NCBI GenBank assembly: GCA_903919185.1
Contig: CAIXHF010000024.1
Span: forward strand, 1-61,110
Origin: an uncultured Opitutia bacterium
GTDB taxonomy: Bacteria; Verrucomicrobiota; Verrucomicrobiia; Opitutales; UBA953
Direction: 5' to 3'
DNA: 61,110 nt
Shown: piece after piece, positions 1 to 61,110 of the stretch
How the letters are laid out: each line of letters starts with the position of its first letter
How positions within the stretch are numbered: the first letter of the stretch is position 1
Program-made: the position numbers and the translations under genes
Notes under the pieces: model-generated
Database searches by the model: none
Told to the model about the DNA's origin: nothing
Seen by the model: only the letters and a program-made list of their open reading frames with translations

Positions 1-1992
1 ATGATTATCGCTGACCGGCCGCTGACTGACATCATTCCCGTGACGATGCAGGATGGTGACCTGACGACCCAGTACGCGAAGGACCCGGTTGAGAAGTTGG
101 GCCTACTCAAGATGGACTTCTTGGGGCTGAAGACGCTCACGGTGGTCGATGACGCCCAGAAGCTCGTGCGCAAGCACCGGAAGCTACCGAAGTTTAATAT
201 CGAGAAAGTTGGCTTCGAGGATGCCAAGACCTTCGCCCTACTCAACGACGCCAAGACGGTCGGCGTGTTCCAGCTCGAATCCGGCGGCATGCAGTCGCTC
301 TGCCGCCAATTTAATATCTCGGCCATCGACGAGATCGTCGCACTCATTGCGCTCTATCGTCCAGGACCGATGCAGTTCATCCCGGACTACATTAAGGGCA
401 AGAAGGACCCCAACTACGTCAAGTACGCCCACCCGCTCCTTGAGAAGGTCGCCAAGGAAACCTATGGCATCCTCGTCTACCAGGAACAGGTCATGGAAGC
501 CGCCCGCGTAGTCGCTGGCTACACCCTTGGCGGCGCCGACATGCTCCGCCGCGCGATGGGCAAGAAGATCCGCGAGGAAATGGAGAAGCAGCGCGACATC
601 TTCGTCGCGGGCGCCAAGGCCACGAACAATATCGAGGAGAAGAAGGCCGTGGAGATTTTTGCGACGCTCGAAAAGTTTGCCGAATACGGCTTCAATAAGT
701 CCCACTCGGCTGCCTACGCCATTCTCTCGTATCAGACCGCCTACTTGAAGGCCAACTACCCGGTCGAGTTCATGTCGGCCGTGTTGACCTCCGAACAAGG
801 TAACGCCGATAAGCTGGCGGAATTCGTGGCGGAAGTCGAAGCCTTGGGCATGCAGATGCTTGGGCCGAATGTAAACCAATCGGACACCGACTTCACTCCC
901 GTCATCAAGGATAACGCCATCCGCTTCGGTCTCGGCGCCATCAAGGGTGTCGGCGAAGGCGCCGCCCGTGCCATCGTGGCGGAGCGTGAGGCTAATGGTG
1001 CCTTTAAAGATTTCTCTGATTTCATCAGCCGCATGGGTGACCAGGCCCTCAACGCCCGTTCAATCGAAGCCTTGGCGCGCGCCGGCGGCTTTGACTACAC
1101 TGGTGAAGACCGCCGACACCTCGTCGACTCGATTGAATCCGTCCGGCGACACTTCTCGTCGGAACGTAAGGAACGCGCCAGCGGCCAAGGCAGCCTCTTT
1201 GACATGCTGGGCTCGCAAGACAGTGGCTCGATGAATGCCGCTGACCTTATTCTGCGGAAGTCGGACAAGATGCCCAAGCTAGAGATGCTCAATAACGAGA
1301 AGCAACTCCTTGGGTTCTACCTCAGCGGCCACCCGCTGGCAGACTACCACGGACTCGACGAAGCGATTGCGAATTTCAGCACTACCCTTGACCGTATCAC
1401 CCTCGACCAGAAAGAACGCCACATCGTCCGCCTCTGCGGCATCGTCGGCGGCCTCGAGAAGAAGATCTCCAAGAAGGATAATCGCCCGTGGGCCTTATTT
1501 CATGTCGCGACCCGCTCGGTCAGCATCCCCGTGACTATCTTCACCGACGCCTACGATGCGGTCTCCGTCTTAAAGGACGGCGACCTGCCTCTGCTCATGG
1601 ACGGCGCGCACGTCATCGTGGACGCTCGCCTCTCCTACCGCGAAGAACGCAGCGAATGGTCGATCAGCGCCCACGCCGTCCAACCGCTCCGCAATGCGCC
1701 GGCGATGATTAAGCGCATCCTCTTTGCGTTGCGTCCTGGCCCTGAGGCCGGGGACTTCATGGAGAAACTTGTCGCCCACACCCGCCGCGTCGACGGCAGC
1801 ACGCTCGTGCAGGTAGGTATCCTCCAGGCCGACGGTCGCGTCCTCATCGCCGAAGCCGCCCGCGGCATGACGACGCGCTTTGATCCCGTTATCTACGGGC
1901 AACTCGCCAAGCACCCGGCCCTCGCCGGCGTCCAGATCGACCCCCTGCCCCCGACCCAACCACCCCAGCGTAAGTACGGCCCACGCGCCTGA
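1..1992 (+). CDS. dnaE: DNA polymerase III alpha subunit, C-terminal part (5' end outside window)
   Basis: Catalytic subunit of the replicative DNA polymerase. The reading frame enters from the left edge, and the ATG at base 1 is internal, because the first residues already match the palm domain (TQYA...VEKLGLLKMDFLGLKTLT). The Asp of the KMDFLGL block corresponds to the third catalytic carboxylate of the family. The fingers region follows (RPGPMQFIPDYIKGK, YGILVYQEQVM, FNKSHSAAYA), then a helix-hairpin-helix (GLGAIKGVGEGAARAI, about residue 310) and an OB-fold-like segment (about residues 475-570). The 663 residues seen correspond to roughly the last 55-60 % of a normal DnaE. No neighbour is functionally related, so this is the housekeeping border of the polysaccharide locus. 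Confidence 0.97.
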   Translation: MIIADRPLTDIIPVTMQDGDLTTQYAKDPVEKLGLLKMDFLGLKTLTVVDDAQKLVRKHRKLPKFNIEKVGFEDAKTFALLNDAKTVGVFQLESGGMQSLCRQFNISAIDEIVALIALYRPGPMQFIPDYIKGKKDPNYVKYAHPLLEKVAKETYGILVYQEQVMEAARVVAGYTLGGADMLRRAMGKKIREEMEKQRDIFVAGAKATNNIEEKKAVEIFATLEKFAEYGFNKSHSAAYAILSYQTAYLKANYPVEFMSAVLTSEQGNADKLAEFVAEVEALGMQMLGPNVNQSDTDFTPVIKDNAIRFGLGAIKGVGEGAARAIVAEREANGAFKDFSDFISRMGDQALNARSIEALARAGGFDYTGEDRRHLVDSIESVRRHFSSERKERASGQGSLFDMLGSQDSGSMNAADLILRKSDKMPKLEMLNNEKQLLGFYLSGHPLADYHGLDEAIANFSTTLDRITLDQKERHIVRLCGIVGGLEKKISKKDNRPWALFHVATRSVSIPVTIFTDAYDAVSVLKDGDLPLLMDGAHVIVDARLSYREERSEWSISAHAVQPLRNAPAMIKRILFALRPGPEAGDFMEKLVAHTRRVDGSTLVQVGILQADGRVLIAEAARGMTTRFDPVIYGQLAKHPALAGVQIDPLPPTQPPQRKYGPRA

Positions 1993-2081
1993 GCTGGCCC
2001 GGCCTTCGTTTGTTACTATAAAGTCACAGTAGTGGAGCGAATACCGTTTGCGCCCGCTTTCGCTTGGCTATACCATAACGT

Positions 2082-2591
2082 ATGGTTGACCCTTCGCAAA
2101 GATTTGGGGCCTTCGCCCCCAGCCTCGCCCAAAGGCTCGTCTTGGCACTTATCCGCATCCCCCCGCTTTATCGGGGCTCCCTCCGTCCCTTTTGGGTACG
2201 GGTTCTGAACGCCCTTCGTGGCGGCCCCGTGGACGTCACGTCCACCTTCGGGCGCTTTCGCGTCCACCCGACCACTAACCTTGTCGACAGCGCTTTACTC
2301 ATTCACCCCTGCTACAATCAGGCTGAGATTACCTTTCTCCGGGACGGCCTGCACGAAGGGGGCACCTTCGTCGACATCGGCGCCAACATTGGCCTCTATT
2401 CCGTCGCGCTCGGCAACTCCCTCCGGGCTTCCGGACGGGTGGTCTCGATCGAACCTAATCCAATCTGCGTGGAACGCCTTCGCGCCAACCTGCGCTTCAA
2501 CGACCTGCCGACCGACGGCGTCTTCCCGGTCGCCGCGGGCTACCAGCTCGTGCGGAACACCCGCAACAACGCGCTACTCACCCTCGGCTGA
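2082..2591 (+). pseudogene. FkbM-family methyltransferase, truncated remnant
   Basis: The 169 residues hold only the N-terminal half of an FkbM-type SAM-dependent methyltransferase. The SAM-binding motif (FVDIGANIGLYSVALG, about residues 101-116) and the acidic strand-2 motif (SIEPNPICVERLRANLRFNDL) are clear. The family's central motif (LLKxDVEGFE) and C-terminal half are missing; both are present in the complete homologue at 27580-28452. After VFPVAAG the sequence stops resembling the family and ends at TGA. Only 61 bases separate this stop from the next gene, so the missing half was deleted rather than shifted in frame. No good ribosome site precedes the ATG. It is probably a decayed leftover of cluster rearrangement, though a short expressed product cannot be excluded. 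Confidence 0.6.
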
Positions 2592-2652
2592 GGGCGCCTT
2601 AGGCGCTTATCCGTTGACTTCGCAGGGGCGTGGCGAAACCTCAAATACAGGC

Positions 2653-3459
2653 ATGGTCTCCATCTATATCCGGACCTATAAGCGTGACATCGCTTGGCTG
2701 GACTTCTGCCTGCAATCGATTCAACGAAACCTCAAAGGGTGGGATGAAATCGTCGTGTGCATTCCCGCAGGCCAAGAGCATCATCTTAGATACGCGGAAG
2801 GCGTGCGCATCGTGAGCTCGCCCGTTTACGAGAATGATTACATCGGTCAACAGGTCCGCAAACTCCTGTGCCATCAGCGGGTCGCTGGCGATTTAGTGCT
2901 CATCGTCGACTCCGATCTGGTCTTCCTCCCCGGGGCCTCCGTGGACGATTACATGGAGGGGGGGAAGCCGCGAATCCTGACCTGTAAATGGCCCAACCCA
3001 CCTGACGTTGCGACTCGGAGATGGCGGCCAGTGGTGGCGAAACTTTTCGGGGAAGACCCCCCCTACTCCTTCATGCAAGGGCATGGGGCGCGGTTATTCA
3101 AAAAATCCTCTCTCGAAGCCTTCAGCCGGCGCTTTCCTGCCATCGACGACTACGCCCGACGGCAGCCTCGTAATGCGTTCAGCGAGTTCCAATTCCTTGG
3201 GTTCTTTATTTTCCAAAGCGAGCGCTCGGACTACGCGTGGACGGAGCTCAGTGCATCCCCGCTTCCGCTCTATCATGCTCGACAGTATTGGAGTGTAGAT
3301 GGGCTAACACCGGCGGTTCTCGCCGAAATGGCGAAGGAAGGATTTTCCGCGCGGTGGCCGGATACACTCTCACCACTCGACCAGTTTAAGCGGTGGCTCT
3401 CGCAGGCGACCCGTCGCGCCAAACAGTGGCTCAAATCCATCGGCGTTATTCACTCCTGA
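2653..3459 (+). CDS. Glycosyltransferase, GT2-like (GT-A fold)
   Basis: Predicted 268-residue cytosolic glycosyltransferase. It starts with a beta-strand typical of GT-A enzymes (MVSIYIRTYKRD) and has a DxD-like motif in LVLIVDSDLVFLP (about residue 95), which would bind the metal and nucleotide-sugar. A GHGARLFKKSSLE block follows the donor site. I place it near the uncharacterised GT2-like proteins and cannot name its donor or acceptor. The chosen ATG is the first after the FkbM remnant. The same frame stays open further upstream, but that part is only an off-frame reading of the methyltransferase. The stop lies 2 bases before the fucosyltransferase ATG, so the two genes are surely co-transcribed. 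Confidence 0.75.
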   Translation: MVSIYIRTYKRDIAWLDFCLQSIQRNLKGWDEIVVCIPAGQEHHLRYAEGVRIVSSPVYENDYIGQQVRKLLCHQRVAGDLVLIVDSDLVFLPGASVDDYMEGGKPRILTCKWPNPPDVATRRWRPVVAKLFGEDPPYSFMQGHGARLFKKSSLEAFSRRFPAIDDYARRQPRNAFSEFQFLGFFIFQSERSDYAWTELSASPLPLYHARQYWSVDGLTPAVLAEMAKEGFSARWPDTLSPLDQFKRWLSQATRRAKQWLKSIGVIHS

Positions 3460-3461
3460 CC

Positions 3462-4457
3462 ATGCGCCCACTACGGATTGCTTTTAGCGATTTCATCTTC
3501 AGCCGGAATGACCGGGACCGTATGGCGTCGTTCGACGCACAGGATAACGTCTTCACCCGCCTCCTCGCTCAGCATTGGGACGTCCGAGTGGTGCCCATGG
3601 CCGAGGCGGAGGTCCTCGTCTACTCGACCTTTGGCGAGGCCCACCGGGCCTTCCGTGGCCGCAAGGTGTTCTACACCTCAGAGAATGTCCTGCCCGACTT
3701 CGACGCCTGCGACCACGCGATCACTTTCTGCCACCTTCCCGACGATCCTCGGCATTTCCGTCTCCCGCAGTACGTGTTCTACGTCGACGACGTGCAGCGG
3801 CTAGTTCAGTCGGCAGACTTCGACCCAGCAGCAGCGCTCCGTGCTAAGTCGAAATTCGCAAACTTCGTTGTCTCCAATCCACGCTGTCCCGAACGCAACC
3901 GCTTCTTCCGGCAACTGCATCGCCGCCGTCACGTCGATTCTGGCGGCCGACATTTCAACAACCTCGGCCGACCGATTGCCGATAAGCTCGCCTTCATCCG
4001 CGACTACAAGTTCACGTTGGCCTTTGAGAACTCGGCCTCCACCGGCTACACCACCGAGAAGCTCGTGGAGCCGATGCTCGCCGGCAGTATCCCGATCTAC
4101 TGGGGCAATCCGGAAGTCGCGCGCGACTTTAATCCCCGCAGTTTCATCGACGTCGCTCATTTCCCTAGTTTTGATGCGGCCATTGACCACATCCTGAAGG
4201 TCGATGCGGACGACGCACTTTATCTGCAGTATATCCGCGAACCTTGGTTCAACGACAATACCCCGCCGAGCTGGTTTAATCCGCAGGAGCACCTCCAGGC
4301 CTGGCAACGCTTCCTCGCGTCCCCTTGGGTGGAACGTCCCCGCATCTACCGCGACCGCGGACTCCGCGACCATGTGCGCGGAACTGGTTTGGGCCGACAC
4401 CTCTCCAGCCTCGGAACGAAACTGGACGGGCTGCTGTGGAAGGCCGGCTGGCGCTAG
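3462..4457 (+). CDS. Alpha-1,3-fucosyltransferase-like protein (GT10)
   Basis: Family GT10 enzymes transfer L-fucose from GDP-fucose onto glycans. The diagnostic C-terminal donor-binding block is present: FTLAFENSASTGYTTEKL, then LAGSIPIYWGNPEV and a conserved RSFIDV. The 331 residues fit a short bacterial GT10 without the heptad repeats of Helicobacter enzymes. The start is the ATG two bases after the preceding gene's stop; upstream in-frame codons belong to that gene. The donor can be made in this window, since gmd and fcl lie at 42-44 kb. It ends six bases before the end of the convergent ColD-like gene, which leaves no room for a terminator. Confidence 0.9.
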   Translation: MRPLRIAFSDFIFSRNDRDRMASFDAQDNVFTRLLAQHWDVRVVPMAEAEVLVYSTFGEAHRAFRGRKVFYTSENVLPDFDACDHAITFCHLPDDPRHFRLPQYVFYVDDVQRLVQSADFDPAAALRAKSKFANFVVSNPRCPERNRFFRQLHRRRHVDSGGRHFNNLGRPIADKLAFIRDYKFTLAFENSASTGYTTEKLVEPMLAGSIPIYWGNPEVARDFNPRSFIDVAHFPSFDAAIDHILKVDADDALYLQYIREPWFNDNTPPSWFNPQEHLQAWQRFLASPWVERPRIYRDRGLRDHVRGTGLGRHLSSLGTKLDGLLWKAGWR

Positions 4458-4463
4458 GCTACT

Positions 4464-5627
4464 TTAGATCGGTTTAGCCACTTCCAGGAAGTGCTTGGCC
4501 ACGTAGGCGATATCTTCCGGTGTGATATTGGCATGATTCGGCAGGTAGAGTCCATAATCGTGGACCTTGTCCGCGACTGGGAGGTGCGTGACGCCGAACT
4601 TCTTAATCCAAAACGGCTGGCGACCCATCGAGCCGCAGACTAGCGGGCGGCACTCGATGCCTTGCGCCAGCAGGTGCTTGGAAAGCTCCAGGCGATTGGC
4701 CGCGTACGTTCCAAAGGCGAAGCTGGAGACGAAGCTATCCGGGCTATGCTGCGAGAAAAACTCCGGCAGGGCCTGCCGGTAGAGCTCGAAGTTGCGGGCC
4801 CGGACCTTAGCGATTTCTGGCAGGCGCTTCAGTTGCAGACGACCGAGGTAGGCGTTAAGATCGGTGGAGCGGAGGTTGTAGCCAGCGTAGTAGAAGCTGT
4901 AGAACTCGCGGAAGTCGTCGATTTGGTACTCCTGCTTCCAGGCTTGGCGGTCGGCTTCAGGCACGTCGCGCGACCACCCGTGGGAGCGGATGGAAAGCAT
5001 CACGCTGTAGAGCTTGTCGTCGCTGAGGGTGATGGCGCCGCCTTCGATGCTCGAGATGTGGTGGCCGTAGTAGAAAGAGAACGAACCGGCCAAGGACAGC
5101 GCACCGGTCTTCTTCCCCTTATATTCGGAGCCCAAGGCCTCGCAGGCATCTTCGATCACGAGACAGCCGTACTGGTCGCAGAGGCGATGAATGGCGTCCA
5201 TCTGGTTTGGGTGCCCGAGGATGTGGACGAGGATTAACAATGCGGGGCGCTCTTTCTTCAGCAACGTCTCGAGATGGTTAAGGTCGACGCCGAGATCGTT
5301 CGCATCGGAGTCGCAGAGGAAGCACTCGAAGTCCATCTGCACAAACGGGGAAAGGGTCGTAATCCAAGAGACGGCCGGGACGATCACTTTCTTATTCCGG
5401 AGGTAACCAGCCTCGAGGAGGCTGTAGGCCATCAGTAAGTTCGCGGATGAACCACTGTTCACCATGATGCTATACTTGGTTCCGGTGTAGGCAGCGAACT
5501 CGGCTTCGAACTCCCGGGTCAGCGGGCCCTTGGTGAGCTGCTTGCCTTCTTGGAGCCAGCCAGCGAGGGACCGGATCTCCTCCTCGGAGATGGTGTTATC
5601 GGCCAGCTTGATGGTTCGCTTAGTCAT
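4464..5627 (-). CDS. ColD-like PLP-dependent sugar 3-dehydratase (DegT/DnrJ family, His in place of Lys)
   Basis: This 387-residue protein has the DegT/DnrJ/EryC1/StrS fold, but its cofactor motif reads SFYYGHHISSIEGG. His190 stands where transaminases have the Schiff-base lysine. That swap marks the 3-dehydratases ColD (GDP-4-keto-6-deoxymannose) and E1/RfbH. Other ColD-like signatures are VNSGSSANLL, IRSHGW, GYNLRSTDLNA and GIECRPLV. The length suits ColD, and I see no cysteine cluster for the 2Fe-2S centre of RfbH. The likely reaction removes the 3-OH of GDP-4-keto-6-deoxymannose on the way to a 3,6-dideoxyhexose such as colitose. The substrate would come from Gmd at 43-44 kb. Its start overlaps the upstream GT2 by 8 bases. 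The exact sugar is an inference. Confidence 0.82.
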   Translation of the reverse strand: MTKRTIKLADNTISEEEIRSLAGWLQEGKQLTKGPLTREFEAEFAAYTGTKYSIMVNSGSSANLLMAYSLLEAGYLRNKKVIVPAVSWITTLSPFVQMDFECFLCDSDANDLGVDLNHLETLLKKERPALLILVHILGHPNQMDAIHRLCDQYGCLVIEDACEALGSEYKGKKTGALSLAGSFSFYYGHHISSIEGGAITLSDDKLYSVMLSIRSHGWSRDVPEADRQAWKQEYQIDDFREFYSFYYAGYNLRSTDLNAYLGRLQLKRLPEIAKVRARNFELYRQALPEFFSQHSPDSFVSSFAFGTYAANRLELSKHLLAQGIECRPLVCGSMGRQPFWIKKFGVTHLPVADKVHDYGLYLPNHANITPEDIAYVAKHFLEVAKPI

Positions 5628-6492
5628 GGGAAATCAGTGGGCGCTTGGGATGGAACAGGCGGTAGATGCCGTTGTAGATCTTCGCTTTCACGCGCATACA
5701 GAAAAGCAAAACGCGGGCTGGTAAGTCGAGCCGGAAGGTCTTCACGAGCCAGGCGATAGTATAGTAGAGCCGCGACTCTTGATAGGCGCGGTAGAGGGCT
5801 TTTTTACGGGTCGCGTCCTTATGCGCGTCGATGGTGATTGAACCCTCGTGGGCAGAGAACACGGCTAAGGGCTCATCGACGTAGCCGAACTTCTGGTAGT
5901 CCAAGGTGGTCATGGCCGTCATTAGCCAATCCGGGCCGACGCCACGGTATTCGAAGGAGGTAAAGGGCACCCGCCCGACCAATAGGTGGTTGAGGATGTC
6001 CTTGCGGCGGATCAGGGTAGCGCCGGGCGAAACTAGCCCTTTAATCTGGTGCGACATGAAACGCCGCACCGGGTAGACTCCCGTCGGCCCGAGGCTGGTA
6101 AAAAGATAGGCGAGTGGCTGCTGGGTGGCGTCGTCGCGGACTTCGGCGCTGGACAGGCAAAACGCCACAGTGGGCCCCATCAACGCCATACATTTCTCGA
6201 TGAATGTCGGGGCGATAAAGTCATCGTCATAATTAATATGGATGAACTCTCCGTGGGCGGAGACCACCCCATCCAGCCAAGCGAAGTGCACCCCTGAATC
6301 CTGCTCGCGCCGAACGTAGCGGATACGGTCCCCATACGAACGGGCGACCGTCGGGGTATCATCGGTGCTCCCATGGTCGCAGACCACAATCTCGCAAGGG
6401 AAGGTCTGGGCCAAGGCCGAGTCGATGCACCGCCGGAGCATGCCGGAGCGGTTAAAGGTCGGAATGACGATGGAGACCTGCGGAGGGGTCAT
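5620..6492 (-). CDS. Glycosyltransferase family 2
   Basis: A 290-residue GT2 enzyme with the classical N-terminal GT-A signature VSIVIPTFNRSGMLRRCID, a nucleotide-binding D in CDHGSTDDT, and a DDD metal site in HINYDDDFIAP (about residue 90). The C-terminus is basic and ends in FHPKRPLISHD. The ATG forms an ATGA overlap with the stop of the upstream SDR gene, and its own end overlaps the ColD-like gene, so the three are translationally coupled. It is a good candidate to transfer the dideoxy sugar made by those neighbours; this rests on gene order, not on motif. Confidence 0.88.
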   Translation of the reverse strand: MTPPQVSIVIPTFNRSGMLRRCIDSALAQTFPCEIVVCDHGSTDDTPTVARSYGDRIRYVRREQDSGVHFAWLDGVVSAHGEFIHINYDDDFIAPTFIEKCMALMGPTVAFCLSSAEVRDDATQQPLAYLFTSLGPTGVYPVRRFMSHQIKGLVSPGATLIRRKDILNHLLVGRVPFTSFEYRGVGPDWLMTAMTTLDYQKFGYVDEPLAVFSAHEGSITIDAHKDATRKKALYRAYQESRLYYTIAWLVKTFRLDLPARVLLFCMRVKAKIYNGIYRLFHPKRPLISHD

Positions 6493-7274
6493 GAGCCGAG
6501 AAGTTGACGGAGGCGGGAGGTGTCGGCAACCAAGGACGTGGGGGTGCCTTCGGAGGCGTTGACAATCTGCAGCCGGAGGGGCGCTAACGACTGGACGAAA
6601 TCGCTGATTTTAGTGCCTCGTCCGGACCCCACGTTCACTAGGCCAGTCGCTTGCTTCGCCAGCAAGGACCGTATGTGCGCCACTAAGTCATCAGCCAAGG
6701 AAAGGTCCCGGATATCGTCCGCCCCGAACAGCCGGAAGGGTTGCGCTAGATCCTCCGTGGCAAAGCGCTGCTGCAAAGACGGGTAGAGAAAGGACCCCGT
6801 CTGCGTCGGGTGATAGAAGCTGAAGATACGCCCGATGCAATAGGGCACGCCCATCGCCCCCGCTGACGCCTCGACGACCTGCTCGCCTAGCCGCTTCGAG
6901 AGACCATAAGGATTGATCGGCACGACCGGGGCGGACTCCGAAATCGGGGCAGCCTGCGGTTGATAGACGTGGCTACTGCTCGCGTAGAATAACCAAGGCT
7001 TCTTCGCCAAGGCCCCCAACTCGGCGACCAAATTGGCCGTACCGCCGACGTTGACCTGAAAAGCACGGGCGGGGTTGGCCTGGACCGACTGCGTCGGTAC
7101 GAGCGCGGCGAAATGGACGACAGCATCGAAAGTACCAGCCTGGAGCCAAGCACGCAGATCTTCGGGGCGGCAGATGTCACCCGCAAAACAATCGAAAGCC
7201 ATCTCGTCGGCAGATAGCTGCTCCTGGAGGATTTTCCCCAGAGTGCCACGTCCGCCTGTGATGCCAATTCGCAT
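6489..7274 (-). CDS. NAD(P)-dependent epimerase/reductase (extended SDR)
   Basis: 261 residues with the Rossmann motif MRIGITGGRGTLG, the NAA-like strand VVHFAALVP, a catalytic Ser in YASSSHVY and the YxxxK pair in NPYGLSKRL. It belongs to the extended SDR family that includes sugar-nucleotide 4-epimerases and 4-ketoreductases. Being first in an operon with a ColD-like dehydratase, it may do the final C4 reduction (and possibly C5 epimerisation) of GDP-4-keto-3,6-dideoxymannose, as ColC does for colitose. It is shorter than ColC and I see no ColC-specific signature, so the substrate is open. The start is the ATG closest to the divergent promoter region. Confidence 0.75.
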   Translation of the reverse strand: MRIGITGGRGTLGKILQEQLSADEMAFDCFAGDICRPEDLRAWLQAGTFDAVVHFAALVPTQSVQANPARAFQVNVGGTANLVAELGALAKKPWLFYASSSHVYQPQAAPISESAPVVPINPYGLSKRLGEQVVEASAGAMGVPYCIGRIFSFYHPTQTGSFLYPSLQQRFATEDLAQPFRLFGADDIRDLSLADDLVAHIRSLLAKQATGLVNVGSGRGTKISDFVQSLAPLRLQIVNASEGTPTSLVADTSRLRQLLGS

Positions 7275-7397
7275 TTCTGAATAAGAGTATTTGTAAGAAA
7301 CCGCGGTTCAACTTGAAACGGCTAGCAAGGCCCGAAACACCCTATAAGAAATGCGTTGCCTGAGTAAGTTCCCCGAGTTTATCCCACTACCGCAGAT
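7275..7397. promoter_or_regulatory. Divergent intergenic promoter region
   Basis: This 123-bp AT-richer gap separates the minus-strand SDR operon from the plus-strand GT2 and must hold both promoters. On the plus strand TTGCCT (7355-7360) and TTATCC are about 17 bases apart close to the GT2 start; this is a weak sigma-70-like match only. It contains the palindrome listed separately. Confidence 0.35.
7304..7320. promoter_or_regulatory. 17-bp near-perfect palindrome, possible operator
   Basis: CGGTTCAACTTGAAACG is symmetric about base 7312 with a single mismatched pair. Its half-sites (GTTTCAA / TTGAAC on the minus strand) are the same as those of the palindrome in front of the GbsR-like regulator at 45493-45515, but the spacer is 1 base instead of 6. 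It lies between two divergent polysaccharide transcripts, where an operator would be expected. Binding is inferred. Confidence 0.4.
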
Positions 7398-8396
7398 ATG
7401 TCGCCCAGCCCATCCATCAGTGTGGTCCTGCCAACCTATAACTGCCGTCACTTACTCGGGGCGCATCTCCATTCAATGCAGGCGTGGCTAGACTTGGCAC
7501 ACGAGGTCATCGTGGTGGACAGTCGGTCGACGGATGGAACGCTAGAACTCATCCGCCAAGAACTGCACCACCCAGGTCTCCGTATCATTGAACGCGACCG
7601 CGGGCTTTACGCCTCTTGGAATGAGGGCATCGCCGCGACGACGGGTGACTATGTCTACATCAGCACGGCCGGTGATACCATTACCCGTGATCAGCTCCTA
7701 CACCTCCGGGAAGTCGGAGAAGCACTCTCGGCCGATACAGTCGTCAGCCCGCCAGACTTCGCCTATGAGGATGGACGGCCAGCCCGCGACCTCGGGTGGC
7801 CGCCGGCTAAGTTGCTGGCGGCCTTCGGCCAAGGACAACCGTTCGCGATGCAACCAGAGGCCACCCAATTCCTAGCCTTCCAATTCTGCCCCCAAGCGAT
7901 CCTCGGCAGCTCGGCCGCCAACCTCTACCGCGGCGCCCACCTCCGGGCCCGCCCCTTCCCTACCGAATACGGAGTGGTCGGCGATACCGCCTGGATCATG
8001 CGTTATGGCCACGAGACGCGCCTGGCGCTGACTCCGCGAAGTGGGTCCACCTTCTGCATCCATGAGAAGGAATCCAAGGGGACGCCCGAACAGTGCGTGG
8101 AACTTCACCGACGATTGATTGGCCATGAATCGGCCCGTCTCCGCGAAGCCCTGCAGGTCAGCCCGCGGCTGGCAAACCTGCTGGACGAGCAGGAACGTCC
8201 AGCACGCACGAAGCGGCTGTGGGCAGAGAGGCGCCAATTATGGCACGCACCAGAGAATCGAGTGGCCAACAAACTCCGCTGGCTGTCCGTCACTTCACGC
8301 TACCTATGGTCCAGGCTGAAGGACAAGCGACAGGCTCGACGGACCATGCAGGCGCTGCAAACGAACGGCGCTTTATTTACACACCTGTCTTACTAA
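7398..8396 (+). CDS. Glycosyltransferase family 2
   Basis: 332-residue GT2 protein starting with ISVVLPTYNCRHLL. The nucleotide-binding Asp lies in VVDSRSTDGT. The usual DxD region reads YISTAGDTIT, an AGD form found in some GT2 enzymes of the colanic-acid type. The C-terminal ~80 residues are highly basic (RLWAERRQLWH, RLKDKRQARR), which suggests peripheral membrane attachment. The gene stands alone between a divergent promoter region and the Gfo/Idh gene 58 bases downstream. Donor and acceptor are unknown. Confidence 0.87.
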   Translation: MSPSPSISVVLPTYNCRHLLGAHLHSMQAWLDLAHEVIVVDSRSTDGTLELIRQELHHPGLRIIERDRGLYASWNEGIAATTGDYVYISTAGDTITRDQLLHLREVGEALSADTVVSPPDFAYEDGRPARDLGWPPAKLLAAFGQGQPFAMQPEATQFLAFQFCPQAILGSSAANLYRGAHLRARPFPTEYGVVGDTAWIMRYGHETRLALTPRSGSTFCIHEKESKGTPEQCVELHRRLIGHESARLREALQVSPRLANLLDEQERPARTKRLWAERRQLWHAPENRVANKLRWLSVTSRYLWSRLKDKRQARRTMQALQTNGALFTHLSY

Positions 8397-8454
8397 ACCC
8401 GGCCGGCAGGATTCAGCCTTCCCCTCCCGTGTAGGTTTCCGCTAGGGTGCAGAT

Positions 8455-9558
8455 ATGAGCGTAAAGCCCCTCGGTTTCGGTATCTGGGGAACCGGCATGA
8501 TCGCCGAGTTCCATGCGAAGGCGCTCGCCGAAATCCCCGGCGTTAAGGTCGTGGCTGCCTTCAACCGCACTCCGGCCAAAGCGGAAGCGTTTGCCCACCA
8601 GTATGGGGCGACCGCGTGCGCGACTCCCGAGGCTTTACTCGCACATCCCGAGGTCGACGTGGTTTGCCTCTGCACACCCAGCGGCGATCACTTGGCTCCC
8701 GCCTTGGCCTGCGCCCGCGCCGGCAAACATGTGGTCGTCGAGAAGCCGCTCGAGGTCACCTTGGCCCGTTGCGATGCCCTGACCGCCGCCTGCGCCCAAG
8801 CTGGGGTCGTACTCGCCGGCATCCTGCCCCGCCGCTTCGGCGCCGGGTCACAGGCGTTGAAGGCCGCCATCGTCGCCGGTCGCTTCGGCCAAATCACTTT
8901 AGCGGGGGCGCTCATCCCTTGGTGGCGCACACAGGCCTACTACGATTCCGCCGCTTGGCGCGGCACGTTCGCCCTCGATGGCGGCGGAGCCCTGATGAAT
9001 CAAGGTATCCATACCATCGACTTGTTACTCTGGCTCCTCGGACCAGTGAAGCGCGTCTCGGCGACCGCCGGACTCGTCGCGCATGAAGGCATCGAGGTCG
9101 AAGACATTGCCACCGGCTGGATCGAATTCGCCAACGGTGCCCGCGCGACGCTCGCGTGCTCGACGGCTTGCTGGTCCGGCACGGGTTTCCCGGCCGAAAT
9201 TCGTATCCACGGCACGACTGGCTCGGCCGTGCTCCGCGATGACAAACTGACGGCTTTTGAATTTGCGACGCCCCACGCGGCCGACGCCCAACAGCTCGCC
9301 CCCGCCACGGAAGGCGCGGGCGCTGGCGCCAATGACCCTAAGGCCATCGGACATGCTTGGCATCGGATGAACTTGGAAGACGCCATCGCCGCCATCCGCG
9401 CGAAGGGCCGCCCCTCGGTCGACGGCGCCGAAGGCCGCAAGGCGGTCGAGCTGATTCTCGCACTCTATGCATCCGCCCAAAATGGCGGCACTCCCGTGGA
9501 TCTCCCACTCAAAGGGGATCCAGTTCTCCGGGCGCTCAGCACGAAGAAAAAGGTCTAG
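8455..9558 (+). CDS. Gfo/Idh/MocA-family oxidoreductase
   Basis: 367 residues. The N-terminal Rossmann domain opens with GFGIWGTGMIAEFHAKAL and ends its cofactor site in VVVEKPLEVTL, the EKP motif whose Lys takes part in NAD(P)-linked sugar oxidation. The C-terminal sheet domain carries GGGALMNQGIHTIDLLLWL, typical of the family. Members act on sugars, inositols or sugar nucleotides; the context (glycosyltransferases upstream, glycan hydrolases downstream) suggests a carbohydrate. A weak purine-rich stretch (TAGGG) precedes the ATG. The stop codon overlaps that of the convergent GH128 gene. Confidence 0.88.
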   Translation: MSVKPLGFGIWGTGMIAEFHAKALAEIPGVKVVAAFNRTPAKAEAFAHQYGATACATPEALLAHPEVDVVCLCTPSGDHLAPALACARAGKHVVVEKPLEVTLARCDALTAACAQAGVVLAGILPRRFGAGSQALKAAIVAGRFGQITLAGALIPWWRTQAYYDSAAWRGTFALDGGGALMNQGIHTIDLLLWLLGPVKRVSATAGLVAHEGIEVEDIATGWIEFANGARATLACSTACWSGTGFPAEIRIHGTTGSAVLRDDKLTAFEFATPHAADAQQLAPATEGAGAGANDPKAIGHAWHRMNLEDAIAAIRAKGRPSVDGAEGRKAVELILALYASAQNGGTPVDLPLKGDPVLRALSTKKKV

Positions 9559-10337
9559 TCGCCGGCGGATCGGTAAACTTCGCCCAACTTGGTGATTTCA
9601 CCGTCCTTCAATAAGGCCGCCTTGCCAGAGCTCGGATTAAAGTATGCGTAACGCTCAACGAAACGCTGCCGCTCTAGGGCCCGTAGGGCGCCCTTCAGGA
9701 ACTGCACCTGCCCTGCTTCGTCCGCACTCGAATACATGGCGTTGAACTCGGTGATCCAAACGGGTCGTTTATAGTTTGTATTCAGTTCCTTCAGCCAATC
9801 CTCGAAAGCGCCGGGGTCGGCGCTGCGATACCAATGGGCCGTGACGAAATCTATCCGCAGTTTCTTGCGCTGGGCTTGTTCTATAAACTCGCGCATCCAC
9901 GCCCCACCACCGCCGTCCGAGGAGACACACGGTGAGCCTAAGCGGAGTTTCTTCTCTTCGGCGAACTTCACTAAGAGCGGCCAAGCCTCAATCGCCTGCG
10001 CCACCGTGAGGTTGCCCTGTGAAGCGCGCTCGGGCTCGTTGAAACCGAGCAGACACCTGGTGGTGACGTCGCTCACCTGACTGAGTTCTGACGACCCCAC
10101 GGGCTGTCGATTGCCCTTCACCATCGGGACAAATTCGTAGCCTGCGGTGCCCTTCCCCGAGCCACCCCAGGCATACCACCACGTGCAGCCGAACTGCTGA
10201 GCCGATTCGGGCCGATTACCCGCCCACCCTTTCTTCAGAGAGCGGTGGGCAGGCTTTTCCTCCGCCCAAGCGGCCAGCGGAGCCAAGGTAGCGCTGGCCA
10301 GCAAGAGGCGCAGGGTGTCTCGACGGCTAAGCGACAT
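9555..10337 (-). CDS. Secreted GH128-like glycoside hydrolase (probable beta-1,3-glucanase)
   Basis: 260 residues beginning with a Tat-like signal (SRRDTLRLLLASATLAPLAAWA, cleavage near residue 25), so it acts outside the cytoplasm. The mature part resembles the Asl1/GH128 TIM barrel: WWYAWGG near the N-terminus, LGFNEPE with the probable acid/base Glu101, FVTAHWYR, and WITEFNA with the probable nucleophile Glu197. GH128 enzymes cleave beta-1,3-glucans. Here it may trim the exported polysaccharide or a competing glucan. It is transcribed divergently from the DUF4838 gene across a 65-bp gap, and its stop shares a CTAG palindrome with the gene on the other side. Confidence 0.85.
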   Translation of the reverse strand: MSLSRRDTLRLLLASATLAPLAAWAEEKPAHRSLKKGWAGNRPESAQQFGCTWWYAWGGSGKGTAGYEFVPMVKGNRQPVGSSELSQVSDVTTRCLLGFNEPERASQGNLTVAQAIEAWPLLVKFAEEKKLRLGSPCVSSDGGGGAWMREFIEQAQRKKLRIDFVTAHWYRSADPGAFEDWLKELNTNYKRPVWITEFNAMYSSADEAGQVQFLKGALRALERQRFVERYAYFNPSSGKAALLKDGEITKLGEVYRSAGD

Positions 10338-10402
10338 AGAAAAAACCTAGCAGGAGGCAAAATGATGCAAAGCGTCAAATCACCCTTTGCAGAGGAGAGG
10401 CC

Positions 10403-12736
10403 GTGGCCTTTAATCGGCCCATGCCCCTGCTCGGCCGAATCCTCTGCCTGCTCGCTTGCTGCCACCTGTCGGCGACGGAGATGCTGTTTGAGCGCGGCCA
10501 ATGGAACGTTCCCGTGGTCATGCCAGCTAATCCCGAACCCGACGAATGGTACGCCGCCCATTCGCTGGTGGAATGGTGCGAACGCGTGACTGGTAAAAGG
10601 CCCGAACTAATCGAAGAGTCCGCCCTCGCCAGCGGTACGACGGCAGGCCTCTACGTAGGGCAGACCCAAGCAGCCCAAAAGACTGGCGTGCTTGCGCCGC
10701 CGGGCGAGGGCGACACGGCTACCTGCCGGGTGATTGGTCGCTCGGTCTTCTTGGTTGGCAATAATCCGACCGCCACCCGCATCGCCGTCGGTCGTTTCTG
10801 CGAACGCTCACTCGGCGTCTTCTTCGCCTTCCCTGGCTCCAGAGGTGCGGACTGGGTTAACCAGAGCCGCATTGCGCTGCCCGCCAATGATGACTTTCGG
10901 CCGGCCTTTGCTTGGCGTGAAATCGGCGGCCTCCGCAATGAGCTTAGCCAAGAATGGGCCTACAGCATTGGCTATGGTCGGGCCCCGACTTTCTCTCACG
11001 GGCTCTATGCCGCCTTCGGGAAAAAGGAATTCGCTGAGGACCCGACACTCTTTGCGTCCGTCAACGGCGTCCGCCAAGCCCCCCAAGGCAATGGATATGA
11101 CGCTAACCCGAACCTCGCCCACCCCCGTGCACCGGAAATTGGCGCCCGGCACGCCCGCGCCTGGTTTCATAAGCAACCGGATGCCTTCTGCGTGCCCCTC
11201 GGCGTCAACGATTCCCTGACGTTTGATGACTCCGTACCATCCGAGGGCTGGTATCGCGAACGGCCAGTTAGGACGGATTACGTGGTCCGCTACTTGAACG
11301 AAGTCGCCAAGTCTTTCTGGCAACCGACGGGCGACCTGCGCGGCGAACGCCATGCGCTTGGTACCCTAGCCTACCTGCAGACGTTACGGGCTCCGACGGT
11401 GAAGATCGACCCGGCCATCTTCCCCTGGGTCTGCGCCGACCGCATCGGCTATGCCGACCCGGCCTTCGCCGCTCAAGAGTCCGCTAACCTCAAAGCATGG
11501 GTGCAATCCGGCGCTCGCCGCGTGGGGGCCTACGATTATTGGTACGGCGTCGACTATACCTGCCCTCGGGCCCACTTCACCGCGCAAGCAGCCACCATCC
11601 GTACCGCCCATGCGGTCGGTGTGAAGGGCTGGTATGCGGAACTCGCCCCGCTCTGGGGTTTTGATGCACCCAAGGCTTGGCTGGGGGCTAAGCTATTGGA
11701 ACGACCCGACCAAGATGCTGAAGCGCTGCTCTCGCGTTGGTTTGCAGCCGCCTATGGACCAGCGGCGGAACCCATGCGCGAGGCTTATCGGATTGTCGAA
11801 GCCGCCTGGACACGCGATGCACAGGTGGGCGGTGCTAACCAATGGATCCGACATTTCCGCGCCGAAAGCTCTGCGGCTGTGTTGACCGAAGACGAAGTCG
11901 CCCGCCTCTCCGCCTATGTCGCGCAAGCGGAAGCTGACCTCGCTGAAAACGATAAACTGACCTTCCGCTTGCAGAACCAGCGCTGGCGCCTGCAGCAATT
12001 CGTCGACGCCTGGACGCTCTCCGTAAAATTCCGTCGGGTCCACGCTGCCAGAATAGCTTCGGCCCAAACTAGCTTAAAGGCCCTCACGTGCCTACAGCGT
12101 CTCATCAAGGCCGAAGCCGATTTCCAAGCACACCAGCAACGCTTTAATATCGCCTGGGGAGCCTATAGCCTGCCTGTGCATTGGTTGGAATTCATCCCGA
12201 CTGATCCCCGTCCCGAATTCTGCGCCGCTGCCTTCGCCCGACCCGAACTCCGCACGGAGTTGTCCGCATTAACCCTCACCGACCAGACGGGCCTTAGCGC
12301 CTTAAATGCCTTTTGGCTGCAGCACGCGGAGGAGGCCGTCGTGACCTCGCGGCCGGCGACCACCGAAGCCCTCTTTGAGGCGTGGCAGTTCCGCCGGGCT
12401 AACCAGCAATTCAGTGTCGTCTCCGCTGGCACCGGCCTCATGCAAGTCACCCGTGACGCTGGCACGTTAACACGCTCCCAATCAATTGCAGAAGGTTGCT
12501 TCGTACAGCTCGCCGTGAAACTCACAGGCCACGAGCCGACGCGGGACGTTCGCCTGACGATGACCTTCAAGGGGAGCGGGAAGCCCCTGACCCGCACGAT
12601 CCGTTGCACCCCAGAGTCGGGCGACCTCATCTTGCCTGCTCCCAAGGGGGCGACCGAAGTAGAGTTTGCCATCGTCTTCGAAAATGGGGTCACCCTATTG
12701 TCCGTGGAAACGGCGGTGCTCACGCCCCAGCGCTAA
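10403..12736 (+). CDS. Secreted DUF4838-containing protein, glycosidase-like
   Basis: 777 residues with a signal peptide (LLGRILCLLACCHLSA). The first ~130 mature residues resemble the N-terminal accessory fold of alpha-glucuronidases (EWYAAHSLVEWCERVTGKRPEL). A DUF4838-type catalytic-like core follows (ADPTL-type lumen region, WVCADRIGYADP, YDYWYGVDY, KGWYAELAP), then helical and beta-sandwich C-terminal parts. DUF4838 proteins are common in polysaccharide-using Verrucomicrobiota, but the reaction is unproven. I chose the GTG at 10403 because AGGAG lies about five bases upstream; the later ATG at 10421 would leave the site too far away. It precedes the phosphoglycosyl transferase by two bases. 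Confidence 0.78.
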   Translation: MAFNRPMPLLGRILCLLACCHLSATEMLFERGQWNVPVVMPANPEPDEWYAAHSLVEWCERVTGKRPELIEESALASGTTAGLYVGQTQAAQKTGVLAPPGEGDTATCRVIGRSVFLVGNNPTATRIAVGRFCERSLGVFFAFPGSRGADWVNQSRIALPANDDFRPAFAWREIGGLRNELSQEWAYSIGYGRAPTFSHGLYAAFGKKEFAEDPTLFASVNGVRQAPQGNGYDANPNLAHPRAPEIGARHARAWFHKQPDAFCVPLGVNDSLTFDDSVPSEGWYRERPVRTDYVVRYLNEVAKSFWQPTGDLRGERHALGTLAYLQTLRAPTVKIDPAIFPWVCADRIGYADPAFAAQESANLKAWVQSGARRVGAYDYWYGVDYTCPRAHFTAQAATIRTAHAVGVKGWYAELAPLWGFDAPKAWLGAKLLERPDQDAEALLSRWFAAAYGPAAEPMREAYRIVEAAWTRDAQVGGANQWIRHFRAESSAAVLTEDEVARLSAYVAQAEADLAENDKLTFRLQNQRWRLQQFVDAWTLSVKFRRVHAARIASAQTSLKALTCLQRLIKAEADFQAHQQRFNIAWGAYSLPVHWLEFIPTDPRPEFCAAAFARPELRTELSALTLTDQTGLSALNAFWLQHAEEAVVTSRPATTEALFEAWQFRRANQQFSVVSAGTGLMQVTRDAGTLTRSQSIAEGCFVQLAVKLTGHEPTRDVRLTMTFKGSGKPLTRTIRCTPESGDLILPAPKGATEVEFAIVFENGVTLLSVETAVLTPQR

Positions 12737-12738
12737 TC

Positions 12739-13335
12739 ATGGTCAAACGTCTCTTCGATATCTGCTTCTCGCTCGGTTGGCTGATTCTCTTCAGTCCGCT
12801 ACTAGTGGGCGTGGCTGTCTTAGTACGCTTCAAACTAGGCTCACCCATTCTATTTCTGCAGGAACGCCCTGGCCGTCACGGGAAGCCCTTTAAGGTCGTG
12901 AAGTTTCGGACGATGACCGATGGCGTCGACGGAACCGGCAAGCCGTTACCGGATGAGGTTCGCCTGACAGCCTTCGGCCAGTTCCTCCGCTCGACGACGC
13001 TCGACGAGTTTCCGCAGATGTGGAACGTGCTACTCGGCGACATGAGCGTCGTCGGCCCACGTCCTCTGCTCATGCGGTACCTGCCACGCTATAACGCCTT
13101 CCAGGCTCAGCGCATGCTCATGAAGCCTGGCGTGACTGGTTGGGCGCAGGTCAACGGCCGGAACGCCCTGACGTGGGACGAAAAATTCGCCCTCGATATC
13201 TGGTATGTCCAAAACCAGAGCCTCTGGCTCGATCTCCGGATCGTCGTAAAGACGTTCTTCGTGGTCTTTGGACGGCGCAACGTGAACTCCGTGAGCGCCG
13301 CCACGATGGAAGAGTTCATGGGCGACGGAAAATAA
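12739..13335 (+). CDS. PglC-type initiating phosphoglycosyl transferase
   Basis: 198-residue monotopic phosphoglycosyl transferase, which moves a sugar-1-phosphate from a UDP-sugar to undecaprenyl phosphate and so starts repeat-unit assembly at the inner membrane. It has one N-terminal re-entrant hydrophobic segment (RLFDICFSLGWLILFSPLL), then PFKVVKFRTM, the catalytic Asp89-Glu90 pair in RSTTLDEFPQMWN, and VGPRPLL. The short length matches PglC rather than the larger WcaJ/WbaP enzymes. With the PglD- and PglE-like proteins at 18-21 kb it could start on a bacillosamine-like sugar. The start is the ATG two bases after the DUF4838 stop; the upstream in-frame codons lie inside that gene. Confidence 0.92.
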   Translation: MVKRLFDICFSLGWLILFSPLLVGVAVLVRFKLGSPILFLQERPGRHGKPFKVVKFRTMTDGVDGTGKPLPDEVRLTAFGQFLRSTTLDEFPQMWNVLLGDMSVVGPRPLLMRYLPRYNAFQAQRMLMKPGVTGWAQVNGRNALTWDEKFALDIWYVQNQSLWLDLRIVVKTFFVVFGRRNVNSVSAATMEEFMGDGK

Positions 13336-13350
13336 CCTGTCATCTGGGCA

Positions 13351-13374
13351 CAAAAAAGCCGCACTGGGTGCGGC
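13351..13374 (-). terminator. Intrinsic terminator of the long minus-strand operon
   Basis: On the minus strand a perfect 7-bp stem (GCCGCAC / GTGCGGC) with a 3-base loop is followed by a run of six Ts. It lies 25 bases past the ugd stop and so ends the long operon. On the plus strand the hairpin is not followed by Ts, so it should not stop the converging transcript as efficiently. Confidence 0.85.
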
Positions 13375-13398
13375 GCGGAAGACGGCTTAACCAGACGA

Positions 13399-14745
13399 CT
13401 AGGGAACGGCTGAGCCGATGACGCGGAGGCCGTAGCCGGCTTGCTGGACCGCCAAGCGATCGACGATATTGCGTCCGTCACAGATAACCGCACCAGGGCT
13501 GAGCTTGGCAGTCGCCCAAGGGATAGAGCGGAACTCATCCCATTCGGTGAGGACAGCCACCGCACCCGCACCGGCCAAGGCTTGGGCGGCAGTAGTTGCG
13601 ATGGAGAAATGGCTAGGGCTAGCGAGCTCGGCCGCAAAGCGCTGACCATCTACCCGTGGGTCATAAGCGATGACCTCTAGGCCGGACTGCAAAAGCCGAC
13701 GACACACGGACAGCGAGGCGGATTCACGGAAATCGTTGGTGTCTTTCTTGAATGCCAACCCGAGGACGGCCACACGGCGGTTGACGCTCGCCTGCTGAAC
13801 AGCCTCGGCAAAGCGACGCTTCTGCCACTCATTGATGTCGACGACGCCTTGCCAGTAGGCGGCAACTTCGGGGAGCGCATAGTGCTCACAAAGATAAATC
13901 AACGATAGTAGATCTTTCTGGAAGCAGGACCCGCCAAACCCGACCGAGGCTTGGAGGAACTTCGGGCCGATGCGTGAATCCGCCCCCACCACCTTAGCGA
14001 CCTCCGACACTTCCGCCCCGGTTTTTTCGCAAAGCGCCGAGAGCGAATTAATGGAAGAAACGCGCTGGGCTAAAAAGGCGTTCGCGGCTAGTTTGGACAG
14101 CTCTGCTGACCAAAGCCCCGTGGTCAGGATTTTCTCCGGAGAAACCCACGAGGCATAGATGGACTTCAAGGCTGCCACCGCGGCGGGGTCTTCGCCGCCA
14201 ATGAGCACGCGGTCCGGATGCTCGAGGTCCCGGATGGCCGTACCCTCGGCGAGGAACTCCGGGTTGGAGAGGACGGCGAAAGTGCTGCCCGCTTGGGTCG
14301 TCGAAAGAATCTGCTGAATACGCTCCGCCGCCCGCACTGGCATAGTCGACTTCTCCACCACGATAGTATGTCCGCGGGCATGCTCGGCGATGAGCAGCGC
14401 GCAGGCCTCGACATACTGTAAGTCCGAAGCTTTGCCCGCACCCTCGCCGGTCGTCTTCGTCGGAGTCTGCACCGAAATGAAAACGACGTCGGCTTCGGCT
14501 AAAGCCGAGACGCCTTGGGCTTGCGGGTGGAAGTGCAAATTACGCCCACGGACCTGTCGGACGATTTCCCGTAAGCCAGGCTCAAAGACGGGCAAGTTGT
14601 CGCTATTCCAAGCAGCGATGCGCTCCGCGTTAAGGTCTAGCACCATCACTTGCACGTCTGGGCAGCGTGCCGCGATGACGGCCATGGTGGGGCCGCCGAC
14701 ATAACCAGCGCCGATACAGACAATCTTCTTGGGACGAGAATTCAT
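13399..14745 (-). CDS. ugd: UDP-glucose 6-dehydrogenase
   Basis: Oxidises UDP-glucose to UDP-glucuronate with two NAD+. The 448 residues start with KIVCIGAGYVGGPTMAVIA and contain the family blocks VFISVQTPTK, VVEKSTMPV, LSNPEFLAEGTAI and VGFGGSCFQKDLL, with catalytic Cys274. The GGPT and GKASDLQYVE variants resemble the long animal/plant-type UGDH rather than the common bacterial TuaD form. The last residues end in a normal UDP-binding domain. It is the final gene of the operon, four bases after the UDP-xylose synthase gene that uses its product. Confidence 0.96.
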   Translation of the reverse strand: MNSRPKKIVCIGAGYVGGPTMAVIAARCPDVQVMVLDLNAERIAAWNSDNLPVFEPGLREIVRQVRGRNLHFHPQAQGVSALAEADVVFISVQTPTKTTGEGAGKASDLQYVEACALLIAEHARGHTIVVEKSTMPVRAAERIQQILSTTQAGSTFAVLSNPEFLAEGTAIRDLEHPDRVLIGGEDPAAVAALKSIYASWVSPEKILTTGLWSAELSKLAANAFLAQRVSSINSLSALCEKTGAEVSEVAKVVGADSRIGPKFLQASVGFGGSCFQKDLLSLIYLCEHYALPEVAAYWQGVVDINEWQKRRFAEAVQQASVNRRVAVLGLAFKKDTNDFRESASLSVCRRLLQSGLEVIAYDPRVDGQRFAAELASPSHFSIATTAAQALAGAGAVAVLTEWDEFRSIPWATAKLSPGAVICDGRNIVDRLAVQQAGYGLRVIGSAVP

Positions 14746-14749
14746 GGAC

Positions 14750-15682
14750 TTAACGAAGGCTCAAGGGGCGGATATAGGCGGCTGTCCGACGGAGGCCTTC
14801 GGTTAGCTCGATCGTAGGCTGCCATTGTAGGTGGGTCCGCGCCTTGGTGATATCGGGGCAACGTTGCTTAGGGTCGTCTACCGGGAGTGGTAGGTGTCGA
14901 ATTGGGACCGTCGACCCGACTTCGGCCTGCACGGCTTGCGCCAGCTGTAGCATTGTGAATTCCGTGGGGTTACCGAGATTCACGGGGCCGAGGTTGGTCG
15001 GTGCGGCCAACACTCGCATGAACCCTTCGATTAAGTCATCCACGTAGCAGAACGAGCGCGTCTGGCTACCGTCGCCATAGACCGTCAGGGCTTCCCCGCG
15101 CAGGGCTTGCAGCAAGAAGTTCGTGACCACCCGGCCATCATCGAGGCGCATGTTCGGGCCGTAACTATTAAAAATACGCACGAGGCGGGCATCGACCCGG
15201 CCCAAGCGCTGGAAATCGGCGCACAGTGTTTCCGCCAAGCGCTTACCTTCATCATAGCAAGCGCGCGGGCCCACCGAATTCACATTACCCAGATAACTTT
15301 CTGGCTGTGGATGAACCAAGGGGTCGCCATAAATCTCGGACGTAGATGCCTGCAAGAGCTTGGCTTGATGGCGTTCGGCATTTTCCAAGGCATGCAGCGT
15401 CCCGAGGAAGGCAATCTTCGCCGTGTAGATTGGGTCTTTCTGGTAATGCGGGGGCGAAGCCGGGCAGGCTAAATTACAGACTACGTCGACCGCATGGTCG
15501 TAGGGTGCGGTGACGTCATGCTTCACGAAACAGAAACCCGTATGGGCCGACAGCGCCTGGACATTGGCCTCGGTACCCGAATGAAAATTATCTAAGCCGA
15601 TGACTTGGTGTCCGTCGCGTAGCAAGCGCGTAGACAAATGGTAGCCGAGGAAGCCGGCGGCGCCGGTGACGAGGTATCGCAT
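14750..15682 (-). CDS. UDP-glucuronate decarboxylase (UDP-xylose synthase)
   Basis: Extended SDR of 310 residues that converts UDP-glucuronate to UDP-xylose with tightly bound NAD. Recognisable blocks are YLVTGAAGFLGYHLS, VCNLACPASPPHYQ, the catalytic Ser/Thr region in ASTSEIYGDP, YDEGKRLAETL holding the YxxxK pair, and RIFNSYGPNM. These are specific to the Uxs group within the SDR family. Together with the adjacent ugd it gives a two-step route from UDP-glucose to UDP-xylose, so xylose and/or glucuronate are expected in the polymer. Five bases separate it from the upstream GT4 gene. Confidence 0.94.
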   Translation of the reverse strand: MRYLVTGAAGFLGYHLSTRLLRDGHQVIGLDNFHSGTEANVQALSAHTGFCFVKHDVTAPYDHAVDVVCNLACPASPPHYQKDPIYTAKIAFLGTLHALENAERHQAKLLQASTSEIYGDPLVHPQPESYLGNVNSVGPRACYDEGKRLAETLCADFQRLGRVDARLVRIFNSYGPNMRLDDGRVVTNFLLQALRGEALTVYGDGSQTRSFCYVDDLIEGFMRVLAAPTNLGPVNLGNPTEFTMLQLAQAVQAEVGSTVPIRHLPLPVDDPKQRCPDITKARTHLQWQPTIELTEGLRRTAAYIRPLSLR

Positions 15683-15687
15683 CGAAG

Positions 15688-16719
15688 TTAGGAAAGTTGA
15701 CGCACGATGGCGGCCACGCGGTCGGCAAAGACGGCGGGGCCATGGGTGGCGGCAAGGGCGCGTGATTCTGCCTGGGCACGGACGAGGGCGTCGTCCTCGG
15801 ACGTTGCCAATTGCAAAACGGCTTGGGCTAACGCCGCGTGATTGCCGGCGGGAAACTCCGCGGTATTCTTTTGGCCCGCAAAGTCCAAGCGGGAGCCGAT
15901 CGCATCGGAGAGTAAGAGCTGGCAGCCCGAGAGGGCGGCTTCGTGCACGACGAGCCCCCAGGCTTCACTGTGGCTGGGCAAGGCAAAGATGCGCGCCGAA
16001 CGATAGAGTTCCCCGAGTTCCGTCGGCTGAACGAAGCCGTGCACGCGAATGCGAGCATGCGGGGGGAGTTTATCCTGCAACGGCCCGTTGCCGTAGAGGT
16101 GCAGCTCCCACTCGGGCAACTGATCGGCGATCGACGCAAAGGCCTGGGCGAGACCCACGCAGTCCTTGCGCTCGATATACTGCCCAACGAATAAGATACG
16201 CTTGGGGCGCTCGGCTAGCGGCGGACCATCGAAGAAGACCGCTGGGTCGGCCCCATACAGGCCCTCAAAGATTTCCTCGTTGGCGAAGCCATACCAGCGA
16301 GCCAAGCGACGACCCGAACGGCCAGGGACCAAGACGGCGGCGAACTTCCGCTTCTGCGCCAGACGGAACCATGCCCCGCCGAACCATTGACGCAGATTAC
16401 CCCGCCAGTCGTTATCCATCAGGAGGCAGACCTTCCCGCCCGCCGCGCGAACTTCATCGCCCAAGGCATTAAAGGCCGGGCACGACCAGCCTGCTTGGAA
16501 AAAGACTTTGGGCGGGACCAAGCCTAAGTCAGCCCAGCGGACGACCTGCGCGCCATCCACCCAATGAATGGGCTGACCGAGGGCCTCCTCCATGCCTTGA
16601 ATGGGCACCGCGGGACGAGTGCCAATAACGGCACAAGGCTGACCCTGTTGTGCAATGGCCGGCCGGAGTTGACGGGCCGCGTATTGCGGTAACCCCTGCC
16701 ATGAAAAGGCGGTGCTCAT
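15688..16719 (-). CDS. Glycosyltransferase family 4
   Basis: 343-residue GT-B glycosyltransferase. The C-terminal donor domain shows RILFVGQYIERKD, then a sugar-phosphate loop (LHLYGNGPLQ), VHGFVQPTELGELYRSARIFALPSHSEAWGLV and the EAALSG block that binds the nucleotide-sugar. The N-terminal acceptor domain is divergent. The start is fixed by an ATGA overlap with the stop of the flippase gene; the frame stays open 96 bases further upstream but that lies within the flippase coding region. Specificity cannot be read from the sequence. It lies between the UDP-xylose genes and Wzx, so a xylosyl- or glucuronosyltransferase role is possible. Confidence 0.88.
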   Translation of the reverse strand: MSTAFSWQGLPQYAARQLRPAIAQQGQPCAVIGTRPAVPIQGMEEALGQPIHWVDGAQVVRWADLGLVPPKVFFQAGWSCPAFNALGDEVRAAGGKVCLLMDNDWRGNLRQWFGGAWFRLAQKRKFAAVLVPGRSGRRLARWYGFANEEIFEGLYGADPAVFFDGPPLAERPKRILFVGQYIERKDCVGLAQAFASIADQLPEWELHLYGNGPLQDKLPPHARIRVHGFVQPTELGELYRSARIFALPSHSEAWGLVVHEAALSGCQLLLSDAIGSRLDFAGQKNTAEFPAGNHAALAQAVLQLATSEDDALVRAQAESRALAATHGPAVFADRVAAIVRQLS

Positions 16720-18167
16720 AGCTGCAAGGGTGCCGCTTGGGCTTCGCGACGCATGGTGCGGTAATAGATTCCGGCGCAAAGTAGACCGAGAATGCCCGTG
16801 GGAATTAGACCCCAAAAATCACCCACCGCGGAAGATACGCTCCCCTGGGCTGCAGCTAAGGCGGCTCCCGCCAAGACCGCCCAAGCCCACGTCCGGGCAC
16901 CGATCCAATGACCAGTGCGCCAGCGCATGACTAACGTCATCAAGACCGCATAAGCCACATAGCCAGCGGCAAAGGCGATGGCGGCACCAGACAAGCCGAG
17001 CGGACCAATTAAAGCCAATGGCAAGAGCCCTAGGATTAGGTTAGAAATCAATTCAACGGCGAGAACTGAGCGCGTGGAACCACGGGCCTGCAGCCAAAAG
17101 CCCATCGGCCAAGAAACCAAGCGGAAGAAAACGCCCCAGACCATCCAAGCGAGCAAAGGAATCGCGGGGTCAAATTGGTCGGCCGTATATAACCAATGAA
17201 TACAGACCCGACCCATCGTCAGTAAGGCCGCCAATAAAGGAAGCGCCAATAAGAGGCCGGCTTGAATCTGCTTTTCCACCAGCGACCGGGCTTCGGTTTC
17301 ATCTTTGGCGGCGGCGACGCGCGGGAAGAAATCCGTCGCCATGGCCGCAAAGACAAAACCGGGCAAGCTACTCGCGATGGCCAAGGCTGCCTGATAATGT
17401 CCCGCAGCCTCTAACCCAAACTCGCGCAAGACAATCCAGCGCGCCAAGTAGGCCGACAATTGCGAGAGCAAGCCAACCACCATTAAGGCTCCGCCCAGTT
17501 GGAGTAATTCACGTATAAGCGCGCGATCAGGCGCAGCGTCGGTAATCGCGGGACAGTGCTTACGCGCCGCCACCCACATGAAGACGGCCGGGGCACCGGT
17601 CGCCACAAGGATGCCGAGGGTGACCCCAATGAGTGAATACCCTGCTTGGTGGCAGAGGTAGATCAGCGGCAGGCCTAAGAGGACGCCCGCAAAGGCGGAT
17701 AGGACTTGGGTCGTGGCCAAGGCGCGCAGATGGCCGCGGGCTTGGAGCAAGGCGCCCCACATGCCGGCAGCGACTAAAAGAGGGACCGCCAGTCCCGCCA
17801 GTCCCAACTCTAAGATATGTCGATCGTTGGGTTGGAAGGTCCACAGTCCAATAGGCACAAATAGTATCGCGACCGCTAAGAGTCCGACCCAACTGAGGCG
17901 GACGCCCAGCCAGCGAACCGCGACCAGCTTGGCGGCCTGTTCGTCCGGCGTGGCCGACGCCACCGTGCGGACGCCGGCAGTCGCCAAGCCCCACCCTGCG
18001 GCCATCGCAACCAGTCCGTTAAAGGAAACCAAGATGCCCGCGAGGCCAACGCCCGCTGGGCCGACCATCAAGGCGATCGCTTTGGTACGGAAAAAAGCCG
18101 CGCCCAACACCAAGACCGAGGCTCCGCCCATGAGCGCGCTGGAACGGAGGATGCGGGCGAAAGCCAT
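16716..18167 (-). CDS. wzx: Polysaccharide flippase, Wzx-like (MOP/MVF superfamily)
   Basis: 483-residue very hydrophobic inner-membrane protein with about 12-14 predicted segments (for example LMGGASVLVLGAAF, VGLLAVAILFVPIGLW, GLLLALPLLAALLTMG, LILGLLPLALIGPLGLSGAAI). The N-terminal pattern RTKAIALMVGPAGVGLAG is typical of O-antigen translocases of the WzxE type. It should flip undecaprenyl-linked repeat units to the periplasm for Wzy. It overlaps the downstream GT4 gene by ATGA and follows the transaminase gene by seven bases. Confidence 0.9.
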   Translation of the reverse strand: MAFARILRSSALMGGASVLVLGAAFFRTKAIALMVGPAGVGLAGILVSFNGLVAMAAGWGLATAGVRTVASATPDEQAAKLVAVRWLGVRLSWVGLLAVAILFVPIGLWTFQPNDRHILELGLAGLAVPLLVAAGMWGALLQARGHLRALATTQVLSAFAGVLLGLPLIYLCHQAGYSLIGVTLGILVATGAPAVFMWVAARKHCPAITDAAPDRALIRELLQLGGALMVVGLLSQLSAYLARWIVLREFGLEAAGHYQAALAIASSLPGFVFAAMATDFFPRVAAAKDETEARSLVEKQIQAGLLLALPLLAALLTMGRVCIHWLYTADQFDPAIPLLAWMVWGVFFRLVSWPMGFWLQARGSTRSVLAVELISNLILGLLPLALIGPLGLSGAAIAFAAGYVAYAVLMTLVMRWRTGHWIGARTWAWAVLAGAALAAAQGSVSSAVGDFWGLIPTGILGLLCAGIYYRTMRREAQAAPLQL

Positions 18168-18174
18168 TCGAAGA

Positions 18175-19299
18175 TTACTTGAGGGCAGACTTCACGCCAG
18201 CGATGACGCGGTCGCGGTCATCGACGGACATTCCTGAGCCCGAAGGCAGGCAGAGCCCTTGGGCGAAGAGACCTTCGGCAACCTGGCCGCCATGATATTC
18301 AGCCCCCGCGAAGACTGGCTGTAGGTGCAGGGGCTTCCAAATCGGCCGTGCCTCGATATCGAGTTTCTCTAAGGCAAGCCTCACGTCATCCGTGGTGGCC
18401 CCCGCTTTGGTCGGGTTAATCGTCAGACAAGATAACCAGTGCGTGGACTCTCCCCAGGATGCCTCGGGCTGCATGACAATACCTTGGCAAGCAGCGAAGG
18501 CTTTTTGATAGCCGCGGTAATGATCACGCCGGCGGGTGACCTTGCCGGCCAAGCGCAGCAACTGACCGCGCCCAATCGCCGCACAAATATTACTGAGGCG
18601 ATAGTTATAACCGATCGTGGAATGCTGGTAGTGCGCAGCGGGGTCGCGGGCTTGCGTGGCCAGGAAACGGGCCTGTCGCGCTAACTCCGCATCATCAGTG
18701 ACGAGCATGCCGCCACCCGAAGTCGTGATGATTTTGTTCCCGTTGAAGGAATGAATACCAAAGAGCCCGTGCGAGCCAGGGCTGGTTTCGCCGTAACTGG
18801 CACCCAGCGCTTCGGCGGCGTCTTCAATCAACTTCACGCCGTAACGCTCACAACAGGCCTTAATGGGCGCGATGTCAGCGGACTGACCATACAGGTGGAC
18901 CAGGACCAGGGCTTTAGGCGTGCGGCCAGCCTTGGCCTTCCGCTCAATCACCTCACAGACCACCGCCGGATCCATATTCCAACTCTGGGCTTCCGAGTCG
19001 ATGAACACCGGCTTGGCGCCCAGATAGGTAATCGGCGCGGCCGAAGCGATGAAGGTGAGCGTCGAGCACAGGACTTCGTCGCCCGGACCAACCCCGGCAA
19101 GCCGCAGGGCTAAGTGTAAAGCGGCGGTGCCAGAGGAGACGCCGACGGCGTGGCGCGAACCAACGACCTCGGCAAATTCGTGCTCAAACGCATCGAGCTG
19201 CGGGCCTACGGGCGCGACCCAGTTGGACTCGAACGCTTCGAGCACGAACTCGACCTCGGCACTGCCGACGTCAGGGGGAGAAAGATAAAGGCGGGGCAT
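18175..19299 (-). CDS. PglE-like PLP-dependent sugar-nucleotide aminotransferase
   Basis: 374-residue DegT/DnrJ/EryC1/StrS transaminase. The opening RLYLSPPDVGSAEVEFV and SNWVAPVGPQLDAFE resemble UDP-4-amino sugar transaminases such as PglE. GVSSGTAALHLAL binds the PLP phosphate, and SFNGNKIITTSGGG keeps the catalytic Lys189 that the ColD-like gene lacks. The expected reaction is glutamate-dependent amination of a UDP-4-keto-6-deoxy-HexNAc. The PglD-like acetyltransferase lies nearby. The true start is the ATG at 19299: a possible extension upstream would read into the repeat that borders the S23 element, 12 bases away. No PglF-type dehydratase is in the window. Confidence 0.88.
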   Translation of the reverse strand: MPRLYLSPPDVGSAEVEFVLEAFESNWVAPVGPQLDAFEHEFAEVVGSRHAVGVSSGTAALHLALRLAGVGPGDEVLCSTLTFIASAAPITYLGAKPVFIDSEAQSWNMDPAVVCEVIERKAKAGRTPKALVLVHLYGQSADIAPIKACCERYGVKLIEDAAEALGASYGETSPGSHGLFGIHSFNGNKIITTSGGGMLVTDDAELARQARFLATQARDPAAHYQHSTIGYNYRLSNICAAIGRGQLLRLAGKVTRRRDHYRGYQKAFAACQGIVMQPEASWGESTHWLSCLTINPTKAGATTDDVRLALEKLDIEARPIWKPLHLQPVFAGAEYHGGQVAEGLFAQGLCLPSGSGMSVDDRDRVIAGVKSALK

Positions 19300-19311
19300 G
19301 GGTGCTTTCAG

Positions 19312-19360
19312 GTGAAAAGGTGGAACTCGGAGCAAAGCTCCTGTGCAAAGGTGCAAAGGT
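19312..19360 (+). repeat. Left composite end of S23 element
   Basis: Degenerate outer box (GTGAAAAGGTGGAAC), a hairpin GGAGC-AAA-GCTCC (19329-19341), then an intact inner box TGTGCAAAGGTGCAAAGG. It aligns without gaps to 41142-41190. Confidence 0.7.
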
Positions 19361-19446
19361 CATTCCAAAAAACTCCTGGGTTTGAGTGAGTAATGATTGG
19401 AACGCTGAATAGTTGATGCCCTGGCAAGGAAAAGTTCATTGGCCTA

Positions 19447-19842
19447 GTGGCTACATTCACCCGATTCGAAGAAATTGAAGCATGGCAGACCGCGGAAGCC
19501 ATCGTAGTTCAAGCCTACTCCCTCTTGCGAGAAGGCCCTGGCGCCAGAGACTGGGCGCTCAATGACCAGCTTCAGCGGGCATCTGTATCTATTATGTGTA
19601 ATATCGCCGAAGGCTTTGAGAGCCGATCGGACCGTACATTCTACGACATGCTCCGCCGCGCCAAAGGCTCGTGCGGCGAGGTTCGCACTTTAATTTATGT
19701 GGCGGCAAAGATTGGGCATATATCTCCGGAGAAATACGCGGCGGTTAAGCCTACTTGCCTAAAATGCTCGGCGCAGCTCCAAGCCTTAATGTCTCACCTG
19801 GAAGCCTCTCGGCCAGAAGTCCAAGCTCGGAAGCGTTGGTAA
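19447..19842 (+). CDS. S23/IVP-type four-helix-bundle protein
   Basis: 131-residue small helical protein of the 23S rRNA-intervening-sequence (S23, TIGR02436-like) family. Marks are the N-terminal FEEIEAWQTAEAIV, the central LQRASVSIMCNIAEGFES, FYDMLRRAKGSCGEVRTLI and a basic tail. Relatives sit in 23S rRNA intervening sequences of some bacteria, and distant relatives (Avd) assist diversity-generating reverse transcriptases; free-standing copies have no known function. Start is GTG at 19447; AAGGA lies upstream but 16 bases away, so initiation may be weak. It runs against the surrounding operon and is bounded by the composite inverted ends. No reverse transcriptase or rRNA is near. Confidence 0.85.
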   Translation: MATFTRFEEIEAWQTAEAIVVQAYSLLREGPGARDWALNDQLQRASVSIMCNIAEGFESRSDRTFYDMLRRAKGSCGEVRTLIYVAAKIGHISPEKYAAVKPTCLKCSAQLQALMSHLEASRPEVQARKRW

Positions 19843-19860
19843 CAAAGACTTGCCTTCAAT

Positions 19861-19906
19861 TTTGCAGTTTTGCACAAGCCGGAGGCGGGTTGCACTTTTG
19901 CACGCT
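19861..19906 (-). repeat. Right composite end of S23 element
   Basis: Inner box TTTGCAGTTTTGCACA, a short hairpin around GCCGGAGGC, and outer box TGCACTTTTGCACGCT. It matches 41287-41333 closely and is an inverted counterpart of the left end. It ends 1 base before the stop of the EpsI-like gene. Confidence 0.7.
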
Positions 19907-19907
19907 C

Positions 19908-20633
19908 TCATTTCCACTCCCGATCTGAAAATACCCCCAGCCCCTGCAACGCCTGCAGGAACTCTCGGTTCATGGGGTCAGCGAGGATTTGGTCCACGGG
20001 AAGGTTGGAGGAGACGCGGATAAACATCTGCTCGCTCTTCTGGTTGAGGCCATAGGTGCGGATATCCTTCCAAAGCAAAGGCAGGCGCTCGAGGCGTCCG
20101 ACGAGGCCGTCGCGCCAACCCGCCGATTGCTCTTCGTATCGGTTAGGTTGGCCGTTCACGAGATGCCAGAAGGCGACGTTCTGGCGGCCGCCGGAAGGCA
20201 CCAGGTACTGGCCATACTCATAGGGCAACATGGCACGCCCTCCGACCTGAGCCGCCACCGCGTATTTACGCTCGGTACGGATGCAGCCATTGTTGACCCA
20301 ACAAGAATCAGGATTGTGCGAACCTGCATCGACGACGGAGACCTTACCGGGCTCCCAATAAGCGGCGTAGACTAAGATTGAAGTTTCCCCCCGAACATAA
20401 AGCGCTTGGGCCGACTGGCTGTAATTTAAGATTCCCTGGACGTTCATGTTCCCGGCTTTGCTGTCGGCAACGGGGATGTCACGGCGCGTCCAGCCAGCGA
20501 TATTCCGCGGTAAGGCGTCCACGACTTGGCCCGTGAAGCGGCGATCGCGATGTGAGAAATATTCCGCCGCGACCACGAGGCCGAGAAGCAGGACGAGGCA
20601 GGTCGCCCCGACAGAGAGGAGGGCTTTGCGCAT
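19908..20633 (-). CDS. EpsI/exosortase-associated protein (DUF3485-like)
   Basis: 241 residues with a single N-terminal membrane anchor (LLSVGATCLVLLLGLVVAAEYF) and a periplasmic domain. The family signature is seen as AYWEPGKVSVVDAGSHNPDSCW followed by GC about five residues later. In exosortase (Xrt/EpsH) systems this domain is fused to or encoded beside the exosortase and is tied to polysaccharide export and PEP-CTERM sorting. No exosortase gene is in this window. I start at Met 20633, which gives a normal signal anchor; a longer version would lie inside the upstream acetyltransferase gene. The ATG is 1 base after that gene's TGA, so the two are coupled. Confidence 0.82.
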   Translation of the reverse strand: MRKALLSVGATCLVLLLGLVVAAEYFSHRDRRFTGQVVDALPRNIAGWTRRDIPVADSKAGNMNVQGILNYSQSAQALYVRGETSILVYAAYWEPGKVSVVDAGSHNPDSCWVNNGCIRTERKYAVAAQVGGRAMLPYEYGQYLVPSGGRQNVAFWHLVNGQPNRYEEQSAGWRDGLVGRLERLPLLWKDIRTYGLNQKSEQMFIRVSSNLPVDQILADPMNREFLQALQGLGVFSDREWK

Positions 20634-20634
20634 G

Positions 20635-21261
20635 TCAGAGAACACGGGCGGGGTTGCCGACCACGGTGACACCGGCGGGCACATCTTTAATAACGACGGC
20701 GCCCGCCCCGAGCGTGGCACCGCTGCCGATGGACTGACCAGGGATAATCGAAACCCGGCTACCCATAAAGACGCGGTCGGCGACTTGCACCCGGCCAGTC
20801 ACATCGCAATGCGCACTCAACGTCGACCAGGCGCCGATCGAAGCATCATGTCCAACGGTCGTATGGAGATTGAGCATGACGAAGTCGCCCAAGACAATAT
20901 CGGCACTCGCGATGGCGCCGGGACAGAGAACGACCCCGTGCCCAAGTTTAACGCGACCACCGACCAATGCGCGGGGGTGGATGAAGGTCAGGAAATTAGC
21001 TCCAGCGGCGAGTAAGGGCTGCAGGAGCTTTTCCTTCACCGGCGGGAGCCCAAGGCCACAGAGGTAAAGTTTGTCGGGATCGACCACGTGGCCCGTGAGC
21101 GGCCGGACGTGAGCAAATGAGCCGAACGACTGCAACGCTTGGGAATTATCATCGAGGAAACCTTCGAGCTCCCAAGCCTGACCACAATCTGGGTGCTGAC
21201 TCGCCCAGACATAGAGTTCACGGCCGAAGCCACCCGCACCCACGATCAATAGTTTTTTCAT
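20635..21261 (-). CDS. PglD/NeuD-type sugar O/N-acyltransferase (left-handed beta helix)
   Basis: 208 residues. The first ~90 form a Rossmann-like nucleotide-sugar domain (KKLLIVGAGGFGRELYVWA, VEGFLDD-like ELEGFLDDN). The rest is a hexapeptide-repeat beta helix (GRVKLGHGVVLCPGAIASADIVLGDFV) with the catalytic-region motif NLHTTVGHDASIG and the typical ending VPAGVTVVGNPARVL. PglD transfers acetyl from acetyl-CoA to the 4-amino group of UDP-bacillosamine precursors; NeuD acts on sialic acid. The PglE-like gene two genes downstream favours the first role. Because an acyl carrier protein gene lies five bases upstream, an ACP-bound acyl donor is also conceivable; that is inference. Confidence 0.87.
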   Translation of the reverse strand: MKKLLIVGAGGFGRELYVWASQHPDCGQAWELEGFLDDNSQALQSFGSFAHVRPLTGHVVDPDKLYLCGLGLPPVKEKLLQPLLAAGANFLTFIHPRALVGGRVKLGHGVVLCPGAIASADIVLGDFVMLNLHTTVGHDASIGAWSTLSAHCDVTGRVQVADRVFMGSRVSIIPGQSIGSGATLGAGAVVIKDVPAGVTVVGNPARVL

Positions 21262-21266
21262 AGTCG

Positions 21267-21482
21267 TTAAGGAAGGAGTTTAAGGAGGTCACCGACGGTC
21301 GTACAGCCGCGCACTTGCGGGCCCGTGACCACTAGGCCGTGCTGGGTTTCGCAATGTAAGATAACGAGCAGTACCGCCAAGGAGCCCCAGTGAGGGAGAG
21401 ACGCTAAGGACGTGTGTTCGGTGGCACCGACGAAGACATCAACGTCGGCCTGCAGGGCTTGCAGTTTTTCGGCTGAGGTCAT
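21267..21482 (-). CDS. Acyl carrier protein-like (ACP 1)
   Basis: Only 71 residues, acidic-neutral, with a carrier-protein pattern: helix I, then HWGSLAVLLVILHCETQHGL where Ser34 is the expected phosphopantetheine site, and a C-terminal TTVGDLLKLL helix as in ACPs. The usual Asp before the Ser is Gly (GSL instead of DSL), a deviation that might affect loading. The start is fixed by an ATGA overlap with the KASIII stop, so synthase and carrier are translationally coupled. It likely carries an acyl chain destined for a sugar rather than for bulk fatty acids. Confidence 0.75.
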   Translation of the reverse strand: MTSAEKLQALQADVDVFVGATEHTSLASLPHWGSLAVLLVILHCETQHGLVVTGPQVRGCTTVGDLLKLLP

Positions 21483-22555
21483 CTGGAATGAGGATAGGGC
21501 TGAATCGGTGCGACGACGAGTGGGCCGAACTCCGCCGCCACGGCGCCCCAAGACCACCCCACTCCATACCCGCAGAGCACAAGTTTCAGCGCACGGGAAG
21601 AGAGCGGTTCGGTGAAGGCATGAATCAAGGCGCAAGGAATCGAGGCGGAGCTCTGGTTGCCGTAGTGCTCCACGACGTCGCTCGGGGTCTTCTCCGCCGG
21701 GAAGCCGCACTTGCGCCCGACCGTGGTGATGACAAAGCGGTTCGCTTGGTGCAGGACCAACCCCTCTGTCGCCTCGACCGTATAGTGAGCGTGGCGCATG
21801 ACGGCGGCCACCGCAGGGGGCGCTTGGCGCAGCGAAAAGTTAAACACTTCTCCACCCTGCATGGCCAAATTGGCCGCATGACGGACGTTGCCGTCCAAGT
21901 CGGGAATTTCCGTCAAGGGTTTGCAGTCGTGCGGCATCCGCGCACCGCCTTGAGGGACGATGATGGCATTCGCGCCCGCACCGTCCGCGCCTAATTCAAA
22001 ATGCCACGCGGCGGCGTGCCCAGTACGTTCAATCAACGCGGCCGAACCGGCATCGCCGAAGAGTGGGTCTGCCGAACGATCTTTCGGATGGGTCAACCGC
22101 GAGAGCGTATCGCCGGCACACAACAGCACGCGGGCGGCGCCCCCATGCGCACAGAGGAGGGCGGCCTGCTGGAGGCCGTAGACCCATCCGGAGCAACCGA
22201 GTGACAGGTCGAACGCGGCCGCCCCCGTCGCGAGGCCCAAGCGGCCATGCAGTAAAGAGGCGTTATTGGGCTGGGAATGGTCAGGCGTCTGCGTGACGAA
22301 AATCACGGCATCGATGGAGGAGGCATCTAAGCCAGCGGCGTCTAATAAACGGCGGGTGGCGTCTTCGCAGAGGTCCAAGGCCGTGATGCCAGGCGCGGCG
22401 ACCTTACGTTCGCGCAAGCCGATCGTTTGCGCGGTCCGCTCCAGCATCACCCGGTCGAGGCCCAAGGCTAAGCCATCTGCAATGAAATCGCGGGTCTGCG
22501 ATCCAGTAGATACGGCGAGCCCGGCCAGCCGGACGTTAGTGATGGAACTATGCAT
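21479..22555 (-). CDS. 3-oxoacyl-ACP synthase III (KASIII/FabH-like)
   Basis: 358 residues of the thiolase-fold KASIII type, which condenses an acyl-CoA with malonyl-ACP or transfers an acyl group. The full catalytic triad is visible: Cys121 in LSLGCSGWVYGL, His269 in LVLHQANRF and Asn300 in EHYGNQSSASIP. ERTAQTIGLRERKV near the N-terminus is also typical. The chosen ATG lies seven bases after the asnB stop; earlier in-frame codons overlap asnB. Its location between an asparagine-synthase homologue and an ACP, inside a glycan operon, suggests a dedicated short-chain acyl supply rather than housekeeping FabH. Confidence 0.9.
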   Translation of the reverse strand: MHSSITNVRLAGLAVSTGSQTRDFIADGLALGLDRVMLERTAQTIGLRERKVAAPGITALDLCEDATRRLLDAAGLDASSIDAVIFVTQTPDHSQPNNASLLHGRLGLATGAAAFDLSLGCSGWVYGLQQAALLCAHGGAARVLLCAGDTLSRLTHPKDRSADPLFGDAGSAALIERTGHAAAWHFELGADGAGANAIIVPQGGARMPHDCKPLTEIPDLDGNVRHAANLAMQGGEVFNFSLRQAPPAVAAVMRHAHYTVEATEGLVLHQANRFVITTVGRKCGFPAEKTPSDVVEHYGNQSSASIPCALIHAFTEPLSSRALKLVLCGYGVGWSWGAVAAEFGPLVVAPIQPYPHSR

Positions 22556-22562
22556 GGTGAAA

Positions 22563-24464
22563 TTATCGTTGGGCGAATTGCCGGAGCCAGGACTCGACGC
22601 ATAAGACACCTAGCAACGGATAGGTGGCATCGATTTCGCCGCGGCGGTCGGCATCCAGCATTGCAATTACGCCCGCACCATCGAAGACCCCCGTGCCGTC
22701 GAGTCGGCCTTCCGCGGCCATACGACGGAGCTGCGGACCATAGACCTCATGGAAGAACCCACGGAGCGGTAGGCCGAAGCCGGACTTCGGTCGGTCGAGA
22801 ACTTCGTCGGGCACCAAGCTGCGGAGGGCACGCCGGAAGAGGTGCTTAGTTTCGCCCCCATGAATGCGCTGTTTGTCGGTGAGACGTTCGGCAAAAGACG
22901 CGAGGTCAGCGTCGAGCAGCGGAACGCGAATCTCCACCCCACACGCCATACCCATCTTGTCCTTATAATTGAGGTTATGGCTCGCGAGGAAGAAGCTACG
23001 GTCGAGATGAAGCATCCGACTCAAGCGCGTCACTCCCTCTGGCAAGTTGGCCAAGGACCCCGCCAGGAGATCTGTCGCACGGCGCGGGCCAAGCTGCTCT
23101 TGGAAATCAGCCCCAAGCATCGGCAGCATGGCCGCATGCCCCAGCCAAAGGAAATAGCTTGCGAGACGCTCATCGGGTTCCGCATCCGCATGCGCAAATA
23201 ATTTACTCAGTCGGCGGGAGAGTGGGTTCTTCTGTGAGTTACCAGCGGTGAACTGGCGGAGGCCGGCTCGGAGCGGTTTCGGCCACCAACCCCAAAGGCG
23301 TTCGGACTGCAAAGCTTGATGCCGGCGGTAACCGCTAAAAAGATCGTCGCCGCCCGCACCAGAAAGAAGGACCTTCACGCCACGCTCTCGTGCCGTCCGA
23401 CTGATAGCGTACGTCATGAACGCTGCTGGATCGGGTGTCGGTTCATCCAACATCCAGACCAAGCGGTCCACGTCCTGAATCGCGGCGGAATCTTGGCTGA
23501 CCGCGTACAAAGGGATGCCCAGGCGTTTCGCCGCTAATTGAGCGTAAGGAAAATCATCCGCAATCCCCTCCTTACCTCGGAGGCTTTCGATTGGTGACGC
23601 CACCGTGAAGCATGGATAGCGAGACCCCTCACCGAGCGCTTGGACGGAGAGGACCGCCAGGGCCGTGGAGTCAACGCCCCCAGAAAGGAATCCCCCAATA
23701 GGTACATCCGATACCAATTGCCGGCGCACCGCCTGCTGTAGGTAGGAGCGACAGGCTTCGACCGCGTCGACCGTGCTGAGGTCGTGCGGACGCTGTTCAT
23801 TGGGACGGGCGGCGAACCGGCGGATAACGGACGCGGTACCGTCTTTCCATTCCATGATTTCGCCCGGCTGCAACTTACGCACCCCCAGCGCAGGCGTCAG
23901 GTCAGCGGGCGCATAAAGCAAAGTCAGGTAAGATGCGATCGCCACGGGGTCAGGAGACCAATCGATACCGGGCACCGGCCGGAGTGCCTTGATTTCGGAA
24001 GCGAAAGCGAAGCCGGCCGCGGTGCGAGTCCAATAGAGCGGCTTCACGCCAGCGGCGTCCCGTACTAAAATCATCCGGCGCTCCGCCGGAAACCAAGCGG
24101 CGAAGGCAAAGATACCGTTCAGCCAAGGCAGACATTTCTCGCCGAAGCGCGCCAGTAATTCAACGAGGACTTCCGTGTCGCTCGACCCACGGAAAGTCAC
24201 CCCTTCACTGGTGAGGCGATCCCGTAGTTCGTGGAAGTTATAGATCTCTCCGTTAAAAGTCACCACCACCCGGCGGTCGGTCGACGCCATCGGTTGTGCC
24301 CCCGCTGGGGACAGGTCGATAATCGCTAAGCGCGCATGCGCTAGGCCGACGCGCCCTTCCGACCAAGCCCCTTGGCCGTCGGGGCCGCGATGCGCGATAG
24401 CTGCACCCATTTCGGTGAGCAAGGCGGGGGCAAAGTCCCCAAAGTATCCAGCGATGCCGCACAT
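22563..24464 (-). CDS. asnB: Asparagine synthetase B-type glutamine amidotransferase
   Basis: 633 residues. An N-terminal class II glutaminase domain starts MCGIAGYFGDF, with Cys2 as nucleophile after Met removal, and contains HRGPDGQG and VVTFNGEIYNFHELR. A C-terminal ATP-pyrophosphatase domain has FLSGGVDSTALAVL and LLSGAGGDDLFSGYRRH. The family makes asparagine from aspartate, but homologues in O-antigen loci (WbpS type) are thought to amidate uronic acids. UDP-ManNAcA and UDP-GlcA genes lie in the same operon, so sugar-carboxyl amidation is plausible. One base separates it from the upstream GT4 stop. Confidence 0.92.
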   Translation of the reverse strand: MCGIAGYFGDFAPALLTEMGAAIAHRGPDGQGAWSEGRVGLAHARLAIIDLSPAGAQPMASTDRRVVVTFNGEIYNFHELRDRLTSEGVTFRGSSDTEVLVELLARFGEKCLPWLNGIFAFAAWFPAERRMILVRDAAGVKPLYWTRTAAGFAFASEIKALRPVPGIDWSPDPVAIASYLTLLYAPADLTPALGVRKLQPGEIMEWKDGTASVIRRFAARPNEQRPHDLSTVDAVEACRSYLQQAVRRQLVSDVPIGGFLSGGVDSTALAVLSVQALGEGSRYPCFTVASPIESLRGKEGIADDFPYAQLAAKRLGIPLYAVSQDSAAIQDVDRLVWMLDEPTPDPAAFMTYAISRTARERGVKVLLSGAGGDDLFSGYRRHQALQSERLWGWWPKPLRAGLRQFTAGNSQKNPLSRRLSKLFAHADAEPDERLASYFLWLGHAAMLPMLGADFQEQLGPRRATDLLAGSLANLPEGVTRLSRMLHLDRSFFLASHNLNYKDKMGMACGVEIRVPLLDADLASFAERLTDKQRIHGGETKHLFRRALRSLVPDEVLDRPKSGFGLPLRGFFHEVYGPQLRRMAAEGRLDGTGVFDGAGVIAMLDADRRGEIDATYPLLGVLCVESWLRQFAQR

Positions 24465-24465
24465 G

Positions 24466-25485
24466 TTAAGTTTGGAGCCCTTGGAAAGGCGTCCCCTCGC
24501 TCAACCAAGCAAGCAGCCCCGCCAAATCATCCTGCACTTTGGTAATAGAAGCGGGGGCGGGATGCCCCGAGCACCTCGCAACGAGGTCCGCGATGGACTC
24601 CGGCGAATAGGGGTCAAAGACCGCAAAGGGTTCGACGACCGCACGAACGTACGGACGATCGGCAGCTAACACGGCACACTGGGCGTCGGCCGCTTCGATT
24701 AAGCCTAACCCGAAGCTTTCAACTAACGATGGATAAATCTGGTAGCCACACTGCGCGTAGATCGGGCCCGGCGGAGCGTACCCATGATTAGTGATGCGGG
24801 CGCCCGCCGCCTGCAGGGCCGAAATTTCCGCCAGCAATGCAGGGTAAGCCGAAGTAATGGTGAGGTGCAGGCTAGGGCGGAGCCCGCGAGCCAGCAAGAG
24901 GCGCCAGGCGCCGAGGAGCCGCTGGTGGTTCTTATGCGGGTGAGCCTCGCTGACATAGGCGAACTGATTCCATTGGCGCGGACCCGCGGACTCTATCGCT
25001 GAACGAGAAAAGGCAAAAAATGGCTGAACGGCGAGCTGGGCACGGCCCGCGATGATTGGCTGCAGAGCCGACACCATATTAGCCGTTTGGACAAGGAAGG
25101 TGTCGGTGTTGCGAGCATAGTGGCGAATATAGGCCATCTTCAGGCGGGCGATACGTCGATCGTGGGCTGACTGCTGCGGATACTCCTCGCAGAAGAGGAG
25201 ATTATGAAAATACGTTGCGGTGGGTACCGGTAACCTAAGCAGCGGTGGCACGTTGCCAAAGCACAGCACCCGGGAAAACTCACGCCCATGAGCTTGGTAA
25301 AAGCGGCGACGGGCGAAATGATCAGGAACCGCGTCGAAGACCTGACAGCCTGCCGTATCTAGGTCTTTGACCCGGATGTCGCGAAGGAGCGCAAATTCGG
25401 CCCGACCCCTCAATTCATTGATCAGTCGGCGCAAGAGGCCAATCCCGCCGCCGACGTTAACATAGGTGGCATCGATGAGAATCAT
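24466..25485 (-). CDS. Glycosyltransferase family 4
   Basis: 339-residue GT-B enzyme. The N-terminus has the glycine-rich acceptor loop IDATYVNVGGGIGLLRRLI. The C-terminal half shows FAYVSEAHPHKNHQRLLGAW (HKN form common in GT4), then NHGYAPPGPIYAQCGYQIYPSLVESFGLGLIEAADAQC with the donor-binding E(x7)E pattern. The start is set by an ATGA overlap with the GT2 stop; a further upstream Met would lie inside the GT2 gene. Donor unknown. Confidence 0.88.
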   Translation of the reverse strand: MILIDATYVNVGGGIGLLRRLINELRGRAEFALLRDIRVKDLDTAGCQVFDAVPDHFARRRFYQAHGREFSRVLCFGNVPPLLRLPVPTATYFHNLLFCEEYPQQSAHDRRIARLKMAYIRHYARNTDTFLVQTANMVSALQPIIAGRAQLAVQPFFAFSRSAIESAGPRQWNQFAYVSEAHPHKNHQRLLGAWRLLLARGLRPSLHLTITSAYPALLAEISALQAAGARITNHGYAPPGPIYAQCGYQIYPSLVESFGLGLIEAADAQCAVLAADRPYVRAVVEPFAVFDPYSPESIADLVARCSGHPAPASITKVQDDLAGLLAWLSEGTPFQGLQT

Positions 25486-26321
25486 ACCTTGGAAGCGATG
25501 AGGAGAGCCGGCTTGCCACGGAACGCTCGGGTATCCGCCCAAGCGCCCCAAGCACTGCCGTCCGTAATCTTTTGCGCGGCTGAAAGTAGGCGGGCCCAAG
25601 GCGAGAGCCGATAACCAAGGCGGGCATAGAGGGCGGCGACCTCGGCCTGGATTTCCTTGGCACGGGGATTGACGTAGGCCGAGAACTGGTCGGCGGTCTT
25701 CGACTGCTCATGCATGCGGAAGGCCCAGCAATAGTGACGAAAGCGACGAGGGTAATGCCCACGCGCCATGAACTTAAGCCAAAGGTCGAGGTCCATGGCG
25801 TAACGCAAGTCGGTCGAAAAGCCCCCGACTTCCCGATACAGTTCTGCGGAGAAGAAGCTGCTGGGACCGCAGACGGTGATGGGGGCGTCCGCACGCCGTA
25901 ACCAGGTCGGCTGCTTCGTGGGACCTCGGAAACAAGTAAGGATATTCAGGGTGGCGTCCGTGCGGACGAAGTCACCTGAAGCCCAAGCATACTGACCATC
26001 TGCGAGGGCCAACTTCGCCGCAGCCAAAGTGCCAGGGAGCAGGATGTCATCAGCGTTGAGCCAGACGAAATAGCGGCCACGCCCGCGGGCAAAGCCTTTA
26101 TTAAAGGCATCGCTCTGGCCGCGATCTGGTTCACTGACCCACCATGCTAAGCGCGGGGCATACTCCTCAAGGAGAGCGAGCGTGCCATCGGTGCTCGCCC
26201 CGTCGACGACGATCAGCTCGAAGTCCTGGCACGACTGCGCTAGCACGGAGTCTAGCGCTGCCCGGAGAAATCGGCCGTAATTATAGGTGGCGATGACGAC
26301 GGTAAAGCAAGGGGCGTCCAT
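25482..26321 (-). CDS. Glycosyltransferase family 2
   Basis: 279-residue GT-A glycosyltransferase: FTVVIATYNYGRFLRAALDSVL, VVDGASTDGTL, the DxD-like WLNADDILLPG, and a downstream YAMDLDLWLKFMARGH block with the probable catalytic Asp. This pattern is common in GT2 enzymes of O-antigen clusters. The start at 26321 overlaps the 3' end of the Wzy-like gene by 41 bases; an earlier Met would overlap further without adding conserved sequence. It is coupled by ATGA to the next GT4. Confidence 0.88.
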   Translation of the reverse strand: MDAPCFTVVIATYNYGRFLRAALDSVLAQSCQDFELIVVDGASTDGTLALLEEYAPRLAWWVSEPDRGQSDAFNKGFARGRGRYFVWLNADDILLPGTLAAAKLALADGQYAWASGDFVRTDATLNILTCFRGPTKQPTWLRRADAPITVCGPSSFFSAELYREVGGFSTDLRYAMDLDLWLKFMARGHYPRRFRHYCWAFRMHEQSKTADQFSAYVNPRAKEIQAEVAALYARLGYRLSPWARLLSAAQKITDGSAWGAWADTRAFRGKPALLIASKV

Positions 26322-27576
26322 CGGGGGAATGGGGTTGAGCGGCTGGCGCCGCGGCTTCGGCAAAAGCGCGGAAATTAAAGATGAGGCAAAGTGCCACGCC
26401 GAAGATCAAATAGGCCGAGGCTAGCCAGCCGCCGGAGATTGAATAAACGATGATATAGTTGAAGGGCACCAGAACCACGGCCTTCTGCTCGACCTCGCCA
26501 GGCCCAAAGAACACCCGCGCGCTGGCATACAGCAATGCCAACCACATGAAGAGTGTCAGGACGGCCCCGAGCTTCAGCACCGGCGTCAAAGTACTGAAGT
26601 GTAATCCCGTGGTAATGACTTTCATGGCCAAGCCGGTTTCTGGGTCGTAGCCATCCATCTGAAAGCCGGTGCCGAGGCCATTACCGGTGACCCAACCGCG
26701 GGGGGTCATTTGCTCCAAAAATGCTTCGAATTCCAGATTCCGGCCGGTCGTATCGGCGATGCTGTCCATGCCACGGGCATCCGTGATGGAGTCTAACATA
26801 TAATAACCACCCAAACCCATTAGCGGCAAAATGAGGAATAACCAAACCGTGAAGCCCGTGGCGAAGGCCCCCATCGCCCGGCGTAATAACAGGAGCAGTA
26901 ATTGTGCAAACAAGAGGAAGAAGGCGATCGCGATGGAGCGCGTGAGCGTGAAATAGGCGACGAGCCCGACCATGGCCACCGACAGGACAGGCAAGAGCAG
27001 GCCCAGACGGAAGACTATCTGCAAGGGCACTAAAAAGAGCAGCGGACTGATGATATAGAATAAGCTGATGCTGACGACTCGATTACTGGCGTCGGCATCA
27101 ATCTGCACATAGCCGAAGCGCATCAGGAGGATATTCGCTGCCCCCATCAGGACGCAGACCCAAGAGACGCCGGAAACTATGGTGCGGAGAGACGCAAAGG
27201 AGGCCTCGCCGAGCTTCAGGCCGAAGGCCACCGCCAAGAACAACATCCCATCCAAAATAAACTCGCGCTGGCCGAAGGCCCAGGTGTTTTCCGCTCCCCG
27301 CGTTAAATAGGTAATAATCATGCCGTAGACCATCAAGCCCACCGCCCACTTAGAGGTGCCAAGCCAAAAGCTGCGCATGATGAGGTAGGGGATAGCGACC
27401 ACGAGCATGATTACCGCGAAGACCACGTCGCCATAGTAAGGCAGGACCGCCCTCACCCACTGCGTCGGCAAGGTCAAAACGACGTAGGCGAAAAGGAGTA
27501 TCCACGTCGTAAACACCCCGACGGGCATGAGCTGCCGGGGGGCGAACGGCGCGGGCATGGGCGGAGCTGGCTGCAT
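26281..27576 (-). CDS. O-antigen/EPS polymerase-like membrane protein (Wzy candidate 1)
   Basis: 431 residues with about 11 hydrophobic segments (TTWILLFAYVVLTL, VVFAVIMLVVAIPYLIM, LLPVLSVAMVGLVAYF, IAIAFFLLFAQLLLLLL, GFTVWLFLILPLMGLGGYY). A large loop of ~80 residues holds GWVTGNGLGTGFQ, as in Wzy proteins. The family has low sequence conservation, so the call rests on topology and position among glycosyltransferases. It would join repeat units in the periplasm. A possible later start is Met7. Its 3' end overlaps the next GT2 gene. Confidence 0.68.
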   Translation of the reverse strand: MQPAPPMPAPFAPRQLMPVGVFTTWILLFAYVVLTLPTQWVRAVLPYYGDVVFAVIMLVVAIPYLIMRSFWLGTSKWAVGLMVYGMIITYLTRGAENTWAFGQREFILDGMLFLAVAFGLKLGEASFASLRTIVSGVSWVCVLMGAANILLMRFGYVQIDADASNRVVSISLFYIISPLLFLVPLQIVFRLGLLLPVLSVAMVGLVAYFTLTRSIAIAFFLLFAQLLLLLLRRAMGAFATGFTVWLFLILPLMGLGGYYMLDSITDARGMDSIADTTGRNLEFEAFLEQMTPRGWVTGNGLGTGFQMDGYDPETGLAMKVITTGLHFSTLTPVLKLGAVLTLFMWLALLYASARVFFGPGEVEQKAVVLVPFNYIIVYSISGGWLASAYLIFGVALCLIFNFRAFAEAAAPAAQPHSPDGRPLLYRRHRHL

Positions 27577-27579
27577 GAA

Positions 27580-28452
27580 TCAGAAAGTCATTCCGATGAC
27601 GGTCACCGGCGGCGCGGAGGCGAGGCGGGCCTCGATGAAGGCAAGGTCGCGGCAATAGAGGGTGTTATGCGGACCGGGGGCCGCCATGGGACGTAATTGG
27701 CGGGCAAAGGGATCGTAAGCGAAGGGCCGGAAACCGGCGGCGAGGAGTTCCGCATGCAAGGCCTGCTCGTCGTAGCCATAGCGCTGGCCTAGGCCATTGA
27801 GCTCCACAATGAGGGCGCGTAACGCCGGGTTCGCCAAATGCCGCTGCGCGCCACGGAAGACCTCCGTCTCGAAGCCTTCGACGTCAACCTTTAGCAAGAG
27901 CGGCGTTGCGAAAAGGTCTTCGTCCAAAGTGACTACAGGTACCTCGAGGGCAGCGGCCTCATCGGGCCGAGCTACATGGTTCATGGCATCTTGACCTTCA
28001 CTCATTCGGAGCGTCCCCGGGGCTGAGCCGACCGCGGCATTCACCAAGCGCGACCGCTCATCGAGCGCATCGTTGAGCTGTAAATTATCCTGTAGTCGTT
28101 GGAAGGTGACCGGTACGGGCTCGTAGCTGACGGTACAGGCCTGGCAAACCCCGCGAGCTAAAACCGTGTAGCTCCCCATGTTCGCGCCCACGTCGACAAA
28201 GCGGTCGTCCGGACGAAGCAGATGCAGAAGGAAAGCCATGTCTTCAAACTCATGCAGGCCGGCGTAGTAATTGCCCGTTAGCCCGCCCCAGCCGCGCTGC
28301 AACCAAAGCCTGGATCCGCCAATCCAGTCGTAGCGGTGCCGGCCAGGACGAAGCCGCGAGATACCCTGCCACCATAGGAACCGGCCGAAGCCCACCCAGG
28401 GGCGGCCGCGCAACAATGGGTGCTGCGAAAGAAAGCGGATGGTGGGGTGCAT
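27580..28452 (-). CDS. FkbM-family methyltransferase
   Basis: 290 residues, complete. SAM-binding motif DRFVDVGANMGSYTVLA, acidic motif SYEPVPVTFQRLQDNLQLND, and the family hallmark LLKVDVEGFETEVFRGA are all present. The first ~75 residues resemble the N-terminal extension of FkbM enzymes in capsule loci. It probably O-methylates a sugar of the repeat unit or a glycosyl carrier intermediate. It is a useful full-length reference for the truncated homologue at 2082-2591. Spacing to neighbours is 2-3 bases on both sides. Confidence 0.9.
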   Translation of the reverse strand: MHPTIRFLSQHPLLRGRPWVGFGRFLWWQGISRLRPGRHRYDWIGGSRLWLQRGWGGLTGNYYAGLHEFEDMAFLLHLLRPDDRFVDVGANMGSYTVLARGVCQACTVSYEPVPVTFQRLQDNLQLNDALDERSRLVNAAVGSAPGTLRMSEGQDAMNHVARPDEAAALEVPVVTLDEDLFATPLLLKVDVEGFETEVFRGAQRHLANPALRALIVELNGLGQRYGYDEQALHAELLAAGFRPFAYDPFARQLRPMAAPGPHNTLYCRDLAFIEARLASAPPVTVIGMTF

Positions 28453-28454
28453 GC

Positions 28455-29798
28455 TTAGCGGATCTTTTTGAGTCGCTCACCGCTGACCGCTGCGACGAAA
28501 CGGACGCGCGTCGGGACCTTATGCGCCGCCAACGCACGCCGACAAGCGTTCCGAATGGCCGCCCGGAGTTGCTCGTGGTCTGCTGCGGCCGCCGCCACGA
28601 CGTCCGCCACGACCGCCTGGCCAACCAAGGCGTTGGCCTCACCGCGCACCCGACAATCAAGGACCAAGGGTAAATTCAGGATCACCGATTCAACCTCGGC
28701 AGGCATGAGTTTCTCCCCACCGACGTTGATGACTTCGCCCAAGCGGCCGAGGATGCGCAACGTGCCCTCGGGGCCGAGCTCGACCTTGTCGCCGGTCCGG
28801 AACCAACCATCGCTGGTGAACTTCCCGGCCCCATCGCGTGTATCTAGATAGCCACCCACCTGCGTCAGACTCCGTAGCCAGAGTTCATCGTCCACCACTT
28901 TCCATTCAGTGGATGGGTCCACAAACCGGATGAAGGTCGAATCTGCATCCGGACTTTCCGTCCGGATAATGCCGGTCTCACTCGTGCCAAAGGTCTGGAT
29001 GAAGCGCACCCGCGGGAAGGCGGTACGCAAGCGCGACAAAAGGCCCGGCGGCATGGGCTCCGTGCCGTAGGTGATGACCCGTAAGGAACTAAGGTCGTGC
29101 GTCTGGTGTTCGCCTGAAACCAAGAGGAGGTTTAAAAATGTCGGTGAAGCTGGCAGAACCGCGACCTGATATTGGGCTATCGCCGCCGCAACAACGGCCG
29201 CGGAGCGATCAGCGGGGACGACTAAGGTGGATCCTGTTGCCAAAGCGCCGAACAACGTGTTCAGACCTCCGATGTGGTCGAAGCCCAGTAACGCGAGTAC
29301 CGGCAGATGATTCCGGCGGCGGTCTTGGTAGGTGGAAAGCAAGACCGTGAGATCTTGCACCATCACTTTCGGCCGGCCGCTAGTCCCGCTGGAGAAAAGC
29401 ACGAGGCCCGCATGGCCCTGCGTCCGCAACTGACCGAAGGCCGCATGCGCAGAGGGCTCGGACATCCGCGGCAACAGCGTCCAGCCAAAGCCCGCGCTCG
29501 TGACAATCCATTGTGCACCAATCTCGCCGAGTTTGCCCGGGTGCTCAGCCAGATTGCCGGCCAGCGGGGCCACGCTATGGCCAGCTTCGGCCAGGGCGAA
29601 CAACCAGGCAACCGCCGCCGGCTCATGTTCTCCGACAAGGGCGAAGACCGCCGGGCCGTCCAAGGCTAGGGCCTGCAGGTCGATGCGGACGGCCGCCTGC
29701 AAGCGGGCGAGATCCGCATAGGTGCAGTCACCCCAGGGCCCTTGCATGGCGAGGGCTGGACCGCAGTCCTGCAAGCGTTGTTTAAACCAAACGGACAT
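28455..29798 (-). CDS. AMP-forming acyl-CoA/acyl-ACP ligase
   Basis: 447-residue ANL-superfamily adenylating enzyme. P-loop LFSSGTSGRPKV, TFGTSETG, DGWFRTGDKVE, hinge region LGRLGEVINVGGEKLMPAEVE and a C-terminal catalytic Lys in GERLKKIR are all present, so it should be active. It is shorter at the N-terminus than typical CoA ligases. It activates a carboxylic acid and loads it on CoA or, more likely here, on the ACP two genes upstream. The start overlaps the SDR stop (TGATG). With KASIII, two ACPs and the FabG-like SDR it forms a complete acyl-supply set. Confidence 0.88.
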   Translation of the reverse strand: MSVWFKQRLQDCGPALAMQGPWGDCTYADLARLQAAVRIDLQALALDGPAVFALVGEHEPAAVAWLFALAEAGHSVAPLAGNLAEHPGKLGEIGAQWIVTSAGFGWTLLPRMSEPSAHAAFGQLRTQGHAGLVLFSSGTSGRPKVMVQDLTVLLSTYQDRRRNHLPVLALLGFDHIGGLNTLFGALATGSTLVVPADRSAAVVAAAIAQYQVAVLPASPTFLNLLLVSGEHQTHDLSSLRVITYGTEPMPPGLLSRLRTAFPRVRFIQTFGTSETGIIRTESPDADSTFIRFVDPSTEWKVVDDELWLRSLTQVGGYLDTRDGAGKFTSDGWFRTGDKVELGPEGTLRILGRLGEVINVGGEKLMPAEVESVILNLPLVLDCRVRGEANALVGQAVVADVVAAAAADHEQLRAAIRNACRRALAAHKVPTRVRFVAAVSGERLKKIR

Positions 29799-30487
29799 CA
29801 GTTGAGTTGGCCGAGGTAACGAATGGAGCCGGTGGTATCGGACGGCGCTCGCCATTCTTGGGCGATAAAGACAACGGCCTCGGCGAGCGTTGTCCCTTGG
29901 GGCCGGCCGATGCGCTGGTTAAGGGTGTGGAGTTTGTCCGCCCCGACGGCCCGCGTAAGGTCCGTATCGACAGGCCCAAGCCCCACGGCGTTCACGCGGA
30001 TACCATAGGATTGCAGTTCGGTGGCAGCGACTTTGGTCAAGGCTTCGACGGCAGCCTTACTCGCTACATACGCGGCTTCGCCCGCTAATGACAGCGGTAC
30101 CGCGACAGTCGTGAGGTTGACTACTAAGCCCGCCCGCTGGCGAACCATCGCTTTACCGACTGCCTGCAAGCAATGCAGCGTGCCGAGGTAATTCACGCGC
30201 ATGAGGGCTTCGGCCGTGGCCGCGGGCGTTAGGAGTAAAGCGTTCATCGACGCCGCGCCGGCGTTATTGATCAGCAGGTCAATCCCGCCCGCGGCCAGCA
30301 CGGTAGCAACGGCGGCCTGCACCGAAGCCTCGTTACCCACATCGACGGCATGGGCTTGAAAATACGGATGGACCAGGGACTGCGAGCTACGGGCGAAGCC
30401 GTGCACGGTCCAACCCTCTGCCAGTAGACTTTCGGCGAGAGCCCGGCCAAGGCCGCGCGAGGATCCCGTTATGATAGCGACAGGCAT
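29798..30487 (-). CDS. FabG-like short-chain dehydrogenase/reductase
   Basis: 229-residue classical SDR: TGSSRGLG cofactor loop, NNAG at 74-77, and Tyr140-Lys144 in AAYVASKAA. The catalytic serine position (13 residues before Tyr) is Thr127 in NLTTVAVP. SDRs usually have Ser there; Thr can sometimes serve, but this may slow or change the reaction. Being between an ACP and an acyl ligase, it probably reduces a 3-ketoacyl-ACP to a 3-hydroxyacyl-ACP. The start is the ATG four bases after the ACP stop; a longer version would overlap the ACP. Confidence 0.85.
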   Translation of the reverse strand: MPVAIITGSSRGLGRALAESLLAEGWTVHGFARSSQSLVHPYFQAHAVDVGNEASVQAAVATVLAAGGIDLLINNAGAASMNALLLTPAATAEALMRVNYLGTLHCLQAVGKAMVRQRAGLVVNLTTVAVPLSLAGEAAYVASKAAVEALTKVAATELQSYGIRVNAVGLGPVDTDLTRAVGADKLHTLNQRIGRPQGTTLAEAVVFIAQEWRAPSDTTGSIRYLGQLN

Positions 30488-30491
30488 GGGT

Positions 30492-30809
30492 TTAAACTCG
30501 GGTAGCGGCCACAAGTTCGACGATGTGGTCAGCCAATAAGCCAACGCGACGGAAGGGGGAAGTCAGGCGACTCATCGCCTTCTCGTCGGCAATGGTCACC
30601 CAAACTCCGCAGGCTTTATGAATGTCGCCCTCGAGGTCGGACATCAAAGTCACGAGGCCGATGCTATCGAGGGGGGAAGCCTCACCGAAGAGGCGGGTCT
30701 GCTCATCGGCCATTGCCAAGGCCGGCTGGCCCAACTCCTGCCCGAAGCGGGCGAGTCGAGCTAAGATGAGCCTTACGGCGGCGTCCCGGGTAAAGGTTGG
30801 CATATTCAT
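30492..30809 (-). CDS. Acyl carrier protein-like (ACP 2)
   Basis: 105 residues, larger than ACP 1 with an N-terminal extension. The carrier motif is ASPLDSIGLVTLMSDLE, with Ser49 as the phosphopantetheine site in the canonical DSI context. A third-helix equivalent and C-terminal LLADHIVELV follow. The start is the ATG in an ATGA overlap with the GT4 stop. Followed directly by the SDR and the ligase, it is the likely cognate carrier for both. It differs from ACP 1 by having the normal DS pair. Confidence 0.8.
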   Translation of the reverse strand: MNMPTFTRDAAVRLILARLARFGQELGQPALAMADEQTRLFGEASPLDSIGLVTLMSDLEGDIHKACGVWVTIADEKAMSRLTSPFRRVGLLADHIVELVAATRV

Positions 30810-32032
30810 GAAAGTTTTTGGGCGACACCCTGCAGCACATCGACGAATTGGGTCGAGAGATCGCCTCGCGCGAACCGCTGCTCGGCCAAGGTGCGGGCGG
30901 CGGCACCGGCGCGGCGGCATCGTTCAGGGTCCGCGGCCAAGGCCTGCAACGCATCTGCGAAAGCGACGGGGTCACGCGGCGGTACGACGACGCCAGCGCC
31001 AGCTTGCTTAATCATCGCCGCCAACCAACCAGGGTAGTTGTTGATGATGGGAATTCCTGCGGCGGCGTAATCGAAGAATTTATTAGGCGAGGTGCCGTCG
31101 TAGAAGGCCGGCACATCCTTGAGCACCATCAAGCCGCAATCGAGTGACGCCGTGATGGCCCCTAACTGCTGCTTCGGGACTGGGTCAAAGAAGAGGCAAT
31201 TAACTAAACCATCGGCGGCGGCCAACGTCCGCAGGCGGTCTTTTTCCTTACCGTCGCCGATGAAGGCCAGTTTCACGCGGGTATCGCCGCGTCGACGTAG
31301 TTCGCGGGCGACATCCAATAAGGCATCGAGGCCGTTCGCCGGGCCATGAGCGCCCGTAAAGCCCGCCACAAAATCCCCCGTGGTGATGCCGGGTAAAGCG
31401 AGCGGCGCCCGCCGGCGGGGGTGAAACAAATCCAAATCGCACCCATTCGGAATCAAGGTAACCGCGCGGCCATGCGGCGCACGGCGCTGAATCCCTGCTA
31501 CGATACCAGGCGAAAGTCCAATGCACGCATCGGCGCCGCGATAAGCCGCCCACTCGAGGAAAGACATGGCTCCCAGGAGTAAGGGGTTCCGTACCCCCAA
31601 GGCGCGCGGGAGCTCGGGCCAGAGGTCACGCACCTCAAAGACAAAAGGCTTTCCACGGAGCCAGCGTGCGGCGAGCCCAGGGAGGGCGGCCGTCAGCGGC
31701 GTCGAAGTGGCGAAGGCAACGTCGTAACTCTCGGTTAAGGCCAAACGGAGCGAGCGGAGGGCGAACCAGGTGAACGTCCAACCGCGACGCAGTAAGCCGT
31801 CACGGTTAGAGTAAGGCAGCGGCAGAGAAATGACATCGATGCCGGCGACGTCGCCACGCGACCAACCTGCTTGTTGATTCCAAGGCAGGTTCAATCCGGA
31901 CTGCGCATGGGCACCGCAAACCATCGTGACCGAATGCCCACGGGCCACGCAGGCACGCGCAAACTCATAGGAGCGCGTCCCGCCTGACCCAAGCGGGGTC
32001 GCAAAATGCTGGTGGAAGTAGAGGAGCCGCAT
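30806..32032 (-). CDS. Glycosyltransferase family 4, WbuB-like
   Basis: 408-residue GT-B enzyme. The opening LYFHQHFATPLGSGGTRSYEFAR and VFEVRDLWPELPRALG match the WbuB-like group (N-acetylfucosaminyl- or ManNAc(A)-type transferases). The donor side shows FTGAHGPANGLDALLD, IGDGKEKDRL and GTSPNKFFDYAAAGIPII with the expected E replaced by D in this group. WbuB-like genes often accompany wecB, wecC, a heparinase-family gene and the bi-domain oxidoreductase, exactly as here. A ManNAcA transfer is therefore likely, by association. Confidence 0.88.
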   Translation of the reverse strand: MRLLYFHQHFATPLGSGGTRSYEFARACVARGHSVTMVCGAHAQSGLNLPWNQQAGWSRGDVAGIDVISLPLPYSNRDGLLRRGWTFTWFALRSLRLALTESYDVAFATSTPLTAALPGLAARWLRGKPFVFEVRDLWPELPRALGVRNPLLLGAMSFLEWAAYRGADACIGLSPGIVAGIQRRAPHGRAVTLIPNGCDLDLFHPRRRAPLALPGITTGDFVAGFTGAHGPANGLDALLDVARELRRRGDTRVKLAFIGDGKEKDRLRTLAAADGLVNCLFFDPVPKQQLGAITASLDCGLMVLKDVPAFYDGTSPNKFFDYAAAGIPIINNYPGWLAAMIKQAGAGVVVPPRDPVAFADALQALAADPERCRRAGAAARTLAEQRFARGDLSTQFVDVLQGVAQKLS

Positions 32033-32044
32033 ACCGCCGCAAGG

Positions 32045-33196
32045 TCAGCCGAGATCCTGTTCGAGGACAGCGCGGATTTTACGGGCGGCCGTACCGTCAC
32101 CGTAGGGATTCTGTAGTTTAGAGCGGCGCAGGTACTCAACCGGGTCGTCGAGTAGGCGCGTGGTTTCCTGGCAAATGCGCGCTGGGTCGGTGCCGACCAA
32201 GATACAAGTCCCGGCGGCGACGGCTTCGACGCGTTCGGTGGTATTGCGTAAAACCAAGACGGGCTTCCCCAAGGAGGGAGCCTCTTCCTGCACGCCACCC
32301 GAGTCGGTGAGAATCACCGTAGCGCGGTCCATGAGCCAGACAAAGTCTTCATAGCGCGCTGGCGAAATCAGGGCGATCCGCGGGTTCTTGCCGAGGAGGC
32401 GATGGACTGGTTCCTGGACTAAGGGATTGAGGTGCACAGGATACAGTACGCCGAGGTCTGGATGGCGCTCGGTCAGTTGCTGCAGGGCGCGGCAAATCTG
32501 CTCGAAGCCTAAGCCAAAGGATTCGCGGCGGTGGCCAGTAACCAGCAGCCACCGGGCCTTCGGGTCGGTCAGGAACCGCTGGGCGAACGCCGGCGGGACG
32601 CCTAACCGCGCGATGACTTCCGCGTCTTGACCGAGGCCCTGCAAGCGGGCCCGCGTCCAGAGCAACGCATCGACCACGGTATTACCGGTTACAGTACAGG
32701 ATTTGTCGTCAATGGCTTCACTGAGAAGGTTCTCGCGGGCCTGCTCGGTCGGGCAGAAATTCCAACGGACTAAGGGCGCGGTCAAGCGGCGGTTCATCTC
32801 CTCCGGAAACGGCGAGCGCATGTCATCCGTGCGGAGGCCGGCTTCCACGTGCCCCACTGGAACGTTCGCATAGAACGCGGCCAAGGCCGAACCGAGGACG
32901 GTCGTGGTATCGCCCTGCACAAGGACCGCATCGGGGCGGGCCATGGTAATCCAAGAGTGGACGGACGTGAGCACCCGCGCGGTGAGGTCAGCCAAGCCTT
33001 GGCCGGGCTGCATGAGGTTCAGGTCCACATCTGGGCGGAGGCCAAAGACGGCGAGCGTCTGGTCGAGCATCTGACGATGCTGGGCGGTCACGACGAGTAC
33101 CGGGCGAATTTTCTTCGACTGCAGGAGCTCAAAGTAGAGCGGCGCCATCTTGATGCATTCAGGACGGGTGCCAACAATCAGGGCGACGGTACGCAT
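32045..33196 (-). CDS. wecB: UDP-N-acetylglucosamine 2-epimerase (non-hydrolysing)
   Basis: 383 residues, the usual length. Family blocks: LIVGTRPECIKMAPL, VVTAQHRQMLDQ, VQGDTTTVLGSALAA, VGHVEAGLRTDD, FPEEMNRRL, VTGHRRESFG and ILTDSGGVQEEAPSLGKPVLVLR. It interconverts UDP-GlcNAc and UDP-ManNAc in the cytosol. The start is the ATG six bases after the heparinase gene's stop; the frame remains open ~140 codons upstream but that region is within the heparinase coding sequence. wecC two genes upstream oxidises its product to UDP-ManNAcA. Confidence 0.95.
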   Translation of the reverse strand: MRTVALIVGTRPECIKMAPLYFELLQSKKIRPVLVVTAQHRQMLDQTLAVFGLRPDVDLNLMQPGQGLADLTARVLTSVHSWITMARPDAVLVQGDTTTVLGSALAAFYANVPVGHVEAGLRTDDMRSPFPEEMNRRLTAPLVRWNFCPTEQARENLLSEAIDDKSCTVTGNTVVDALLWTRARLQGLGQDAEVIARLGVPPAFAQRFLTDPKARWLLVTGHRRESFGLGFEQICRALQQLTERHPDLGVLYPVHLNPLVQEPVHRLLGKNPRIALISPARYEDFVWLMDRATVILTDSGGVQEEAPSLGKPVLVLRNTTERVEAVAAGTCILVGTDPARICQETTRLLDDPVEYLRRSKLQNPYGDGTAARKIRAVLEQDLG

Positions 33197-33201
33197 AATA
33201 T

Positions 33202-35130
33202 TTAAAGTGGGTAAGGGATACCGTCGACCAAGATGGCCTCCGGACGTAAATCGATGGTGCAACCGAGGGCGGTGACGAAAGTAACGATGCGACCTGCGGC
33301 CGTCAGGCGGCGCGTCCAGGACGGTTCCCGGCGACCATACCGAGGCGCGAAGAAACCTTCGCCCGTCTGCCCATCCGCCGAAATCCAATTTTCTTCCGAG
33401 GGCTCCGAGCAAACTACCGCCAGCCGCTCCAGTCTGGCGCGGGTGCGGCCGTGCCAACGGAGTTCGCAGCGACCAGACGCAGCGGATGCCTGAACTTGAT
33501 CGACGACGACGAAGCCTTGCGGCAAGCGTAGGACGCGGCGGGTCCACGTGGCCCCGCCCAGATCTCGCAGGCTGGCACAAAAGCCCAAGGGTTCGGACTG
33601 GCGGATACAAGGCACCCACGGCAACCACAGGAAACGGCCAGCCTTGTGCATCGGTCCACGGCCCGCCTGGGTGACGACATTATGATGCACGGCTGATCCA
33701 AAATCCTCGGCTGGGCCGCCGCGGTAGGAAAATGTCCCGATGTCTTCGGTGAGCCAGGTGCCATCCCAATAGAGCGAGACGTGTAATTGGTCAGCCTGGC
33801 TCGGGCGATGCTGCCAAGCGGAGGGCATCCGTAAGAACGCCGCGCCGCGGTGATTGCGCAGCACCCCGACGCCGGCGGCCGGGCAGTCCACCTCTCCGCC
33901 GCCCGCCCAAGAGCGCGCGGTGATCGGCATAGGCCCAACCAATAACAGGGAGGCCTCATCCCACGGACCGGCGACGGGCCGACTACCTAGGAACAAGGCC
34001 TGCGCGGCGCCAACGGCGGGACGGAAATCGTGGGCGGGCACTCCGCTCAAGGGAAAGAGGTCGGCGCTATCGTCGGCACCATAACGCGGCACGGTTCCGT
34101 CCGCCTCCATTAAGTTCAGCAGGAACTCGGTGGCTTGGCTGACTTGGTCGCGAGTCTGCGGTGGCAGTCTTTCGCCCTCGGACCGGAGGACAACCTCGGC
34201 CCACGTCATCAATTGCAAAAACAGGCGGTGGTAATTCGTCGAGTGCTGGCTGAAGCCACCATCCGTATCAACGAGCGCAGCGACCTGCGGGAAAAGCGTC
34301 TCGAGTCCTTGGTCGCGCCAGCGGGTCGAGCCTTCTAGGTGCGGCCACAGCGCGCCGGCGGTGAAGAGTCCCAACGACTCGCTGATGCCGTGGTTGTTCT
34401 GCTGTGAAAGGGCGTACGAAAGGTGCGCCTGAATACGCTTCGCCGTCGCCGTTGCCAGCCGGGCAGTCAGCAGCACGCGCGCATCCGTCGTCGCGGGGTG
34501 ACCCCGAAAGGCCTGCAACGCAAAGGCCACGGCGATGAGCCGGAACGATGCTTCCTGTCCGCACATCCATTGCGGCCCGCGGTTGGGTGGATTGGCCTGC
34601 ATCCAGTCTTCGAGCAAAGCCCAGAACCGTTCGACGTGCCGAGTCTCTCCATCGAGTACCCAAGCCCGGACTAACGGGTACACCCAGGCGAAGCGCGAGA
34701 GTTCCCAGACCCCTTTGATGTCGGTAGTGCCGGCGTCCGAGAGTTTCGTCCAATGCACGGAGGCGGCGACTTCGGCACCATTGAGCACGCTGGTCTGCCA
34801 ACGTGGGTGCACGCCGGCATCCCATAAGTCGTGATTGAAGATCCGGAAACGCCCGAGCGCTAAGAGGTCGGCTTCGGCAACGGGCGAATGTCCATTCTCG
34901 ACTGCCCACGCTTCAATGTGCGGTGCCAGAAAAGTGCGGTCGATTTTAGCAATCGGGAGACACGGCGAGGAGCGACGCCAGTGAGCCGCGTAATCGCCCG
35001 GTACGTTAATCTGGTCCCAAGTCTGGACCGGGCAGCGACGCTCTAACCAGCCTAACGAACGTTCGGCCTTGAACCAAAGCCGACGCATGAACCAAGCCGG
35101 GCCAAGATGCTGGAGGGCGGAGAGATACAA
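33202..35130 (-). CDS. Heparinase II/III-family polysaccharide lyase-like protein
   Basis: 642 residues: an N-terminal alpha-toroid part (HDLWDAGVHPRWQTSV, RFAWVYPLVRAW, SQQNNHGISESLGLF, FSQHSTNYHRLFLQL, DGTVPRYGADDSADL) and a C-terminal beta-sandwich (HVSLYWDGTWLTEDIGTFSY, VVDQV). The NNHG and STNYHRL motifs hold the Asn, His and Tyr expected in the active site. No secretion signal is obvious. Within uronic-acid glycan operons such proteins may trim or repair intermediates or the polymer. The start is TTG at 35130: it restores the conserved opening LQHLGPAWFMRRLWFKAER, which the next ATG (35088) would cut off. Confidence 0.88.
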   Translation of the reverse strand: MYLSALQHLGPAWFMRRLWFKAERSLGWLERRCPVQTWDQINVPGDYAAHWRRSSPCLPIAKIDRTFLAPHIEAWAVENGHSPVAEADLLALGRFRIFNHDLWDAGVHPRWQTSVLNGAEVAASVHWTKLSDAGTTDIKGVWELSRFAWVYPLVRAWVLDGETRHVERFWALLEDWMQANPPNRGPQWMCGQEASFRLIAVAFALQAFRGHPATTDARVLLTARLATATAKRIQAHLSYALSQQNNHGISESLGLFTAGALWPHLEGSTRWRDQGLETLFPQVAALVDTDGGFSQHSTNYHRLFLQLMTWAEVVLRSEGERLPPQTRDQVSQATEFLLNLMEADGTVPRYGADDSADLFPLSGVPAHDFRPAVGAAQALFLGSRPVAGPWDEASLLLVGPMPITARSWAGGGEVDCPAAGVGVLRNHRGAAFLRMPSAWQHRPSQADQLHVSLYWDGTWLTEDIGTFSYRGGPAEDFGSAVHHNVVTQAGRGPMHKAGRFLWLPWVPCIRQSEPLGFCASLRDLGGATWTRRVLRLPQGFVVVDQVQASAASGRCELRWHGRTRARLERLAVVCSEPSEENWISADGQTGEGFFAPRYGRREPSWTRRLTAAGRIVTFVTALGCTIDLRPEAILVDGIPYPL

Positions 35131-35135
35131 AAGAA

Positions 35136-36365
35136 TCAGCGAATTTGGCCGCGCGTATCGATAAGCGCCTTGCCGGCGAACGATGCTAAGGTCAGCGACC
35201 CGAAGGCCCGATGGTCAACCAGCAGAACAATCACGTTCGCGGCCGCCATGGCTTCTTCAAGGCTCACGAGCTTGGCCTTGCCCGCTAAGCTGGATGGCAA
35301 GGCGCGCACGTGCGGCTCAACGGCCAGGACGGGGAGGCCGGCGGCGGCGAGCGCCAGCGCGATCTCGACCGCCGGAGATTCGCGCAAGTCATCGACGTTA
35401 GCCTTGAAGGCTAGCCCGAGGCAGGCCACGACCGGCTGCGCTTGCAGGGCGGCGGCCGCCCGGACTTGCGCGACGACGTGATGCGGCTTGTGGTCATTCA
35501 CTTCACGGGCCGTGCGCATGAGGCGAGCCTCCTCGGGCGCTGCGGCCACGATAAACCAAGGGTCTACGGCGATGCAGTGACCGCCCACCCCCGGCCCGGG
35601 CTGCAGAATCTTCACGCGCGGATGGCGATTCGCTAACCGGATGAGCTCCCAGACATCAACCTTCAGGCGATCACAAATTAACGAGAGCTCGTTTGCGAAG
35701 GCGATGTTCACGTCGCGAAAGGCATTCTCGGTCAACTTCGCCAGCTCGGCCGTCCGGGCGTCGGTCAGGAAAATCTGGGCGGTACAAAAGGTCTCGTACA
35801 AGGCCTTGGCGTGAACGGCCGCGGCGGGCGTGAGGCCGCCAGCGATACGGTCATTAGAAACCAGTTCCTTCAGCATCTGGCCAGGCAAGATCCGCTCGGG
35901 GCAATGCGCGTAGAGAATATCTGCTGGCAGCGCGATACCGCGACTAACTAACTCGGCCTCCAACCAAGCTTTTACTTTCTCAGTCGTGCCGACCGGAGAG
36001 GTGGATTCTAGGATAACCAGATTGCCGGCGCGGACGTGCGGAGCCAGCGAGCGGGTGGCGGCCTCGACATACGAGAGGTCGGGCAGGCGACTCCCGTCAG
36101 GCTGAACGTCAAAAGGCGTGGGGACGGCGAGAATGAAGACCTCCGCCGGGGCGGGAGTGGCGGCAGCGCGCAGGTTTCCTGACTGGACGGCGGCGCGGAC
36201 GAGTACGTCTAGGTCTGGCTCCTGGATGTGAATCTTTCCGCTGTTGATGGTCTCGACCACCGCAGGGCTGACGTCGACGCCGAGGACCCGCTTACCCTTG
36301 GTCGCGAAAATTGAAGCCGTCGGTAAACCGATGTAACCGAGGCCGAGGACGCACAGGTCGTTCAT
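35136..36365 (-). CDS. wecC: UDP-N-acetyl-D-mannosamine dehydrogenase
   Basis: 409 residues, two-step NAD+-dependent oxidation of UDP-ManNAc to UDP-ManNAcA. It starts with LCVLGLGYIGLPTASIFA, has FILAVPTPF, ILESTSPVGTTE, YAHCPERILPG and TENAFRDVNIAFANEL, and the active-site Cys264 in GPGVGGHCIAVDPW, a form diagnostic of WecC within the UDP-sugar dehydrogenase family. It overlaps the bi-domain oxidoreductase gene by ATGA. The product supplies the uronic acid probably handled by the WbuB-like transferase, the heparinase and possibly the AsnB homologue. Confidence 0.94.
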   Translation of the reverse strand: MNDLCVLGLGYIGLPTASIFATKGKRVLGVDVSPAVVETINSGKIHIQEPDLDVLVRAAVQSGNLRAAATPAPAEVFILAVPTPFDVQPDGSRLPDLSYVEAATRSLAPHVRAGNLVILESTSPVGTTEKVKAWLEAELVSRGIALPADILYAHCPERILPGQMLKELVSNDRIAGGLTPAAAVHAKALYETFCTAQIFLTDARTAELAKLTENAFRDVNIAFANELSLICDRLKVDVWELIRLANRHPRVKILQPGPGVGGHCIAVDPWFIVAAAPEEARLMRTAREVNDHKPHHVVAQVRAAAALQAQPVVACLGLAFKANVDDLRESPAVEIALALAAAGLPVLAVEPHVRALPSSLAGKAKLVSLEEAMAAANVIVLLVDHRAFGSLTLASFAGKALIDTRGQIR

Positions 36366-38431
36366 GGAGAGGAAGAGATGGGCATGCTTTGCATACGAAT
36401 AGACCAGCGGGAGACTTCCAGTAACTCGTCGAGGGGAATGGGGGCGGCGGCGCCGGTGGCGGCCCGGAGAAAAGCCTGCAGCGCCCAGCGGTGGCCTTTG
36501 TCGGGCGAAGACATCCAGAAACCGCCGCGGTTAAACCCGGCGATGCCACGACCGCGGCACTTCGTCCAGTTATCAATTTCCACTTCCCAATCCGCACCGG
36601 AAATCCGAAAGTGCTCCTTGGGCTGACTCGATGGGAGGTCCGTGAGGTAATGAATTTGTCCTGTGGAGCCATCCGCAAACTCCAAGGTGAAGCGACCCGC
36701 ATCTTGTCCATCAGTACCACGATAGGTGGCGTGGACGGAAGCAATCGGAGCGCCCGCCCAGTAACGGAAGAGGTCCACAAAGTGGCAAGCCTCGCCGACA
36801 ATCCGCCCGCCACCGACCTGCGGATCTAACAGCCAATGATCGCGGGCGAGGGTGCCAGCGTTGATAGTGGCTTCAAAATGCTTCGGTCCAGGAATGGGCC
36901 GAAGCCGTTGGGCAATGTGTTGGGCCAGCGGGGCGAAGCGGCGGTTGAAGCCCACCATCAGGAGCTGTCCACAGGCTGCCTGGGCGGCAGCGATTTCCGC
37001 TAACTCGACCTCGGAGAGTGCCAACGGCTTCTCGACCCAGACGGCCTTACCGGCCTGCAAGGCCGCGATGGCCTGGGCCGCATGCTGATGGTGTCGCGTA
37101 GACAGGAAGACCGAGCGGACGGCCGTATCGGCGAGGACTGTCTGTAAATCCGTGGAGACCCTCCAGGCCTTGGCTTGGCGGGCGACAATCAAAGCGGAGG
37201 CCCCTCGGGCCGAAACCACATGGGCGACGACCGGGCGCGGATTCTGAGCTAAGAGTGCAGGTACGAGCGTGCGGGCCGCAAAATTTCCAGCCCCGATGAG
37301 CGCCACTTGCTGAGTGGCCGGCGATGGCACGGCTGGCCGGAGGGTGACGTTTTGTGCTAAGAGATCCTCGCCATCGCCATAGGCCAATAGCAGCCCCAAG
37401 GTCCCCTTTCGGTGCATCGTCCCGTAAGCGCCATCCGCCTGCTCGAACGCCAGGCGATCGGAAATTAACCCCTCGGTCGACAGACGCCCTTGGGCCATGA
37501 GCGTGAGCACCGCCTGAAAGTTACTCCGCGCCGAGTAAACATCGGTCGGGTCGGGTGAGCCATAGGACTGGGAAACCTGGAAGCTGACTTCGTTGCGGTA
37601 GAAGTCCGCGCGGTTCAGTTGCAACCCGACCACGCCGACCAGGACGACTTTACCGTGGCGACGGCAACAACGGGCGGCGAGATTGACGGGGTCTGAGGCC
37701 GGCGTGGACGCGGTAATGAGAACCCCCGCAACACCCTGCCCCTCCGACCAAGCCAAGATATCAGGCAACGGATCAGCCGACGCGTGTAACGTGAAGCAGC
37801 GGGCGCCGAAACGTTCGGCGGCCAGGCATTTATCTGAATCGGGGTCGAGGCCATAGACCTCGTAACCTTGGGCGACCAGCAAGCGCACTGCAAGTTGGCC
37901 AATTAAGCCCAGACCACTGACCACAATACGGTCGCCGGGCTGGGCAGCCATTAGGCGCACTCCTTGCAGCGCAATGGCGGCGAGTGGCGTAAAAACAGCG
38001 TCCTCATCGGTAACGTTGTCGGGAATGCGCTCGACCAGACCATCGGCCACCGAGACGACTTCCGCGTGTGGTCCATTGGAAACGACGCGGTCGCCAAGCG
38101 AGAGGTCCGACCTCGTCGGGGCCGCGACGACCTGGCCTACACTGCAATAGCCCATCGGGATGGGCTGCGCGAGCTTGCTCCGGATGGCCTGGACAGCGGG
38201 CAGGAAGCCTTCGGCACGAATCTTTTGCCAAACTTGGCGGACCCGGTCGGGCTGTTGGCGGGCCTTCTGGAGCCAACCGGCGCGACCGAACTCGACAAGC
38301 ATGCGCTCCGTGCCGAGCGACACTAACGAATGCGTGGATTGAATCAGGACGCACCCCGCCGACGGGCCAGGCGCAGGCACGTGAGCCAGTTCCGTTCGAC
38401 CGGAACCTAAGTACTGCAGAATTTGTCGCAT
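36362..38431 (-). CDS. Bi-domain oxidoreductase: MDR dehydrogenase fused to Gfo/Idh/MocA
   Basis: 689 residues with two redox modules. Residues ~1-345 resemble medium-chain (zinc-type) dehydrogenases: SLGTERMLVEFGRAGWL, MGYCSVGQV, GDRVVSNGPHAEV and the Rossmann motif VVSGLGLIGQLAVRLL; the catalytic-zinc Cys of true alcohol dehydrogenases is not evident. Residues ~370-689 are Gfo/Idh/MocA-like: ALIGAGNFAARTLVPAL, VWVEKPLALSEVEL, GFNRRFAPL, GGRIVGEACHFVDLFRYW. This fusion is widespread beside heparinase-family genes and WbuB-like transferases. The substrate is unknown; a sugar or cyclic polyol linked to the uronic acid is a guess. Confidence 0.88.
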   Translation of the reverse strand: MRQILQYLGSGRTELAHVPAPGPSAGCVLIQSTHSLVSLGTERMLVEFGRAGWLQKARQQPDRVRQVWQKIRAEGFLPAVQAIRSKLAQPIPMGYCSVGQVVAAPTRSDLSLGDRVVSNGPHAEVVSVADGLVERIPDNVTDEDAVFTPLAAIALQGVRLMAAQPGDRIVVSGLGLIGQLAVRLLVAQGYEVYGLDPDSDKCLAAERFGARCFTLHASADPLPDILAWSEGQGVAGVLITASTPASDPVNLAARCCRRHGKVVLVGVVGLQLNRADFYRNEVSFQVSQSYGSPDPTDVYSARSNFQAVLTLMAQGRLSTEGLISDRLAFEQADGAYGTMHRKGTLGLLLAYGDGEDLLAQNVTLRPAVPSPATQQVALIGAGNFAARTLVPALLAQNPRPVVAHVVSARGASALIVARQAKAWRVSTDLQTVLADTAVRSVFLSTRHHQHAAQAIAALQAGKAVWVEKPLALSEVELAEIAAAQAACGQLLMVGFNRRFAPLAQHIAQRLRPIPGPKHFEATINAGTLARDHWLLDPQVGGGRIVGEACHFVDLFRYWAGAPIASVHATYRGTDGQDAGRFTLEFADGSTGQIHYLTDLPSSQPKEHFRISGADWEVEIDNWTKCRGRGIAGFNRGGFWMSSPDKGHRWALQAFLRAATGAAAPIPLDELLEVSRWSIRMQSMPISSSP

Positions 38432-38446
38432 CCGCGCTAATGGAAA

Positions 38447-40126
38447 TTACTCACCTTCGACGTGGCCAAGGTCGGCCTGTGTCCGCAAATCGTGTTCGGT
38501 GAACGTCACCATCGCGGCGATAATCAAGGCTAGGGCATAGAGCAGCGGCGTGAACCAGAAGATCAATTCGACCGTGGCGTGGAGACAAACAAGGATCAGC
38601 ACGCCGGCCAACGGAATTGCCTCGGGATGACCGCGGCGACAGGCCCGGCGAATCCAACGCCCTAACCACCACAAGCCGGCGAGGACCGGAAGCATCCCGA
38701 GCACACCCCATTCGGCCAGCATCTGCAGCCAGTCGCAATGGGCATAGGTAGCGCGAATGGCCAACTTGCCATTCGCGTCTTGGAGCGGCTTCTCGTCCGC
38801 CTGAAAAACGGGGGAAACCCAGCGGTAAGAACCGGCGCCCCAACCCGTCCAGATTTTGCCAGACCAGCCGCCGGCGCTGGCCATCGCCCAGGTCGAGCGG
38901 CGGAGAGGGGCGCGGTCATCGGAGCCGTTGACCTGATAGTTAGCGGCCTTCAATTGGATTTTTTTCTCTAGGCTCCGAAAGTCCCCCGCGAAAAGGAACG
39001 CCAAGAAAACTACGGACAGACCGGTCACGGAGACCCAAACGACATCACGCGACGCCTGCGCATCCTTCGGCGTGCCCAGAAAATATGCCAGCGGGGTAAC
39101 GACTGCTAGCAAGAGGAGTACCATGATAGCGGCGCCAATGCTCGTCGTGAAGAAAACAAAAAGGCCTAAAAAAGCGGCGCAAAAAGCGGCGAGCAGGTAG
39201 GGGCCCCCGCGGGCAACAGAAGCCTGGGTGCGACGTAAATGCCAGAATGTCAACGCCACCGCGACCGCGGCATTCAAATAAAAATAGATCCCCGCGTGGT
39301 TCCGGTTAATAAACGTCCCGAAAGTTGTCGCCCCGACGGGCACGGGATAGCCGAGGATCGCTTCCGTATAGCCCCGTTGATTCAGAAACCCGTACACGGC
39401 ATAGATGACCGCTACCGCGATGCTAATCCACGCCAGGATGACTAGGCCATGCCGCCGGCGCAGGCCGGCGCGCAGCGCCCCGAAGACCAGCCAAGGTCCC
39501 AGCAAGGTGAGCATGAGGCGCCAAGCGTTCATGCCGCCTGGATCACTTTCGTCGGACACGAACGGCGCCGCGAGGCCGCTCGGCAACCACGCCACCGGCT
39601 TCTCTCTGAAGATGCGCCAGAAGAGGTCCTTCTCCACCACCGTGCCCCAAGGGTTGAGGGCCTGCACCGCACAATAGGTGAATAGAGCGACCACGACCCA
39701 GAAAGGAACGGACGTCACCCAATCGCGTAGGCAATCCTTGGCGGGGCGGGAGCGCAGATCGCCGTAGAAGAGAATCGCTGGCAAGGTTTGGCCCACCAGT
39801 CCGCCTAAAGGGAAGGCCCAATAGTCAATGGCCGTCAGGGCACTGAAGCCATCGGCGGGGTTCGGCAGCCGCAGCCAGGTATATCCCAAAGCGAGGACCC
39901 AAACGCCGAGCGCATAACACTGCGTCCGATGGTTACCCACCGCCGCCACCAGCACCGCCACCGCGAGGCCCAGCAGTAGTAACATCGGCCAGAGCACCAC
40001 CCCACCCCACGTCCAAGGCACCAGCACAAGGATGGCCGCCGTCAAACCAATGACGGAAATCTCACGGGGCGTGAGCGCTGGCCGACGCGAACGGCGGCTA
40101 GCTTCAAAGGTGTGGTCGGCCGCCAT
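38447..40126 (-). CDS. O-antigen ligase/polymerase-family membrane protein (Wzy_C, candidate 2)
   Basis: 559 residues with ~11-12 hydrophobic segments. The periplasmic-loop signature FGTFINRNHAGIYF and later GWGAGSYRWVSP, YAHCDWLQMLAEWGVLGMLPVLAGL are typical of the Wzy_C/WaaL-like superfamily. It either polymerises repeat units or attaches glycan to a carrier. The start at 40126 lies five bases after the isomerase stop; an earlier Met is in that gene. The window therefore has two polymerase-like proteins; this one carries the better conserved ligase signature. Confidence 0.82.
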   Translation of the reverse strand: MAADHTFEASRRSRRPALTPREISVIGLTAAILVLVPWTWGGVVLWPMLLLLGLAVAVLVAAVGNHRTQCYALGVWVLALGYTWLRLPNPADGFSALTAIDYWAFPLGGLVGQTLPAILFYGDLRSRPAKDCLRDWVTSVPFWVVVALFTYCAVQALNPWGTVVEKDLFWRIFREKPVAWLPSGLAAPFVSDESDPGGMNAWRLMLTLLGPWLVFGALRAGLRRRHGLVILAWISIAVAVIYAVYGFLNQRGYTEAILGYPVPVGATTFGTFINRNHAGIYFYLNAAVAVALTFWHLRRTQASVARGGPYLLAAFCAAFLGLFVFFTTSIGAAIMVLLLLAVVTPLAYFLGTPKDAQASRDVVWVSVTGLSVVFLAFLFAGDFRSLEKKIQLKAANYQVNGSDDRAPLRRSTWAMASAGGWSGKIWTGWGAGSYRWVSPVFQADEKPLQDANGKLAIRATYAHCDWLQMLAEWGVLGMLPVLAGLWWLGRWIRRACRRGHPEAIPLAGVLILVCLHATVELIFWFTPLLYALALIIAAMVTFTEHDLRTQADLGHVEGE

Positions 40127-40131
40127 GCAGA

Positions 40132-41106
40132 TTAAACGAGGCCCGCTTGATAGATGTCGTGGATGCGCAGTAGACCGAGGCAACGTTGCGTCGTCGGCTC
40201 CGTCACTGGCAGGACGGAAATCTGCGACGGGCGATCCTCCATGATCCGGGCAGCATCGCCGAGCGAAACCGCTGGATGCGTGCGGATGGGATTCTTCGTC
40301 ATGATGTCGCCAGCATTAGCCGCGTTGAGATCGATACCCCGACTCAAGGCCCGCCGGAGGTCACCATCCGTGATCAGGCCGGCCAGGACTCCCTCCGCGC
40401 CCAAGATACAAGCGGCGCCGTGCGGATGACGGGTCATGGCGATGACGGTATCACGGAGCGATGTTTCCACGGAAACGACCGCGCAACGCTCGAGCGGTTG
40501 CAGGGCTTCGCCCACGGTGAGCAGTAAATTGCGCCCGAGTTGACCTGCCGGGTGGAAGCGCGCGAAGTCGCTCGCGGCAAAACCGCGCTTAGTCATCAAA
40601 GCCGCCGCCAAGGCATCGCCCAAGGCCAACGTCAGGAGCGCACTCGTTGTTGGGACCAGACCCAACGGGTCGGCTTCCGGGCGCGCGCCAATATCGAGGA
40701 CAATATCGGACTGTGTGGCCAAGGGCGACTGGACATTGCCGACGATGGCAATGAGCGGGGACTTGAAGGAGCGCAACACGGGCAAGAGCCGCACCAATTC
40801 GGCGGTCGAGCCCGAGCGGGACACGAGGATGACTGGATCGCCGGGCTGGAGGATCCCAAGGTCGCCATGCACCGCGTCGGCGGCATGCAGGAAGATTGCA
40901 GGCGTCCCGGTGCTGCACAGGGTCGCCGCGACCTTCTGCGCGATGAGGCCAGACTTGCCGACGCCACAGAGGACAACCTTGCCGGAGTGCGCCGCAATCA
41001 AATCGACGGCCTTCGTAAAGGTGCCGTCCAGACGCGTAGCGAGTTCGGAGAGCGCCTCGGCTTCGGCCTGCAGGAGAGCCCGGGCGGAATTTAGGGGAGT
41101 GGTCAT
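40132..41106 (-). CDS. kdsD: Arabinose-5-phosphate isomerase (KpsF/KdsD/GutQ family)
   Basis: 324 residues: SIS domain with VVLCGVGKSGLIAQKVAATL, HAADAVHGDLG and VSRSGSTAEL, followed by a CBS pair (DTVIAMTRHPHGAACILG, GLITDGDLRRAL, IMTKNPIRTHP). It converts ribulose-5-P to arabinose-5-P, the first step to Kdo. kdsB lies upstream, supporting CMP-Kdo synthesis for lipid A core or a Kdo-containing polymer. The start chosen (MTTPLNSARALL) fits the family; the in-frame extension upstream reads into the repeat element at 41142-41333. No Shine-Dalgarno sequence is visible. Confidence 0.92.
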   Translation of the reverse strand: MTTPLNSARALLQAEAEALSELATRLDGTFTKAVDLIAAHSGKVVLCGVGKSGLIAQKVAATLCSTGTPAIFLHAADAVHGDLGILQPGDPVILVSRSGSTAELVRLLPVLRSFKSPLIAIVGNVQSPLATQSDIVLDIGARPEADPLGLVPTTSALLTLALGDALAAALMTKRGFAASDFARFHPAGQLGRNLLLTVGEALQPLERCAVVSVETSLRDTVIAMTRHPHGAACILGAEGVLAGLITDGDLRRALSRGIDLNAANAGDIMTKNPIRTHPAVSLGDAARIMEDRPSQISVLPVTEPTTQRCLGLLRIHDIYQAGLV

Positions 41107-41141
41107 AGGGTGAAAGGAGAAAAGGTTGAGGCAGAGAGGCC

Positions 41142-41190
41142 GTGCAAAGGTGCAAATCGGAGAGCGGCTCCTGTGCAAACATGCAAAAGT
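41142..41190 (+). repeat. Left composite end of the gene-less element
   Basis: Boxes GTGCAAAGGTGCAAA and TGTGCAAACATGCAAAAG around a hairpin; 39 of 49 bases identical to 19312-19360. Confidence 0.7.
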
Positions 41191-41286
41191 GGTAAGCGAG
41201 TGGTAAAAGAAATAGGCTGGGCGGCCGTGTGCGGTAACGATCTAAAACAAAATCGAGCTAGCCGAGATATCGCGACAGCTTCGACG

Positions 41287-41333
41287 TTTGCACCTTTGCA
41301 CAGGCCGTAGGCCGATTAGCACTTTTGCACGCT
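41287..41333 (-). repeat. Right composite end of the gene-less element
   Basis: Boxes TTTGCACCTTTGCACA and AGCACTTTTGCACGCT around GGCCGTAGGCC; closely matches 19861-19906 with a single-base gap. Confidence 0.7.
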
Positions 41334-41362
41334 GCGGCTCTTGCCGAAGCCTTAGGCCGCCG

Positions 41363-42094
41363 TCAGAGCATCTTCCGAGCGACCGCCAGGTCTTCCGGGG
41401 TATCAATCGCGACGGGATGATACTGGGTAACGACGGTCTGGAACGTGAAGCCGTGGGCCAGGAAACGCAGCTGCTCCAGCGACTCGACCGTTTCGAGTTC
41501 GGTCGGTGCCAGCTTCGAGTAACCAGCTAAGGTTGCGCGGTCGTAGCCGTAGACGCCGATGTGGACCCAGTAATCGCGACGAGCGACCCACTCGGCCGGA
41601 TCAACACCGCGGAGGTGCGGAATCGGACTCCGCGAGAAGTAGATGGCTTCGCCACTCTCGGCCCGAACGACCTTGACCACACTACTAGCCATTAAGCGCT
41701 CGGTGGTCTGAATCTTCGAGACTGCGGTGACCAGCCGGCACTGCGTCTCCTTCCAGCGCGTAATCAAACCGTCCAAAAGGTCGGGCTGAATAAAAGGCTC
41801 GTCGCCTTGGACGTTCAGGAAAAAATCGCCAGGCACTTGGTCGATGACGCTCGCCATGCGCGCGGTGCCCGAAGGGCAATCGGGGGAAGTCATCACCACC
41901 TCGGCGCCAAAGCCGCGGGCGACCTGCGCGACCTCTTCGGAATCAGTCAGCAGAATTACGCGGTCCGCTTGGCGGACCTGCTTGGCCTTTTCCCAAACAT
42001 GCTGGACCACGGGCTTGCCGCCGAGGTCGAGCAGAACCTTGCGCGGTAGGCGCGTCGAGGCGAGGCGAGCGGGGATGCAAAGGGTAATGGACAT
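41363..42094 (-). CDS. kdsB: 3-deoxy-manno-octulosonate cytidylyltransferase (CMP-Kdo synthetase)
   Basis: 243 residues, the usual length. Conserved blocks are CIPARLASTRLPRKVLLDLGGKPVVQHV (nucleotide-binding), TDSEEVAQVARGFG, MTSPDCPSGTARMA, NVQGDEPFIQP and YFSRSPIPHLRG, ending with HPVAIDTPEDLAVA. It activates Kdo with CTP. It precedes the arabinose-5-P isomerase gene in the operon, separated by the repeat element, so both serve Kdo metabolism. The upstream gap to fcl is 135 bp, the second largest in the operon, and could hold an internal promoter. Confidence 0.96.
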   Translation of the reverse strand: MSITLCIPARLASTRLPRKVLLDLGGKPVVQHVWEKAKQVRQADRVILLTDSEEVAQVARGFGAEVVMTSPDCPSGTARMASVIDQVPGDFFLNVQGDEPFIQPDLLDGLITRWKETQCRLVTAVSKIQTTERLMASSVVKVVRAESGEAIYFSRSPIPHLRGVDPAEWVARRDYWVHIGVYGYDRATLAGYSKLAPTELETVESLEQLRFLAHGFTFQTVVTQYHPVAIDTPEDLAVARKML

Positions 42095-42120
42095 GATGAA
42101 AAATGGGTTAGGGTGATTAC

Positions 42121-42204
42121 TTGGCTAGAGGGCTAGGAACATCGGTGGGAGTACGGAGATCCGGATTAGCGGCCAAGGGGGGCGGGCGTTTACCCACTAG
42201 TCAA
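42121..42204. repeat. Imperfect inverted repeat in the fcl-kdsB gap
   Basis: TTGGCTAGAGGG (42121-42132) and its near complement CCCACTAGTCAA (42193-42204) match at 10 of 12 positions across an 84-bp span. This could be a decayed small element or chance. I see nothing else in the 135-bp gap. Confidence 0.25.
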
Positions 42205-42229
42205 CCAGCCGACCAAGCCATTGGGCCGC

Positions 42230-43171
42230 TTACTTCCGCGCCTCGGTGCCGTGTTGGAGATACCAGGCGTAGACCCCGCGGATACCTTCATCTAAACTAA
42301 TACGGGGTCTCCAACCCAAGCTCTTGATGCGCGCGACATCCATGAGTTTGCGCGGGGTGCCATCGGGCATCGCGGGATCAAACTCCAGCGAGCCTGTGAA
42401 GCCTACGGTGGTCGCGACCTTCTGGGCTAACTCTCGAATAGAAAGCTCTTCGCCCGAACCGATGTTGATATGGTCGGCCTCAGCATAACGGTCCATCAGC
42501 AACAAACACGCACTCGCCACATCGGCGGCATGTAGGAATTCCCGGAGGGGCGTGCCCGTGCCCCAAAGCATCAGCTGGGCGTCGCCCCGGAGCTTGGCTT
42601 CATGCATTTTACGAATCAGCGCCGGGAGAACGTGGGAGTTTTGGAGAGAGAAATTATCGCCTAGCCCGTAGAGGTTGCAGGGCATTGCGCTGATGAAGTC
42701 GCACCCGTATTGCTGGCGGGCGAAGGTACAGAGCTTAATCCCAGTAATTTTGGCGACCGCGTAAGCCTCGTTAGTAACCTCGAGCGGGCCGGTGAGGAGC
42801 GCCGCTTCTTGAATCGGTTGCGGCGCGAACTTCGGGTAGATGCAACTGGAACCCAGAAACAATAGCTTTTGCACGCCCGCGTGGCGGGCCCCGTCGATGA
42901 CGTTCGCCGCCATCATCAAATTATCGAACAGGAAGTCGTACGGCGCCGAGGCGTTGTGATGAATACCGCCGACGCGCGCCGCGGCCATAATCACATAGGT
43001 CGGCTTTTCCTGGGCGTAGAACGCCCGGACCTGCGCGCCATCGCGGAGGTCGAGCTCGGCTGACGTCCGGACGATGACCTGCGTATGGCCAGCGGCCTGC
43101 AGGGCGCGCACGATGGCTGAGCCGACCATGCCGCGGTGACCCGCGACGTAAACTTTAGCAGTGCGATCCAT
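42230..43171 (-). CDS. fcl: GDP-L-fucose synthase
   Basis: 313-residue extended SDR that epimerises and reduces GDP-4-keto-6-deoxymannose to GDP-L-fucose with NADPH. Signatures: KVYVAGHRGMVGSAIVRAL, AAARVGGIHHN, LFLGSSCIYPKFAPQPI with the catalytic Ser, NEAYAVAKITGIKLC with Tyr and Lys, and CNLYGLGDNF. It follows gmd by four bases. Its product would feed the GT10 fucosyltransferase at 3.5-4.5 kb. Its substrate is shared with the ColD-like enzyme, so the two branches compete. Confidence 0.97.
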   Translation of the reverse strand: MDRTAKVYVAGHRGMVGSAIVRALQAAGHTQVIVRTSAELDLRDGAQVRAFYAQEKPTYVIMAAARVGGIHHNASAPYDFLFDNLMMAANVIDGARHAGVQKLLFLGSSCIYPKFAPQPIQEAALLTGPLEVTNEAYAVAKITGIKLCTFARQQYGCDFISAMPCNLYGLGDNFSLQNSHVLPALIRKMHEAKLRGDAQLMLWGTGTPLREFLHAADVASACLLLMDRYAEADHINIGSGEELSIRELAQKVATTVGFTGSLEFDPAMPDGTPRKLMDVARIKSLGWRPRISLDEGIRGVYAWYLQHGTEARK

Positions 43172-43175
43172 CCGC

Positions 43176-44237
43176 TCAGCGATGCTTGTGGGCGACTAGT
43201 TTCAGGTCCGAGTCGACCATCTTGTGCACCAGCTGCTCGAAGGATGTCTGCTGGGGGTCCCAGCCCAATTCGCGGATGGCCTTCGCGGGGTTGCCCAAGA
43301 GCTGCTCGACTTCGGTCGGGCGGAAGTAGCGTGGGTCGACGGCGACCAGCGTCTTGCCCGACTTCGGGTCGATGCCCTTCTCGTCCGCCCCAACGCCCCG
43401 CCATTCCAATTCGATGCCCGCGCGGCGGAAGGCGTGCGTGCAGAATTCACGCACGGTATACATCTTACCCGTCGCAATGACGAAGTCATCGGGCTGGTGA
43501 TGTTGCAGGATAAGCCACATGCACTGGACGAAGTCGGGGGCATAGCCCCAATCGCGTTGCGAGGACAGGTTACCGAGGAAGAGGCAGTCCTGGCGGCCAT
43601 GGATAATATTCGCAACGGCCAGGGTGATTTTACGGGTAACGAACGTTTCGCCGCGGCGCTCCGACTCATGGTTGAAGAGGATACCGTTGCTGGCGAAGAT
43701 ACCGTAGGCTTCGCGATAGTTACGCGTAATCCAATAGGCATAGATTTTGGCGACGCCGTAAGGACTGCGCGGGTAGAACGGGGTGGTCTCCGACTGCGGA
43801 ACTTCGACCACCTTGCCGTAGAGCTCAGAGGTCGACGCTTGGTAAATTCGGACCTTCTGCTCCAGCTTCAAGATACGGATGGCCTCGAGTAGCCGGAGCG
43901 TGCCGATACCGTCGGTGTCGGCGGTGTATTCAGGGACATCGAAAGAGACCTTCACGTGGGACATCGCCCCGAGGTTGTAGATCTCGTCCGGCTGCACATC
44001 GCCGATGACGCGGATGAGGTTGGTGCTGTCACCGAGGTCGCCATAGTGGAGCTTGATCTTCTTGACGTGGATGTCGCGGACGAGGTCATCCATGTAGAGG
44101 TGCTCGATCCGTTCCGTGTTAAAACTGGAGGAGCGGCGGATGAGCCCATGGACCTCGTAGCCCTTGTTTAGTAAGAACTCGGCGAGGTAGGAGCCGTCTT
44201 GACCGGTGATACCGGTGATGAGTGCGCGTTTTTTCAT
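43176..44237 (-). CDS. gmd: GDP-mannose 4,6-dehydratase
   Basis: 353 residues. [36 protein letters not shown] is the diagnostic N-terminus. Others are [40 protein letters not shown] with Tyr-Lys, [17 protein letters not shown] and [17 protein letters not shown]. It converts GDP-mannose to GDP-4-keto-6-deoxy-D-mannose, branch point for fucose, rhamnose, perosamine and colitose. In this window both a fucose branch (fcl) and a probable 3,6-dideoxy branch exist. Spacing to the upstream nucleotidyltransferase gene is 12 bases. Confidence 0.97.
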
Positions 44238-44249
44238 AGCTGGTAAAAG

Positions 44250-44681
44250 TTAGGCCTGTTTGGCTTGGGCGATGATGCGGGAGCTGCTATCGATTTTGGC
44301 GCCTAGGCCATCGATCAGTTTGGCCCCATGCTTATTTAGCACGACCATCTCGGGAATATTGCCGGCATGGCGGTCGCCACCCTTGCAGAAGACGGCGTCG
44401 TGACCAGCGGCCCGGGCCTCACTAATCAATTGCTCTAAGGTCGCGCAGACGGAGCCGTCTTGGTCGATGGCGAGGACCGCCCGGTCAACGATACGGAGCG
44501 CGGCGGTCACCGCGAGCCGGGTGTCCTGGTCCATGAACGACTTGCCTTTTTTGAGTGCCCCTTGGGCGTCATTATTCACGATGACCCAAAGCACGTCCCC
44601 TTGGGCGCGGGATAGTTCCAGCAACTCGAGGTGCCCGCGGTGCAAGGGGTCGAAATAGCCGCTGGTGATGGCGATGCGCAT
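44250..44681 (-). CDS. Cytidylyltransferase-like nucleotidyltransferase (HldE C-domain/TagD-like)
   Basis: 143-residue single-domain protein with the class signature ITSGYFDPLHRGHLELLELSR, whose HRGH motif binds the nucleotide, and a C-terminal KIDSSSRIIAQ resembling the SSxxI motif of the superfamily. Relatives couple sugar-phosphates or glycerol-phosphate to ADP or CDP. No kinase partner (HldE/HldA) is in the window, so heptose activation is only one option. It is the first gene of the long operon, downstream of the repeat-rich 263-bp gap. Confidence 0.75.
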   Translation of the reverse strand: MRIAITSGYFDPLHRGHLELLELSRAQGDVLWVIVNNDAQGALKKGKSFMDQDTRLAVTAALRIVDRAVLAIDQDGSVCATLEQLISEARAAGHDAVFCKGGDRHAGNIPEMVVLNKHGAKLIDGLGAKIDSSSRIIAQAKQA

Positions 44682-44699
44682 AGGGTAAGGAAAGGTTTA

Positions 44700-44843
44700 A
44701 GCAGTTAGCGGTTGGGACAATTCAAACCAAGACGGGGTAAGATTTAGCGATTAGGAAGATGCAGCCAAGGCGGGGCTTGGGATAGGAGGCAGGGAAATGT
44801 TGGGCGGGGGATTTTATTTCCTGACCGACAACTGCTAACCGCT
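44700..44843. repeat. 144-bp element with 15-bp inverted ends (AGCRGTTAGCRGTTG)
   Basis: AGCAGTTAGCGGTTG at 44700-44714 is the inverted counterpart of 44829-44843 (AGCGGTTAGCAGTTG on the minus strand), differing at two transitions. Each end is a tandem pair of an AGCRGTT unit. The core is GC-rich and contains a possible promoter; it has no open frame of note. It may be a MITE-like or a structured leader element. Confidence 0.5.
44741..44768 (-). promoter_or_regulatory. Candidate promoter of the long operon
   Basis: On the minus strand TTGGCT (44768-44763) and TAAATC (44746-44741) are 16 bases apart, about 60 bases before the first start codon at 44681. The match to a sigma-70 promoter is modest; location is the main support. 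Confidence 0.35.
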
Positions 44844-44873
44844 GCTGCCCACTTTACACACCCGGGCAGGCTA

Positions 44874-44904
44874 CCGCACGTGGAGGCGATGGTCGCCGCA
44901 CGTG
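44874..44904. promoter_or_regulatory. Two direct CCGCACGTG sites 22 bp apart
   Basis: CCGCACGTGGAGG and CCGCACGTGAGGG start 22 bases apart, i.e. two helical turns, and both contain the palindrome CACGTG. They lie just upstream of the candidate promoter of the long operon, a position suited to a dimeric regulator. The protein is unknown. Confidence 0.45.
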
Positions 44905-44944
44905 AGGGAAGATAGACTGTCAGCCGAGTGATCGGCCAAAAACT

Positions 44945-45469
44945 TTAGGACTCCCTCGGGGGAGGGAGCATCAAAGGAAAGAGTTCGAGGGCGCGGGCGT
45001 TCCAGCGGCGAAGCCGGGTGAGCCGTTCGATGACCTCGGCAGAAGCTTGTGAGTCCTGGGCGCCTTGGACGATGCGGTCGAGGCTGGGACTCGATTGCTC
45101 CAAGGCGGGTAAAACCTGACTGCGCAGCAGGGTGACCAAGGAAGCGGCCAAGGAAGCGGTCGGTTGCCAGCGTTCCCGGCGAGAGCCCGGTGCCTTAACC
45201 GAGAGGACCATGCCTTGGTCTCTAAGGAACTTAAGTCCTTGACTGACAGAGCCTTTACTCATCCCGAGGCGGCCCTGTATTTGGTCGAAATCAACCGCCG
45301 CAGGCGCCGCGTAAAGCAATGAATAGATCTCGGCGACCGAACGCGGGACCCCTAAAATACCCGCCATTCTTACGAAAAATTCGGCTAATTCGGCTTCATG
45401 GGCAGTCAGTGGCGCAAAGGAAGGCCGGCTCTTGCGGCGGGCAGTTAGCTTAGCGGAAGGGGGTGTCAT
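44945..45469 (-). CDS. GbsR/MarR-family transcriptional regulator
   Basis: 174 residues. A winged-helix domain spans about residues 25-120: ELAEFFVRMAGILGVPRSVAEIYSLLYAA, DFDQIQGRLGMSKGSVSQGLKFLRDQGMV and a beta-wing rich in Arg (VKAPGSRRERW). The MSKGSVSQGLKFL recognition helix is typical of GbsR-like members. A C-terminal helix bundle should dimerise. Genes of this type often sit beside exopolysaccharide clusters in Verrucomicrobiota. It precedes the long operon in the same direction and is divergent from an oxidoreductase gene; the gap between them has a palindrome that could be its own operator. Confidence 0.85.
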   Translation of the reverse strand: MTPPSAKLTARRKSRPSFAPLTAHEAELAEFFVRMAGILGVPRSVAEIYSLLYAAPAAVDFDQIQGRLGMSKGSVSQGLKFLRDQGMVLSVKAPGSRRERWQPTASLAASLVTLLRSQVLPALEQSSPSLDRIVQGAQDSQASAEVIERLTRLRRWNARALELFPLMLPPPRES

Positions 45470-45492
45470 CGGGCCGAGGGGGGACTCGGCTG

Positions 45493-45515
45493 ATGTTTCA
45501 ATAATTTTTGAACAT
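45493..45515. promoter_or_regulatory. 23-bp imperfect palindrome upstream of the GbsR-like gene
   Basis: ATGTTTCAA, an AT-rich centre, then TTGAACAT; 8 of 11 pairs match about base 45504. It lies between the divergent regulator and oxidoreductase genes, 24 bases from the regulator's ATG, a usual place for autoregulation. Confidence 0.45.
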
Positions 45516-45615
45516 ACGCAAGGGCTTTTTGCCAGAATGAGTTAAAGTGCCCAGATACCCCTGCCCTACCCACCCTTGCCTCCCCCTCGGGCTAGCCCTA
45601 AATCTGGCTACACCC

Positions 45616-46890
45616 ATGCGACGTCTAACCCTGGCCTTCTGCGGTTGTGGATCCCGCGCTCGGACCTACGCAGGGATTGCCGCTGAGATGCCCGACCGCT
45701 TTGCGCTCGTGGCCGGGGCCGACCCGGTCGAAGGACGCGTCGAGTTCATCCGGGGCAAATCTGACCGACCGACGGACTTCCGCGGTTATGCTTCAGCCGA
45801 GGCCATGTTCGCGGCCGGCAAGCCAGCGGACGTCGTTATCATCGGCACCCAAGATGCCCAGCACCGAGACCACGCCATCCGCGCCATGGAGCTCGGTTGC
45901 GACCTGCTCCTGGAGAAGCCCATCGCCAACCGGCTCGAAGACGTCCTCGCCGTCCAGGCCGCCGCTCGGCGCCTCGGGCGTCGCGTCGTCGTCTGCCACG
46001 TCCTCCGCTACACGCCTTTCTACGCCCAAGTCGAAAGCCTCCTCCGCAGTGGGGTCGTGGGTGAAATCGTGACCGCCAACTTCATTGAAGGCGTTCAACC
46101 CTGGCATCAAGCTCACTCCTTCGTCCGCGGACATTGGGCCAACGAAAGCAAGTCCTCGCCGATGATCTTAGCGAAGAGCTGCCACGACATGGATCTCTTG
46201 GCCTGGCTCATCAATCGGCCCTGTTTAGCGGTTTCCTCTCATGGCGCGCTGACGCAATTCACCGCAGCCCACGCCCCGGCGGGCGCACCCGCGCGTTGCA
46301 CCGACGGTTGTCCCGTGGCCAGCCAGTGTCCTTACGATGCGCACCGCTACGCCCAGCCCGAAGGCCGCCGCTGGCTAGGCATGGTCTATGATCGTGCGAA
46401 GGAAGCCACGGACGAAGAAATCTTCACGTGGCTCCGCACGAGCCCCTGGGGACGCTGCGCCTTCCGCTGCGACAACGATGTCGTCGACCATCAGGTGCTG
46501 GCGCTGAAATTTACGGGGGAGGTGACCGCGACCTTCACGATGACCGCGTTTGACGACGGCCGGCAGCTGGAGATTTTTGGGACTAAAGGCGTCCTGCGCG
46601 GTGGCGCCTTCGTCAAAAAGCACTTGGGCTGTGATTTAGTCTTCACGCCCCACGGCTGGAACCAGACCGCGGAGAAAATCACCGTGGAGGCGCCCACGGG
46701 CGGGTATGCCGGCCACGGCGGGGGCGACGCGGGCCTGATGGCCACGCTCCACGCCGAGTTGACGGGAGCCGATGCCTCCACACTGCGCACCTCGCTAGAG
46801 GTTTCGATTCAAAGCCACCGCATGGCCTTTGCGGCGGAAACTTCCCGCAAAGAAGGCCGCACCGTGGTCATTGAGACCTCGGCCGGCTAA
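45616..46890 (+). CDS. Gfo/Idh/MocA-family oxidoreductase with Cys-containing insert
   Basis: 424 residues. The Rossmann domain starts LTLAFCGCGSRARTYAGIA and has LLLEKPIANRLEDVL with the EKP motif. The C-terminal domain contains AKSCHDMDLLAWL (catalytic-site Asp/His region) and a Cys-rich insert (RCTDGCPVASQCPYDAHRY) found in a subset of the family, perhaps binding a metal. The first in-frame GTG (45547) would add a Pro-rich stretch unlike the family, so the ATG at 45616 is chosen, though no clear ribosome site precedes it. Divergent from the regulator; substrate unknown, likely a sugar. Confidence 0.85.
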   Translation: MRRLTLAFCGCGSRARTYAGIAAEMPDRFALVAGADPVEGRVEFIRGKSDRPTDFRGYASAEAMFAAGKPADVVIIGTQDAQHRDHAIRAMELGCDLLLEKPIANRLEDVLAVQAAARRLGRRVVVCHVLRYTPFYAQVESLLRSGVVGEIVTANFIEGVQPWHQAHSFVRGHWANESKSSPMILAKSCHDMDLLAWLINRPCLAVSSHGALTQFTAAHAPAGAPARCTDGCPVASQCPYDAHRYAQPEGRRWLGMVYDRAKEATDEEIFTWLRTSPWGRCAFRCDNDVVDHQVLALKFTGEVTATFTMTAFDDGRQLEIFGTKGVLRGGAFVKKHLGCDLVFTPHGWNQTAEKITVEAPTGGYAGHGGGDAGLMATLHAELTGADASTLRTSLEVSIQSHRMAFAAETSRKEGRTVVIETSAG

Positions 46891-46902
46891 AGACTTCCAC
46901 CT

Positions 46903-46980
46903 TGGCGCCCCCTTGGGGATTCGAACCCCAGTTACCTCAATGAAAACGAGGTGTCCTGGACCGGGCTAGACGAAGGGGGC
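46903..46980 (-). tRNA. tRNA-Glu (UUC)
   Basis: On the minus strand a 75-base cloverleaf folds completely: acceptor GCCCCCT/AGGGGGC, D arm with GTCTAGCCCGGTCCAGGAC, anticodon stem CCTCG/TGAGG with loop TTTTCAT giving anticodon TTC, and T arm CTGGGGTTCGAATCCCCA. The discriminator is G and CCA is encoded (46905-46903). It lies 63 bases past the autotransporter terminator and converges on the oxidoreductase gene. Confidence 0.97.
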
Positions 46981-47043
46981 TTCCGGTGGAGAGACGGAAC
47001 TTACGGACCAGCACCCCTTGGTCAAGATTTTAGGCGAAGGCAC

Positions 47044-47073
47044 AAAAAAGGGGTGCGCCTCACGACGCACCCC
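47044..47073 (-). terminator. Intrinsic terminator after the autotransporter operon
   Basis: On the minus strand an 8-bp stem (GGGGTGCG/CGCACCCC) with an 8-base loop is followed by six Ts, 27 bases past the stop of the first autotransporter. Confidence 0.85.
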
Positions 47074-47099
47074 AATTTCTAGGGTTTTAGGCCGATTTC

Positions 47100-50000
47100 T
47101 TAGAAGCGCTTACGGTAGCCCGCATTCACGCCGATCGAGTTCCCGTTACCCTGTTCGTAGGACAAACCAATCGAGAAGGTGGAATTCTCATCCGGTCCGA
47201 AGTTCAGGGACGGGCTGACATAGAAGCCTGACCCAGCGTTGACGCGCAAGCTGGAGGTGTAAGTCGTGTTGATGCCCGTCGAGTTCGTGGACGTGAAGTC
47301 ACCAAACTCACCCGAGAACTGCTTCACGTAGCCGATGTCCATGGACAGACGGTAGCGCCAATCGCCACGGCCTTCTTCCCACATGCGGTGGAAGCCAGTG
47401 CCGACGCGCACCGACGCCTGGGAGGTCGACCCAGAAGTGACCGACATTGCGTCGGCCTGGCCGGATTCCTCCATGCTCGACAACTTGGTCGAAGCATACT
47501 GCACGCCGATGAAAGGAGTGATGAAGGTATCGGTCGACTTCAGCGCGATGACGGTCCCGAGGCGACCCCACACCCCATAGGTCAAAGCACTCGGGGACGA
47601 CGCGTTCGTGTTGCCAGAACCAATCACGGAGTCGCGGCTAATCTTCGACGATAAGTGCGAGACGGAGACGCCCGCATCGAGCGAGAGTTGACCACGCATC
47701 GCCACCGTACCGACGTAGGCGTTGGCGGCGAAACCATTACCAGAAGCGCTGGTGGAGGTATCGCTGGAGAGCGAGAAGTGCTGGGCGGTCAGGGCGTAAC
47801 CGGCGACGCCATCGACGCCGACCTGCGTGGTATAGCCAGCGGTGACGCCATAAGTCGTCGCCTTGTTCTGGAGCTCGCCGGAGGCACCCACCGTGGCCTT
47901 GCCACCGATGGTATCGACGTACCACTCGTTGGAAAGAATCGTCAAGCTAGCGCGGTCAAAACGACGAAGCTCGAGGCGGCGGGCTGCGTTATTGATGTTC
48001 TGCTGGAAGAGCGTGCCTGCGGCCGTCACGGTGCCTGCGGCACCGTACGGGGTGAGGTTATTAAGTGCGGTCTGAAGGGCGGCGTCGCCAAGGATGGCCA
48101 TACCAGCACCGACGGCATTGTAACTCGCGGCAGGCGTGGAACGATAGACGTCATCCGCTGTACCTAACAGGGTGTCCGCACCGTTATTCACCAGGACCGA
48201 GTTAACCTGCGTGATGGACTTGATGGATGCCAACAATGAGGCTGGGGCCTTGAAGGTATCGTAGTCCGACGGAGCGCGGACGACGTAGGCCGCGAACTCG
48301 CCAACCTTGCCGCTGGCATCCGTTGGGGAGGAGAGGACGTAGCGGAATGGGCTGACACCCTGGGAGGTGATCTGCAAAGCAGGGATCAGCGTCGTGAAGC
48401 TAGAACTATTGGCGCCAACGGTATCCTTAAAGAGGACGAAGCGCTGACCGAAGGCCGGGGCGGTTGCACCGAACTGCTTCAGGGTGATTGAACCAGTGCC
48501 GCCGTTATTGAGGTCGGCCGTACCCGTGAAGAGCACTTGGTCGTTATAGGTACCGTTAGCCAACGTGGCCGAGAGCTCCATAATGAAAGCGCCCGTATTG
48601 GTGACGTTGCCATTCACCGTGACGATACCAGGCGAGTACCCCGGGGAAACCGTGCCGTTGTTGACGAGGTTCGCGTTTGTAAGCGTTGAACCGATGACGA
48701 CCTGGCCACCCAAGGTACTATTGGCGCCAACCGTGACGCCGCTGCTGATAGCGATGGCGTTGGTGCCGGTCGTGCCGAGAACGACATTAGCGCCCGTCTG
48801 CAGGATAAGCCCACCCGCGAAAGAACCCGTAATCGTCAGGGTGCCGGTCGGACCAGAAGTGGCCCCGAGGACATTGATCGTACCGCTGCTCGTGGAGGAC
48901 GTGAAGCCAGACGTACCCAAAATCGGCGCGGAGGCATCTTGCTGAATAGAAAGGTTGCCGCCCTTAAGGGAGACGCTACGGCCACCGAGAATTTGGTTAG
49001 CGACTGGGGTCACCAAAAGCGTACCAGCCTCGACTTCATAAGAAGCAAAGATCGGGTCAGCCACCGAGCCCGCATTGGCGTTCAGAGCGCCAAGGCCCGT
49101 CTTGATGAACTTCACGGCACCCGTGGTGCCAGCCAAGGTCGTGCTGAAAGTTGTGGGCGAACCAGCGGTCACATTTACCGCGAGCGCGCCACCCTTGAGG
49201 GTCAAGGCGGTCGTTTTGGTATAACGGGAGTCGAGCTCCAGATTACCCGCCGTCGTGCCGTCACCCACCGTCAGGGTGATGTTGGCGCCCAACTGCGTGG
49301 CGAGCGCTGTATTTGTGAAGCTGGCGCGGCCTGGGCCGACGAACGTCAGCTGCGAAGCTGCCCCCGAAACGGTGCCGATGAAACTGGTATCGATCGCTTG
49401 ATTGATGGTGACGGCGCCGCCGGTGTTAAAATCGAGGACGGAAAGGGCCGACCCATTAACGCCGGCGATGGCCGTCTGGGCGTTTTGGTGCAAGCGCACG
49501 TAGTCTCCGAGATTGATGGCCGCCAAGGTAGGGGCAGCGGTCAGATAGACGTCGCTAGCCGTGGTGGTACTATTGGAAATCTGCAGGGTGCCCTGTGAAG
49601 AAACCGAGGCGCCCTGGATCTGCGCGCCCAAATTGCGGTTTCGACCTGCGCTAAGAAGAACCTCGAGCGTCGAACCAGTGGCAATGGATGCGTTGATCAG
49701 GTTAATCGCGGCGTTCGCAGCGCCGTTGGCACGCGTATCCAGGACCGTGAGTTTGCCGCCCAAGACTTCGTAAGCAGAGGCCGTCACGGTGCCGTTAGAG
49801 AGCGTGATTTGGCCAGCGCCATTCTTAAGGATGGTGCCGAGGCCGGTCACCGCCCCTGCATAGGTCTGTGCAGCCGTGCTATCATCATTATTGAAGCCAA
49901 TCTTAGCGCCAGCGGCGACATTGAGGCTAGCGCCACCAAAACCAGCAATCGTGCCGATCAAGGTGCCGGACTGGACATTAATGGAGCCAATCACGTTGGC

Positions 50001-53000
50001 CGAGGTTGATGGACGAATCAGGCTCAGCGTGCCGAGCGAAGCGGTACTACCAGCGGGGCGAATCTCATTAAAGAGGATGGTCGGCGCACCGATGATTTGG
50101 CCGGCGTAGACCTTGGTGGAGCCAGCGTTGGCCGTGAAGGTCAGGATGGCTTGGTCGGCGTTGATGACGGACGAATCAGCCCCCGATAAGTTGTTGAGGT
50201 TGAGCGTGGCGACTACCCCGAGGATACGCGGTGCCGTTAGGGTCGTATTGGCCTCGAGGGTAATCGAATTGACCAAATCAAACGCCCCATCGATACCCAC
50301 GGTCAGCGTGCCCGCCTTCACTACGACGTCGCCGGCAAAGCTGAGCGCCGAGGCGACAGTGAGATTACCGAGACCGGCCTTTTCAAAGGTGCCGAGGCCA
50401 GCGATCTCGCCAGTCGTGTTATTACCAAAGGTTTCCTGCACCAAGACGGTGCCGTTCGCCAAGACGGTGGTCACTGCGGACAAAGTGATTGAGACCGACG
50501 TCATCGAGACGATTTTTGCGCCGACCGGGATACCCGTGCCGCTGACCGTCTGGCCGACGGCGAAACCGACGGTACTATTCAGGTTAATGAGCGAGCTTAG
50601 GGCGGTCTGGGTGCCCGTTGCACTGGTCACGGTATCACGATAGGTCGTGCCAGCGGCAAGTTGCAGATTCCCGTAAACCGCCGGCGTATTGAGCAAAGCT
50701 GGTAAGTTGGAGGCGTAGACCTTGCCGACTTGCACATCGAGGAGTCCGTCACCGTTAACATTCTCAGCGAGGTTAACATTGCCAACGATAGTCAGCGTGC
50801 CCGCGCCAATCTTGGTCACGGTGCCCGAACCAGCTAAGTTGCCGATCCAAGTGAGGTCCGTCGGGGTATTAATGAGGAAGGAGCCCGCACCATCGACATT
50901 CAAGAAGCCGCCGGTGATGGCAGCCAAAGTGCCGGGGTTGAACTGCAACTGGCCGGCGAGGATATTGACCGCACCGCTCACCCAGCCGGTCGTGGAATTA
51001 ATAACGAGCGTGCCATTGCCGACCTTAGTTAAAGAGCCAGGACCGCTGAGGATGCGGCCGAAGGTGGCCGTACCGGAAGTGACATTGACCGACAGGTTGC
51101 CAGCGATGCCGACATTGATGCCAGAGGTGCCGGTCAGCGTGTTATAGTCGATCTGCAGCGTGCCACCATTGACGTTGGTGGCCCCGGTGTAGGTGCTCGT
51201 ATTCTGCAGGAAGAGGGTCTGGTTGCCGACCTTAGTCAGGCCGCCGTTACCAGCGATAACGCCGCGGAAAGCCAAGACCTGCGCGTCCGTCGTCACCGGA
51301 GAAAGGGCGTAAGCGCCAGCGGCGGCACCCGTGAGAGCATTACTAAGCGTGACAGCGGAAGTGCCACTGATAACGCCCGTCGCGGCTACTGTGGTGGCAA
51401 CGCTGAGGGTGATACTGCCCGCACCGACGGCCGTGATGGTCGTCCCGGCAGGGATACCCGTGCCGGTTACCGGCATGCCCACAAGGAAGCCTGTCGTGTT
51501 GGCCAGTGGTACGGTCGTACCCGTGGCGGTCTGCGTGGCTAGGGCGGAAGGTGCCGACGTGATGGCTGCAATCGTGGTCGTAACGGTGATGCCGGTACCC
51601 GTGACGGCCTGGCCGACCGTGAGGCCAAAGGTATTCTGGACGATGAGCGTGCTGCCCGAGCCAGCTACTGGCGTGAAGCTCGTCGGCTCGCCCAACGCCG
51701 TGCGCAGGAACCCGATGGTGTTGGCCTGAGACATGCCCGCAACCGATGAAGCACCTAGGGCGGTTTGTAGGAAGTAGGCAGGGTTAGCGTCAGGAGAGGA
51801 GCCCGTGAAGTTCGTGAGGGCGTTATTCAACTGAGCCACTTGAGCGTCGGTCTTGCCGACCGTCAGCGTGGCACCGGCCTGCACCGAGACGACCGAGCCG
51901 GTCTGGCCAAAGAGTGCCCCAACCGTCTGGTTCGCCGCCGCGGTGAACGTCGCGCCGTTAAGCAAGACGAGGCCCGAGCTACTGATGATGCCATCAGCGG
52001 CCGTGGAGGCTAGGGAGCCGACCTTGACGACAGTGGCGCCGTAGTAACTGCTAAGGCCCGACAGGGTCATGCTGCTGCTACCGGCCTTAATCAGGTTGCC
52101 TGCACCGGTCACCTTACCGGCGTAGGTCGTATTGGCGCTCTGGTTAATCGTAATTGAGCCACGGCCCAGTTCGATGCGAGTGTTGGCGTCGCCCGAGAGA
52201 TTATTAACCGTCTGGGTGGTGTCATTGAAGCGAATCGCAGTCTCACGGCCGCTCGTGCCCGAATTGAGAACGATATTCGAAGCGTGGATGAAGGTGTTAT
52301 CCTTGCCGTAGGAGAAGGCCAGCGTGATGCCGTCCTTGACGATGACCTGTCCGTAGAAGTCTTGCTGCTGGTTATAGATATCAATCACGCCCAACTGGCC
52401 GTTGCCGACGTTCGGCGGAATGCTGGAAGCGTTCGCACCGGCCGAGACCGTGCTGACGATGAGGTCCTGCGGGGTGACGGTCAGGGTCGAACCAACGGCG
52501 CCGTTGATTTGGGCACGGAGCGTGCCGGCGTTGTTCTGGACGATACTGAGGGTACCGCCCGCACCGATGACGACGCGACCGTAACCGAGGCTTTGCACAT
52601 TTGCGATGACCTTGCCGGCGTTGATGTCGATTTCGCCGACCGTGGAGCTTTGGCCCATGAGGGCAAGCGAGCCAACCCCTTCCTTAATCAGTCGACCGAG
52701 GCCACCGTTGATGCTGCCGGTGAAGTAGCCGTCATGGTTCGCGTCCTGGAGAATCGTCAACGACGTGCCCGGGGCGATGTCAACGACCGTGCCCGCACCG
52801 GTGCCGGCGATCCACATGTTCGTCGCGGTTTCATTCCAGAGAGACTGGAAATTACGGATAGTTTGGGCCGTCGTGATGCTGAGCTGTGGCGCGGAACGGC
52901 CCGGCAGATAACCCGGGCGCCACTCCGTCGTGCCACCAGAGTCAGCCGCGGCGTCTGCGCGCGCTAGGGCAGTATGAACGCCGTCCGAACCAATCAGATT

Positions 53001-54020
53001 GACGGATGCGGCCAAGCGCAGGGCTAGGTTATTGGGGTCAGCGAGTACTAAATTTCCGCCGCCGATAAAGACGTCGCCCGTGACACGACTGGTGTTGAGA
53101 ATCGTGAAAGAACCCGAACCCGTCTTGTAGACGCGGCCTGCACCGTCGATACGGCCGACCGATCCAACGACGCCGTCGTCGATGTGAATATTCGCGATGT
53201 AGTCGGCGTCCTTGCCGACATCGAGGACGGTGTTGACGTCGGTGCCATCATTGCCGGCAAGGAAGTTAGCCTGCGTGCCGGAATAGAGGTTATGGACGTA
53301 GTTGAGGCGGAAGAGTAGCGGGCTCGAAGGGTTAGAGAGCTGGTTGTCGCCCAAGGATGGACCCACTCCGACTACGTTATAAGCGGTGCCCTGGAAACTC
53401 AGCGCGGCCGAGCCCTGGAGGATGACGGCGCCAGCGCCTTCCATGCGGGCGGTGTAGCCAGTTGGATTAGCGACACCGTAATTGGCCCATTGGTTAAGGT
53501 AACCGGAGACCTGTAAAGTGCCTTGGTTGACGACGACCAGGCCAGAGAAGGCGCCCTGCGCACGCAGGTCGTTCGGCATCACCGGCGCCGCGGGCGGCGC
53601 AAGTTTGAAGGTGTTATTCGCGAGGTAATTGAAGTCACGGAAAGCGTCGTATTGTAACGTGGCGCCGCCCGTCTTCACCAAGACGGGCAAGGTCGTAAAA
53701 TTGCCGACGTCAATGAGGGCCGAACTATTAGCGCTGAGGAACTTAGTGGTCGTCGTCGCATCGATGAGTTGGTTGACCGTGAGGCTCGTATTTGCCCCGA
53801 TGTTAAGCGAAGCCACCGTCTTTAGGCCCTGCTGGAGGGCCGTCGGCTGCGCGAGCAGGCCAGGTCCACCGAGATTCGTCGCGGTGATTGCCGTGCCAAC
53901 TAAGACCACATCAGGGTTAGTAACGGGCAGATACTTGACGGTGACGTCGGCTTGGGCTGAGGGCAGAACCCCGACGAGGGAGGCCGAGGCGAGGACGAGG
54001 AACTTACGGGAGAGTTTCAT
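47100..54020 (-). CDS. Giant autotransporter adhesin-like protein with PATR repeats
   Basis: 2306 residues. Signal peptide KLSRKFLVLASASLVGVLPSAQA, cleaved near residue 24. The passenger is a beta-helix made of many autotransporter-associated repeats of the form GxLTKxGxGTLxL...TGxTxVxxGTL (for example GNLIKAGSSSMTLSGLSSYYGATVVKVG). A C-terminal beta-barrel of ~280 residues follows a RRLELRRFDRA motif and ends in aromatic YRKRF, as needed for Bam recognition. It is a type Va surface protein. The chosen ATG gives a proper signal; a longer frame extends into the upstream gene. It lies 34 bases after the stop of the second autotransporter, so both are co-transcribed. Function is probably adhesion or surface layer; no enzyme domain is seen. 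Confidence 0.9.
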   Translation of the reverse strand: MKLSRKFLVLASASLVGVLPSAQADVTVKYLPVTNPDVVLVGTAITATNLGGPGLLAQPTALQQGLKTVASLNIGANTSLTVNQLIDATTTTKFLSANSSALIDVGNFTTLPVLVKTGGATLQYDAFRDFNYLANNTFKLAPPAAPVMPNDLRAQGAFSGLVVVNQGTLQVSGYLNQWANYGVANPTGYTARMEGAGAVILQGSAALSFQGTAYNVVGVGPSLGDNQLSNPSSPLLFRLNYVHNLYSGTQANFLAGNDGTDVNTVLDVGKDADYIANIHIDDGVVGSVGRIDGAGRVYKTGSGSFTILNTSRVTGDVFIGGGNLVLADPNNLALRLAASVNLIGSDGVHTALARADAAADSGGTTEWRPGYLPGRSAPQLSITTAQTIRNFQSLWNETATNMWIAGTGAGTVVDIAPGTSLTILQDANHDGYFTGSINGGLGRLIKEGVGSLALMGQSSTVGEIDINAGKVIANVQSLGYGRVVIGAGGTLSIVQNNAGTLRAQINGAVGSTLTVTPQDLIVSTVSAGANASSIPPNVGNGQLGVIDIYNQQQDFYGQVIVKDGITLAFSYGKDNTFIHASNIVLNSGTSGRETAIRFNDTTQTVNNLSGDANTRIELGRGSITINQSANTTYAGKVTGAGNLIKAGSSSMTLSGLSSYYGATVVKVGSLASTAADGIISSSGLVLLNGATFTAAANQTVGALFGQTGSVVSVQAGATLTVGKTDAQVAQLNNALTNFTGSSPDANPAYFLQTALGASSVAGMSQANTIGFLRTALGEPTSFTPVAGSGSTLIVQNTFGLTVGQAVTGTGITVTTTIAAITSAPSALATQTATGTTVPLANTTGFLVGMPVTGTGIPAGTTITAVGAGSITLSVATTVAATGVISGTSAVTLSNALTGAAAGAYALSPVTTDAQVLAFRGVIAGNGGLTKVGNQTLFLQNTSTYTGATNVNGGTLQIDYNTLTGTSGINVGIAGNLSVNVTSGTATFGRILSGPGSLTKVGNGTLVINSTTGWVSGAVNILAGQLQFNPGTLAAITGGFLNVDGAGSFLINTPTDLTWIGNLAGSGTVTKIGAGTLTIVGNVNLAENVNGDGLLDVQVGKVYASNLPALLNTPAVYGNLQLAAGTTYRDTVTSATGTQTALSSLINLNSTVGFAVGQTVSGTGIPVGAKIVSMTSVSITLSAVTTVLANGTVLVQETFGNNTTGEIAGLGTFEKAGLGNLTVASALSFAGDVVVKAGTLTVGIDGAFDLVNSITLEANTTLTAPRILGVVATLNLNNLSGADSSVINADQAILTFTANAGSTKVYAGQIIGAPTILFNEIRPAGSTASLGTLSLIRPSTSANVIGSINVQSGTLIGTIAGFGGASLNVAAGAKIGFNNDDSTAAQTYAGAVTGLGTILKNGAGQITLSNGTVTASAYEVLGGKLTVLDTRANGAANAAINLINASIATGSTLEVLLSAGRNRNLGAQIQGASVSSQGTLQISNSTTTASDVYLTAAPTLAAINLGDYVRLHQNAQTAIAGVNGSALSVLDFNTGGAVTINQAIDTSFIGTVSGAASQLTFVGPGRASFTNTALATQLGANITLTVGDGTTAGNLELDSRYTKTTALTLKGGALAVNVTAGSPTTFSTTLAGTTGAVKFIKTGLGALNANAGSVADPIFASYEVEAGTLLVTPVANQILGGRSVSLKGGNLSIQQDASAPILGTSGFTSSTSSGTINVLGATSGPTGTLTITGSFAGGLILQTGANVVLGTTGTNAIAISSGVTVGANSTLGGQVVIGSTLTNANLVNNGTVSPGYSPGIVTVNGNVTNTGAFIMELSATLANGTYNDQVLFTGTADLNNGGTGSITLKQFGATAPAFGQRFVLFKDTVGANSSSFTTLIPALQITSQGVSPFRYVLSSPTDASGKVGEFAAYVVRAPSDYDTFKAPASLLASIKSITQVNSVLVNNGADTLLGTADDVYRSTPAASYNAVGAGMAILGDAALQTALNNLTPYGAAGTVTAAGTLFQQNINNAARRLELRRFDRASLTILSNEWYVDTIGGKATVGASGELQNKATTYGVTAGYTTQVGVDGVAGYALTAQHFSLSSDTSTSASGNGFAANAYVGTVAMRGQLSLDAGVSVSHLSSKISRDSVIGSGNTNASSPSALTYGVWGRLGTVIALKSTDTFITPFIGVQYASTKLSSMEESGQADAMSVTSGSTSQASVRVGTGFHRMWEEGRGDWRYRLSMDIGYVKQFSGEFGDFTSTNSTGINTTYTSSLRVNAGSGFYVSPSLNFGPDENSTFSIGLSYEQGNGNSIGVNAGYRKRF
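50460..51640 (-). repeat. Region with GxxVxGTGIPxGTxIxxV modules in the first autotransporter
   Basis: Three copies of a ~45-60 residue unit (GFAVGQTVSGTGIPVGAKI, LTVGQAVTGTGITVTTTI, GFLVGMPVTGTGIPAGTTI) interrupt the beta-helix repeats. The coding DNA of each is recognisably similar. Such units are distinct from PATR and recur in the neighbour gene. Confidence 0.7.
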
Positions 54021-54054
54021 GACGAGGCGCGATGCGAGTGGATCAGGAGAGGAA

Positions 54055-57000
54055 TTAGAAGCGGCGGCGGTAGCCGAGTTCGAAGCCGGTGGTCTGCGTG
54101 GCGCCCGCCTTTTCCAGCGAGAGCGTGAGGTAGTACGCAGAATCCGGGTTCGGACCATAAGTAAAGGACGGTGCCACGCGGAAGCCGCTACCGGCAGAGA
54201 CCCTGGCCTTCGAGACGAAGTCGATACCGCCGAGGCGGGCCGAGATGTCCGTGGACTTACCGCCGCCGAATTCGGCGAAGGCTTCGAAGTCGATGGAGAA
54301 CTTCAAGGTTTCACCGTCACCCACGGTCAGCCAGGTCATGCCGGAGCCAGCGGTGGCGCGGGCGGAGGTATAAGAGTAGGAGCTTACCTTAAGCGCGGAT
54401 GCGTCGCCGGCTTCATCGAAGCCGCTCCCGCTCACCTTAGCGAGGTCAACGCCGACATAGGGTGAGAAGCTGACGCCGGCCTTGGTGGCGTAGCCTGCGC
54501 CCAAACGGGCGAAGGCTCCATAGCCAGTGGCCTTCGGGCTCGCGGTCTCGGTGCCCAGGAAGGTCGTACGCGAAGACTTGTTAGTCGACGAGCCAACGGA
54601 AACGCCCGCATCCACAAAGAGCGAATCCTTGCGTTCGCCGAGCATCGAAGAGAAGAAGCCCGTCAGGCGGTAAGTGTTGCCGCTAACCGAACCAGCGGAA
54701 GCGCCGCCGGCCGTGAGGTTAGCCTTACTCTTGGTGTAGCCGACGGAGAAACCAGCGACGGACCAAGGATTAAGGTCCTTGATCATCCCGCCCATGGCAC
54801 CGGTGACGGTGGAGTCGAACGGCGTGGCATCCGAACCGGAACCACCCTTGAAGCTCGAGGAGGTCGTCAGCGCGAAGCCTTCATTGTAATAGACGCTATA
54901 ACCAGCACGGTCGTAGCGACGCATCTCGAGGCGACGCAGCAAGGCATCGCTTTCGGCGCGCTGGCCGAGGGCCATGGCGGCCGGGATGGCGGCCAAGGCG
55001 GCGGGCTGCAAGCTAAGCAACGCCGGCGCTAACTGCACGTCGCTCATGGTAATTAGGCGTGCCGCGAGTGGGTCGAGCGTGCCCGTCGAGCCAGGAACAT
55101 AGACCGTTCCTGCAGCGACATTCGTCGCGGCCTGCACGTAGGAAATGATGCCCACATCGACGCCCGCCACGGCGTAGACGCTGGCGGCGCGCACGGCGTA
55201 GACGGCGTATTCATTCGGCTTATGGACAAGGCCGTCGGCATTGTGGACAAGGCCATCGTAGCCCGAAGCGACCGCACCCGCATCGACTGCGGCTGGCGCG
55301 ACGACGAGGTAACGGCCCACCAAATCGTCGGTCGTAATTCCCGCGGGCGTGGCGCCCGTGAAGTAAGTGGCGACGAGGTTAGCGCCCACCGAAGGCGTCG
55401 CGGTGCCCTTGAAGAGAACGAAGCGCTGGCCGAAGGCTGGAGCGACCGTGCTGCTGCCATTGTTCCAGCGCTGCACGAGGACGTTGCCGGCCGAGAGGTT
55501 GGCCGTGCCAGAGAAGTTGACGGAGTCGTTATACAGACCGCCGAAGACATCGCCCGAGACCTCCATATTGGCCGTGCCGGCGAGCGTGAAGTTACCCGTG
55601 ACGTTAATCGTGCCTGGCGAGTAGCCCGGGGCGACGGTGGCGCCCGCGGCGACGGTCAGATTACCGCCAATGTTGGCCGAGCCAGTGAGCTTGGAGCTAT
55701 TGCTGACGGTCAAATCGCCGGCGATAGACAAGGGCGTGCCACCCGAGGTGCCGAGCTTCAGGACTGTGCCGCCGTCCACGGAGACGTTACCAGAGACGCT
55801 ACCGAGGACATTCAGGAGCGCGGTGTTTCCGGCGGCGGCCGTCGTGATAGTGAGGTTGCCGGTGTTCGTGGAGCCCGCGCCCGAAAGCAGCGTGCCACCC
55901 GACGTTCCGACCGTGAGGGCCAAGGTGCCGCCCGAAATAGTCACCGCGCGGCCTGCGCCCGTCGTATCAGGCAAGATGATGCCTGGTCCAGTGGGGTTAA
56001 GGAGATCTGGCTGTAGGGTAACCTGGAGCGTACCTTCATGAACGTCATAGGACTGGAAGACGTCGCCTTTTAGCGAGGACGTGACGCCGCTTGTCAGGTT
56101 GAGCGTACCTGCACCGATCTTCACCAGCTGGGCCGCACCCACTGCGCCAGTTAAGGTGCCGTTGTAGGTGGAGTTACCTCCGGTGGCGACGTATACGCCC
56201 AACTTGGTCGTGCCCGTCGTGGCTGTGGCCAAGGTGATGGCCTTCGTGTTGTCCGCGTTCACGCCGAGGTAACCGCCGTCGACGGTGACCGTACCCACGG
56301 TCGTCGCCTGCAGGTTATTAGCATAACGGAAGAGGCCAGATCCTTTCACCGTGAAGTTCGCCGTGCCTTCGATGGTCCCGCTGAAGACGCCGTCGGAGGT
56401 TTGGGTGAGGGTCAAAGTGCGCCCGACACCGAGCGCGCCGATCTGCAGGAACGACCCCGTGTCAGCCGTGATACCGGTGACGGCATTGATGCCGGAGACA
56501 TCGAGGCGAACATTGTTGCCGATGTTGGTCGTGGTGACCGAAGGCTGCGAGATAACGTTGACGAGCTTAACCCCAGCCGAAGAGGCCTGCAGGTCGAGGA
56601 TACCCGAACCGGTGATTTCGGAACCAAGGGTGCGGGAGTTAGCCAACTTCACGCGGAAGGTAGCGCCGGCGGAAACGTTGGCGGTCAGCATCGGGATACC
56701 GCTACCAGCTCGGCTATCGGTCAAAGTCAGGATGCCCTGCTCAACCTTAAAATCGGGGGTGTTCGCCGTGAGGTTGACGTTGCCGAGGATGGCTTCGCCC
56801 AGGCCGACCTTAACGACCGAGCCCGTGCCAGCAGCAGCCCCGATGCCAGAAATATTGTTATTAAAGGTAGCCGCGACGCCAGCCGTCGGGGCGTTGAAAG
56901 CAACTTCGGCACCTGCGCCAACTTGGATATCAGCGCCACGGTAGCCCGCCTCCGTACCAATCAAGCGACCTGCGGTCACACTAATCGAGGTCAGCTGGTT

Positions 57001-60000
57001 ATCTCCGCCTGTCGGGCTGAGGTCTAATGTACCGAGGCCCGTCTTGATGATAGATGCGTTCGTCACACCCGTGATGCGCGTGAAGCGGCCCGCGAAGCTG
57101 TTCGTCGCACCAGTATCGATGGGCAAGGTGATAGCGACACCATTGACGCCGTAGGCAATCTGGGTGGTGGCCTCACCAGTGAGGTTACGGAAGGTCTGAT
57201 TCGCGGTGACGTCGAGCACGGATGTGCCGCGCAGGTCAATGGCGGCGATCAAGTCCGTGGGGTTAACGCCCCCGAAGAGATTGGCCGAGGCTAAGATCGT
57301 GGTGCCGGCGTTGGACTGGTAAGTCCCGCTGAAGGCGGTCGTGGCTGTGCCGAGGGTAAGGGAAGCCGTGCCTTCCTTAACAATGGTACCTGCACCCACA
57401 AAGACGCCCGTGGCCGCGAGGTTGGTGGTCGCGTTCAATCGAGCCTTCGCCCCCGCGGCGACCGTGATATTACCCGTGGTGGCACCCGCCCAGCCATTCT
57501 GAGCAAGGAGTGTACCGGTCAGGACATTAGTCCCGCCGGTATGGGTCAGCGAGCCGCCCGCGGTCAGCGTCTTACTGGCCGCAGCTTGGATGACGAGTTC
57601 GCCCGTGCCCGAGACGAGCCCGGAGTAGGTGACATCATTAGTGGCGTTGAGCACCAGGTGTGCCGCTGTACCGTTGAAGGAATTGATGACCGCGGCGCCG
57701 TTCGTGGACAGCGCGTTCATTTCGAGCCAACCATTGTTGACGATAGTCGTACCGGAATAAGAGACCTGGCCAGCCGTGAGGGTCGGGTTCAGGATGAGGT
57801 AACCGATGCCGTTCTTGACGAAGTTGCCAGCCCCGAGCACCGGTGTGGTCATCGTGCGCTTCACCGCCGAAGGACCAGCCACATAAGCGTCGTCGACGGT
57901 GACCGCCAAGTTGGCGCCAGCGTCGACGGTGATCGAGGTGGCGTTGCTCAGGCTATTATAGGCGATGTCGAGCGTACCACCCGAAACCTGGATTTGTCCG
58001 GTGAAGGCGTTGCTCGTGCCGCGCAAGTTCAAGGTTTCGGAACCGGCTTTGATCAACTTACCGGAGCCAACCAACTGGCCGTCGAACGATAGGTTGGAGG
58101 TAAAGGAAATGTCCGTGGTCGGAGCCACGTAGTTGCCCAAGTTCATGCCGACAGCCACGGTCGACAGGTAACGACGCGTTAACTCGGACATTTTAATCGA
58201 GCCCGCATAGAGCGCATTGAGCTCGGCCGGCGTCAGCGGCAGTGAAGTAACGTCGACGCTCCGGACCGTACCCGAGTAGACCGGCACCGCGGCGAGGTTC
58301 GCCGTGAGCGCGTTGTTTAAGGTGATTAAGGCACTGACGGTGGCCGTGCCGGACGGGGTGGCCGTGAGGGCGTTGGATAGGCCGACGAGGGCGCCGACGG
58401 TGACCGTGCCCGTCGCCTTGGCCGTCAGTGAAGCTGAAATCGTAATCGAAGTCGGGGTGACTGCCGTGATGGTCGCACCGGCGGGGATGCCCGTGCCGGT
58501 CAAGGTCTGGCCGACGAAGAGTCCCGTCGTTGTGGTCGACGTGATGGTGCGCGTACCGACCGATCCGCCCGTCGCGAAGAAGGAGGTGTTCGGCGTGATT
58601 GAAGCGATCTTGGTGTTCGCCGCGATGCCCGTGCCAGAAACGATTTGGCCAACCGCCAAGCCGGCGGAAGAAACCGTACGCACCGTCGTCGTCCCCGTGG
58701 TGCCGCCCGCCACGCTAAAGCTGGTGTTGGCCACGATCGCCGTGAGGTAGGAGTTATCCGCAATGCCCGTGCCGACGATGATTTGACCAACGCCAAGGCC
58801 AGCCGAGGCCGTGGCCGTCAACTGCGACGCACCCGAGAGCCCCGACGTCGGGGTAAAGGTAACGGTGGGGGTCGCCGCAATCACGCCCGCGGCCGCAGCC
58901 GTCAGTGGTTTGCTGATATTGACCGTGCCGGCGCCGATACCGGTGATAAGTGTGCCGACTTGAATGCCAGTACCGGTGAGCACTTGGCCGACCGCGAGGC
59001 CAGCGGTTGAAGCCGTGGTGATGGTGGACGCGGCAATCGCACCGCCCGTGGCGGTGAAGCTCGCCATATTGAGGACCGGGTTCACCTGGTCGGTCGTGCC
59101 GAGGTAATCGGCGAGCAGAGGATTGGAGCCCGCGAGGTCGAGGGCCATCGAGGCGGCCCGGGCTGGCGTGTAGCCGATGGTGACGGTCGAAGCGCCGATA
59201 TTCAGGGTCGAGGCAGCCGAGCCGAAAAGGCCACCGAAAGTCTGGTTCAAGCCAGCCGTGTTAAATGACCCCGTGCTGACGAGGACGAGGGCGGAAGTGT
59301 TGGGCACGGCGTTGGCGGTCCCCGCAGAGAGGGCGCCACCCGGCCGCACGATCGTCGCACCGTAGTAGGAATCCTTGATGGCCCCGGCGGCCGTCGTGCC
59401 AGCGAGCGTGAAGCCCGCCGAGCCTTGCTTGATGAAGCTACCGACGCCCGTGATCGAGCCCTGGAAGTTGGCACTGGAGCTGTTCTGCTCGAGGGTGATA
59501 TCGCCGCGGCCGAGTTCGACACGCGACAGGAGATCTCCGCTGAGGTTGCGGACGAGCTGGTTCGTGTCGCCAAACTTCAGCACCGTTTCGCGGGTGTTTC
59601 CGGAGTCGAGCGTGATGGAGCTCGCATTGACGAAGGTATTGTTTGCACCGCCCGAGAAGGACAAGTTGACGCCGTCATTGACGACGATGTTGCCGTAGAA
59701 ATTCGTCTGGGCATTAACGATGTCCACCTGGCCCGGATCGCGCCCCGGGTTGACTTCGATCTTCGCGCCGCTGCCGTTATCGATCATCGCCGAAGCCAAA
59801 AGCTTAAGCGTGGAGCCGGCCGAGCCTGAGAGGTTAGCCGACAGCGTGCCGGCGTTGTTCTGCAAAATGGCGAACGTGCCACCATTGCCGATGAAAACAT
59901 CTTTTTGGCCGAGACCCTGGACGTTGGCGATGAAGGTGCCGCCCTGAATCTCCGTGTAGTCGTAAGAACCGTTCTGCAGGAGGAAGACGAGCGTGCCGTC

Positions 60001-61110
60001 GCCGGTCTTGACGATGCGGCCGCCGGCGACGCCCGTAGTGAGGTCAGCACCATAGACGCTGCCGTTGTAATAACCATCGCGGCCCGTGGCGTCTTGATTG
60101 ATCGTCAGGGTACTGCCGTTCAGGAAAAGGTTGGAACCGTAGCCAGTACCAGGGATGACGAGTTCGCCCTTGTTGTTCACGTCGGCCGCCGTGCGGACGG
60201 CATCCGCCGCCGTGAAGACTTCACCCGTGGTCGCCGTGCCTACGTTAGTCGAGCCTTTGGACTTAAGTGCAAAATCGGCTTGGAAATTACGAACCGTCTG
60301 GTCGCCCATGAGGACGACTTCGGCGCCGGAACGGGTGACGCCTGTGTACTGACCAGCACCGTTGGTGGTGATGGTCACGGTGCCGGGGTCAGCGAACAAG
60401 GCCGGGCGGTAGTCGACGTGCGGGTCAGCCCCCGTCGGGTTCGAAGGGGTTTCCTGATAGCGAATGTCCGCACCGCGACGCGAAAGGCCGAGGGCACCTT
60501 CCGTCGTGGTGGCGGCGTCGGAGTCGCTGGTGTCCTGCGTCCCGGCGATATTGAAAGAACTGCTGTTGGCAAAGGTCAGCCCGGTGGCACTAGCCAAAAT
60601 CGTCCGGCCGCCGCCGGCGATAAAGTCGCCGTTCATGCGGGAGTCGTTGAGGACGGTCAACGAACCAGCGCCGGTCTTGATGACCTTGCCCGAACCGGCG
60701 AGAATGCCGACGGAGCCATCGAAGCCTTGGTCGATATGAATACCGAGACGGTAGTTGTCGTCGGGACCCGTCGTGACGGTCGTCTGGAACTGATCGTTGT
60801 TGTCGCCCGCCTTGAGGTTGTGGAGGAAGTTAAGGCGCAGGGCACTGGTGCCGCTGCCGACGTTGACCGGGGTGTTCGTGAAACTGATTTCGGCCGAACC
60901 GTTGAGGACGACGGAGGAAACCCCCGTCATGCGCTTAGCGAGGGTGTAGTTGAGGGTAGCCGAAGCCGAGCCGGCGGCGATGTTGGCGATGAGGGTCGGG
61001 ACTTCCGTCGCCGCGAGGATGTTGCCGTCGACGGTCGTGCCGAAGTCGTGCCACATGTTGAGGTGGCCGCTCACCATGAGCAGACCGCCGTCGACGCGCA
61101 TCTGGCCCTG
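54055..61110 (-). CDS. Second giant autotransporter, 5' end outside window
   Basis: At least 2351 residues; the frame runs through the right edge (Gln-Gly-Gln before the first internal Met). By comparison with the neighbour, roughly 160 N-terminal residues including the signal are missing. The passenger has PATR-type repeats (GRIVKTGDGTLVFLLQNGS, GKLIKAGSETLNLRGTSNAFTGQIQVSGGTL). The barrel follows RRLEMRRYDRA and ends GYRRRF. Its overall plan mirrors the first autotransporter, and moderate similarity throughout suggests an ancient tandem duplication. It is first in a two-gene operon ending at the terminator near 47.05 kb. Confidence 0.9.
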   Translation of the reverse strand, partial: QGQMRVDGGLLMVSGHLNMWHDFGTTVDGNILAATEVPTLIANIAAGSASATLNYTLAKRMTGVSSVVLNGSAEISFTNTPVNVGSGTSALRLNFLHNLKAGDNNDQFQTTVTTGPDDNYRLGIHIDQGFDGSVGILAGSGKVIKTGAGSLTVLNDSRMNGDFIAGGGRTILASATGLTFANSSSFNIAGTQDTSDSDAATTTEGALGLSRRGADIRYQETPSNPTGADPHVDYRPALFADPGTVTITTNGAGQYTGVTRSGAEVVLMGDQTVRNFQADFALKSKGSTNVGTATTGEVFTAADAVRTAADVNNKGELVIPGTGYGSNLFLNGSTLTINQDATGRDGYYNGSVYGADLTTGVAGGRIVKTGDGTLVFLLQNGSYDYTEIQGGTFIANVQGLGQKDVFIGNGGTFAILQNNAGTLSANLSGSAGSTLKLLASAMIDNGSGAKIEVNPGRDPGQVDIVNAQTNFYGNIVVNDGVNLSFSGGANNTFVNASSITLDSGNTRETVLKFGDTNQLVRNLSGDLLSRVELGRGDITLEQNSSSANFQGSITGVGSFIKQGSAGFTLAGTTAAGAIKDSYYGATIVRPGGALSAGTANAVPNTSALVLVSTGSFNTAGLNQTFGGLFGSAASTLNIGASTVTIGYTPARAASMALDLAGSNPLLADYLGTTDQVNPVLNMASFTATGGAIAASTITTASTAGLAVGQVLTGTGIQVGTLITGIGAGTVNISKPLTAAAAGVIAATPTVTFTPTSGLSGASQLTATASAGLGVGQIIVGTGIADNSYLTAIVANTSFSVAGGTTGTTTVRTVSSAGLAVGQIVSGTGIAANTKIASITPNTSFFATGGSVGTRTITSTTTTGLFVGQTLTGTGIPAGATITAVTPTSITISASLTAKATGTVTVGALVGLSNALTATPSGTATVSALITLNNALTANLAAVPVYSGTVRSVDVTSLPLTPAELNALYAGSIKMSELTRRYLSTVAVGMNLGNYVAPTTDISFTSNLSFDGQLVGSGKLIKAGSETLNLRGTSNAFTGQIQVSGGTLDIAYNSLSNATSITVDAGANLAVTVDDAYVAGPSAVKRTMTTPVLGAGNFVKNGIGYLILNPTLTAGQVSYSGTTIVNNGWLEMNALSTNGAAVINSFNGTAAHLVLNATNDVTYSGLVSGTGELVIQAAASKTLTAGGSLTHTGGTNVLTGTLLAQNGWAGATTGNITVAAGAKARLNATTNLAATGVFVGAGTIVKEGTASLTLGTATTAFSGTYQSNAGTTILASANLFGGVNPTDLIAAIDLRGTSVLDVTANQTFRNLTGEATTQIAYGVNGVAITLPIDTGATNSFAGRFTRITGVTNASIIKTGLGTLDLSPTGGDNQLTSISVTAGRLIGTEAGYRGADIQVGAGAEVAFNAPTAGVAATFNNNISGIGAAAGTGSVVKVGLGEAILGNVNLTANTPDFKVEQGILTLTDSRAGSGIPMLTANVSAGATFRVKLANSRTLGSEITGSGILDLQASSAGVKLVNVISQPSVTTTNIGNNVRLDVSGINAVTGITADTGSFLQIGALGVGRTLTLTQTSDGVFSGTIEGTANFTVKGSGLFRYANNLQATTVGTVTVDGGYLGVNADNTKAITLATATTGTTKLGVYVATGGNSTYNGTLTGAVGAAQLVKIGAGTLNLTSGVTSSLKGDVFQSYDVHEGTLQVTLQPDLLNPTGPGIILPDTTGAGRAVTISGGTLALTVGTSGGTLLSGAGSTNTGNLTITTAAAGNTALLNVLGSVSGNVSVDGGTVLKLGTSGGTPLSIAGDLTVSNSSKLTGSANIGGNLTVAAGATVAPGYSPGTINVTGNFTLAGTANMEVSGDVFGGLYNDSVNFSGTANLSAGNVLVQRWNNGSSTVAPAFGQRFVLFKGTATPSVGANLVATYFTGATPAGITTDDLVGRYLVVAPAAVDAGAVASGYDGLVHNADGLVHKPNEYAVYAVRAASVYAVAGVDVGIISYVQAATNVAAGTVYVPGSTGTLDPLAARLITMSDVQLAPALLSLQPAALAAIPAAMALGQRAESDALLRRLEMRRYDRAGYSVYYNEGFALTTSSSFKGGSGSDATPFDSTVTGAMGGMIKDLNPWSVAGFSVGYTKSKANLTAGGASAGSVSGNTYRLTGFFSSMLGERKDSLFVDAGVSVGSSTNKSSRTTFLGTETASPKATGYGAFARLGAGYATKAGVSFSPYVGVDLAKVSGSGFDEAGDASALKVSSYSYTSARATAGSGMTWLTVGDGETLKFSIDFEAFAEFGGGKSTDISARLGGIDFVSKARVSAGSGFRVAPSFTYGPNPDSAYYLTLSLEKAGATQTTGFELGYRRRF
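58370..59060 (-). repeat. Four tandem GTGI modules in the second autotransporter
   Basis: Four successive units contain GLAVGQVLTGTGIQVG, GLGVGQIIVGTGIADN, GLAVGQIVSGTGIAAN and GLFVGQTLTGTGIPAG, spaced roughly 130-220 bp. They are followed by two LSNALTA-like units. In DNA the units read as imperfect tandem repeats. Confidence 0.75.

Follow-up and report, generated by a model that had tools for sequence, protein, structure and literature searches.

The window, by which we mean the whole 61,110-nucleotide stretch of DNA analyzed here, holds an S23 gene enclosed by two inverted composite ends, together with two flanking genes that mark the orthologous site in related genomes. An S23-less inverted pair of the same repeat family lies further along the window. 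The features are as follows.

18175..19299 (end about 19299), minus strand: flanking gene marking the orthologous site; named from motifs, and presumably sugar-aminotransferase-like
19312..19357, minus strand: left composite end of the S23 element, with a decayed outer box at 19312-19326 and an inner box at 19343-19357
19329-19333/19337-19341: arms of the left-end hairpin, GGAGC-TTT-GCTCC
19447..19842, plus strand: S23/four-helix-bundle gene, 131 aa, GTG start, identified by profile match and fold; dN/dS about 0.05-0.16 against five relatives
19861..19903, plus strand: right composite end of the S23 element, with boxes at 19861-19875 and 19889-19903 and a hairpin at about 19878-19886
19908..20720, minus strand: flanking gene marking the orthologous site, which we take to be EpsI-like
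41142..41187, minus strand: left arm of the S23-less inverted pair, window family
41287..41330, plus strand: right arm of the S23-less inverted pair, window family

S23/four-helix-bundle genes occur in many bacteria, and their function is unassigned. The open reading frame at 19447-19842 belongs to PF05635 by profile search (E 4.8e-26; 91.5 bits against a curated cut-off of 33.8) and also matches TIGR02436, four helix bundle. Its structural model (mean pLDDT 91.9) matched the S23 structures 2gsc and 2rld, followed by Avd of the Bordetella phage DGR (4dwl, 8ub7); a resemblance of PF05635 to Avd is noted in PMC10053308. Because dN/dS is about 0.05-0.16 against five relatives, the protein is maintained by purifying selection. 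We rejected a defence or phage origin for the protein, since searches against PADLOC and PHROGs gave no match at E 0.01. S23 is the sole family-matched ORF between the ends, and no HUH (Y1) enzyme is found there. An earlier, sequence-only reading of this DNA had placed the S23 gene antisense inside an operon, and this orientation holds: the flanking genes are on the minus strand and S23 is on the plus strand.

The composite ends follow one design, in which two TTTGCAC-type octamers, a small hairpin and two more octamers are inverted at the other end. The right end (19861-19903) reads TTTGCAGTTTTGCAC, hairpin GCC-GGA-GGC, GTTGCACTTTTGCAC. On the reverse strand, the left end (19312-19357) reads TTTGCACCTTTGCAC, hairpin GGAGC-TTT-GCTCC, and then a decayed outer box, GTTCCACCTTTTCAC. 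Both of the composite inverted ends that had been proposed exist, with boxes and hairpin, but the left outer box, being decayed, is weaker than the sequence-only reading implied. The arms at 19342-19357 and 19861-19876 are 88% complementary across 16 nt. In the arm test described below, the window copy alone scores 23 against a shuffle maximum of 24, which is within chance, and it becomes significant only because of its family, namely 78 matches in the genome and a 73%-identical copy in G012. The hairpin of the composite ends is genuine. A stem of at least 4 bp occurs in 83 of 102 ends (shuffled mean 8.4, maximum 13), and stem sequences vary on both sides, being mainly GGCC and GGAGC and also GCGGC and CGGCC. 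Single-strand DNA folds of five ends gave z values from -4.0 to -0.8. The hairpin is thus conserved, and it is possible that the ends are recognized as folded single strands.

Recurrence of the ends beyond the window, which a mobile element would entail, was found. The box pair has 78 matches in the host genome with at most one mismatch, whereas the reversed pattern has 6. A 36-mer of the end matched the host and 29 of 36 congeneric relatives, none of 20 genomes from other genera, and nothing when reversed as a control (57 genomes searched). The examined contigs of the host genome carry 47 window-family arrays, yet only six opposed pairs, five of which lack S23; all six share the same polarity, with a G-rich arm followed by a C-rich arm. 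Dispersed copies of the window family are therefore mostly solo ends, with a minority of inverted pairs that usually lack S23. We then counted neighbouring arrays within 900 nt for 12 repeat families, with S23-flanking pairs and orthologous loci included. Opposed arrays ran from a G-rich to a C-rich arm in 110 cases and the reverse in 4, and 26 neighbours were on the same strand. Among such window-family pairs, 22 of 36 are less than 360 nt apart and are therefore too short to hold S23. The intergenic site of the pair at 41142-41330 measures 34-49 nt and is array-free by eye in G008, G036, G002 and G070. The orthologous site is 150-393 nt long in 15 of 20 relatives examined, and several of these longer sites are filled with inverted pairs that belong to different repeat families and are nested within each other. 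In G066, the alignment at this site stops further out (72 nt).

Empty orthologous sites, for which the sequence-only reading had proposed to look, exist for the S23 element as well as for this second pair. A DNA query found S23 at the orthologous site in G020, G021, G017, G032, G026, G008, G033 and G067; the orthologue is split over two contigs in G009 and reaches the contig end in G029. G014, G002 and G036 lack the element, and their two flanking genes are roughly 10-25 nt apart, judged by stop codons. G019 has other sequence at the site and no element, and in several more relatives the site is occupied by an S23 gene of another clade, flanked by different arms. A whole element, 73% identical (query 1113-1704, corresponding to window 19312-19903), is present at another locus in G012. 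By flank comparison, window-type S23 genes lie at other loci in G012, G018, G001 and G062. The G018 and G012 sites are unlike the window's and have an upstream flank in common, and G062 and G001 share a further site. These relocated window-clade genes retain the window unit. At the main site of G001, one S23 element has apparently replaced another, and the window-type S23 of this genome lies elsewhere. Most defined S23 clades occupy a single orthologous locus, indicating that the gene-bearing copy moves rarely.

Inspection by eye of four window-clade positions revealed no target duplication. Gapped alignment of closely related genomes, aimed at exact young insertions, gave 25 candidates with no clean iteron element among them, most being coding indels or contig effects and one resembling a toxin-antitoxin pair, and so these candidates provide no exact junction or target duplication. 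The proposal of a mobile element is thus upheld by recurring ends, element-free sites and window-type S23 genes at other loci, though not by any target duplication that we could see, and we regard movement of these elements as supported. Two side observations concern these sites. In G001 (L085 2600-3340), two window-family left ends stand directly before a different S23 element with CCGGAAACCGG arms. In G008 (L121 641-1382), about 740 bp beside an S23 arm are missing in seven relatives, and from its sequence this insert looks like a small toxin-antitoxin pair.

A PF05635 gene is present in 44 of 55 genomes of the genus. We recovered 129 distinct S23 ORFs, leaving out a few places at contig edges and counting identical genes of different genomes once (three cases); 125 of these were testable for arms and 124 entered the protein tree. 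To score arms, the 350 nt upstream of each gene were aligned to the reverse complement of the 350 nt downstream. With a threshold of 35, set after shuffles had been seen, 105 of 125 S23 genes scored at or above it (median 49), compared to 6 of 167 conserved control genes drawn from 80 examined loci (median 19). In 103 of the 105, the upstream arm is richer in G than in C. Repeat units differ by S23 clade and include GTGCAAAG, GAGTACGG, GAGTATGG, GAGTCGGGGA, GCGGTTRG, TTGACACG, GGTGGCGG, AGGGGT and others. In the tree of 124 proteins, genes with the same unit group together, and the units of some adjacent clades resemble each other. For the 97 S23 genes with an arm score of at least 28 and a clade label, assigned from the tree by the analyst, the nearest arm neighbour by shared 7-mers was in the gene's own clade in every case (97/97; permuted mean 7.0, maximum 19). 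Any 7-mer was shared by 18 of 101 different-clade pairs within one genome, compared to 320 of 336 same-clade pairs between genomes, many members of a clade sitting at one orthologous locus and therefore not representing independent events. The end sequence is inherited along with the S23 clade. Given this co-inheritance and the same design in other phyla (see below), the suggestion that S23 might be a hitch-hiker is not supported.

The dispersed repeat units, or iterons, also co-occur with their cognate S23 genes across the 55 genomes, with p values that are optimistic because related genomes are not independent. TTTGCACY matches have a median of 36 in genomes with cognate S23 and 6 in those without (p 4e-5), and GCGGTTRG matches a median of 79 and 8, respectively (p 8e-5). 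GAGTAC matches are found in 13 genomes, including all six with cognate S23 (p 5e-7). All three families remain enriched, with p below 0.002, in the 40 genomes of at least 1.8 Mb. Of six non-cognate S23/iteron pairings in the main comparison, five were not significant, the other having p 0.006. Iterons also occur where cognate S23 was undetected, as in G021 with 91 GAGTAC matches; the genomes are 61-99% complete, and therefore S23 loss and assembly gaps are indistinguishable in such cases. By eye, another dispersed palindrome family, of the GTCGGGAC...GTCCCGACCCTACC type, lies among iteron elements in L225, L093, L042 and L075.

We scanned GTDB contigs with an alignment of 31 S23 proteins of the genus and analyzed the best 80 of 457 confirmed loci. 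By record title, these best 80 come from Bacteroidota, Acidobacteria, Cyanobacteria, Clostridia, Verrucomicrobia, Planctomycetes, Proteobacteria and others. Arms pass the threshold in 42 of their 85 S23 ORFs and fall below it in the other 43, compared to 0 of 240 control ORFs. The 42 arm-bearing ORFs at these loci have units of 7 nt (32), 8 nt (7) or 9 nt (1), with 2 ambiguous, and G outnumbers C in the upstream arm of 38 of them. A search for rRNA at the same best 80 of 457 loci gave no match at the gathering threshold. Fifteen plasmid records contain an S23 match; of eight examined, six carry arms and two fail. Plasmid S23 genes lie between nrdB and nrdA and adjoining sufB, and Nostoc plasmid S23 arms consist of GGGAGTA and GGGAACA heptamers. 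Two 50-kb Nostoc plasmid stretches away from S23 each contain only three period-7 arrays, with units unlike those of their own S23, which does not speak for dispersed copies there. In Nostoc sp. ATCC 53789, pNsp_c (L360) and pNsp_a (L366) have similarly arranged hypothetical genes after S23; the pNsp_c copy has inverted heptamer arms and the pNsp_a copy does not.

We propose that an S23 gene and its two inverted iteron ends probably constitute one unit, an S23-iteron element that is guided by S23 and has no transposase of its own. A mobile system whose specificity protein acts in trans would be expected to leave just such traces: iterons matched to the protein clade by clade, inverted ends, dispersed copies that lack the gene, and nesting. 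This proposal has to be weighed against readings in which the iterons are moved by an ordinary enzyme, do not move, or move as RNA. The genome-wide enzyme search covered two families, Y1 and RVT_1. Y1 genes are present in 28 of 55 genus genomes, and Y1-bearing genomes are richer in TTTGCAC matches (p 2.4e-4; p 9e-4 in genomes of at least 1.8 Mb) and in GCGGTTRG matches (p 0.014). These correlations are what would be seen if the iterons were passive MITE- or REP-like sequences on which an ordinary transposase (Y1/RAYT or DDE) acted in trans, with S23 as captured cargo; the hairpin-bearing ends are REP-like, and the dispersed copies, like many REPs, are mostly solo ends. However, nine genomes without a detected Y1 gene have at least 19 TTTGCAC matches, and GAGTAC matches do not follow Y1 (p 0.20). 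Moreover, the TTTGCAC box pair is absent at 12 of 13 examined Y1 loci, the exception being L151, with three about 1 kb from the Y1 match, and 5 of 10 Y1 genes with readable flanks bear inverted arms of another, GGGGTCAG-type sequence. Cargo capture also does not foresee iterons private to a clade or the same design in other phyla. The sequence-only reading had invoked a Y1/REP-type enzyme acting in trans. The correlation with TTTGCAC speaks for it, but we disfavour this candidate because of the box-less Y1 loci and their different arms, and we judge the wider passive reading unlikely. RAYT-like Y1 genes with their own GGGGTCAG...TGACCCC-type arms occur at L053 858-1772 (own genome, C159), L143, L147, L148 and L153. 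Genes of this kind in the genus are a separate REP system.

S23 could instead be a sequence-specific nucleic-acid-binding regulator, whose arms are autoregulatory sites or insulators and whose regulon is the dispersed, immobile iterons. Purifying selection on S23, its usually vertical inheritance and the many solo ends would suit such a protein, and a regulatory network is favoured by the authors of the TAACTGA study (PMC4679880). A regulon does not account for the polarity of opposed copies, the nesting of some of them or the orthologous sites that are entirely array-free, nor for window-type S23 genes at unrelated loci and plasmid S23 genes between nrdB and nrdA and between suf-type genes. 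For these reasons, we think this reading improbable. In another scenario, the arms would pair in a transcript, RNase III would free an S23 RNA, and reverse transcription would return it to the genome, as in DGRs or group II systems. When the RNA is folded to minimum energy, the two ends of the element do pair; S23 is similar to Avd, the partner protein of DGRs; and RNase III cuts rRNA intervening sequences (PMC4990558). Folding of the whole-element RNA is nevertheless unexceptional (z 0.5 for the window, -1.8 for L225), and RVT_1 was found in only 1 of 55 genus genomes and not in the host's own. Retrotransposition is therefore disfavoured for the genus, and we give this scenario very little credence.

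Since RVT_1 is rare and Y1 loci mostly lack these ends, we propose for the S23-iteron element that S23 marks the ends and the host completes the transfer. S23, a 2gsc/Avd-like four-helix bundle and presumably a pentamer, would recognize its clade's own 7-8 nt tandem units, probably on single-stranded DNA or on RNA and next to the small hairpin, and would mark and pair both ends. Cutting or copying would fall to host replication or repair, or to an enzyme yet to be found, rather than to a transposase of the element's own, and movement would depend on S23. The S23-bearing copy would move rarely and be inherited mostly vertically. S23-less inverted pairs and solo ends would spread in trans, insert into each other and come to occupy intergenic regions, much like REPINs and REP singlets in genomes with a resident RAYT. 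Where 23S rRNA contains an intervening sequence with S23, this may be a copy that inserted into an rRNA helix able to tolerate it. Should S23 indeed direct movement, S23-iteron elements would form a class without a recognizable transposase. A broader generalization is more tentative, and we put it slightly below even chances: S23 proteins across bacteria may be the specificity factors of widespread transposase-free mobile elements with private 7-8 nt iterons that co-evolve with each S23 lineage. Such elements would have given rise both to the dispersed heptamers seen in cyanobacteria, Xanthomonas, Beggiatoaceae and Geobacter and to those 23S rRNA intervening sequences that carry S23.

Several known systems share parts of this architecture. 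REPIN-RAYT systems comprise a mostly vertically inherited gene flanked by inverted repeats, plus gene-less pairs and singlets in intergenic DNA. The window family likewise has dispersed gene-less inverted pairs, in relatives and in five of the six pairs in the examined contigs of its own genome, with most copies being solo. The S23 four-helix bundle differs from the RAYT Y1 transposase in having no known catalysis, the S23 elements use tandem 7-8 nt units in place of a single palindrome, and no cognate Y1 gene flanked by the same repeats was found at 13 examined Y1 loci, 12 of which hold no TTTGCAC box pair. MITEs and IS elements have terminal inverted repeats, gene-less derivatives and nesting. 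S23 elements share inverted ends, gene-less derivatives and nesting with them, but have iteron arrays as ends, no transposase between these ends and no target duplication that was found. The window element also differs from IS200/IS605 in encoding no HUH (Y1) enzyme between its ends. Compared with DGRs, the modelled S23 fold is the same as that of Avd (4dwl, 8ub7), but Avd partners a reverse transcriptase, and RVT_1 occurs in only 1 of 55 genus genomes.

Further parallels come from rRNA and from heptamer repeats described without an associated gene. Our literature search, which covered mainly open-access journal papers, found none that connects iterons with the S23 genes they flank, other than those in rRNA. 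Intervening sequences of 23S rRNA also carry an S23 ORF between inverted ends, and in the Coxiella intervening sequence, tandem GACAGAT heptamers stand just before the ORF; mobility of these sequences has long been suspected but is unproven (PMC4990558). The window element differs in lying between protein genes, in lacking an rRNA match and in having dispersed S23-less copies. We rejected it as an rRNA intervening sequence, because Rfam searches gave no match at 18900-20300, which places the element outside any rRNA gene, nor any rRNA at the best 80 of 457 non-genus loci. Intergenic heptamers have been reported as GGGAATC in Xanthomonas and GGGGA(C/T)T in Nostoc (PMC4692102), TAACTGA in Beggiatoaceae (PMC4679880), and GGGACCG and MTYCTGA in Geobacter (PMC2700814). 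Neither PMC4692102 nor PMC4679880 uses the term S23 or four helix, and the available text of these heptamer studies leaves the origin of the repeats unexplained; the TAACTGA authors mention that a repeat-binding protein might be the mobile element (PMC4679880). Like the ends described here, these orphan heptamers are 7-nt tandem units that lie mostly between genes and in some cases form inverted pairs. One rule may unite S23 genes, rRNA intervening sequences and orphan heptamers: an S23 gene is enclosed by two arrays of its own heptamer or octamer that are inverted relative to each other.
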